From: an uncultured Akkermansia sp.
GTDB lineage: Bacteria > Verrucomicrobiota > Verrucomicrobiia > Verrucomicrobiales > Akkermansiaceae
Reading direction: 5' to 3'
Assembly (NCBI GenBank): GCA_947629715.1
Contig: CANRET010000019.1
Coordinates: forward strand, 1 to 35,039
DNA length: 35,039 bases
Below are positions 1-35,039 of the stretch, one piece after another; within the stretch, counting starts at the first letter, position 1; the number at the start of each line of letters is the position of its first letter. The notes under the pieces are model-generated. The model made no database searches. It was given only the letters and a program-made list of their open reading frames with translations, and had not been told where the DNA came from. Made by a program: the position numbers and the translations under genes.

Positions 1-20
1 TACTCTAGCATGCTTTGAAC

Positions 21-48
21 TTCTTGGCACCCTTTTTTGTGCCAAGAA
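21..48. repeat. 10-bp inverted repeat upstream of asd
   Basis: TTCTTGGCAC at 21-30 is repeated in exact inverse at 39-48, with an 8-base loop rich in T. The T run lies in the loop, not after the stem, so this is not a standard terminator on either strand. It could end an upstream transcript or bind a regulator. Nothing else was seen between base 1 and the asd promoter. Confidence 0.5.
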
Positions 49-103
49 CCTGTTGCATTTAATTTTGCAATCCACACAACAATCCTGCAAGACTATATTT
101 CAC

Positions 104-131
104 TTGCCATTTAGCGAAAATACGCTATACT
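104..131 (+). promoter_or_regulatory. asd promoter
   Basis: A -35 box TTGCCA (104-109) and a -10 box TATACT (126-131) are separated by 16 bases. Transcription would start near 138, leaving a leader of about 10 bases before the ATG at 148, too short for a normal ribosome binding site. Assigned by eye from the sigma-70 consensus. Confidence 0.6.
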
Positions 132-147
132 CGCGCACGAGCAGACG

Positions 148-1155
148 ATGAATGCGCAGCCGAAAGTAGCCATAGTGGGCGCCACGGGAGCCGTGGGAGT
201 AGAAATTCAAAAATGCCTGGAGTCGCGAAAATTCCCTCTCTCGGAGTTGAAGTTGCTGGCCTCGGCGCGCTCTGCAGGAAAGAAGGTGGAATATGCGGGC
301 ACGGTGCTGGAGGTGGAGGAACTTCGCCCGGAGAGTTTTCAAGGCATCGATATCGCGTTGTTTTCAGCGGGTGGCGACATATCGCGGGAGTACGCTCCCA
401 TCGCGGCCGATGCCGGGTGCGTGGTCGTGGATAATTCCTCCGCATTCCGACAAGAGGAGAATGTGCCTCTCGTGGTGCCGGAAATCAATGCCGACGCCGC
501 TCTGCGCCACCCGCGCAATATCATCGCCAACCCGAATTGCACGACTATCATCACGCTCATGGCGCTCTACCCGCTGCATCTCAAGTTCGGCCTGCGTATG
601 ATCGTAGCGAGCAGCTACCAGGCGGTCTCCGGCAGCGGACAGCACGGCATTGCAGAACTTGAGGATCAAGTGCGAGCCATTGTGCAAGGAGAGCCTGTGG
701 TGTGTAGAACTTATCCGCGCCAGATCGCTTTCAACGTGTTGCCTCAAATCGACCGCTTCACCGATACCGGGTACACAAAAGAGGAGCTCAAGATGCTTAA
801 CGAAGCGCGCAAGATTATGAGCCTGCCGGATCTTCAGGTGAGCTGCACCTGCGTGCGCGTGCCGGTATTCCGCAGTCACTCCGTCTCCTGTGTGGCACAG
901 TTCGACAAGCCGGTAGATGCGGACTCTGCCCGCGCCTGCTACGCCGGTATGCCCGGTGTGGCGCTCATGGACGACCCGGCGCAGGGAGTATGGCCCACTC
1001 CCCTCGACTCAACGAATGGCGACACCTGCTACGTGGGGCGTATCCGCAAGGATCTGGCGATTCCGAACGCCCTGAGTCTGTGGGTTGTGGGCGATCAAGT
1101 CCGCAAGGGCGCCGCCCTCAACGCGGTGCAAATTGCGGAATTGCTCATCCGCTGA
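148..1155 (+). CDS. asd: Aspartate-semialdehyde dehydrogenase
   Basis: NADP-dependent enzyme that reduces aspartyl phosphate to aspartate semialdehyde, the branch point to lysine/diaminopimelate, threonine and methionine. The 335-residue length is normal for the family. The N-terminal Rossmann motif GATGAVG is at residues 11-17. The catalytic cysteine is Cys131 in NPNCTT, followed by the active-site stretch SSYQAVSGSGQHG near 156-167; the active-site histidine is probably His244 in FRSH. The ATG at 148 places the dinucleotide-binding motif at the expected distance and follows a promoter by about 10 bases. The next gene, a prenyl synthase, begins 15-21 bases after the stop, so the two are probably cotranscribed although their pathways are unrelated. 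Confidence 0.95.
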   Translation: MNAQPKVAIVGATGAVGVEIQKCLESRKFPLSELKLLASARSAGKKVEYAGTVLEVEELRPESFQGIDIALFSAGGDISREYAPIAADAGCVVVDNSSAFRQEENVPLVVPEINADAALRHPRNIIANPNCTTIITLMALYPLHLKFGLRMIVASSYQAVSGSGQHGIAELEDQVRAIVQGEPVVCRTYPRQIAFNVLPQIDRFTDTGYTKEELKMLNEARKIMSLPDLQVSCTCVRVPVFRSHSVSCVAQFDKPVDADSARACYAGMPGVALMDDPAQGVWPTPLDSTNGDTCYVGRIRKDLAIPNALSLWVVGDQVRKGAALNAVQIAELLIR

Positions 1156-1176
1156 CCCCCCTCACTTGCTTTGGTT

Positions 1177-2067
1177 ATGACGGACATCCCCACCCTTATC
1201 CGGGCAACCGCTCAAAAGGTGGAGCAGCGCCTCGCCGCGCTCCTTCCTCCGCAGGATGCCGAACCCTCCGCGACTTTGCACCGTGCCATGCGCTACAGCA
1301 TCTTTGCGGGCGGCAAGCGCATCCGCCCTCTGCTCTGCCTGGAGTCCGCCAAAGCCTGCGGCGGCAGTGAGCACACCGCTCTGAATGCCGCATGCGCTCT
1401 GGAAACGCTGCACACGTACACGCTGATCCACGATGATTTGCCCTGCATGGACAACGATGATCTGCGCCGCGGGAAACCGACCAATCACAAGGTGTTTGGC
1501 GAAGGAATGGCCGTGCTCGCCGGGGATGCGTTGCTCACCGAAGCTTTTGCCATGGCGGCACGCGTGCCCGAAAATGAACGCTACGGCGTGCGCGACTACG
1601 TGGGCGAGCTGGCACGACTCACCGGCAGTCTCTTCCTGGTGGGCGGTCAGGCCCTGGACTTGGAGGGCGAGGGCCGTCCTCTCTCGCTCCGCGAAATCCG
1701 CGCTATCCACCTGGGTAAAACAGCCGCTCTCATTGAGGCCTCTGTTCGCCTCGGCGCCATGAGCGCGGCCTGCTCCCAACAACAGTTGGATTCCCTCTCA
1801 TTCTACGCTCGCAACCTCGGTCTTGCTTTCCAACTCATTGATGATATCCTGGACGTCACTTCCTCCCCCGAGGTGCTCGGCAAAAGCATCGGAAAGGATG
1901 AGAAGGCCGGGAAAGCAACCTATTGCGCCTTAGTCGGTCTGGAAAAGGCGCGAGCCGAGGCCCGCACCTGCACCGCTCAGGCTCGCGCCGCACTCAACAC
2001 TTTTGCAGAGTCCGCTCGCACGTCGCTGCTGAACATCGCGGATTATTTGTTGCAGCGCGAATTTTAG
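1177..2067 (+). CDS. ispA: Short-chain (farnesyl-type) polyprenyl diphosphate synthase
   Basis: Trans-prenyltransferase that condenses isopentenyl diphosphate with allylic diphosphates, giving precursors for quinone side chains and undecaprenyl carriers. From the ATG at 1177 it has 296 residues, the usual size of bacterial farnesyl/geranylgeranyl synthases. GGKRIRP at 45-51 binds isopentenyl diphosphate. The first Asp-rich motif is HDDLPCMDNDDLRRG, starting at residue 85; the insertion inside DDxxxxD is typical of bacterial FPP synthases. The second is DDILD in the C-terminal half. A TTG at 1171, two codons upstream in frame, is a possible alternative start; ATG is preferred. It lies 21 bases after asd. 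Product chain length cannot be settled by reading, so farnesyl versus geranylgeranyl remains open. Confidence 0.92.
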   Translation: MTDIPTLIRATAQKVEQRLAALLPPQDAEPSATLHRAMRYSIFAGGKRIRPLLCLESAKACGGSEHTALNAACALETLHTYTLIHDDLPCMDNDDLRRGKPTNHKVFGEGMAVLAGDALLTEAFAMAARVPENERYGVRDYVGELARLTGSLFLVGGQALDLEGEGRPLSLREIRAIHLGKTAALIEASVRLGAMSAACSQQQLDSLSFYARNLGLAFQLIDDILDVTSSPEVLGKSIGKDEKAGKATYCALVGLEKARAEARTCTAQARAALNTFAESARTSLLNIADYLLQREF

Positions 2068-2147
2068 ACTCTTGTTCACGCTGTTTTGTGTGGCATTCCA
2101 ACGCAGATTACTCAGTTAGAGAAAACGCATCTGCGGTGAAATTTGTA

Positions 2148-2176
2148 TTGACTTGTCGGGGCAGTAAGTTTAAACT
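2148..2176 (+). promoter_or_regulatory. Promoter of gapA
   Basis: TTGACT (2148-2153), a 17-base spacer and TAAACT (2171-2176). Transcription would begin near 2183, giving a leader of about 60 bases before the ATG at 2243. It sits in the 175-base gap after the prenyl synthase gene, so gapA is probably a separate unit. Confidence 0.65.
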
Positions 2177-2197
2177 CGTCGAGCGCTGCTGAGCTGA

Positions 2198-3250
<1,053 letters not shown>

Positions 3251-3278
3251 TCGACGACTTCGTCCGTGTATTTTCCCA

Positions 3279-3312
3279 AGCGGGAGGCTGTAAGAGCCTC
3301 CCGCTTTTTTTT
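3279..3312 (+). terminator. Rho-independent terminator after gapA
   Basis: A perfect 11-bp stem AGCGGGAGGCT (3279-3289) pairs with AGCCTCCCGCT (3295-3305) around a 5-base loop and runs into eight T residues (3305-3312). This is a textbook intrinsic terminator for gapA. Confidence 0.93.
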
Positions 3313-3535
3313 ACTCTTCCCAAAACTGTACGATCAGATACGAACCATGACGTATTCCAAACACGCCGCACGTATCCCGAAAAAACGCATCCCCGTAAAA
3401 CAAGACTATGGAACGGCATACGCGAGAAACTCAGGGAAAGGGCAATTGGATAAAGGCGCGGCTTTTACCTGCAGTATGATTCTCTGATGAAGTGAGGTGC
3501 AACGTGTCAATGCGTCTGCCGATTTAGAAGAAAGT
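3313..3535. other. Intergenic stretch, no gene supported
   Basis: Between the gapA terminator and the decayed beta-subunit fragment. A 46-codon plus-strand frame opens at 3348 and encodes a Lys/Arg-rich peptide without a recognisable motif, promoter or ribosome site. I do not call it a gene. The stretch may be part of a degraded gene. Confidence 0.4.
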
Positions 3536-3665
3536 TCACGCAACGGACAGTGTGACAACAAGCGAAGCAGTGACTGCAACGGCGATCAAGCCCGGCCCAT
3601 CCAAGCCCATAGCGTGCCTGAACAGGAAATTGGTACGATTCTCCTCTATGCAACCCGCAATATAC
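3536..3665 (-). pseudogene. Decayed C-terminal fragment of a decarboxylase beta subunit (MmdB/OadB-like)
   Basis: Read on the minus strand, this stretch encodes NRTNFLFRHAMGLDGPGLIA followed by AVAVT-type hydrophobic residues and a stop (3536-3538). The intact beta subunit at 3828-5246 ends with DRTNFLLMHAMGPNVAGVIG and then AVIAGYYITTLSGH-stop. The two agree at about half the positions and their stop codons fall within one residue of each other. No start codon or the rest of the roughly 430-residue protein is present upstream; the frame only runs back to about 3665. It is best read as the remnant of a tandem duplicate or older copy. The match is by eye; a chance partial match is unlikely given the shared RTNFL..HAMG core. 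Confidence 0.65.
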
Positions 3666-3827
3666 ATTCATTTCCTCTCAGTTCACTTCACGCAAGACGA
3701 GGTGAAAATAGAGACAGAACGCGAGTAATGGAAAAACTCCGACGTCCCTGACATATCTGGACAACAAACGCAAAAAGCGTGCACTATAATAGATTCATGC
3801 CAAGTCAACGAGACTGCGCGGCGTCCG

Positions 3828-5246
3828 TCAATGCCCGCTAAGGGTTGTAATATAGTAACCGGCAATGACAGCAGTACCTATCACACCCGCCACATTCGGT
3901 CCCATAGCGTGCATGAGCAGAAAGTTCGTGCGGTCAGCTTGTTGACCCACGTTGTGCGAAACGCGAGCTGCCATGGGTACGGCTGAAACCCCCGCCGAGC
4001 CAATGAGCGGATTGACGGGATTCTTGCTCCAGCCAGGGATGAGATTCATAATCTGCGCACAAAGCAGCCCGCACACCGTGGCCACGGCAAAGGCTACAAC
4101 ACCTAAACCTATGATAAGCAAAGTTTCCAGCTGCAAAAAGCGTCCGCCCTGCATCGTAAGCCCCACCGAAACGCCCAGTAAAATAGTGGTGATGTTCATG
4201 AGCTCATTTTGTGCACAAGAGACAAGGCGCTCTGTGACCTTGCACTCACGCAAGAAATTGCCAAGCATCAACATGCCGAGTAATGGCGCAGCATCGGGGC
4301 AAATGAGGATAGTTACAACCGTCACCACAAAACAGAAGAACAGCTTCTCACCGCGCGAGACTTGACGCAGGCTCTTCATTTTGATCTTGCGCTGTTTTTC
4401 GGTGGTGCAAAGTTTCATGAAAGGCGGCTGAATGAGCGGCACGAGCGCCATGTACGTGTATGCCGCCACGGCAATGGCGCCCAAGAGATGCGGCGCGAGC
4501 TTACTGGCCAGGAAAATGGATGTGGGGCCATCCGCGCCGCCGATAATGCCGATGGCTGAGGCCTCGCCCTTGGAGAAGCCGAGTGCCATGGCCGCAAGGA
4601 AAGTGAAAGCGACGCCCCCCTGAGCCGCCGCGCCGAGGAGAAGCGATTTCGGGGAGGCCAGGAGAGGCCCGAAGTCCGTGAGCGCGCCCACGCCCATGAA
4701 GATGAGCGCCGGAAAAATCTCGCACTTAATCCCCTGTCCCAAGAAGTCGAACAAGCCGGAGTTAAAGCCGATGATCATGAACTTCTGAGGCTTCTGCCCG
4801 GTCACCTGCACGGCCCCCTTCACCACCTTGCCGTCCTTCACCAGCGGGGCAACGACCATGGGTTCGTTCATGGCTGCCTCGTACTTCACCTTTTCCTCGG
4901 GCGTGAGGGCAGAGGTGTCCTGCATCGTGGGAGAAGAGTCCGCGTAAGGTGCCGCCGTTCCCGATATAAAGCCTACATCGTTGATAGTCGATGTCTGAAC
5001 GGTGTTTTCTTTGGAGATAGAGACGATTTGGCGCTGAGCCTGAGTGATGACCATGCCATTATCAGGAATGTTGGCAATGAGCGCGCCGAAAGCGATGGGC
5101 ACCAGCAGCAGCGGTTCAAACTGCTTGACCACACCGAAGTACAATAGCACTGCCACCACCGCCCACATGACATACATCTGCCAAGTCATGGCAAAGATGC
5201 CCATGCCCGAGATGAAGTCTGCAAAGGATTGTATAAGTTCCTGCAT
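3828..5246 (-). CDS. mmdB: Na+-translocating decarboxylase beta subunit (carboxybiotin decarboxylase)
   Basis: Integral membrane subunit that decarboxylates carboxybiotin and couples this to sodium export. It has 472 residues and many hydrophobic segments. The family cores are present: IFMGVGALTDFGPLLASP around 182-199, GIIGGADGPTSIF around 233-245 with the essential Asp in GGADGPT (Asp239), AVAAYTYMALVPLIQPP, and the C-terminal NPLIGSAGVSAVPMAARV and LLMHAMGPNVAG. Unusual is a hydrophilic insert of about 95 residues (roughly 65-158) between the first membrane region and GLFDFLGQG, which makes it longer than the common 400-430 residues. It is the last gene of the mmdA-D-C-B operon, 66 bases after the biotin carrier. 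The same family serves oxaloacetate and glutaconyl-CoA decarboxylases; the linked mmdA favours methylmalonyl-CoA. Confidence 0.94.
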   Translation of the reverse strand: MQELIQSFADFISGMGIFAMTWQMYVMWAVVAVLLYFGVVKQFEPLLLVPIAFGALIANIPDNGMVITQAQRQIVSISKENTVQTSTINDVGFISGTAAPYADSSPTMQDTSALTPEEKVKYEAAMNEPMVVAPLVKDGKVVKGAVQVTGQKPQKFMIIGFNSGLFDFLGQGIKCEIFPALIFMGVGALTDFGPLLASPKSLLLGAAAQGGVAFTFLAAMALGFSKGEASAIGIIGGADGPTSIFLASKLAPHLLGAIAVAAYTYMALVPLIQPPFMKLCTTEKQRKIKMKSLRQVSRGEKLFFCFVVTVVTILICPDAAPLLGMLMLGNFLRECKVTERLVSCAQNELMNITTILLGVSVGLTMQGGRFLQLETLLIIGLGVVAFAVATVCGLLCAQIMNLIPGWSKNPVNPLIGSAGVSAVPMAARVSHNVGQQADRTNFLLMHAMGPNVAGVIGTAVIAGYYITTLSGH

Positions 5247-5312
5247 ATCGATCTGTTAAACGAGATTAGGAAGAAGCTGCCCTCCCCCATCCGGTTTGCA
5301 TCCGAAAAAAAC

Positions 5313-5702
5313 TCAGGCAAGAGTCGCGAGCACTTGTCCCTCAGCGACGGTGTCACCAGGGCTTACACTGAACGAAGCAATGGTGCCGGCAACCGGAGCA
5401 GAAACGACAGTGTTCATCTTCATGGCTTCCAACGTGAGTACTTGATCGCCTTCTTTCACAACGGCTCCCGGCTTCACGTCCAGACTCACTACCTTGCCGG
5501 CCAGCGGACTGGGAATGGGAGTGCCGCCAGCGGCGGGCGCAGGAGCGGTAGCGGGCGCAGCAATGGGAGCTGCCACGGGAACCGGCGCCGGGACGGGTGC
5601 CACAGGAGCCGGGACAGGCGCCGCTGCCGGTGTGCTGCCACCAAGAGTTTCCACGGTCACATCGAAGGTCTGTCCTGCAACAGTGATACGGAGCTGTTTC
5701 AT
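5313..5702 (-). CDS. mmdC: Biotin carrier subunit of the decarboxylase
   Basis: Small biotin carboxyl carrier that shuttles CO2 from the carboxyltransferase to the membrane beta subunit. It has 129 residues. A short N-terminal beta segment (1-22) is followed by an Ala/Pro linker (about 24-61) with repeats of the PAPVAPVPAP kind, then a biotinyl/lipoyl domain (about 62-129). The biotin attachment site is EAMKM with Lys95. The flexible linker is typical of MmdC and the gamma subunits of glutaconyl-CoA decarboxylases. It lies 62 bases after mmdD and 66 before mmdB on the same strand. Biotinylation would require a BirA ligase encoded elsewhere. Confidence 0.94.
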   Translation of the reverse strand: MKQLRITVAGQTFDVTVETLGGSTPAAAPVPAPVAPVPAPVPVAAPIAAPATAPAPAAGGTPIPSPLAGKVVSLDVKPGAVVKEGDQVLTLEAMKMNTVVSAPVAGTIASFSVSPGDTVAEGQVLATLA

Positions 5703-5764
5703 AATGAATTGGATGGTTGAATATTGAGTTAAATTATTGATTAAGAATTAAAAAAGATGATTCA

Positions 5765-6205
5765 TCAGCTGTGCAGCGGAGTGTGCGAGTTCATGACGGC
5801 TGTACGTCCTCCCTGTGCGTAATTCCCCTGCACCGGTGTGATGGAGAGGATGCGCGCCTCATGCCCCACCGTCTCGCGCACGGCAGCGGCGAGAACGGCT
5901 ATAAGTTGCGGAGTGATCGAGGAAGCCGCAGCATCGTAAATGCCGGCAGCCAAAGCAGCCACCTGTGCCGGCGTGGGCGCGTCCGCAGTGGAAGGAACGG
6001 CGGCTGTCCGAAGCGCGTGTTCAGCGGCAGTCTGCGCCGCCTTGCGCTTCTCCTCCATGCGTACAGCCATCCTGCCGGAAATGGACAAGATGAGACTTAG
6101 AAAACCAAGGCAGCAAAACACCACCAACATGCCCGTGACTTGATAGGTGACGGCCTCTATATTTAAATTGCCAATATCGGCAAGAATGGTGGAAATCGCA
6201 CTCAT
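5765..6205 (-). CDS. mmdD: Decarboxylase gamma/delta membrane anchor (OadG/MmdD family)
   Basis: Small single-span membrane protein that holds the soluble carboxyltransferase to the membrane part of the sodium pump. From the ATG at 6205 it has 146 residues: one transmembrane helix (TGMLVVFCCLGFLSLILSI), a basic/charged cytoplasmic stretch, an Ala-rich region, then a C-terminal part (VAALAAGIYDAAAS...AVRETVGHEARI) seen in extended OadG proteins. A start 10 codons further upstream (6235) would overlap mmdA; the ATG at 6205 lies 10 bases after the mmdA stop and is preferred. Sequence conservation in this family is low, so the call rests on topology and operon position as well. Confidence 0.82.
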   Translation of the reverse strand: MSAISTILADIGNLNIEAVTYQVTGMLVVFCCLGFLSLILSISGRMAVRMEEKRKAAQTAAEHALRTAAVPSTADAPTPAQVAALAAGIYDAAASSITPQLIAVLAAAVRETVGHEARILSITPVQGNYAQGGRTAVMNSHTPLHS

Positions 6206-6215
6206 GAGAAAAAGG

Positions 6216-7781
6216 TCAAAGTGGCATGTTGCCATGTTTCTTGGCGGGTCGGGTTTCGCGTTTGCTCAGCAAAGTGCGCAGGGTAAGCGCGACCTTGGCA
6301 CGCGTCTGCGCCGGGTTAATCACCTCGGTCACCTGCCCCACTTCGGCAGCGGCGTATGGATTGTAAAAAGTCTGCGTGTAATCGTCCAGCAACTCTTTGC
6401 GGCGAGCTTCGCGCACCGCCTCGTCGTCAATGCTCTTTAGTTCACGTCCGTAAAGGATGGGGATAGCTCCCTGAGCGCCCATCACCGCAATTTCAGCGCA
6501 AGGCCAGGCGAATACGGCGTCCGCACCCAAATCTTTGCAGCACATGGCAATGTAGGCGCCGCCGTACGCCTTACGCAGGATCACCGTCACCTTGGGCACC
6601 GTGGCGGAAGAGTATGCAAAAATCATCTTGGCGCCGTGGCGAATGATGCCGCCACGCTCCTGCTGCTTACCAGGCAGGAATCCGGGCACATCAACCAAGT
6701 TCACCACGGGAACGTTGAAAGCATCGCAGCAACGAATAAATCGCGCGGCCTTGTCAGAAGCGTCAATATCCAGGCAACCGGCCTTCACGGCAGGCTGGTT
6801 GGCGATGATGCCCACAATCACGCCGCAGATGCGTGCAAAGCCCACAATGACGTTGCCGGCGAACTGCGCATGCACCTCCATAAAGCTCCCCTCATCCACC
6901 AGGTGAGTTATCACTTTCTGCATGTCCAGCGGTGTACTGTTGTCTTCCGGAATGATGTCATTCATGCCCTCGTCATCCGCCACGTTGAGAGGCACGTCCA
7001 AGTCGTGAGGCGGATCCTGCGCGTTGTTGGGCGGCAGGTAAGAGAGCAGCCGCTTGGCGATGTTAAGCGCATCCTCATCGCTTTGCGCAACAAAGTGGGC
7101 GTTGCCGGAAACGGAAGCATGCACAGCCGCCGAGCCAATCTCATCCATGGTGCATTGTTCATACGTGACTTGCTCAATAACCTTGGGTCCGGTGATATAC
7201 ATGCCTGCTGCACCGCCCTGGCGAATGATGATGAAGTCCGTGAGCGCCGGAGAATACGCCGCTCCGCCGGCACAGGGTCCGAGGATGAGTGAAATTTGCG
7301 GCACCACGCCGGATGCGGCAACGTTGTTATAGAAAACATGCGCAAAACCGGAAAGCGCCTCCACTCCTTCCTGCAATCTTGCTCCTCCGGAATCATTGAT
7401 CTGGATCACCGGGATGCCGGCTTTCAGCGCGTATTGCTGCGCATCGCATATCTTCATGGCATGCATGTACCCCAGCGACCCACCCTGCGCCATGAAATCG
7501 GCGGAAGAAGCCGCTACGGGCTGTCCGTTCACCAAACCGACGCCGACCACAATGCCCTCTGCAGGTATGTCCTTCTTGTCCATGCCGAAGTTGTGGCAAT
7601 GGTGCCGCGTATGCATGCCGAACTCCGTGAAAGAGCCCGGGTCGAACAAAATGTCCAGCCTTTCGCGCGCCGTTCGGTCCCCGACCGCGTGCCGCTTGTC
7701 AATTTTTTCCTGCCCGCCGGATTGCATGATTTTGCTGCGGCGCAAGTCCAACTCTTCCAGCAATTTTGGGTCGATAGCCAT
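6216..7781 (-). CDS. mmdA: Methylmalonyl-CoA decarboxylase / propionyl-CoA carboxylase-type carboxyltransferase subunit
   Basis: Cytoplasmic carboxyltransferase that moves the carboxyl group of an acyl-CoA, most likely methylmalonyl-CoA, to biotin on MmdC. It has 521 residues, standard for the PccB/MmdA family. N-terminal acyl-CoA domain: GDRTARERLDILFDPGSF (34-51), QINDSGGARLQEGVEALSG (127-145) with the oxyanion-hole GGA, and GPCAGGAAYSPALTDF (168-183). C-terminal domain: NQPAVKAGCLDIDASDKAAR, VDVPGFLPGKQQE and KAYGGAYIAMCCKDLGAD. It is the first gene of a four-gene operon with the beta, gamma and biotin subunits. That context points to a sodium-pumping decarboxylase rather than an ATP-using carboxylase, because no biotin carboxylase gene is nearby. 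The pathway is probably succinate to propionate. Confidence 0.95.
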   Translation of the reverse strand: MAIDPKLLEELDLRRSKIMQSGGQEKIDKRHAVGDRTARERLDILFDPGSFTEFGMHTRHHCHNFGMDKKDIPAEGIVVGVGLVNGQPVAASSADFMAQGGSLGYMHAMKICDAQQYALKAGIPVIQINDSGGARLQEGVEALSGFAHVFYNNVAASGVVPQISLILGPCAGGAAYSPALTDFIIIRQGGAAGMYITGPKVIEQVTYEQCTMDEIGSAAVHASVSGNAHFVAQSDEDALNIAKRLLSYLPPNNAQDPPHDLDVPLNVADDEGMNDIIPEDNSTPLDMQKVITHLVDEGSFMEVHAQFAGNVIVGFARICGVIVGIIANQPAVKAGCLDIDASDKAARFIRCCDAFNVPVVNLVDVPGFLPGKQQERGGIIRHGAKMIFAYSSATVPKVTVILRKAYGGAYIAMCCKDLGADAVFAWPCAEIAVMGAQGAIPILYGRELKSIDDEAVREARRKELLDDYTQTFYNPYAAAEVGQVTEVINPAQTRAKVALTLRTLLSKRETRPAKKHGNMPL

Positions 7782-7857
7782 GGATCATCTGGTTTTGTCC
7801 ATCGCTCCTCGGTCGAAAAGCGTTGCTTTCCTCCCTCGGACTGCAATGAGCTGCCCG

Positions 7858-7885
7858 ATTCTATCACATCAACATGCTTGTTAAA
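7858..7885 (-). promoter_or_regulatory. Possible promoter of the mmdADCB operon
   Basis: On the minus strand a -10 box TAGAAT (7863-7858) is preceded by a weak -35 TTTAAC (7885-7880) with a 16-base spacer. The leader would be about 70 bases before the ATG at 7781. The -35 match is poor, so the call is tentative. The rest of 7782-8055 holds nothing else recognisable. Confidence 0.4.
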
Positions 7886-8055
7886 AGCAAAAAAAATTCT
7901 TTCTTTCAGTAATTTTTGCCGCTGGCTCTCCACATGACGAGCCAACAATTAATCGTTTCATCGCGACCTGTATGACGCTGCAAGCCGTGACAAAGCGCGA
8001 AATTACAGCATCTAATGTTTTGATAGATAGTAGATAACTATTGGATGAGGCTCTC

Positions 8056-8085
8056 TTGACAAGCCGGGGAATTTGCCTCTACAAT
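8056..8085 (+). promoter_or_regulatory. Promoter of the outer membrane protein gene
   Basis: A perfect TTGACA (8056-8061), an 18-base spacer and TACAAT (8080-8085). Transcription would begin near 8092, giving a leader of about 66 bases. Confidence 0.75.
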
Positions 8086-8157
8086 CTCGTTTGCCTCAGG
8101 GAACGGGCAGGCCAAAATGCTTGATCCCGCAAGGCGACAGAAATAAAAAACATCATC

Positions 8158-8826
8158 ATGAAAACAGCATTATTTGCCTTAGCCGCCGCTGCCGCGCCCG
8201 TCATGGCCGGCACTCCTGCCGTCACGACAACCTCTACCACCTATACGGTCGTTGAACCAGCCAATCCCTACTCCATTGAGCTGGGTGTGGGTTACAACTT
8301 TGCCGCGCGGGATGTCCTGCGGATCGATGGAGGCGATGATTCTCCGGAAGTGGATACGCTGGGTGTAGATCTCACCGGCGTGTACACCGTGAATGAGAAC
8401 TCATCCTTCAACTTGCGATTCGGTTTTGCTACCGGATCAGATGATACACATTACGATGACGACATGACACTTGATGCTCGCGTCAACAATTTCTTCCTGA
8501 TGCCAGGCTACCGCTATACCCACCGCTTGGGTGAATACGTATCGGGATTCATCGGAGTGAATGCGGGTGTCATCAACGAGAGTCTGAAACTGAAACTGAC
8601 CGATGATTCAGGTCAGTTTCGTGCCCACGGTTCAGAGTTCGGCTTTGCATACTCTGCCGAAGTTGGCTTGCGCTACCGCATCTCCCGCCACTTCGACGTG
8701 TTCCTTGCTTATCAATTCTTCGGCTCTACCGCTGAACCAGGGTTGAATCAAATCGACCGTTCTGCCGTGCATGGCCGTGAGCAGCTCTACCACAGCGTTC
8801 GTGCCGGCATGACTTACGATTTCTAA
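8158..8826 (+). CDS. Outer membrane beta-barrel protein (OmpA/opacity-type small barrel)
   Basis: Secreted 222-residue protein. It starts with a signal peptide (MKTALFALAAAAAPVMAG, cleavage likely after Ala17). The mature part alternates polar and hydrophobic residues in strands such as SIELGVGYNFAA, FNLRFGFATGS, FFLMPGYRYTHRL, FAYSAEVGLRYRIS and HSVRAGMTYDF. It ends in Phe preceded by Asp and Tyr, the C-terminal signature recognised by the BAM machinery. The length and strand pattern suggest an eight-stranded barrel. The loops are rich in Asp/Glu (GGDDSPEVD, GSDDTHYDDDMT). No specific function can be read; a structural or adhesive role is possible. It has a strong promoter of its own and stands alone between divergent mmdA and convergent argS. 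Confidence 0.85.
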   Translation: MKTALFALAAAAAPVMAGTPAVTTTSTTYTVVEPANPYSIELGVGYNFAARDVLRIDGGDDSPEVDTLGVDLTGVYTVNENSSFNLRFGFATGSDDTHYDDDMTLDARVNNFFLMPGYRYTHRLGEYVSGFIGVNAGVINESLKLKLTDDSGQFRAHGSEFGFAYSAEVGLRYRISRHFDVFLAYQFFGSTAEPGLNQIDRSAVHGREQLYHSVRAGMTYDF

Positions 8827-8848
8827 ACTTCCTCCTCCCTTTTTCTTC

Positions 8849-8945
8849 CTCTCCCCTGCCCCGTTCACGGAAGCTTCTCTGCAGAAGCGGAGTGACGGGC
8901 AGGGAGAGTCGGATGGAAGCGGCTTCAGACCGGAAAACCGTCTGT
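8849..8945. repeat. Tandem hairpins downstream of the outer membrane protein gene
   Basis: A long imperfect hairpin spans 8849-8908: CTCTCCCC... pairs with ...GGGCAGGGAGAG, and a perfect inner stem GCTTCT/AGAAGC closes on CTGC. A second stem follows, CAGACCGG/CCGTCTG with an AAAA loop (about 8927-8945). Neither has a T run on either strand, so they are not standard terminators. They may stabilise the mRNA end or mark the boundary with convergent argS. Confidence 0.5.
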
Positions 8946-9025
8946 CGGCAAGGAAAGATGTCCAACCCGCAACAATGATTGCAAAGGAAGAGGTACAGAA
9001 AGACAGAACCCGGACTGAACTTAAT

Positions 9026-9051
9026 CTTTTTGTTCCACGTGGAACAAAAAG
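9026..9051. promoter_or_regulatory. parS-like palindrome 1 (downstream of argS)
   Basis: The 16-base palindrome TGTTCCACGTGGAACA (9031-9046) sits in a 26-base perfect palindrome (9026-9051). It differs from the canonical parS core TGTTTCACGTGAAACA only by a symmetric T-to-C/A-to-G change, a variant known in natural ParB sites such as those of Pseudomonas. It lies between the argS stop codon and the outer membrane protein gene. The A/T runs are on the wrong sides for a terminator. An identical core occurs at 10889. Confidence 0.75.
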
Positions 9052-9055
9052 ACTT

Positions 9056-10828
9056 TTACATCTTCTCAAGCATGCGAATGCCCAACAGACTCATGCCGAG
9101 TTTGAGAACACGCGCTGTGATTTCGCAGAGGGTGAGACGTGAGGAGCGCACGGGATCCTCGCTACGAAGCACGGGACAAGCTTCGTAAAAGCTATGAAAA
9201 GCGCGTGCGAGTTCGTACAGATAAGCGGCCAATAAATTGGGACGACAATCATCCAGCGTAATCGGCGTTATTTCTGAAAAACGGCAGAGGACGCGCGCAA
9301 GATTGATTTCACGCTCCTCAGAAAGCAGCATGCGACCGTTCCCGGAAAGAAAGACAGAGAAATCAGGAGTCCCGCCCTTGCGTTCGATAGCTCGAACGCG
9401 CACGTAAGAATTTTGGAGGTAGGGAGCGGTATCACCAGTGAGGGAAAGCATTTTATCCCAGTCAAAGATATAATCACTGAGACGATTTTGGGAGAGTTCG
9501 GCAAACTTGATGGCGCCGATGCCAACGGCCTCAGCCACAACTTTCTTTTCACTTTCCGGCATATCCGGACTTTTTTCCTGAACTACGCGGGCAGCACGCT
9601 CCACGGCCTCGTCAATGACATCTTGAAGACTCACCGTTTCACCATCTCGCGTCTTAAAGGGACGCCGATCTTTGCCCAGAATGGATCCGAAGGCGACATG
9701 ACGAAAATCGCCGGAGATGCCTCGCATGCGAGCGATGTCAAAGATCTGCTTGAAATGCTTTTCCTGAGGCGCTCCCACAATATACCAAATGGCATCTGCA
9801 TGGAACTCACGAATCCGATAATCAAGAGTGGCGAGATCTGTTGTAGCATAAAGGAACCCGCCGTCGGCCTTGCGAATAATGGCCGGCACAGACTGCCATT
9901 CGCCATCCTTGCTCACGAGAAACGGATCATCCTGGGGAGCGTGGAAACCATCGGAAAACACACAGACAGCGCCATCACTCTCCCGCGCAATGCCTCGTTC
10001 CATCAAATCCTCCACTAATGGCGCGAGCGCATCGTTATAAAAGCTCTCTCCGAGCCAGTAGTCAAAACGGATGTCAAGCTGAGCATAGATTTTCTTTAAG
10101 CCGGTTTTAGTAACCTCAATGCAGCGTTTCCAAATAGTCAGGTTATCGACGTCGCCACTCTGCAAAAGCACAAGTTCAGCCTTGCAGGCTTCCAAAAGAT
10201 CCGGCTGCTCCTTGCAGCGTCTGTTGACCTCCTTGTAAACGGCAAGAAGCGCTTCAATGGGATTTTTCTCTAACGCAGTCTGATCGAGCAGATTCTTCCA
10301 ACCCCAAAGAATCATGCCGAATTGAGTGCCCCAATCGCCAATGTGATTGTCCGTGATGACGACATGTCCCATGAACCGTGCAAGCCGCGCTAATGCGTCC
10401 CCGATAATCGTGGAACGAATATGTCCCACGTGCATGGGCTTGGCCACATTCGGCGCTGAAAAATCAATGACAATCTTCTTGGGATGCTCAGTCAGCGGCA
10501 CGCCCAAACGTTCGTCTCCCAGCATTTCCACCATACGCCTCGCGTATTCCTCCGCCCTGATCCGAAAATTAATAAACCCGGGACCCGCCATACTCACTTC
10601 CGCCTCGACCATATCCCCAAGTCGTGTCACGACGGCCTGCGCCAACTCACGTGGATTTCTCCGCACCGTCTTCGCCAACGCCATTGCCGCATTACTTTGA
10701 TAATCTCCATACCTCAAGTCCTGACTCGCTGTCACCACGGCACAAAACCCCTCCGGCAGCATCCCGTCCAGTTCGCTGCGTAAAACATCCGTCAGTTTTC
10801 TTGCTATCTGTTCCGGTAGTGTCATCAT
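9056..10828 (-). CDS. argS: Arginyl-tRNA synthetase
   Basis: Class I aminoacyl-tRNA synthetase charging tRNA-Arg in the cytoplasm. From the ATG at 10828 it has 590 residues, the usual size. An N-terminal Add-1 domain (GFCAVVTASQDLRYGDYQSN) precedes the catalytic domain with the HIGH-type motif APNVAKPMHVGHIRSTIIGD. Later come ATTDLATLDYR, the FGSILGKDRRPFKTRDGE stretch typical of ArgS, and a C-terminal DALR anticodon-binding domain ending MSLLGIRMLEKM. The frame stays open to 10951, but that extension contains the parS-like site and the -35 and -10 boxes, so the ATGATG at 10828/10825 is the real start, with a leader of only a few bases. The gene is bracketed by two identical parS-like palindromes. 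Confidence 0.96.
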   Translation of the reverse strand: MMTLPEQIARKLTDVLRSELDGMLPEGFCAVVTASQDLRYGDYQSNAAMALAKTVRRNPRELAQAVVTRLGDMVEAEVSMAGPGFINFRIRAEEYARRMVEMLGDERLGVPLTEHPKKIVIDFSAPNVAKPMHVGHIRSTIIGDALARLARFMGHVVITDNHIGDWGTQFGMILWGWKNLLDQTALEKNPIEALLAVYKEVNRRCKEQPDLLEACKAELVLLQSGDVDNLTIWKRCIEVTKTGLKKIYAQLDIRFDYWLGESFYNDALAPLVEDLMERGIARESDGAVCVFSDGFHAPQDDPFLVSKDGEWQSVPAIIRKADGGFLYATTDLATLDYRIREFHADAIWYIVGAPQEKHFKQIFDIARMRGISGDFRHVAFGSILGKDRRPFKTRDGETVSLQDVIDEAVERAARVVQEKSPDMPESEKKVVAEAVGIGAIKFAELSQNRLSDYIFDWDKMLSLTGDTAPYLQNSYVRVRAIERKGGTPDFSVFLSGNGRMLLSEEREINLARVLCRFSEITPITLDDCRPNLLAAYLYELARAFHSFYEACPVLRSEDPVRSSRLTLCEITARVLKLGMSLLGIRMLEKM

Positions 10829-10837
10829 CGTGCGGCT

Positions 10838-10866
10838 CTTATACACAACGCCCATCACTTTGTCAA
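10838..10866 (-). promoter_or_regulatory. argS promoter, abutting the start codon
   Basis: On the minus strand TTGACA (10866-10861), 17 bases, TATAAG (10843-10838), then only nine bases to ATG. Predicted transcription start is about 3 bases before the ATG, so the mRNA is nearly leaderless. This sets the argS start at 10828. Confidence 0.7.
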
Positions 10867-10887
10867 TCTCAATCCGCCATTTCATAT

Positions 10888-10905
10888 ATGTTCCACGTGG
10901 AACAT
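10888..10905. promoter_or_regulatory. parS-like palindrome 2 (upstream of argS)
   Basis: TGTTCCACGTGGAACA at 10889-10904, identical to the core at 9031-9046, within an 18-base perfect palindrome. It lies 22 bases upstream of the argS -35 box, outside coding sequence. ParB bound here could also influence argS transcription. Confidence 0.75.
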
Positions 10906-11024
10906 TGAAACGTACCAATGACATTGATATATCTTGCAAGATGGAGCGCAATGTGATAAAAGGAGAGAAGCTGCTGTACTCGTGACACGCGGTGCTAAAA
11001 GGCCCGGACCGTTATAATATGTCA

Positions 11025-11150
11025 AGGGAGCAATAAGGAACAGGGTTTCATGTTCCGTCCTCTATGGATACCTCAGGCGAACCCGACCTTGCACCCACCT
11101 GAAAATAGGGAACGTGGCTTCCACATCGCTGACGGTACAGCGGCTTTTTC
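11025..11150 (+). ncRNA. Candidate structured small RNA with terminator
   Basis: No protein-coding frame fits here, but several stems do. GGAACA (11037-11042) pairs with TGTTCC (11051-11056). A larger interrupted stem pairs CCTCTAT (11059-11065) with ATAGGG (11105-11110), and inside it TCAGG (11073-11077) pairs with CCTGA (11098-11102). GTGG/CCAC (11114-11124) follows. The last stem, CGCTG/CAGCG (11127-11142), runs into GC and five T residues (11145-11149), a weak terminator. A TATAAT box at 11013-11018 would start transcription near 11025, but no good -35 is seen. I do not recognise a known class: the SRP RNA apical loop, RNase P, tmRNA and E. coli 6S landmarks are absent. Confidence 0.45.
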
Positions 11151-11167
11151 AAGAGGAAGAATGACGT

Positions 11168-11659
11168 TTATTCCTCCCAGATGATGGCATAGGCGGGATC
11201 GAAGGGACGAACAATACAAGGCTGTTCGTCGGCAACGCGGAGAAGCTCAGGAAGGAGAGGCCCTGTAGTTTCTCGTATGATGCGAAAACGAACCTCCGGA
11301 GAGGCAATGGCCGGACAGGATTCATAGAGTCCCAGACAGAGGCGTCCTGAAGGCGAACGCATGAGTCGTACCGGCCAAAGCCGACACTCAATGGGACGGG
11401 TCTCGCGAGGTAAAGTGCAACCGCAGCCGGGATCGAGCATGGGACAGTCGGCACAATAATCGTCAGGAGCGTTTTCGGGAAAGTGCAGAGCAAAAGTCAT
11501 CGAGCCATCCGGTCGCTGGCAAATGGGGATTCCATGCGATTGTAAGCGCTGCGTGAGAGAGAATGTCAGCGCCGGGGCTTCCCAAGCGGATCGACGGCAG
11601 AAATTGCAGCAAAGGCGACATTGCGCACACTGTTCAGCGCTGATGAGATGCGTAAGCAT
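11168..11659 (-). CDS. Cys-rich YkgJ-like putative metal/Fe-S-binding protein
   Basis: Predicted cytoplasmic protein of 163 residues from the ATG at 11659. Near the N-terminus it has C-x2-C-x2-CC-x2-C (starting EQCAQCRLCCNFC), later CADCPMLDPGCGCTLPRETRPIECRLWP and one more Cys near LYESCP. Such spaced cysteines plus a PxxC element resemble the YkgJ/CxxCxxCC zinc- or iron-binding family, whose function is unknown. An in-frame TTG at 11692 overlaps the stop of the upstream DUF2156 gene and would add 11 residues; the ATG is preferred but not proven. It is the last gene of the bamA-DUF2156 group. The family match is by pattern only. Confidence 0.7.
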   Translation of the reverse strand: MLTHLISAEQCAQCRLCCNFCRRSAWEAPALTFSLTQRLQSHGIPICQRPDGSMTFALHFPENAPDDYCADCPMLDPGCGCTLPRETRPIECRLWPVRLMRSPSGRLCLGLYESCPAIASPEVRFRIIRETTGPLLPELLRVADEQPCIVRPFDPAYAIIWEE

Positions 11660-11688
11660 GATTGCAGAGCAGGGCAGGGGAAAGGAAA

Positions 11689-12594
11689 TCAAGAAGTGAC
11701 GGGAAGAGCGGAATGCTTTTCCAAAATCAGTTCGGGATGGTAAGAGAGCTTGGCTTTGCGCAGGCCCGGCGAATTGAGATCTTCTTCCCGATTGATAAGG
11801 GTACAGTGATCAGGAGACAGAGCCCGAGCAAACTCACGATTGAGGAGCGGGTAAGCGCCGCGAAATTCCAGAGTGCATTTTTCATAATGGACATCGGCTA
11901 CCTGCGGGGAAATCAGAGAACCGATTGCCATACCCGCCGGCTTGGAACCTGCGAAAAGGATCAGACCAAAAAGTTGCAGCGGTCCGATAAGTTCCAAGGC
12001 GCGGGTGATAGCGCGCAGTTCGTGCCGCAGGGCAGGGGAATTTCCATCCTCAGCGGCAAGCCAAGCCTCCGCGATATGCAGAGCATCTGCAGTGGTGTCA
12101 GAACCCAGTGGACGAACGCTCCACTCAGGAACATCCCGAGTAAACCGCGAGATATGATTGCGCTTAGCGTGGTACGGCGTGCCTGGAAGTTCTGCCAACA
12201 AATCTCGTCTGTAGAGATAATCAGCATCCCCTCTGTCCGAGGTGAATCGAAACTCGCCCGGACACACTTGCTGCAGCAAGTCACACTGTTGCGCTGTGAG
12301 CAAGCAAAAGCGCAACTCTCGATCGCGGGCGATGGCGTCCTTGCGAATGCGATGGATGGCTTGCTCCACATCGCCTTCCCCCGTGGGGAACGCATAGCCA
12401 TGCAAACGTGAATTTTGATCGTAATGGCGGAAAAGAAATCCATCACAGGCTGCCACTGTGGTGTGATACTTTTCCTGTAAAAGGATGATATTGGCAGCGG
12501 CGCAATCACTGCCCAACGATCGCTGAGTGCACTCAAGAAGCCACGGCACATCCGCCGGTCCTGGCGGAGCAAAGGGCAGGGGACAGTCACTCAT
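11689..12594 (-). CDS. DUF2156 (phosphatidylglycerol lysyltransferase C-terminal-like) protein
   Basis: 301-residue soluble protein with the GNAT-like fold of the DUF2156 family. The recognisable stretches are DADYLYRRDLLAELPGTPYHAKRNHISRF in the middle, in which the YLY...L..L.G..Y..KRNH.N.F pattern is typical, and near the C-terminus NREFARAL, INREEDLNSPGLRKAKLSYHP, the family hallmark. Related domains in MprF transfer amino acids from aminoacyl-tRNA to lipids; stand-alone members like this one have no settled role. It starts 30 bases after the bamA stop on the same strand, suggesting cotranscription, and its stop overlaps a possible TTG start of the YkgJ-like gene. Confidence 0.82.
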   Translation of the reverse strand: MSDCPLPFAPPGPADVPWLLECTQRSLGSDCAAANIILLQEKYHTTVAACDGFLFRHYDQNSRLHGYAFPTGEGDVEQAIHRIRKDAIARDRELRFCLLTAQQCDLLQQVCPGEFRFTSDRGDADYLYRRDLLAELPGTPYHAKRNHISRFTRDVPEWSVRPLGSDTTADALHIAEAWLAAEDGNSPALRHELRAITRALELIGPLQLFGLILFAGSKPAGMAIGSLISPQVADVHYEKCTLEFRGAYPLLNREFARALSPDHCTLINREEDLNSPGLRKAKLSYHPELILEKHSALPVTS

Positions 12595-12624
12595 AATCCA
12601 CAGAATAAGATCTAAATGATCGAC

Positions 12625-15240
12625 TCAGTACTTGTAGTTGGCGTAGAATTGGAATTGACCGGATCGATCGATGGCATTAGCCGTCTTGAACGGGATGGCA
12701 TAATCCACTGCCAGCGGACCTATCGGCAGATTCAAGCGAAGACCGATACCGTAATCGGCGCAAAAATCCTTAAGCCTGAAATCAAAGGAATCTCTGTGCA
12801 CAAAACCGGCATCTACAAAGAAAGCCAGACGCGCCATATCAGCCAATGGAATGCTCACTTCCGCCTGTACAAAGGCTGAGGAGTTGCCACCCATAGTCTC
12901 ATCACCGGCCAAGCGCTCATCGATCATGCCTACATCACGGAAGCGAAAACCACGCAGGTTTGCCGGACCTCCGAGGTAGCACCGTTCGAAGATTGGCACC
13001 TCTTCATCCTTGTTTACAGCATCGATCGTCTCAACGCCACAGTTAAGACTGAAGATCGAATCCCAGATTGAATTGTAGTAAACGGAAGCCAGAGCCCCGA
13101 GACTGTATGTCTCAACCGTGCTGCCCGGACCGCTATAAGAAGCGTGCAGCTCCACATTGCCTCCTTTACGCGGGGTTATCATCTCATCACGCGTGTCGTA
13201 CTCGTAGCTGAGAGTCAGATTGCTGCGAGTGTAATCGCCGCAGTTGAGAAGGAAGAAAACAGGAGCGTACCCCTGCGGCTCAAGTTCATAGTTTTCAATG
13301 CGATAGGCAAGACGCACAGATCGTTTGTCATCAATGGCACGACGCAACGAAATGCCGTAACCATAGTTTTTCTGTGTGTAATAATCGCTCATGTACGAGG
13401 AATTGGAAAAGTAGAGTTCATTGCCCAATTCCAGCTTGCGATCCAAAAACCACGGTTCGGTGAGGCTGATGCTGGCGCTCTGGTAGTCAAAGCCAAGCTT
13501 ACCCTGCACGCTTAAGCGCTGTCCGCCACCCACCACGGATCCGCGTCCAAAGAGTCCACGAATGTCGAAGTTGGACTGCACGGCGTTGGCATACAAGTAC
13601 ACGTTTTCCACCGAGGAAAAAGCAACGCCAAAAGTGAGGCTGCCCGTCATACGTTCATGCACATTGATATTGATGTCCCGATAACCTGGGATCGATGAAG
13701 CGGCAGGAGAAACATCAACGCCATCAAAATAGCCGAGATTTTCAATGCGGCGTTTAGCGGTCTCCATATCCACAGAATTGAAATTCTGCCCGGATTTAAG
13801 CGGAAGCTCGCGCAGAATGACGTAGGGCTTGGTCTTCGTGTTGCCGCGCACGTTAACGCGTCCCACGCGGTAGCTGCCCCCCTCCGTAATGTCATAGCAA
13901 ATATCCACCGTGCGCGTACCGTCCTTTTCAACCCCCACCTCGTTGATATCCGGTCGCACATCAGCATCCGCGTAACCCTTCGCACCATAGTACCTGCGAA
14001 TCATTGTCGTGTCATCGGACACCTTCTGAAGGGAGTAAATGTCTCCGTCAAGCATACTCATACCAGGCTCGAGCTGCTCGGAGGTATAGACCTTGTTCCC
14101 TTTGAAAGAGACGTGTCGGACGCGGTAGCGTGGCCCCTCATAAATATGGATGAGCATATTGAGGTCGCATGGACCGGTATTGCCGCTTGTGGAGGAGTAA
14201 TCGACCTTGGTGACAGCGGCGCGCAAGTAGCCGTAGTTACGATAGTGGCGGATAATCTCCTGCAAATCGTCATCCAACTGTTCGCGATTAATATTGCCCG
14301 AATCATCAATCCAGTGGAAAATGTTGCGCTGTTTTGTTTTCATCATCTGGCGCAGCTGGCGAGTATCAAACTGATGGTTACCGGTGAAGCGGATGTGCTG
14401 TAAACGCACCTGGCGACCTTCTTGAATGTCAAAGATGACGTCCTGATACCCTTGCCGGGCAGTTTTATGATGGCGCCAGCTTACCTTGACATCCGGATAG
14501 CCCGCCTCTTGGTAGAGCTTGATAACCTCGGCCCTGGCGCGCGCTAAATCATGATCGTTGATAACACGTCCGGAACTAAGTTTGGTAACCTCGCGCAATT
14601 TTTTAGCGCCGTAGCGTTTGTTGCCTGTGAAGCCGACACCGCCCATCACCCCGGCAGGTTCCACTTCAAACACAACCCGCACGCCGCCGCCCGAAGGTTC
14701 CACCGCTACACGGGCATTGTTGCCTACGAGTCCTTTCTGCAACAACCGCTCCAAGTCATCGTTCACGCGCGATGAGGAGTATTTAGAACCTGGCTCTGTC
14801 TGAATCACATCCAGCAGACGTTGCTCGGGCACCGTAGGATGACCGGACAGATAGCGGATGCTCACTCCGGTCACTTTCTTACCTTCGTGCTCCATCGCAT
14901 CACTGAAAATGCCCAAACCGGTGGCTTCACCTAATTCGCGAAACGCTGCCTCATTGTCAATGAGCTGCGTATCTGTTGAAGTTTTGATAAGGCCCCGTGG
15001 CTGTGCAGGCGGAGTTTGCCCAGGCTTCGAAAGTTCTGATGCATCGGTAGCGGGCTGTGCCAACTGAGGAAGCTCCGGCGATGCTGTCTCTGTGACATTG
15101 GAATCAGCTTTGCTATCATTGAGCATCGCGTCCAAAAATGGATCATTTGTTGGCTCCTGAGCGTCAAGGAATAAAGTTGTCACCAACAACAGCGGAGCAG
15201 CAAGCAATCGCCCACGTGTATGCAGAAAGCATGCATTCAT
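12625..15240 (-). CDS. bamA: Outer membrane protein assembly factor BamA (Omp85)
   Basis: Central subunit of the machine that folds beta-barrel proteins into the outer membrane. It has 871 residues with a signal peptide (1 to about 27, ending LFLDAQ) and a Pro/Ser/Asp-rich spacer to about residue 115. Five POTRA domains follow, at about 121-195, 197-275, 278-368, 371-453 and 456-530, each with a GNK/GNH-type turn (FTGNKRY, FTGNHQF, FKGNKVY, VRGNTKT). The barrel follows from about 535 to the end. In the barrel, SLTEPWFLDRKLELG matches the TDPWF strand motif, YEYDTRDEMITPRKGG the DTRD...P..G motif, and GGPANLRGFRFRD carries the LRGF of loop 6. The chain ends in Tyr. Its own promoter abuts the ATG. 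Confidence 0.95.
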   Translation of the reverse strand: MNACFLHTRGRLLAAPLLLVTTLFLDAQEPTNDPFLDAMLNDSKADSNVTETASPELPQLAQPATDASELSKPGQTPPAQPRGLIKTSTDTQLIDNEAAFRELGEATGLGIFSDAMEHEGKKVTGVSIRYLSGHPTVPEQRLLDVIQTEPGSKYSSSRVNDDLERLLQKGLVGNNARVAVEPSGGGVRVVFEVEPAGVMGGVGFTGNKRYGAKKLREVTKLSSGRVINDHDLARARAEVIKLYQEAGYPDVKVSWRHHKTARQGYQDVIFDIQEGRQVRLQHIRFTGNHQFDTRQLRQMMKTKQRNIFHWIDDSGNINREQLDDDLQEIIRHYRNYGYLRAAVTKVDYSSTSGNTGPCDLNMLIHIYEGPRYRVRHVSFKGNKVYTSEQLEPGMSMLDGDIYSLQKVSDDTTMIRRYYGAKGYADADVRPDINEVGVEKDGTRTVDICYDITEGGSYRVGRVNVRGNTKTKPYVILRELPLKSGQNFNSVDMETAKRRIENLGYFDGVDVSPAASSIPGYRDININVHERMTGSLTFGVAFSSVENVYLYANAVQSNFDIRGLFGRGSVVGGGQRLSVQGKLGFDYQSASISLTEPWFLDRKLELGNELYFSNSSYMSDYYTQKNYGYGISLRRAIDDKRSVRLAYRIENYELEPQGYAPVFFLLNCGDYTRSNLTLSYEYDTRDEMITPRKGGNVELHASYSGPGSTVETYSLGALASVYYNSIWDSIFSLNCGVETIDAVNKDEEVPIFERCYLGGPANLRGFRFRDVGMIDERLAGDETMGGNSSAFVQAEVSIPLADMARLAFFVDAGFVHRDSFDFRLKDFCADYGIGLRLNLPIGPLAVDYAIPFKTANAIDRSGQFQFYANYKY

Positions 15241-15248
15241 ACCCTCCC

Positions 15249-15277
15249 ATCGTACCTGACAAGAGACCTCGGGTCAA
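15249..15277 (-). promoter_or_regulatory. bamA promoter, abutting the start codon
   Basis: On the minus strand TTGACC (15277-15272), 17 bases, TACGAT (15254-15249), then GGGAGGGT and the ATG at 15240. With initiation about 7 bases after the -10 the message begins 1-2 bases before ATG. The GGGAGGG looks like a ribosome site but would be mostly untranscribed. Confidence 0.65.
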
Positions 15278-15687
15278 GTTATTATCCGGTCATTTTTAAT
15301 GACAGACAGCGCAATCGCATTCCCGATGAAATGATTTGCTTCCGAGTTGAAACAAGGCTGTTTTTTGGTTGCAAAGAAAATCTGCAAAGATCCCGTATGC
15401 TCAACCTGTTTGGTTAACACAGGAATTCCGCATCACGTGAAGCTTAACTCCCCCGTTGCCACGCTTTCCAACGAAGTGGAGCAGGGGAAAGCTCACTTGA
15501 TCGTTCTCCCTCGTTCCGAAGGGGCTAGGAGGGTGATCATGGTGTTGGACAGCGTGCGTGCAAGATCGACTTTTCCGCAGAGAGCGACTCCGCAGCCGTG
15601 CAAGGCAGTTCATGAAGTCATATTACGATAAAAGGAAGACTCTGTTGTATCCCGGCGCTGATTCTTTCTCACAACATGAAATTTTGA
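15278..15687. other. Divergent intergenic stretch without a supported gene
   Basis: About 410 bases between the bamA and efflux-operon promoters. No convincing frame, tRNA or terminator is visible on either strand; a weak 5-bp stem CCTGT/ACAGG lies near 15405. It may hold regulatory sites or a degraded gene. Confidence 0.4.
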
Positions 15688-15716
15688 TTGATGGGACGAT
15701 GGATGCGTAATATAAT
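15688..15716 (+). promoter_or_regulatory. Promoter of the efflux operon
   Basis: TTGATG (15688-15693), 17-base spacer, perfect TATAAT (15711-15716). Initiation is expected near 15723, just before a small ORF (GTG 15728, ATG 15740) and 311 bases before the outer-membrane factor gene. Confidence 0.65.
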
Positions 15717-15739
15717 TGCTCCGTTAAGTGATAGAAATA

Positions 15740-16006
15740 ATGATTACGCCTGACACACAGGAAGTTATCATGCGATTCGTGATGCTTCCGGGGGATGAGC
15801 AAGAGAAGAGCGCCGGGCACGTGGTGGAACACTTCTTATGTCTTGGTTCAAAGGCTATTGCAGAGGAGAAACCGAGAACAGGCAGACGTATCCGTGTTGC
15901 AGAACGAAAAAGAAGTATGCAGGGGATGTGCGCAGGCGCGGTCTTGTTGTCTGGTGTACCTGTGACATCGCAAGCCGTTGATTCGCATGGACGAGTAAGT
16001 TCGTAA
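15740..16006 (+). CDS. Small hypothetical protein leading the efflux operon
   Basis: An 88-codon frame from ATG (in-frame GTG at 15728 would add four residues) that begins within about 20 bases of a good promoter and ends 27 bases before the TolC-type gene. I recognise no family. The N-terminal half is acidic to mixed with GHVVEHFLC, the middle is basic (RTGRRIRVAERKR), and MCAGAVLLSGVPVTSQA is mildly hydrophobic. It may be a real small protein, a leader ORF controlling the operon, or chance. Position is the main support. Confidence 0.33.
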   Translation: MITPDTQEVIMRFVMLPGDEQEKSAGHVVEHFLCLGSKAIAEEKPRTGRRIRVAERKRSMQGMCAGAVLLSGVPVTSQAVDSHGRVSS

Positions 16007-16033
16007 AGGCAGAAGGAGAAACACGGTTTTACC

Positions 16034-17311
16034 ATGAAGAGGATAGCAGTCATTGGGATATGTTTGGCGTTGGGGGGCTGTGTGGCGTACAAACCGAAGC
16101 CATTGGATTTGCAGAGGGAGACGGAAGTATGGAAGAGAGCGTCGCAGGTTTTGTTGCCGCTGTGGAACAAGAGCAGCATGGAGAAAAAAGCGAGGATAGG
16201 CTTATTGCTCAATCCGGAGTTGAACAAGGCTCGGCTGACGTGGATGAAATCGAAGAAAGCGGCGAAGTATGCGGGGATGTGGGATGATCCTGTGCTGGAT
16301 TTGGGAGGAGAGAGGGATCTGACGGAGCGAGTCTATAATTTTTCTGTGACCCCTACACTTTCGTTGCCGGTAACGGGCACAAAGCGATTGGCTAAACAAG
16401 TGGCAGAGCTGTATAGTGCGGCGGATTATGCCGAGTTGAAGTCTCAAGAGAACGATTACTTGATGAATTTGCGCACCTTGTTTGTGAAGATTCAGGTCGT
16501 GCATGAGAAAGGACGGATCATTCGCGAACGGGCAACGCAAGTAGCGGAGGAGTTGAAAGGCCATGAAAAGTTGCAGCAGCTCGGGGAGATATCCACGGCG
16601 GATCTCTACGATGCCACCCAGCGCAACAGTTCTACGGTCAAGGAACTCCAAGAACTTGAAAAAGAACACCTCACCCTGCACATGGAACTCGTTTCCATGA
16701 TAGGATTGCACCCCGTGGTGGGCGAGCTGGAGATAGACGATACGCTGTCGCGTGAGATACCGGCTGTGGTGAACTCACCAACGCCGATGCAGCTCATGCA
16801 GCACCCGAAGCTCGCGGCGGCCATGGCGGCATACCGGACGAGTGAGGCGGAGCTGAGGCTGGAAGTTCGCAAGCAGTACCCCACCTTTGAACTCGGGATC
16901 GGCTACACCCGTGAAGACGAGCACAATAAACTGGCTTTGAGTCAAGGGATCAGTTTGCCTCTTTGGAATCGCAACCGTGAGGCTATTGCACGGGCGACAG
17001 GCAGCCGAAGTATTGCTCACCTTACCGCCGTACAGCAGTGGCGCGAGCTCGTGCGGCAGGCGCACTCTCTCCAGCAACAGCAACAACTTTTGTTGCAGCA
17101 CTGCCGCGCTGAGTTTGAACACCTCCACACCTTGCGCGATACGGCTCAGCGCCAGGAAGAACTCTATCGACTGGGCGAAATTGCTTTGCCGGCTCTGGCC
17201 GCTACTCGGCACGAAATGTACACCCGGCGACTTGCGTTCTTTGATTGCTTGGGCGAATTGCTCAAGGTTCAGACCGCTCTGCAATATCTCAAACCTCCCC
17301 TGATGCCATGA
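16034..17311 (+). CDS. TolC-family outer membrane efflux lipoprotein (CzcC/CusC-like)
   Basis: Outer membrane channel of a tripartite RND exporter. It has 425 residues. An N-terminal lipoprotein signal ends in LALGGC, with Cys16 the lipidated residue. The body is rich in long amphipathic helices with two similar halves, as in TolC (for example LNKARLTWMKSKKAAKYAG in the first, LAAAMAAYRTSEAELRLEVR in the second, each followed by a strand-like segment). YPTFELGIGYTREDEHNK and LSQGISLPLWNRNREAIARA match the OEP pattern seen in metal-efflux CzcC proteins. The stop overlaps the ATG of the adaptor gene (ATGA), so the two are translationally coupled. Confidence 0.88.
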   Translation: MKRIAVIGICLALGGCVAYKPKPLDLQRETEVWKRASQVLLPLWNKSSMEKKARIGLLLNPELNKARLTWMKSKKAAKYAGMWDDPVLDLGGERDLTERVYNFSVTPTLSLPVTGTKRLAKQVAELYSAADYAELKSQENDYLMNLRTLFVKIQVVHEKGRIIRERATQVAEELKGHEKLQQLGEISTADLYDATQRNSSTVKELQELEKEHLTLHMELVSMIGLHPVVGELEIDDTLSREIPAVVNSPTPMQLMQHPKLAAAMAAYRTSEAELRLEVRKQYPTFELGIGYTREDEHNKLALSQGISLPLWNRNREAIARATGSRSIAHLTAVQQWRELVRQAHSLQQQQQLLLQHCRAEFEHLHTLRDTAQRQEELYRLGEIALPALAATRHEMYTRRLAFFDCLGELLKVQTALQYLKPPLMP

Positions 17312-18546
17312 CTCGACCGACTCTGATACACCGCGCGGCGGATCTTATCGTCTGCTTGCTGATCCCTCCGCTCATCGCTCATGAAAGCGTCAACGAGGAG
17401 GGACTCAGCCACAGGCACGACGCGGTTATTGTGCAGACTGACGCGCATTCGCGGCATATCCTTAACTTGCAGATTGAAACTATCCCGGAGACGACGCTGG
17501 CTCTCAGTCAATCGCTCTACGGTCACCTCGTCACCCCGGGACATGCGCTGGAGACCTATGCCCTGCCGTGCAGCGGGCGTATTCGGTTGCATGTGAAGAC
17601 GGCACAGGCGGTGCGCAAGGGAGATATCCTTTACACGCTTTCCTCGCCGGGCTACGCAGATCAGGTGGTGGCAGTGCAGTCTGCCTCGGCAAATTTGGAT
17701 CGGTGCAAGCAGGAGCTGCAGGCCTTGCAATCGCGCGTTGCTAACCTGACACAGGCCGGTGTGCGCAATAGTGAATTGGAATCGCAACTCACCTTCAAGA
17801 GGGCGGAGGAAATTCGTCTGCAGCGCGATTGCCAGATTGCGCAAACTCGCCTTAAATCTCTTGCAATGGATGCCGAGCAAGTGGAGGAAAATGGCTTGCC
17901 GGCGCTTATTGTGAGGGCGCATGCGGATGGAGTGGTGCATAATGTAGGTATCGCGCAAAACAGCTGGGCGGAGCAGGGCGCGCCCGTCATTACCATGAGC
18001 GATTCAAACGCGCTTGAGGTAGTCGGTGCTCTGTATGCGGCGGAAATACCGCACATCAGCGAAGTGAGAGTATATCTGCCGCTGGGACGGGAAAACGTTG
18101 AAATGGAAGGCAGTTGGCGCGTGGCAGAGCAAGTGAACGCGACCACACAGACTCGCAACATCTTCTTCACTCCGCGTAGTATTCCCACCAGCGCGCGAGC
18201 CGGGCAGCTCTGCCGAATGGATATTTATGACGCCCCCTCTGAGCCGGGAATCGTTTCCATTCCGGACTCCGCTATCGTTCGGATTGGCACGGATGACGTT
18301 GTCTTCATTGAGATCGGCGAAGGGAAGTACGCGATGATGCAGGTGCATGCCGGCGAAAGCAAGCGAGGAATGACTCCGGTGGCGGGCTTGCATCCCGGAC
18401 AAAGAATCGTGGTGAAAGGAGGCTACGAGCTGAAGTACAGTCTGCCGCAGGCCGAAGGGTTGAAGAAAGCCGGTCATTTCCATGCCGATGGTCAATTCCA
18501 CGAGGGAGATGAGGAGGAAGAGCATCACTACGACCACGAATTATGA
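17308..18546 (+). CDS. RND periplasmic adaptor (membrane fusion protein, CzcB/CusB-like)
   Basis: Links the inner-membrane pump to the outer-membrane channel. It has 412 residues from the ATG at 17308. After an atypical hydrophobic N-terminus (LIVCLLIPPLIA) come a lipoyl-like half-domain (GRIRLHVKTAQAVRKGDILY), a coiled-coil hairpin (about 110-190, NLDRCKQELQALQSRVANL...), the second lipoyl half (LIVRAHADGVVHNVGIAQNSWAEQGAPV), and beta-barrel and membrane-proximal domains. The C-terminus is rich in His, Asp and Glu (HFHADGQFHEGDEEEEHHYD), a probable metal-binding tail that points to divalent metal export. It overlaps its neighbours by ATGA on both sides. No lipobox is seen, and the signal sequence is weak. 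Confidence 0.88.
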   Translation: MTRPTLIHRAADLIVCLLIPPLIAHESVNEEGLSHRHDAVIVQTDAHSRHILNLQIETIPETTLALSQSLYGHLVTPGHALETYALPCSGRIRLHVKTAQAVRKGDILYTLSSPGYADQVVAVQSASANLDRCKQELQALQSRVANLTQAGVRNSELESQLTFKRAEEIRLQRDCQIAQTRLKSLAMDAEQVEENGLPALIVRAHADGVVHNVGIAQNSWAEQGAPVITMSDSNALEVVGALYAAEIPHISEVRVYLPLGRENVEMEGSWRVAEQVNATTQTRNIFFTPRSIPTSARAGQLCRMDIYDAPSEPGIVSIPDSAIVRIGTDDVVFIEIGEGKYAMMQVHAGESKRGMTPVAGLHPGQRIVVKGGYELKYSLPQAEGLKKAGHFHADGQFHEGDEEEEHHYDHEL

Positions 18547-21500
18547 GTTCCCTTGTATCATTTTGTTTGCGTAGTCGCACGACGGTGTTCATCCTCACGC
18601 TGACGCTGGCGGCGTTGAGTCTGATCAGCGTGTTGCAATTGCCGGTGGATGTTTTTCCGGAGCTGAAAATACCTCGTGTGACGATACAGACGGAGGCGAG
18701 CGGACTGAGCGCGGAGGAGGTGGAACAGTACATCACGATTCCCTTGGAATCAGCGGTGCGCGGTGCGACCGGCGTGAAGGATGTGCGCTCCTCTTCCGGA
18801 GCTGGGCTCTCGTTTGTGTGGGTTGACTTTGATTGGGACGTCGATGTTTATCGCGCGCGGCAAATCGTTTCCGAGCGTCTGGCAGTGGTTCGGGATTCTC
18901 TGCCGGAGCAAGCGAAAGCGGAAATAGCGCCTATCGTCTCGCTCACAGGCGAGATTATGCTCATCGCCATCACGGGCGATGCCTCGGCTATGGAGATGAG
19001 GCGGGTGGCCGAATACCGTTTACGTAATCGATTGATGGCCATTCCTGGAGTGGGTCAGGTGACGGTATTGGGAGGGAACCTGCCGGAGTACCAGGTGCTT
19101 TATGATCCGGAGAAAATGAGGCAATCGCGCACGATGCTCACGGACCTGATGAGTGCGCTTAAGAACGCGCAGAGCACGGATCCCGCAGGGTATCTGGAGG
19201 ACGTGGCGGGGCAGGAGCTGCCTATTCAGCAATCCACCCGCGCGGCAACGCGCGATCACATCAACCGCACCCCCATACCCGGACGCGAGGACGGGACACT
19301 GCGCGTGGAAAATGTGGCGCGCGTTTCCATCAGCGGAGCGCCTCGGCGCGGGAATGCCGGGTTCAACGGGCAACAAGCGGTTGTGCTTTCGGTTCAAAAG
19401 GTGCCGGGGACTAACACGATGGAGCTCACAGCGCAGCTGGATGCGGCGGTGGAGGAATTTTCGAAGAGTGAGTTGCCGAAAGGGATGGAACTGCACGCGG
19501 ATGCTTATCGTCAAGCCGATTTTATTTCCCTGTCGCTGGAGAATGGGAGAAACACATTATTCATCGCAGGTTTAGTCGTGATGCTCGTTATTGTGCTCAC
19601 GCTGCTCAATCTGCGCACAGCAGTGATCACGCTGCTTACGATGCCGCTTTCCGTTCTCTTGGGAATGGCGTGTTTTCCGACATTCGGGTTGGCAATCAAC
19701 ATCATGACGCTGGGGGGACTTGCCGTAGCGGTTGGGGATGTGGTGGACAATGCAATCATTTTCGTTGAGATTGCGTGGCGGAGTTTGAGTCAGAACGCCG
19801 CGTTACCGGAAGCGGAGCGTAAAAGCCGCTATGAGGTGCTCATGCGCAGCAAGCGTGAAATAGTCAATTCGATCAGCTACTCTTCCGTCATCATCCTGCT
19901 CGTCTTTGCGCCGTTGCTTTTTCTCAGCGGGCTGGAAGGTCAGTTCTATCGCCCGCTGGGAATATCCTACATGTTGGCGATGGGTGCATCGCTTCTGGTA
20001 TCGCTTACGGTGGTTCCTGTGCTGTGCATGATGTGGTTCAAAGCGAGCAAGGGGAGCCAGGGGGGCGATTCCGGGACAGCTCGGCTCATCAAGCGGGCAT
20101 ACAAGCCGGTTCTGGAGTTTTGCTTGAGGTTTCCACGCACGGTGGTGGCGGGACTTGCCCTGCTTACCATCGCGGCGCTGGCTTTGGCCGCCACCTTCGG
20201 TACGAGTTTTCTGCCTCCTTTCAATGAAGACTGCTACACCGTCTTTGTGAACACCGCCCCCGGCACTTCTCTCGCGGAGACCCAACGTATCTCTGACCGC
20301 GTGATGGGCGAATTGCAGAATGTCCACGGCGTGCGAAGCGTGGCACAGCGCACGGGGCGTGCGGAGAACGATGAGCATGCGGAACCGGTGAGCGCCTCGG
20401 AGCTGCTGGTGCGCGTCGATTTGAGGGAGGATCAGGAGGCGATACGGCGGCAGATGCGACAGATCCTGCATGGCATACCCGGGGCGAGCGGAATGATCGG
20501 TTTCCCGCTGGCGCACCGAATCAGCTCTGCTCTTTCCGGCTCCAACTCAGAAATCGCCATCAACATTTATGGAGCAGAGCTTCCGCAGATACGCAAGGCC
20601 GCAACTTCCGCTGCGCGCATACTTGCTGATATGCCCGAGGTGGCGGATGCACGAGCAAATCGGGAGGTCATGGTGGACACGATACGCATTGACTACAACC
20701 GCGAGATTTTGGCAACCTATGGACTGAGCGTAGCGGAGGCAGCTCAGCAAGTCTCTGCTGCCTTCAATGGTTACAAAGCCGGTGAAATCACCAGAGATCT
20801 CGACCATTGGAACATCATGTTGCGATTGGACCCCATGCTGCGCGGAAGCGTGGACGATGTGCGTTCTTTGCAGCTTGTGGCTCCCGGCGGAAAAGCCTTG
20901 CGGCTCGGGGACGCTGCGCAGGTGTATCGCGAGGAGGCGACGAATCTTATCCTGCGTGATAATTCCCAGCGCAAGGCGATGATTTCTTGCAATCCCTCTC
21001 CCGCGTCCAACCTCGGCGATCTTGCTCGAGCATGCCGAGAGAAACTCGAGCCCGCAATGCACGCATTGGGCTGCAGGGTGGACTATGCCGGCGTCATTAA
21101 AAGCCGGGAGCAGGCAGAGCTGCGCCTCTACATCCTGGGCGGCATTGTGTGCGGCCTTATCGTGTTGCTTTTGGCGGGGTCACTGGGCGGCATACGTCGC
21201 GCCCTTATTACGCTCATCAACATACCACTCTGCCTTGTCGGCGGGATTGTTGCTGTTTTTATCACATCTCCCGGAACCATCAGCTCCCTGCTGCATGGGC
21301 AATCTTACATCCCCCCCATTCTTTCCGTGAGTTCCCTCGTCGGTTTCGTCACTGTCATCGGTTTTGCCATCCGCTGCGGCCTTATTCTCATCAACCGTTA
21401 CCGGTCTCTGGAGGATGAGGGACATAGTCAGGAGGAGGCTATCCGTGCCGGTTCACTCGAACGCGTCATTCCCATCATGATGACTTCGCTCACCACGATA

Positions 21501-21647
21501 TTGGGGTTGCTGCCGCTCATATGGGCGCGTCATCAACCGGGTGGCGAACTTCTTGCGCCGCTGGCCATTGTGCAGCTCGGTGGTCTCGTGAGCGCCACCG
21601 TACTGAATCTCCTCGCTCTCCCCGCCGTGAGCAAGATCACAAGATGA
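18543..21647 (+). CDS. RND efflux permease (heavy-metal-efflux CzcA/CusA-like)
   Basis: Inner-membrane proton-driven pump of 1034 residues, the normal size. The N-terminal helix is followed by LPVDVFPELKIPRVTIQTEA and GLSAEEVEQYITIPLESAV, typical of the heavy-metal group. Two large periplasmic regions lie between helices 1-2 and 7-8. Helix 4 carries GGLAVAVGDVVDNAIIFVEI, with the acidic proton-relay positions (Asp, Asp, Glu) of metal exporters, but the usual final Asn of VEN is Ile. FNEDCYTVFVNTAPGTSL opens the second half. The substrate is unknown; the His-rich tail of the adaptor favours a divalent or monovalent metal. Its ATG overlaps the adaptor stop, and its stop overlaps a decayed minus-strand gene. 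Confidence 0.92.
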   Translation: MSSLVSFCLRSRTTVFILTLTLAALSLISVLQLPVDVFPELKIPRVTIQTEASGLSAEEVEQYITIPLESAVRGATGVKDVRSSSGAGLSFVWVDFDWDVDVYRARQIVSERLAVVRDSLPEQAKAEIAPIVSLTGEIMLIAITGDASAMEMRRVAEYRLRNRLMAIPGVGQVTVLGGNLPEYQVLYDPEKMRQSRTMLTDLMSALKNAQSTDPAGYLEDVAGQELPIQQSTRAATRDHINRTPIPGREDGTLRVENVARVSISGAPRRGNAGFNGQQAVVLSVQKVPGTNTMELTAQLDAAVEEFSKSELPKGMELHADAYRQADFISLSLENGRNTLFIAGLVVMLVIVLTLLNLRTAVITLLTMPLSVLLGMACFPTFGLAINIMTLGGLAVAVGDVVDNAIIFVEIAWRSLSQNAALPEAERKSRYEVLMRSKREIVNSISYSSVIILLVFAPLLFLSGLEGQFYRPLGISYMLAMGASLLVSLTVVPVLCMMWFKASKGSQGGDSGTARLIKRAYKPVLEFCLRFPRTVVAGLALLTIAALALAATFGTSFLPPFNEDCYTVFVNTAPGTSLAETQRISDRVMGELQNVHGVRSVAQRTGRAENDEHAEPVSASELLVRVDLREDQEAIRRQMRQILHGIPGASGMIGFPLAHRISSALSGSNSEIAINIYGAELPQIRKAATSAARILADMPEVADARANREVMVDTIRIDYNREILATYGLSVAEAAQQVSAAFNGYKAGEITRDLDHWNIMLRLDPMLRGSVDDVRSLQLVAPGGKALRLGDAAQVYREEATNLILRDNSQRKAMISCNPSPASNLGDLARACREKLEPAMHALGCRVDYAGVIKSREQAELRLYILGGIVCGLIVLLLAGSLGGIRRALITLINIPLCLVGGIVAVFITSPGTISSLLHGQSYIPPILSVSSLVGFVTVIGFAIRCGLILINRYRSLEDEGHSQEEAIRAGSLERVIPIMMTSLTTILGLLPLIWARHQPGGELLAPLAIVQLGGLVSATVLNLLALPAVSKITR

Positions 21648-22207
21648 TGCGAAACGAAGCGCGGTTGCCATTTACGATCTGTACAAAACTTCCACCGACT
21701 GTTCCAAGGATGCGGGTTAGCTTGCCTCCGGAATAAATGTTGATGCTGGCTGTCAAATTGGTATCGTCGGACTGCGGATTGAATAGACGCTGACTGGCAT
21801 GGTCGGGATCACCACTGCTTCATTTCAGCTCTCCTCTCAAATCGACCGTTGGGAGCCCCAACCCTGCAATTGAACAAACCCGGTTGCACATCCCCTTGTT
21901 TATTTCCAATAAACAGCCCATCCCAACACGGATGCTGTCGGCATCTCCGAAGAAATCAGCGCCAACTTCTGTTGTTGCGTCTGTTTTGGCGCCCTCCTTG
22001 TCTTTCTTCACGATGGTAAGTTTCACATTCTTGTAAATCACTTACTTATAACTCCTGCCTCAAAAAGCCCGTTTCGTTACCTGTAAAGTACTGGTCTTCT
22101 CCATCGCTGCAGGGTTCTTTACTGAACGTGAATTGGCCAAATGCTGACAATACACACAGCATCATCATGAGGGTAGTGAACAATGTAACCGGTAGATGAA
22201 GTTTCAT
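21637..22207 (-). pseudogene. Broken gene for a small secreted protein
   Basis: Three protein-like segments lie in line on the minus strand. The first (22207-22046, 53 residues) opens with a clear signal peptide (MKLHLPVTLF...LSAFGQ) and stops. In another frame a second (GTG 22041 to 21820) encodes IYKNVKLTIVKKDKEGAKTD and onward; an AGGAG lies 10 bases before its GTG. After an in-frame TGA at 21820-21822 the same frame continues as SSGDPDHASQRLFNPQSDDT through NIYSGGKLTRILGTVGGSFV to a stop at 21637, inside the end of the pump gene. Read together they suggest one secreted protein of about 190 residues broken by a frameshift and a stop. Alternatively the first two are separate small genes. 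No family recognised. Confidence 0.5.
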
Positions 22208-22291
22208 GATAAAGCAGGATTGAGTTTTCTTCGGAGCGGCGGGCAAACCTTAATTTCTACCACCATGACGCATCCGGAAAAAATCTGCATA

Positions 22292-22464
22292 TTTGCCAGA
22301 CGGAGTTAAGCCTATTTAAGATATTGATAATAACTGAAAATAAAAAATATATCGAACACATTTATCCGGCACAGAGAGGTCACCCCTTCAATAAGTCATT
22401 GAACCAGCGAGAAAAATATCAAATATAGATTTGCCATACGTATGGCAAATACGTGTCTGGCAAA
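22292..22464. repeat. Four TTTGCCAKAC half-sites upstream of the recombinase
   Basis: TTTGCCAGAC at 22292-22301; TTTGCCATAC at 22430-22439 abutting its inverse GTATGGCAAA at 22440-22449 (together with flanking bases a perfect 22-bp palindrome, 22429-22450); and the inverse GTCTGGCAAA at 22455-22464, overlapping the GTG start. The outer pair is inverted and about 150 bases apart. The arrangement suggests binding sites for the recombinase itself or for a repressor of it. Confidence 0.7.
22399..22429 (+). promoter_or_regulatory. Possible recombinase promoter
   Basis: TTGAAC (22399-22404) and TATAGA (22424-22429) with a long 19-base spacer. The 22-bp palindrome starts at the end of the -10 box, where a bound protein would block initiation. 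Tentative because of the spacing. Confidence 0.35.
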
Positions 22465-23571
22465 AAATACAACCCGAAATCTAATATGAAAACACAATCG
22501 AAACGAATTACAATACAAGAAGAGGCAATGATCGTTCTTCTGCGGTCGTTAAAATTGCAGGCGACAGACATTGTGCATTTTGTGCAAGAGGGATTGAAAC
22601 GGGGGCATGGAAAACTGAGTTGTGCAGAGCGCTGTCTTGAACTGGGACAGGTGGAAATGCAACGTAATCAGCGCACGGTGAGCTTTGCTCGTGCGGTGCA
22701 GGCAGCAATGGCAGAACGTAGTGAGCGTCGCGCGCGCACTCAAAGGGATTTTCGCTATCTCACGCGAAAGTTCATAACGTCGTGCCCCGGATTAGCCCGT
22801 CGGCGTGTACGCAGTATACGCAGCGAGGATTGTGAAGAATGGATCAGGAAAACTTTTTCAACTTCGAGTCAGTGCAAGAAAGGACGCGCAGCTTTGAGCG
22901 CCGTGTTTTCGACAGCACGACGTATGGGCTGGTGTACAGAAAACCCCGTAAGTCGTATTCCCATTCCGCATGTGCAGGAAAAAAGCATCCGCATCCTGAC
23001 CATGCCGGAAATTAAGCATCTGTTGGCAACAGCGGAGCAGTACAAAGGGGGAAAATGTTTGGCAGCGGTAGGAATTATGCTGTATGCCGGAGTGCGTCCA
23101 TATGAGGTAGCACGGCTCACTTGGGGAGAAGTTCATGAAGACGTGGGAGTGATTTGCGTTCCGCCGCAACATAGCAAAACAGGCGGCGGACGACAGGTGA
23201 CGCTGCATCCGGCGCTGGAGAAAATTTTGCAAAAGGCGCGAAAAAAGACAGCTCCACAAAAAGAAGAACGAATCTGCCCGAGCAATTGGTATAAGCACTG
23301 GACAGAGCTGCACCGAGCGGCAGGCTGGATCGGACAGCGAAAGGAAGGAGAGAGACCCAATGCAGCTACACGCTGGCAACCGGATGTGCTTCGGCATACC
23401 TTCGCCACGCACCATTTGGCGGCCTATCGCGACTACAGAGAGTTGCAAGTGGAAATGGGGCACAGGGACACTACCCTTTTGCGCACACGATACCTGTCAC
23501 TCTGTACTCCGGTGAGGGAAGGCATTTTCGGAAAAGCATCTTCCGCAGTAACTTCCGCGTTACGCACTTGA
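22453..23571 (+). CDS. Tyrosine recombinase / phage-type integrase
   Basis: Site-specific recombinase of 372 residues from GTG 22453 (an ATG at 22486 would give 361). The N-terminal part (about 90-170) resembles a SAM-like core-binding domain (RTQRDFRYLTRKFIT...NPVSRIPIP), and the catalytic domain is about 180-355. Active-site residues are visible: Arg215 in YAGVRPYEVARL, Lys242 in SKTGGGR, Arg314 in DVLRHTFATH, His337 in MGHRD and the nucleophile Tyr347 in RTRYLSL. The first His of the usual HxxR box is Asp311, as in some integrase subgroups. No phage or other mobility genes are adjacent, so it is an orphan. Repeated half-sites lie at its start. Confidence 0.88.
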   Translation: MSGKKYNPKSNMKTQSKRITIQEEAMIVLLRSLKLQATDIVHFVQEGLKRGHGKLSCAERCLELGQVEMQRNQRTVSFARAVQAAMAERSERRARTQRDFRYLTRKFITSCPGLARRRVRSIRSEDCEEWIRKTFSTSSQCKKGRAALSAVFSTARRMGWCTENPVSRIPIPHVQEKSIRILTMPEIKHLLATAEQYKGGKCLAAVGIMLYAGVRPYEVARLTWGEVHEDVGVICVPPQHSKTGGGRQVTLHPALEKILQKARKKTAPQKEERICPSNWYKHWTELHRAAGWIGQRKEGERPNAATRWQPDVLRHTFATHHLAAYRDYRELQVEMGHRDTTLLRTRYLSLCTPVREGIFGKASSAVTSALRT

Positions 23572-23698
23572 CTTTTGGGGAGGCTGCTGCGCATTTGCCC
23601 CGCATCTTCACGTACAAGAGCTCAGTCATTCCGAGCTTGCGTCGTAAATGGTAACCGCACTTTCCGATGTGTTTGTCGTGACGGGCGCCTTGCTTGTC

Positions 23699-23727
23699 TT
23701 GCCATAGCTCATCTGAACTGCTAGAAT
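23699..23727 (+). promoter_or_regulatory. pyrC promoter, abutting the start codon
   Basis: TTGCCA (23699-23704), 17 bases, TAGAAT (23722-23727). Initiation 7-8 bases on falls on the ATG at 23735, giving a leaderless mRNA. The ATG at 23726 overlaps the -10 box and cannot be used from this promoter. Confidence 0.68.
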
Positions 23728-23734
23728 GGGGCAT

Positions 23735-24754
23735 ATGGAGATCACAATAACCAATCCTCTTGACATGCATTTGCACGTGAGGGACGGGGAAATGCTGCAG
23801 CTTGTAGCGCCGATGAGCGCTCGGAATTTTGCGGGGGCAGTCATTATGCCGAATCTTGTGCAACCGGTGGCAAATTTACAGGCTATGCACACCTACGCTG
23901 AGCGAGTCAGAGAGGCCGCAAATGATTCGCATTTCACATTGTTCATGACTCTCTTCTTTCGTAACTACAGCGAAAAGGAATTGCGAGCCGCTCAAAACAT
24001 GCCCAACTTTTTCGGCATCAAGCTTTATCCCGCAGGAGTGACTACGAACAGTGATGAGGGCGTGCGCAGTTTGCGAGCAGTGGAATCAACCCTGCGCCAT
24101 ATGGAGGAACTGGGAATTCCACTGCTGGTGCATGGCGAAAGCCAGGGTTTTGTCCTGGACAGGGAAGCGGAGTTTTTACCCGTGTATCGCCGCTTGGCTG
24201 AACAATTTCCCAAGTTGATCATCTGCATGGAGCACATCACCACAGCTGCGGCGATTCAACTGCTCAATGAACATGAAAATCTGTGCGCTACCGTGACCTT
24301 GCACCACTTGGAACTCACGTTGGATGATGTACTCGGCGGGATGATGAAGCCGCATCTCTTTTGTAAGCCTGTGGCGAAGCGCGAGGATGACCGAGAAGCT
24401 CTGCTGCAAGCCGTGCTCAGCGGGCATCCTCGCGTCATGTTTGGCAGTGATTCTGCGCCGCATCCCGTGCATAAAAAGGAATGTTGCGAGTGTGCTGCTG
24501 GCATTTTCAGCGCACCCGTTGCTCTGTGTTGTCTGGCGAAAATTTTTGCCGAACACGGTGCTATCGACAAGCTGCAAGCTTTTGTGAGCGACAACGCTTG
24601 CCGCCGCTACAACCTCATTCCATCGAAGAAAAAAGTGATACTGTGCGACACGCCGATGCAGGTGCCGATGGAGTATTGCGGTTACGGGCAAAAAATTACC
24701 CCGCTTCATGCCGGAGAGCAGGTTCCCTGGAGCATCAAGAACGTGGAAGTGTGA
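23735..24754 (+). CDS. pyrC: Dihydroorotase, class II (E. coli PyrC type)
   Basis: Zinc amidohydrolase that cyclises carbamoyl aspartate to dihydroorotate in pyrimidine synthesis. It has 339 residues from ATG 23735. Metal ligands and active-site residues are all visible: His12 and His14 in DMHLHVRDG, the carboxylated Lys96 in GIKLYPAG, His133 in LVHGES, His167 in MEHITT and Asp239 in FGSDSAPHP. The N-terminal ITNPLDMHLH and the MPNLVQPV loop match the compact class II enzyme. The start at 23735 rather than 23726 is chosen because the promoter -10 box covers the upstream ATG. The stop overlaps the ATG of the DUF3820 gene by one base (TGATG), implying coupled translation. Confidence 0.95.
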   Translation: MEITITNPLDMHLHVRDGEMLQLVAPMSARNFAGAVIMPNLVQPVANLQAMHTYAERVREAANDSHFTLFMTLFFRNYSEKELRAAQNMPNFFGIKLYPAGVTTNSDEGVRSLRAVESTLRHMEELGIPLLVHGESQGFVLDREAEFLPVYRRLAEQFPKLIICMEHITTAAAIQLLNEHENLCATVTLHHLELTLDDVLGGMMKPHLFCKPVAKREDDREALLQAVLSGHPRVMFGSDSAPHPVHKKECCECAAGIFSAPVALCCLAKIFAEHGAIDKLQAFVSDNACRRYNLIPSKKKVILCDTPMQVPMEYCGYGQKITPLHAGEQVPWSIKNVEV

Positions 24755-25050
24755 TGGAAAATGTGCAGATACCGGGAGCCGATGAGTTGCGCGAATTGTT
24801 GGTGCAAATCGCAGAGATGCACATGCCTTTCGGCATGTATGGTCCGGCTAAGTTTCCTCCGAAAGGCTGTCCCATTTCTGATCTGCCGGGAGAATATTTG
24901 GATTGGTTTGCTCAGCGCGGCTGGCCAAAGGGGAAACTCGGTTATCTCATGCAACAGACTTTCCTGATCAAAAATAGCGGACTAGATTATCTTTTCAACC
25001 CTTTCCGAGAAGCTCGAGGAGGCCTCCGTAAATACCCGAAAAAAAAATGA
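24754..25050 (+). CDS. DUF3820 family protein
   Basis: 98-residue soluble protein. The core MHMPFGMYGPAKFPPKGCPI then SDLPGEYLDWFAQRGWPKGK, LGYLMQQTFLIKNSGLDYLF matches the DUF3820 pattern (MPFGKYKG..L.DLP..YL.WF...G.P.G.LG..M......N.L..L..P). This domain has been linked by name to quorum-sensing-regulated virulence factors and is often found near nucleases, but its function is not established. The loop between MPFG and ISDLP is a few residues longer than usual. It starts inside the pyrC stop codon and its own stop overlaps the ATG of menA (ATGA), so all three should be made from one message. Confidence 0.82.
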   Translation: MENVQIPGADELRELLVQIAEMHMPFGMYGPAKFPPKGCPISDLPGEYLDWFAQRGWPKGKLGYLMQQTFLIKNSGLDYLFNPFREARGGLRKYPKKK

Positions 25051-25961
25051 AGAGCGCGCTCCAGTCTGTTTTTCTGGCAGCAAGACCCAAAACTCTTCCG
25101 GCCGGTTTGGTCGCAGTGTGGGCAGGGTGTGTCGTAGTGCATAAGTTTTCCCTCTCCTGTCCGCAATTGCATGTTGCAGTGAACTACTCCCTCGCCGCTT
25201 TTACGGCTCTCAGTTGCATGTGTATTCAGATTGCCTGCAATCTCTTCAACGATGCGTTGGATGCCATACGTCACGCTGATACTGAACAACGACAAGGTCC
25301 GATGCGCATCACTGCAGGAGGTCGCATGAGCGCCGGAACCGTCAAGTTGTGGGCCTCTTTTTTTCTGCTTCTGGCTTGTGTGTTTGCCATTCCGCTCATC
25401 CAGGCGCAAGGTCTGGGAGTCATCCTCATCGGAATCCCCTGCCTCATCTGCGCCTACGCGTACACCGGCGGTCCCTTTCCTATCGCCTACCACGGATTGG
25501 GAGAGCTGTTCGTACTGCTCTTCTTCGGACTTGTTGCAGTAATAGGTTCTGTTTTTATTCAGATTGGCCGACAACCGAACGACGAAGTCATTTACATCGC
25601 TTCTGCCATGGTGGGCGTTATCTGCGGGCTGCTTTCCTGCGTACTCATTGAGGTAAACAACATCCGCGACCGGGCAGAGGACGCTACTACGGGAAAACGT
25701 ACCCTCGCAGTAAGACTTGGTGACAGTCGCGCACGTGGACTTGCCATGGCGTTTTTAGTAGCCCCGTACGCCGTGTTGCATCAACTCGCTCGAGTGTTGC
25801 CGGGTGTGGAATGGAATTGGTGTTGGCTGCTTGCTATGCTGGTGGGCGGCATGATACTGCTCCGCCTCGTACGTACTCCGGCAGACAAGCGTATGAATGC
25901 GCTGCTCGGTCTGGCGTCGTTGCACGCGATTCTTTACACCCTGGCATTGATGCTTGGATAG
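25047..25961 (+). CDS. menA: 1,4-dihydroxy-2-naphthoate polyprenyltransferase
   Basis: Membrane enzyme of the UbiA family that attaches the prenyl chain to dihydroxynaphthoate to form demethylmenaquinone. It has 304 residues and about eight hydrophobic spans. The first Asp-rich motif is NLFNDALDAIRHAD (about 65-78). N-terminal AARPKTLPAGLVAVWAG is typical of MenA. The second Asp region, EVNNIRDRAEDATTGKRTLAVRLG, binds the prenyl diphosphate with magnesium. The ATG overlaps the stop of the DUF3820 gene. The convergent menC-like gene ends only 12 bases beyond the menA stop, so two menaquinone genes lie tail to tail; the remaining men genes are not in this window. Confidence 0.93.
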   Translation: MKSALQSVFLAARPKTLPAGLVAVWAGCVVVHKFSLSCPQLHVAVNYSLAAFTALSCMCIQIACNLFNDALDAIRHADTEQRQGPMRITAGGRMSAGTVKLWASFFLLLACVFAIPLIQAQGLGVILIGIPCLICAYAYTGGPFPIAYHGLGELFVLLFFGLVAVIGSVFIQIGRQPNDEVIYIASAMVGVICGLLSCVLIEVNNIRDRAEDATTGKRTLAVRLGDSRARGLAMAFLVAPYAVLHQLARVLPGVEWNWCWLLAMLVGGMILLRLVRTPADKRMNALLGLASLHAILYTLALMLG

Positions 25962-25973
25962 CGCGAACTTATC

Positions 25974-26927
25974 TCACAGTTTTTTCCACTCCTGAGCTTC
26001 CAGCAGGGCGTCAAAGCCAAGTCCGGTTCCGGGCGGCACGCGAAATTCCGGCGTAATATCCATGCCTAATTGCTCCGAAAAAGCATGAGGTTGATACACA
26101 TGTTGCGTTACCAATCCGCAGAGCGGTACTTGATCTGTCGGCTTATCCGAGTAAAACACAGCCGCGTTGTATGCCGCCCAACATTGTCCAAGCGGATGAT
26201 CCAAATTCGTGGTAAATACAGGCTTCCCGGAGTTGCTGTGATGACGCGCCGGCTTTACGATACGCATCATTGGAAGGCTTGTGCGCTTCGGTATTGTTTT
26301 TTCATTGCGAAGCGGAGTATCATAGCCAAGCGGTATGCCCGCTTCCTGCAAAGTCTGCCACTCGTTCACGTCATAGTAGCACGGGTCTTCAATAAAATCA
26401 ATGCGTTCCTTGAGCGCTTTGGGCAGCATATCCCAAAATTGGAGCGTCTCTTCCATGGAGAGTGTGCAGTCAAAGTCCACACGCCATTTCCACTCAGGCA
26501 CCATAGCCGCCAAATTGGTAAGCCTCTCCACAGTTGACGCCAGTTTGGGTATGACCTTGATTTTACCCATTCGAAATCCTCTCTGATTCAAGTTATACAC
26601 TTGGGACGGCGTTACACTCACCGTCAACGTAGCATGGCTTTGAGGCGTCCTTAAACCGGCAAATAAGTTCACCCCTTTCGCTCTTGCTTTTGCATCCAAC
26701 TCCATGCACTTCATCGCACGCTCGCCAAGTAGCAACGGCGTGCCATCTCTTAATGCGTCCATTTCATATTCCAGCGGAGAATCCCCCAATTCAGGCCAGC
26801 TTTGCAAACTCGCATATCCCCCGTCGTCTCCTTTTAGGAGTATGCCTTCTCTTGGCTGAGCCGCTGCTCGAGCGCTCAATGCTCCCACAGGGTAAAGCTT
26901 ATATCGTGAATAATACATGAGCGACAT
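25974..26927 (-). CDS. menC: o-Succinylbenzoate synthase-like enolase-superfamily enzyme
   Basis: Predicted dehydratase making o-succinylbenzoate in menaquinone synthesis. It has 317 residues. The barrel residues of the family are in place: the KxK base (Lys122 and Lys124 in GKIKVI), the metal ligands Asp151 or Asp153 in VDFDCT, Glu180 in FIEDP and Asp203 in GYDTP, and the second lysine Lys225 in RIVKPARHH. MenC sequences diverge strongly, and dipeptide epimerases share this layout. The nearby menA supports MenC. It is convergent with menA. The ATG at 26927 is the first of two possible (26918 is the other). No good promoter was seen. Confidence 0.85.
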   Translation of the reverse strand: MSLMYYSRYKLYPVGALSARAAAQPREGILLKGDDGGYASLQSWPELGDSPLEYEMDALRDGTPLLLGERAMKCMELDAKARAKGVNLFAGLRTPQSHATLTVSVTPSQVYNLNQRGFRMGKIKVIPKLASTVERLTNLAAMVPEWKWRVDFDCTLSMEETLQFWDMLPKALKERIDFIEDPCYYDVNEWQTLQEAGIPLGYDTPLRNEKTIPKRTSLPMMRIVKPARHHSNSGKPVFTTNLDHPLGQCWAAYNAAVFYSDKPTDQVPLCGLVTQHVYQPHAFSEQLGMDITPEFRVPPGTGLGFDALLEAQEWKKL

Positions 26928-27017
26928 TTAATCATAATCTCCGCAATTGTCACGCTCTTTCTTCCGAGGCAAGCGGACATGGAAGTTTAACACGGCCAAT
27001 CGCAAGCTTTTGTACGC

Positions 27018-27047
27018 TTGACAAAGAAGAGGAAATTTTGATACTCT
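27018..27047 (+). promoter_or_regulatory. Promoter of the lipoprotein gene, abutting the start codon
   Basis: TTGACA (27018-27023), 18 bases, TACTCT (27042-27047), then six bases to ATG 27054. Initiation at +7 coincides with the ATG, predicting a leaderless mRNA. Confidence 0.6.
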
Positions 27048-27053
27048 TTCGAT

Positions 27054-27677
27054 ATGAATAAAACGCTGAGCAAGATAATACTGACGGCGTTGCTTATGCT
27101 GAACTCCTGCGCGTATGTGCAAACTCATAAGAACGTGGAAGAGATGGGCGCGTACTATGAAGGACACGTATTGACGCTTCGATCTTTACGTGTTTATCAC
27201 GACGTATCCAATCAAAAATGGTATCTCAATGCCCACCCTGCCAAGTTAAAGCTTCATTATCCCAACGTGCATGATTCCGTTTTCAGGCAGACAAATGACA
27301 TTCCTTCATATCGTGCATTGAACGTGGCCCCAGAGTTTGTGTATTACCCTATCAGCCAATCTACAGCTCGCGTCTTGCTTGCAAACGACGGTTATGCTCA
27401 GCTTGAAGTTCTCGCAGAAGAGATTCAAAAACACGGAGCAAGTGATGTGGTTAAGAAAAACGGCATGACCAGCTACCCAATTCGGGCTCAAATGGACGGT
27501 GATTCTTCATATATGATTCCCCTGTCTCGCGTCCCTCGACAAAAATCTGCCATAAATCACATGATTGGCAAAACTGAATTTGTCCTCATTGATATACCAG
27601 CAACTCTTGCCTACAATGTCTCGATTCCTTTCATTGCCCCCTTCGTCTTTTTCAAAGAGTTCCTCTCAAAAGATTGA
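27054..27677 (+). CDS. Hypothetical lipoprotein
   Basis: 207-residue protein exported as a lipoprotein: basic start MNKTLSK, hydrophobic core and lipobox LNSC with Cys19. The rest is soluble, with many Tyr and His (YYEGHVLTLRSLRVYHDVSN, KLKLHYPNVHDSVF), and ends in a hydrophobic stretch (IDIPATLAYNVSIPFIAPFVFF) before a short charged tail. That tail resembles the end of YceK/DUF1375-type small lipoproteins, but I do not claim membership. No function can be assigned. It stands alone, with its own promoter and a 226-base AT-rich gap before ribD. Base composition is more AT-rich than the neighbouring central-metabolism genes. Confidence 0.78.
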   Translation: MNKTLSKIILTALLMLNSCAYVQTHKNVEEMGAYYEGHVLTLRSLRVYHDVSNQKWYLNAHPAKLKLHYPNVHDSVFRQTNDIPSYRALNVAPEFVYYPISQSTARVLLANDGYAQLEVLAEEIQKHGASDVVKKNGMTSYPIRAQMDGDSSYMIPLSRVPRQKSAINHMIGKTEFVLIDIPATLAYNVSIPFIAPFVFFKEFLSKD

Positions 27678-27711
27678 ATGATAGCGCATGATGCAATTGT
27701 TCACAGAATTT

Positions 27712-27732
27712 GTCAATAAGATCGTCAATAAG
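27712..27732. repeat. Short direct repeat upstream of ribD
   Basis: GTCAATAAG occurs at 27712-27720 and again at 27724-27732, one helical turn (12 bases) apart. This could be a two-site regulator element. No FMN riboswitch features are present in the 226-base gap before ribD. Confidence 0.4.
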
Positions 27733-27903
27733 TTGTTTACAGCAGCGAATGCAACTTCTTTCTTCACATTAAAATTTTGTTATTTCCATTCTATTCACAG
27801 AGTCCTCCCTTTTTAAAAACTGCAATATAAATCATGTAGAGAAGTTACTCACTTTTTTACCATGGAGATGAAGAAGAAATAAAAGAATTTAAAATCAATA
27901 GAC

Positions 27904-28947
27904 ATGATCAACCAAACGGAAGATTCCGTTCGAATGAGAGAAGCTCTTCTCTTAGCCGCCAAGGGTGTAGGTACAACAAGTCCAAACCCTCCTGTCGGAG
28001 CTGTTTTATATCATGGAAATCAATTGATAGGCAAAGGATATCATGAAAAAGCCGGTGAGGAACATGCCGAAAGGAGGGCAATTCGGGATGCACTGGAGCG
28101 AGGTTATGCGGATCGGTTGAAGAACGCTGTCCTGTATGTAACCCTCGAACCTTGTTCAACGTATGGCAAAACGCCACCCTGTACGGAAGCTATTCTATCA
28201 TCAGAGATAGGTCGTGTTGTTTATGGAATGGAAGATCCTGACAAGAGGAACAGGGGTCGCGCTAAGGCGCTCCTGGAGGCCCGAGGCATACAGGTGCAGG
28301 GTGGCGTTGAGGAAGGAGCTTGTGAGGCCTTTTTGAGGCCTTGGGTGCGCAGTGTGGAAACAGGATTACCCTGGGTGACGGCAAAGGTGGCGTGTACATT
28401 GGACGGTCGCATGGTGAGGAACAAGGAGCGATGGATCAGTGGAAAGGAGGCTCTGCGATACGCGCATGAGTTACGGTTGCAAAGTGATGCAATTTTGGTG
28501 GGCGGCGCCACAGTGAGAGCGGATGATCCGGCTCTTACCATCCGCACGCCTCTCAGTACAGTGCCGATGTGCAAACAACAGCCGTGGCGCGTGGTCATGA
28601 CGAGGGATCAATCTCAATTGCCGTCAGGAGCAAAAATCTTCACGGATGCTTATGCTGACCGCACTGTAGTTTATGAGCAGGTAGAGAATTTTGAGGAGAT
28701 GCTGCGAGAACTGCACTCGCGCTACGGAGTCGTGCGACTCATGCTGGAGTGCGGTGGAACATTGCTTCGAAAGTTTTTGGAAGTAAATCTGGTACAGGAA
28801 TGGATGCAAGATATGTCTCCGATTATCGGTGGAGGCCCATTTTCCATTGTTCCCGGTGATTTTCTCCCGAGTGAACTTCACCTGCACGAAGTTACTGTCC
28901 AACAAGCAGGCAACGATTATATATTGCACGGATTTATGGATCCATGA
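27904..28947 (+). CDS. ribD: Bifunctional riboflavin biosynthesis deaminase/reductase
   Basis: Converts the pyrimidine from GTP cyclohydrolase II by deamination then reduction, two steps of riboflavin synthesis. It has 347 residues. The N-terminal deaminase domain (about 1-150) holds the zinc site HAE in EEHAERRAI and PCSTYGKTPPCTEAI, and SPNPPVGAVL near the start. The C-terminal reductase domain (about 155-347) carries VTAKVACTLDGRM, DAILVGGATVRADDPALTIR and a final GGTLLRKFLE. HAERRAI replaces the common HAEVNAL, but the catalytic Glu is kept. A weak TAAAAT lies eight bases before the ATG, without a clear -35. Its stop codon abuts the stop of the convergent UGSC gene with no bases between (TGATCA). 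Confidence 0.94.
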   Translation: MINQTEDSVRMREALLLAAKGVGTTSPNPPVGAVLYHGNQLIGKGYHEKAGEEHAERRAIRDALERGYADRLKNAVLYVTLEPCSTYGKTPPCTEAILSSEIGRVVYGMEDPDKRNRGRAKALLEARGIQVQGGVEEGACEAFLRPWVRSVETGLPWVTAKVACTLDGRMVRNKERWISGKEALRYAHELRLQSDAILVGGATVRADDPALTIRTPLSTVPMCKQQPWRVVMTRDQSQLPSGAKIFTDAYADRTVVYEQVENFEEMLRELHSRYGVVRLMLECGGTLLRKFLEVNLVQEWMQDMSPIIGGGPFSIVPGDFLPSELHLHEVTVQQAGNDYILHGFMDP

Positions 28948-30927
28948 TCAGAGGTGCCGGGGATTCAATCTTTCCATACCGGTTTTTTTCTGTAGTCTGA
29001 GTCTTCCTTCGATTTTTTTCTGATTTGGTTTGAGCTGTGTTTCAAGATAATAAGATTGTATTGGAGGATACCCTGATTCAGCCATTAATGCATCCCATTT
29101 TTTTGGCAATGTTATCTTGATGGTCGTAAAGAATCCGCCGGGCACACACATGGTTTTGTTGCGGTTTGCATCTCCGGTGACAAGAAAGGCGGATTTTCCT
29201 TTCTGCATTGCCGGCACTGTGCTGAGCGTTTCGGTATTGCACCACGTCAACCACATGGGAATGGGTGTACTGGCAGCCTGTTCTGTGCGCGCCACCTTGG
29301 CAACATGCCTTTCCAATGGATAACTGTTCGGATTAAAAGAACTACCGGGATTGGCATAATAATTAGCCATGGCACGTTGTTGTACGGGTATGCGCGCTGT
29401 ATTCACGAGCGCTGTTTCCAGCTCTTCTTTGCTCTTGTACTTTTTTGACAAATCACGAGCTACAGATTCGGTGATGAGAAAAGTGCGAAACACGCAAGGA
29501 GTGCCGCTGCCTATGGCAAATTGCTGTTTTTCTGTGGCATCCCAGGCCATGAGTTGCATGATCGTATCGGCATCTGATGCAGCCGGCGCCAGGTTGTTTC
29601 CCCAGTTCAGAGCGGAGGCTGCCGTAAGCGTGTTTTCGTTCACTTGGTAACCTTGCTGCATGTGATACGGAAGCCAACCGAGTTTTAAAGACGCAGACTC
29701 ATCCTCCGCCATGCACCACGGCATAAGGTAGCCAAAGGTGCCCATCCGATTTTTTTGAATGTAATAACCACCGAAGTTGAGCATGGCCAAGTTGAAAAAA
29801 CGCCCCAAAACTGCATTTCGTTGCGCGGAGATTTCCCCTTGCCCGTGTTGCAATCCCAGTTGCCTCGCTATGGGACCATTCACCCAGCAGTACGGAGTCC
29901 ACGCGTGCGTGCTGGAAAGTGTGTGGCGAAAATCTCCATGAGACATGGCTTTGGTGATGGCAATCAAGATAGGCATGAACTCGGGCGGACATCCCGCCAT
30001 AGCGCCGTTAATGGCTACATGCCGCACAGTCACAGCTCGGCGGCTCGGTGACACCACGGCCACTACGCTCTGTGCCGAATCATCGCAAAATTTAAAAAAA
30101 TTCGCCACAAGCTCCATGGTGGGCGGTATCACGGGCAGTCCGTCCGTCCATCCCTGTTGAGCAAAATAGTTGTTGACCTGATGCAGGGTACCGGTATAGA
30201 TGGGTTGATCCGGATGGATGGGGTTGGTATTTTGTTCCACCTCTCGCTTGTCAACCGGGTTTGTGAGAGCTTTCACAATTTGAGGCCACAGCGTTACTCT
30301 CGTATGATGGAGCAGTTCTTCAGAAGTATGAGATGTAAAAGCTCCCGGATATTCTGCCACGCGCGCTACGGACACGCCCGCCGCGTGGGCCGTAAATTTC
30401 GCTTGTTCAGTGAAGCCGGGAGCCGCTATCATGACGGACGGAATTCCGCTGTATTCTGCCGCGATGCAGGAACCCATTTCTTTCGGAGTGCACAACCCGC
30501 ACCCGCCATTGCCTGCAATGACGGCATCCACGTGCATTTGTTTGAGCTTTCCCATGAATTCATCTTTCTGCGCACGGATAACGCCCGGTCCCGGCCATGG
30601 ACCTGCAGAGCCGATCTCGTTGAGCAAAATGACGCGTGCCTTGGGATAGTGTTGCAGAATTAATCTTTTAATTTCCGGGTGGGTGACGGCCGCCATAAAA
30701 CTGCCGCCCACCACTGCAATGGTTTTGCCGTCCAATGTATCTAAACGTTTGACCGGTGGAATCATGTTCGTGGTCCCATTCGGGATCGGACAAAGGGCTT
30801 GGAATTGCTCATTGGAATCGGAAAGACCACAGTTTTCCGCACCGCAGACGAGTTTTTTTTCATGTGCGCAGATCATGGAAGCACAGAGGCACAGAACTGC
30901 CAGAGATAGCCGGAGTGTATTTTTCAT
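28948..30927 (-). CDS. Exported UGSC-family protein with CxxC in place of the selenocysteine motif
   Basis: 659 residues from ATG 30927 (an in-frame TTG at 30942 is less likely). A signal peptide (MKNTLRLSLAVLCLCASMICA) predicts export. The first domain (about 65-225) has KTIAVVGGSFMAAVTHPE and AGNGGCGLCTPKEMGSC, where the C-G-L-C (Cys143, Cys146) corresponds to the U-G-S-C of UGSC selenoproteins. The second domain begins near residue 250 with NYFAQQGWTDGLPVIPPTME, the WxDGLPVxPPT signature that accompanies UGSC domains. Many further Cys and Trp residues follow. UGSC proteins are thought to be redox enzymes, but their reaction is unknown. An exported Cys version is unusual. It lies 51 bases after the mfd stop on the same strand. 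Confidence 0.78.
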   Translation of the reverse strand: MKNTLRLSLAVLCLCASMICAHEKKLVCGAENCGLSDSNEQFQALCPIPNGTTNMIPPVKRLDTLDGKTIAVVGGSFMAAVTHPEIKRLILQHYPKARVILLNEIGSAGPWPGPGVIRAQKDEFMGKLKQMHVDAVIAGNGGCGLCTPKEMGSCIAAEYSGIPSVMIAAPGFTEQAKFTAHAAGVSVARVAEYPGAFTSHTSEELLHHTRVTLWPQIVKALTNPVDKREVEQNTNPIHPDQPIYTGTLHQVNNYFAQQGWTDGLPVIPPTMELVANFFKFCDDSAQSVVAVVSPSRRAVTVRHVAINGAMAGCPPEFMPILIAITKAMSHGDFRHTLSSTHAWTPYCWVNGPIARQLGLQHGQGEISAQRNAVLGRFFNLAMLNFGGYYIQKNRMGTFGYLMPWCMAEDESASLKLGWLPYHMQQGYQVNENTLTAASALNWGNNLAPAASDADTIMQLMAWDATEKQQFAIGSGTPCVFRTFLITESVARDLSKKYKSKEELETALVNTARIPVQQRAMANYYANPGSSFNPNSYPLERHVAKVARTEQAASTPIPMWLTWCNTETLSTVPAMQKGKSAFLVTGDANRNKTMCVPGGFFTTIKITLPKKWDALMAESGYPPIQSYYLETQLKPNQKKIEGRLRLQKKTGMERLNPRHL

Positions 30928-30978
30928 AGCTTCTAATGCCAAGTACGCATCTCAAATATGCTTTTCTACCGGATCGGT

Positions 30979-33900
30979 TTACATGGAACTCAACAGATGG
31001 CGTACTTCTTCTAACCGATCGGCAGGAGACTTCGTTTTCAATCGGGGAAAACGCTTGTGGTCCAAAATATAATCATGATTGCGGGTAAGCAAGAGCTTTT
31101 GTCCGATAATTTCAACCATGGTGATATGAAGTCGGGTTGCGAGTACACGGATGCGCTGGATTTTAAGTAGATTTTTCGCTTCCTCCGGCATTATTCCGAA
31201 GCGATCCCTCCATTCCCGGCTCAGTTGATCGGTCTCCTCGATGCTGTTAGTTTGAGCGAGACGGGTGTAGCATTCCATGCGCGCCCGAGTTGAATTGACG
31301 TAAGAAGATGGAATGAAGGCGTTCAGCGTGCCTGAACCCGCCACGGCTGCCGCAGCCTCGCTCATGCACAGAAAATCAGCTTTCACATAAGCGTCAGCTC
31401 GTCGTGCAGGTGTCCGGCCTCGCAACCGGTCAACGCTTTGCCGCAGCAGCTGGCAGTACAAGTCAAATCCGATGGCTGCAATATGTCCGCTTTGTTGAGT
31501 GCCGAGCAAGTTGCCCGCACCGCGAATTTCCAAATCCCGCATGGCTATTTTGAACCCGCTCCCCAGCGCCGTATATTGTCGGATAGCTGACACCCGTCGT
31601 CGCGCATCGCCTGTGGCCAGTTCTTTTTCCGGCAACAACAGGTACGCATACGCTCGTTCGTAACTGCGGCCGACGCGTCCGCGCAATTGGTAAAGGTCCG
31701 CCAATCCGAAGCGATCAGCCCGGTCGATCATAATGGTATTGGCGTTGGGAATGTCAATGCCGCTTTCAATGATCGTGGTGGACAAAAGTATATCCGCTTT
31801 TCCTTCCACAAACAAGCGCATAATTTTTTCCAAATCGGTCTTGTCCATCTGGCCATGTCCTGTGACGATGCGGGCTTGAGGAACAAGACGGTGCAGGACA
31901 CTTTCCATGTGCGTGATTGTTTGCACACGGTTATGCAGGAAGAAAACTTGTCCTTTGCGTTCCAATTCACGTTCTATGGCTTGCTTGATGAGTTCTTCGC
32001 TGTACGGACAAACGACTGTCTGCACCGGCAGACGATTCGGCGGCGGCGTGTCAATGGTGCTCATATCCCGCGCTCCCATGAGCGCCACGTAAAGTGTACG
32101 AGGAATGGGAGTGGCGGAGAGTGTGAGCATGTCCACCATGTGGAACATGCGCTTAAACTGTTCTTTGTGGCGCACGCCGAAGCGTTGCTCTTCATCAATG
32201 ATTGCCAACCCCAGGTTGTGAAATGCCACATCTTTGGAGAGCAAACGATGTGTGCCGATGACAATGTCCACGCTCCCATCGCTCAGTCCTGCGAGTATAT
32301 CTGCAATGCGCTTATTCGGCGTGAAGCGACTGAGCAGTTCAATGCGCACGGGATACTCGCTCATGCGTTCTTTGAAAGTGCGGTAATGCTGATCCGCAAG
32401 CACCGTTGTTGGGACCAGCATCACTGCCTGCCGTCCGCCCGTTACGCACTTGAATGCGGCACGTAAAGCCACCTCGGTTTTTCCGAAGCCGACGTCTCCA
32501 CAGATCAGTCGATCCATCGGTCGCTCGGATTCCATGTCCTCCTTCGTTTGCTGTATAGCCCGCAACTGGTCGGGCGTTTCTCGAAAGGGGAAGGATGCCT
32601 CAAACTGCCACATCCATGACGAATCTGCCGGGTGGGCGTACCCGGGATTGCTTTCACGCTCCGCCTGCACCTCCAGCAATTGGGCTGCATAATCCTGCAC
32701 GGCGCGCTCCGCTTCTTTACAGGCACGTTGCCAGCGGGAATCACCCATGCGATTGAGTGGCGGCGTTTTCGTGCCAAGCCCGATGTATTTTGAGATGAGG
32801 TGAGCTTGGCTGAGCGGCAGACGAAGCAGCACGCCGCCCGCGTATTCAATGTGCAGTTCTTCTTCACCGGTGTCATCCGCCCGTACAATGCCGATAAATC
32901 TGCCGAGTCCGTGAGAGGCGTGAATAACGAGATCTCCGGGTTCGATCTCACGTAAGGGACTTTGGGATTGGGCGGCGCGCATACGTGCTTCTCGCGTGGC
33001 GATGTTCCTTCTCCGCGCTGCAGAATGCCTCCCAAAAATTTCCGCCGCTGAAAGGACGGCCAATCGTGCACTCGGTGCTGTGAAACCGCATGGCAATTCG
33101 CCTAAGCGGACTTGAACCGTATCCCATACCTTGTCTTTTCCGCATATTTCTTCAAAGCGTTTCTTTTCGCTTTCGTGATAAAAATACATCACCACACGCC
33201 AACAATCATCCTTCCATTTCGAGAGAATGCTTTGCACGTAGGCCCGACGTGCTTCCTGCATCACGAAGTCACCGCTTTCAAAAGTTCCCAGGGGAGTGGG
33301 GTCAAAGTTCAGGTCATCGCGTTGCAATGCGGCGTAGAGCGGGTGATCCGGGGCAATACTCGTGGGTGCATTTTCGAAAATGAGAACATCGCCCGGCATA
33401 CCGCTTCCCGGCAGGGATATGACGATATCCTGCGGCTGTATCCATTCGCGCAGCGTTCGGGTGATATTCGGTTCTTCCAGCAGGAGATCCGCCGAAGCAA
33501 GCTTATTGAAGGACAGCTGGGAATCCACATCAAAGGTGCGAATGCTCTCAATCTCGGTGTCGAAAAACTCAATACGCAAGGGTGAAGCAGTCTGCAAGGG
33601 AAAAACGTCAAGAATTCCTCCCCTCAAGCTCCATTGATTGCGCGCTGTCACTTGGTCTGTACGCTCAAATCCATGTTCATTGAGGATGTCGATGAGGCGT
33701 TCCGGTCCGTATTCGTTACTGCCGATTTTCAAGCGAAGAGCCGTTGGCGTCTCCATGTCCGGCACAGGGTCGTTCAAACCGGAAGCTGTCGTCACGACAA
33801 TCTGAGTTTCTCCATGTGACAAGGTGAGGCGATACAGGGCGTCCAGTCGCTCTGCCGTTACGTCCGGGTCATTGATTGACTGCTTGATCTGCCATTCTTG

Positions 33901-34164
33901 CTCCGGCACGAAGACGCATGAGAGATTGCTCCACAGCGGGAATTCCGCACACACGCGTTCCTGTGTTGGCAGTGAATCCGCCACGACCCACACTCGTTTC
34001 CCCTGCGGTGCATGTTGTGCCACCATGGCCACGACAAAAGCAAACGCCGCAGAACATGTAGTCGGAAAAACTAACGGCGGTTCCGCTTTGCCCTCGGTAC
34101 GCAACCTCGCGAGCTCCTGCGCAAATTGCCGGGAGTTTGCAACCAGCTCTGTGAGTAGCTCCAC
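30979..34164 (-). CDS. mfd: Transcription-repair coupling factor
   Basis: DNA translocase that removes stalled RNA polymerase from lesions and recruits UvrA. It has 1061 residues from GTG 34164. An N-terminal UvrB-like region (NQWSLRGGILDVFPLQTASP) is followed by the RNA-polymerase interaction domain (EPGDLVIHASHGLGRFIGI). The superfamily 2 helicase part has Walker A GDVGFGKTEVALRAAF, the DEEQ box in IDEEQRFGVRHKEQ, LSATPIPRTL and the ADILLSTTIIESGIDIPNAN and QLRGRVGRSYERAYAYLL motifs. A TRCF C-terminal domain ends it. A TTG seven codons upstream (34185) lies between the -35 and -10 boxes of the promoter and cannot be used from it, so GTG 34164 is chosen. UGSC gene follows downstream. Confidence 0.94.
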   Translation of the reverse strand: MELLTELVANSRQFAQELARLRTEGKAEPPLVFPTTCSAAFAFVVAMVAQHAPQGKRVWVVADSLPTQERVCAEFPLWSNLSCVFVPEQEWQIKQSINDPDVTAERLDALYRLTLSHGETQIVVTTASGLNDPVPDMETPTALRLKIGSNEYGPERLIDILNEHGFERTDQVTARNQWSLRGGILDVFPLQTASPLRIEFFDTEIESIRTFDVDSQLSFNKLASADLLLEEPNITRTLREWIQPQDIVISLPGSGMPGDVLIFENAPTSIAPDHPLYAALQRDDLNFDPTPLGTFESGDFVMQEARRAYVQSILSKWKDDCWRVVMYFYHESEKKRFEEICGKDKVWDTVQVRLGELPCGFTAPSARLAVLSAAEIFGRHSAARRRNIATREARMRAAQSQSPLREIEPGDLVIHASHGLGRFIGIVRADDTGEEELHIEYAGGVLLRLPLSQAHLISKYIGLGTKTPPLNRMGDSRWQRACKEAERAVQDYAAQLLEVQAERESNPGYAHPADSSWMWQFEASFPFRETPDQLRAIQQTKEDMESERPMDRLICGDVGFGKTEVALRAAFKCVTGGRQAVMLVPTTVLADQHYRTFKERMSEYPVRIELLSRFTPNKRIADILAGLSDGSVDIVIGTHRLLSKDVAFHNLGLAIIDEEQRFGVRHKEQFKRMFHMVDMLTLSATPIPRTLYVALMGARDMSTIDTPPPNRLPVQTVVCPYSEELIKQAIERELERKGQVFFLHNRVQTITHMESVLHRLVPQARIVTGHGQMDKTDLEKIMRLFVEGKADILLSTTIIESGIDIPNANTIMIDRADRFGLADLYQLRGRVGRSYERAYAYLLLPEKELATGDARRRVSAIRQYTALGSGFKIAMRDLEIRGAGNLLGTQQSGHIAAIGFDLYCQLLRQSVDRLRGRTPARRADAYVKADFLCMSEAAAAVAGSGTLNAFIPSSYVNSTRARMECYTRLAQTNSIEETDQLSREWRDRFGIMPEEAKNLLKIQRIRVLATRLHITMVEIIGQKLLLTRNHDYILDHKRFPRLKTKSPADRLEEVRHLLSSM

Positions 34165-34175
34165 TATACCCGCGC

Positions 34176-34204
34176 AGTTTAGCAAGACGCCTCAACATTG
34201 TCAA
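34176..34204 (-). promoter_or_regulatory. mfd promoter, close to the start codon
   Basis: On the minus strand TTGACA (34204-34199), 17 bases, TAAACT (34181-34176). Initiation near 34169 gives about a 5-base leader before GTG 34164. The end of the insertion sequence lies only 18 bases upstream of the -35 box, so the promoter is intact. Confidence 0.7.
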
Positions 34205-34297
34205 CTGCATCCGGGTGATGCCCAGGGCAACCGCATTTGAAAACCTGGGAGCAGAATTGGACGTATGGAATTTAGCATCAATAAATTATTTAAATTA

Positions 34298-34326
34298 TTG
34301 ATATTAAATATAAAATGTGATAGGAT
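34298..34326 (+). promoter_or_regulatory. Transposase promoter, abutting the start codon
   Basis: TTGATA (34298-34303), 17 bases, TAGGAT (34321-34326), six bases, then ATG 34333. Same geometry as the pyrC and lipoprotein promoters, predicting a leaderless message. Confidence 0.55.
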
Positions 34327-34332
34327 ACAGGA

Positions 34333-35039
34333 ATGCACCACCTCATTGCAAAAATCGACCTGATGGAAGACCCAAGGACCGGCAACGCAAAGATACATAA
34401 GTTGACGGACATCGTTTTTATGGTAATCGCGGCAGTCGTAGCGGGTATGTCAACATGGGAAGAAATACAAGAGTTCGCAAGCCATCACACAGAGTACTTC
34501 AGCAAGTATTTGGAACTGCCCGGAGGGATACCATCGGCCGACACGTTTGCGAGGGTATTTCGGATGCTGAGCAGAGAGGGCTTTGAAAATATGTTTCGGG
34601 AATTAATCGAAGAATTCAGGCAGCGACGAGAAAAAGAAGCAGGAGAGCAGGCGGCAGAAAGAAACATCAGCATAGATGGCAAAACGATCTGTGGAGCGGG
34701 CAAGTACGGGAAAGAGTACAATGTGCACGTGGTGAGTGCGTACGAGAGCGAGAGCGGATTGGTGTTGGGACAAACGCGAGTTGAACAGAAGAGCAATGAA
34801 GTGACGGCGATTCCCAAGTTGATAGATTCGCTTGAGCTGAAGGGTAACACGATATCGATCGATGCAATAGGATGTCAGAAGGATATAGCCAGGAAGATTA
34901 TAGAAAAGAAAGCGCACTACGTGCTTGCCGTGAAGAAGAATCAGGGGAGGCTTTTGGAGGATATAGAAGACACAGCGAAGCTGGAGAAGCCGGACTCGAT
35001 CTATACGGAGACGAGTGGAGAGCACGGACGAGTGGAGAC
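34333..35039 (+). CDS. ISAs1-family (H-repeat) transposase, truncated by the window end
   Basis: DDE transposase, the first 235 codons only, with no stop before the window ends. Its N-terminal region has the family features LMEDPRTGNAKIHKL, AGMSTWEEIQEFA and GGIPSADTFARVFRM. The catalytic core begins with ISIDGKTICGAG (first Asp), followed by NTISIDAIGCQKDIARKI (second Asp) and AHYVLAVKKNQ, and the sequence is cut in SGEHGRVE, the start of the conserved HGRxExR region. It appears intact as far as it goes, so the copy may be active. Identification is by family motifs. Confidence 0.92.
   Translation, partial: MHHLIAKIDLMEDPRTGNAKIHKLTDIVFMVIAAVVAGMSTWEEIQEFASHHTEYFSKYLELPGGIPSADTFARVFRMLSREGFENMFRELIEEFRQRREKEAGEQAAERNISIDGKTICGAGKYGKEYNVHVVSAYESESGLVLGQTRVEQKSNEVTAIPKLIDSLELKGNTISIDAIGCQKDIARKIIEKKAHYVLAVKKNQGRLLEDIEDTAKLEKPDSIYTETSGEHGRVE

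Follow-up and report, generated by a model that had tools for sequence, protein, structure and literature searches.

The repeated half-sites upstream of a tyrosine recombinase gene in an uncultured Akkermansia very probably form part of a decayed Akkermansia phase-variation switch, a type whose intact relatives would flip a short segment to join the two parts of a split promoter. The window analysed is a stretch of 35,039 nucleotides. Exact copies of TTTGCCAKAC occupy 22292-22301 (plus strand), 22430-22439 (plus), 22440-22449 (minus) and 22455-22464 (minus), and the middle two join into a 22-bp palindrome at 22429-22450, so the four half-sites and palindrome of the original prediction are confirmed by exact match. 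When a single mismatch was tolerated, 12 matches were counted in the window, compared with a mean of 4.5 in 100 shuffles, none of which reached 12. The original prediction had also proposed a search for the half-site elsewhere in the genome, which proved unproductive: 15 exact matches were found in the whole genome versus 7 for a reversed control pattern, no genome-wide excess, and the 11 matches outside the locus are little more than chance. A 15-bp inverted-repeat pair at 22288-22302 and 22439-22453 flanks a 136-bp segment, each repeat holding one half-site. The locus is laid out as follows.

21650-22207, minus strand: broken MKLHLP-type surface-protein gene, the former target, with its reading frame interrupted
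22282-22287, minus strand: place of the target-gene -10 box by comparison with same-genome switches, reading CAGATT (TACCCT in L165 and L166)
22288-22302, plus strand: left (target-side) recombination site, CATATTTGCCAGACG, containing the first half-site and aligning at every column with its left-side counterparts in intact same-genome switches
22303-22438, no strand assigned: 136-bp segment, its -35 end toward the recombinase
22431-22436, plus strand: altered -35 box TTGCCA (TTGACA in intact switches), inside the half-site at 22430-22439
22439-22453, minus strand: right (recombinase-side) recombination site, reading CGTATTTGCCATACG on this strand and containing the third half-site
22455-22464, minus strand: fourth half-site by sequence, just outside the right site
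22486-23571, plus strand: tyrosine recombinase, 361 aa from ATG 22486 (372 from GTG 22453), frame intact

The two window sites agree at 13 of 15 positions and differ at 2. The left site matches the family motif, CGnnTTnnnAAnnCG, at only 6 of its 8 fixed letters and was therefore missed by our motif filter and added by hand. As an inverted repeat the pair scores 13/16, and because 14 of 83 shuffles reach at least 13, the repeat score alone is no proof of the pair. Thus the pair lies below both the repeat-score and the motif cut-offs, yet it matches at 13/15 and is in register with intact switches. We accepted it as the ends of a switch because its segment has homologues among the intact switches of the same genome. 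The segment aligns end to end with two of these, L165 and L166, with local alignment scores of 85 and 91, while the best of 200 shuffles scored 36 and 37 and the inverted segment 21 and 20. Scores against L167, L168 and L173 were 61, 50 and 41, and those against L171 and L172 (17 and 22) were no better than shuffles. The original prediction had suggested that the outer, inverted half-sites might bound an invertible segment. Inverted copies do bound a segment that is of the invertible kind by its homology to switches, but its ends are the first half-site with the third, and the outer pair 22292/22455 is out of register with the switch family. We found no role for the fourth half-site (22455-22464), which has no visible counterpart in the orthologous locus of genome G008 and may be an incomplete tandem duplicate of the right recombination site. 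In that orthologue we did not find the left site, and its segment scored 43 against the window segment, where the best shuffle scored 45.

Inverted pairs of this type accompany a family of recombinases. The genome of the window contains 12 matches to the window recombinase; matches occurred in 38 of the 39 genomes searched, with 2 to 21 in each of the 24 other genomes of the genus. From the best 80 of 279 relatives found, which made up our titled loci, 79 were named Akkermansia or Akkermansiaceae and one (L094) Lachnospiraceae. Together with 11 loci from the own genome and 4 others these made a set of 95, in which L061 and G14C67 are one locus. Among the 83 loci with enough upstream DNA for scoring, 65 carried, upstream of the recombinase, an inverted pair that scored 14/16 or higher, compared with 1/83 shuffles and 0/83 coding stretches; the remaining 18 had no such pair. 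The family site reads CGnnTTnnnAAnnCG, and 71 of the 95 loci had a pair by this motif. Ten of the 24 motif-negative loci had little upstream sequence and 14, including the window locus, had the full 440 nt. One in the motif-negative group, G000:C6, has a 16/16 pair of a different motif. The recombinase leader of L050 (G014:C67) has one site in place of the two in its relative G008:C12, which looks like loss of the segment or its collapse in assembly.

To describe the promoter layout, we analysed 70 motif pairs, omitting L132 from the 71 since both of its flanks are identical, probably through an assembly fault. A -35-like CTTG[AC] lies inside exactly one segment end in 68/70, on the recombinase side in 61 and on the target side in 7. 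In 69/70 a TAnnnT sequence is present 0-2 nt beyond the target-side site, and in 0/70 beyond the recombinase-side site, versus 5.1% of 2083 control windows, and removal of near-identical flanks left 57/58 and 0/58. If the two boxes were joined by flipping, their spacing would be 17 bp in 56 of the 70 pairs, 18 bp in 9 pairs and 16 bp in 4. The switches of the own genome show the same arrangement, with TAnnnT away from the -35 side in 10/10 and on the -35 side in 1/10 (counted by eye). A set from G004/G013 had TTG[AC] inside exactly one end in 25/33, and there the outside -10 rule was weak: TAnnnT occurred on at least one side in 14/33, and the mean best -10 match was 3.76 versus a control of 3.22 (highest control 3.58).

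From this layout we infer promoter use. A tyrosine recombinase would recombine two 15-bp inverted sites of the type CGnnTTnnnAAnnCG flanking a segment of roughly 115-160 bp. In intact relatives one segment end bears a -35 box together with an A/T-rich stretch, and the matching -10 box has a fixed place immediately beyond the far site, ahead of a divergently read target gene. In the OFF orientation the -35 would face the recombinase and meet no -10. After inversion to ON it would meet the -10, and the recombination site itself would serve as the 16-18-bp spacer. The window segment is predicted to lie in the OFF orientation.

Both orientations occur among relatives. Segments are 72% or more identical in 159 locus pairs, and in 25 of these one segment runs opposite to the other. 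The segments of L068 and L072 are 97% identical when one is turned and 50% when compared directly, with flanks of 94 and 96%, and those of L090 and G000:C53 are 99% identical turned and 55% direct, with flanks of 88 (60 nt) and 98%. Thus, in sequence, the segment occurs in either orientation at near-identical relative loci, the window locus itself not being among them; layout, homology and box positions are established at this same level.

The letters of the sites follow two patterns. Where a locus had a single full-motif pair (56 loci, chosen without use of the centre), the three central letters were identical within the pair in 56/56 and identical between loci in 11.9%, and within-pair mismatches were confined to positions 3, 4, 12 and 13. 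Being identical within a pair and variable between switches, the central letters may be a crossover region that prevents exchange among switches. The arm letters track the recombinase tree, requiring 29 changes against a shuffled mean of 49.1, with 0/200 shuffles as low. A fuller reading, which we consider plausible and put forward tentatively, is that the site is the spacer of a sigma-70-type promoter assembled and disassembled by inversion, that its outer letters choose the recombinase, that its centre is a private barcode separating dozens of switches, and that the window recombinase outlived its own switch and acts in trans.

The broken, adhesin-like gene beside the left site is the switch's former target. 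Searched separately, the first piece of the gene and the middle one hit the target region of L225, a switch in G008 (E values 7e-7 and 6e-6); the last piece gave no match. Like the genes that follow L165 to L168, it begins MKLHLP. The original prediction had suggested that this secreted-protein remnant could be a casualty of past recombination; the gene is indeed tied to the site as the switch's former target, but we saw no sign that recombination broke it. The window switch also lacks a working promoter that would face a target gene after inversion: its -35 reads TTGCCA, no TAnnnT lies outside the left site and the target is broken. Judged by these features, the switch and its target have decayed while the recombinase frame has been kept.

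We scanned 16 target proteins. Their families include an autotransporter domain, a PATR repeat, two HsdM methylases, glycosyltransferase 25, acyltransferases, GtrA, nucleotidyl transferase, DEAD helicase, ankyrin and SPFH; matches to PEP-CTERM in L119 and to a barrel in L065 were below cutoff. Targets of intact relatives would range over autotransporter or PEP-CTERM-type adhesins, outer-membrane barrels, restriction methylases and glycan enzymes. Type I restriction methylases (HsdM), at L186:2893-4644 and L070:2142-3713, lie on the target side of switches, and therefore DNA modification may be phase-variable. At L077:2-3805 the target-side gene of a switch encodes a DEAD/ResIII helicase of more than 1200 aa.

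The recombinase matches Phage_integrase PF00589 at 56.4 bits (cutoff 27.1), and an Arg, a Lys, a His-x-x-Arg, a His and a Tyr, which we take to be its catalytic residues, are conserved in the alignment. It groups with the recombinases of L057 and L058 (SH-aLRT 93), whose switches precede MKLHLP-type genes. Compared with its G008 orthologue it is 84% identical, with pN 0.101, pS 0.737 and a dN/dS of about 0.04, a rough value since dS is saturated between the two. The gene is open and, on this comparison, under purifying selection, and for these reasons the recombinase may act in trans; its frame would perhaps have been kept through service to other switches. Its own genome holds 9 exact matches to the -35 box plus site, versus 0 for the reversed control, and every one of the 9 has a 15/15 partner at a distance of 154-158 bp. 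It also holds 20 CGTATTNNNAATACG sites besides the window's own site (0 in the control), of which 18 form nine pairs, and only the pair on C53 adjoins a recombinase. We infer that the window recombinase acts on these sites, as it would have done in flipping its own segment; the other candidate enzyme for them is the recombinase of C53, which has sites of its own with the same arms.

An alternative reading is autoregulation, in which the recombinase, bound to the palindrome and half-sites of its leader, would repress its own gene. The sites do lie directly upstream of the gene, where bound recombinase could block transcription. However, the palindrome is conserved neither in the 84%-identical G008 orthologue nor in the leaders of paralogues, whereas the inverted pair is widespread, and the same layout occurs at switches with no adjoining recombinase, so that such an autoregulatory operator is unlikely. 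In the decayed-switch reading, the palindrome consists of the segment's altered -35 end where it runs into the recombination site. Two further elements of the leader read differently from the original prediction. TATAGAT, next to the palindrome, where that prediction saw a -10 box, need not be the -10 of the recombinase, because the same A/T-rich stretch recurs at switches without a recombinase beside them. The half-site at 22455 overlaps the start codon if GTG 22453 is the start, but not if translation begins at ATG 22486, which is likelier because paralogues begin just beyond their repeat and the ATG of the G008 orthologue matches.

It is still less probable, to the point of being doubtful in the extreme, that the recombinase moves a 2-kb mobile or invertible element ending in 21-nt repeats at 21657-21677 and 23642-23662. 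These inverted repeats are 90% alike, have no other genomic copy at up to 3 mismatches and lie near both ends of a stretch absent from relatives, where similarity to them stops at about 21652 and 23692-23718. Against this, they do not match the family site, a second copy of the element was not found in the genome and the G008 orthologue shares only 22387-23535. A common origin of the 21-nt repeats and the switch sites was likewise unsupported. The acrB-pyrC junction is particular to the window genome, and we found no relative in which acrB and pyrC flank an empty site. In G039 and G040 a different gene comes after the acrB-like gene (94-95%), their best recombinases reaching 51-53% and none being close, and in G016 and G020 similarity picks up again only at pyrC. 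Least credible of all is a recombinase leader that gathered unrelated half-sites by chance and decay: the pair's repeat score within the shuffle range and the lack of a genome-wide half-site excess would fit, but the whole segment is homologous to same-genome switches and a broken MKLHLP-type gene lies at the expected place.

The decayed switch and its relatives resemble several known systems. As in fimS with FimB/FimE, a small promoter segment would be flipped by a neighbouring tyrosine recombinase. In fimS the entire promoter lies inside the invertible segment, whereas here only the -35 end does. XerC, XerD and XerA are the best family-model and solved-structure relatives of the window recombinase, but it differs from XerC/XerD in having many paralogues per genome and in scoring under the NCBIfam equivalog cutoffs (XerD 59.9 bits versus 329.6; XerC 48.2 versus 335.15).

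Invertible promoters are already known in Akkermansia. Passages of one study attribute the inverton motif CGGATT..AATCCG to Jiang et al. 2019 and describe a cps1 inverton present in both orientations, with capsule controlled by one Akkermansia inverton (PMC13343947). Passages of another place Akkermansia in inverton group 138 with PEP-CTERM targets, attribute an Akkermansia promoter motif to Jiang et al., and state that invertases near invertons are generally not positioned to be driven by them (PMC11892184). As far as these passages describe them, those invertons share with ours a 15-bp site in the same frame and targets that include PEP-CTERM proteins (PMC13343947, PMC11892184). Unlike them, the switches described here have variable site letters (CGTATT, CGAATT and CGCTTT forms), a linked recombinase family, and -35 and -10 boxes on opposite sides of the site. 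The words recombinase and integrase are absent from the main text of PMC13343947, and the passages of the two studies name no enzyme for Akkermansia invertons. Across the titles and passages covered, which did not extend to Jiang et al. 2019, we found neither a split promoter nor such an enzyme. Against that literature, the split promoter with its linked recombinase family looks like an undescribed variant, and part of the promoter layout may already be described in Jiang et al. 2019.

With a recombinase phylogeny that tracks the site letters and a promoter completed by recombination, it becomes testable what enzyme acts on a given switch, and how many switches each enzyme serves. A case in point is G004, a genome in one contig, where G004:C1 holds 56 CGGATTNNNAATCCG sites of the CGGATT form (0 for the reversed control) and 4 recombinase matches.
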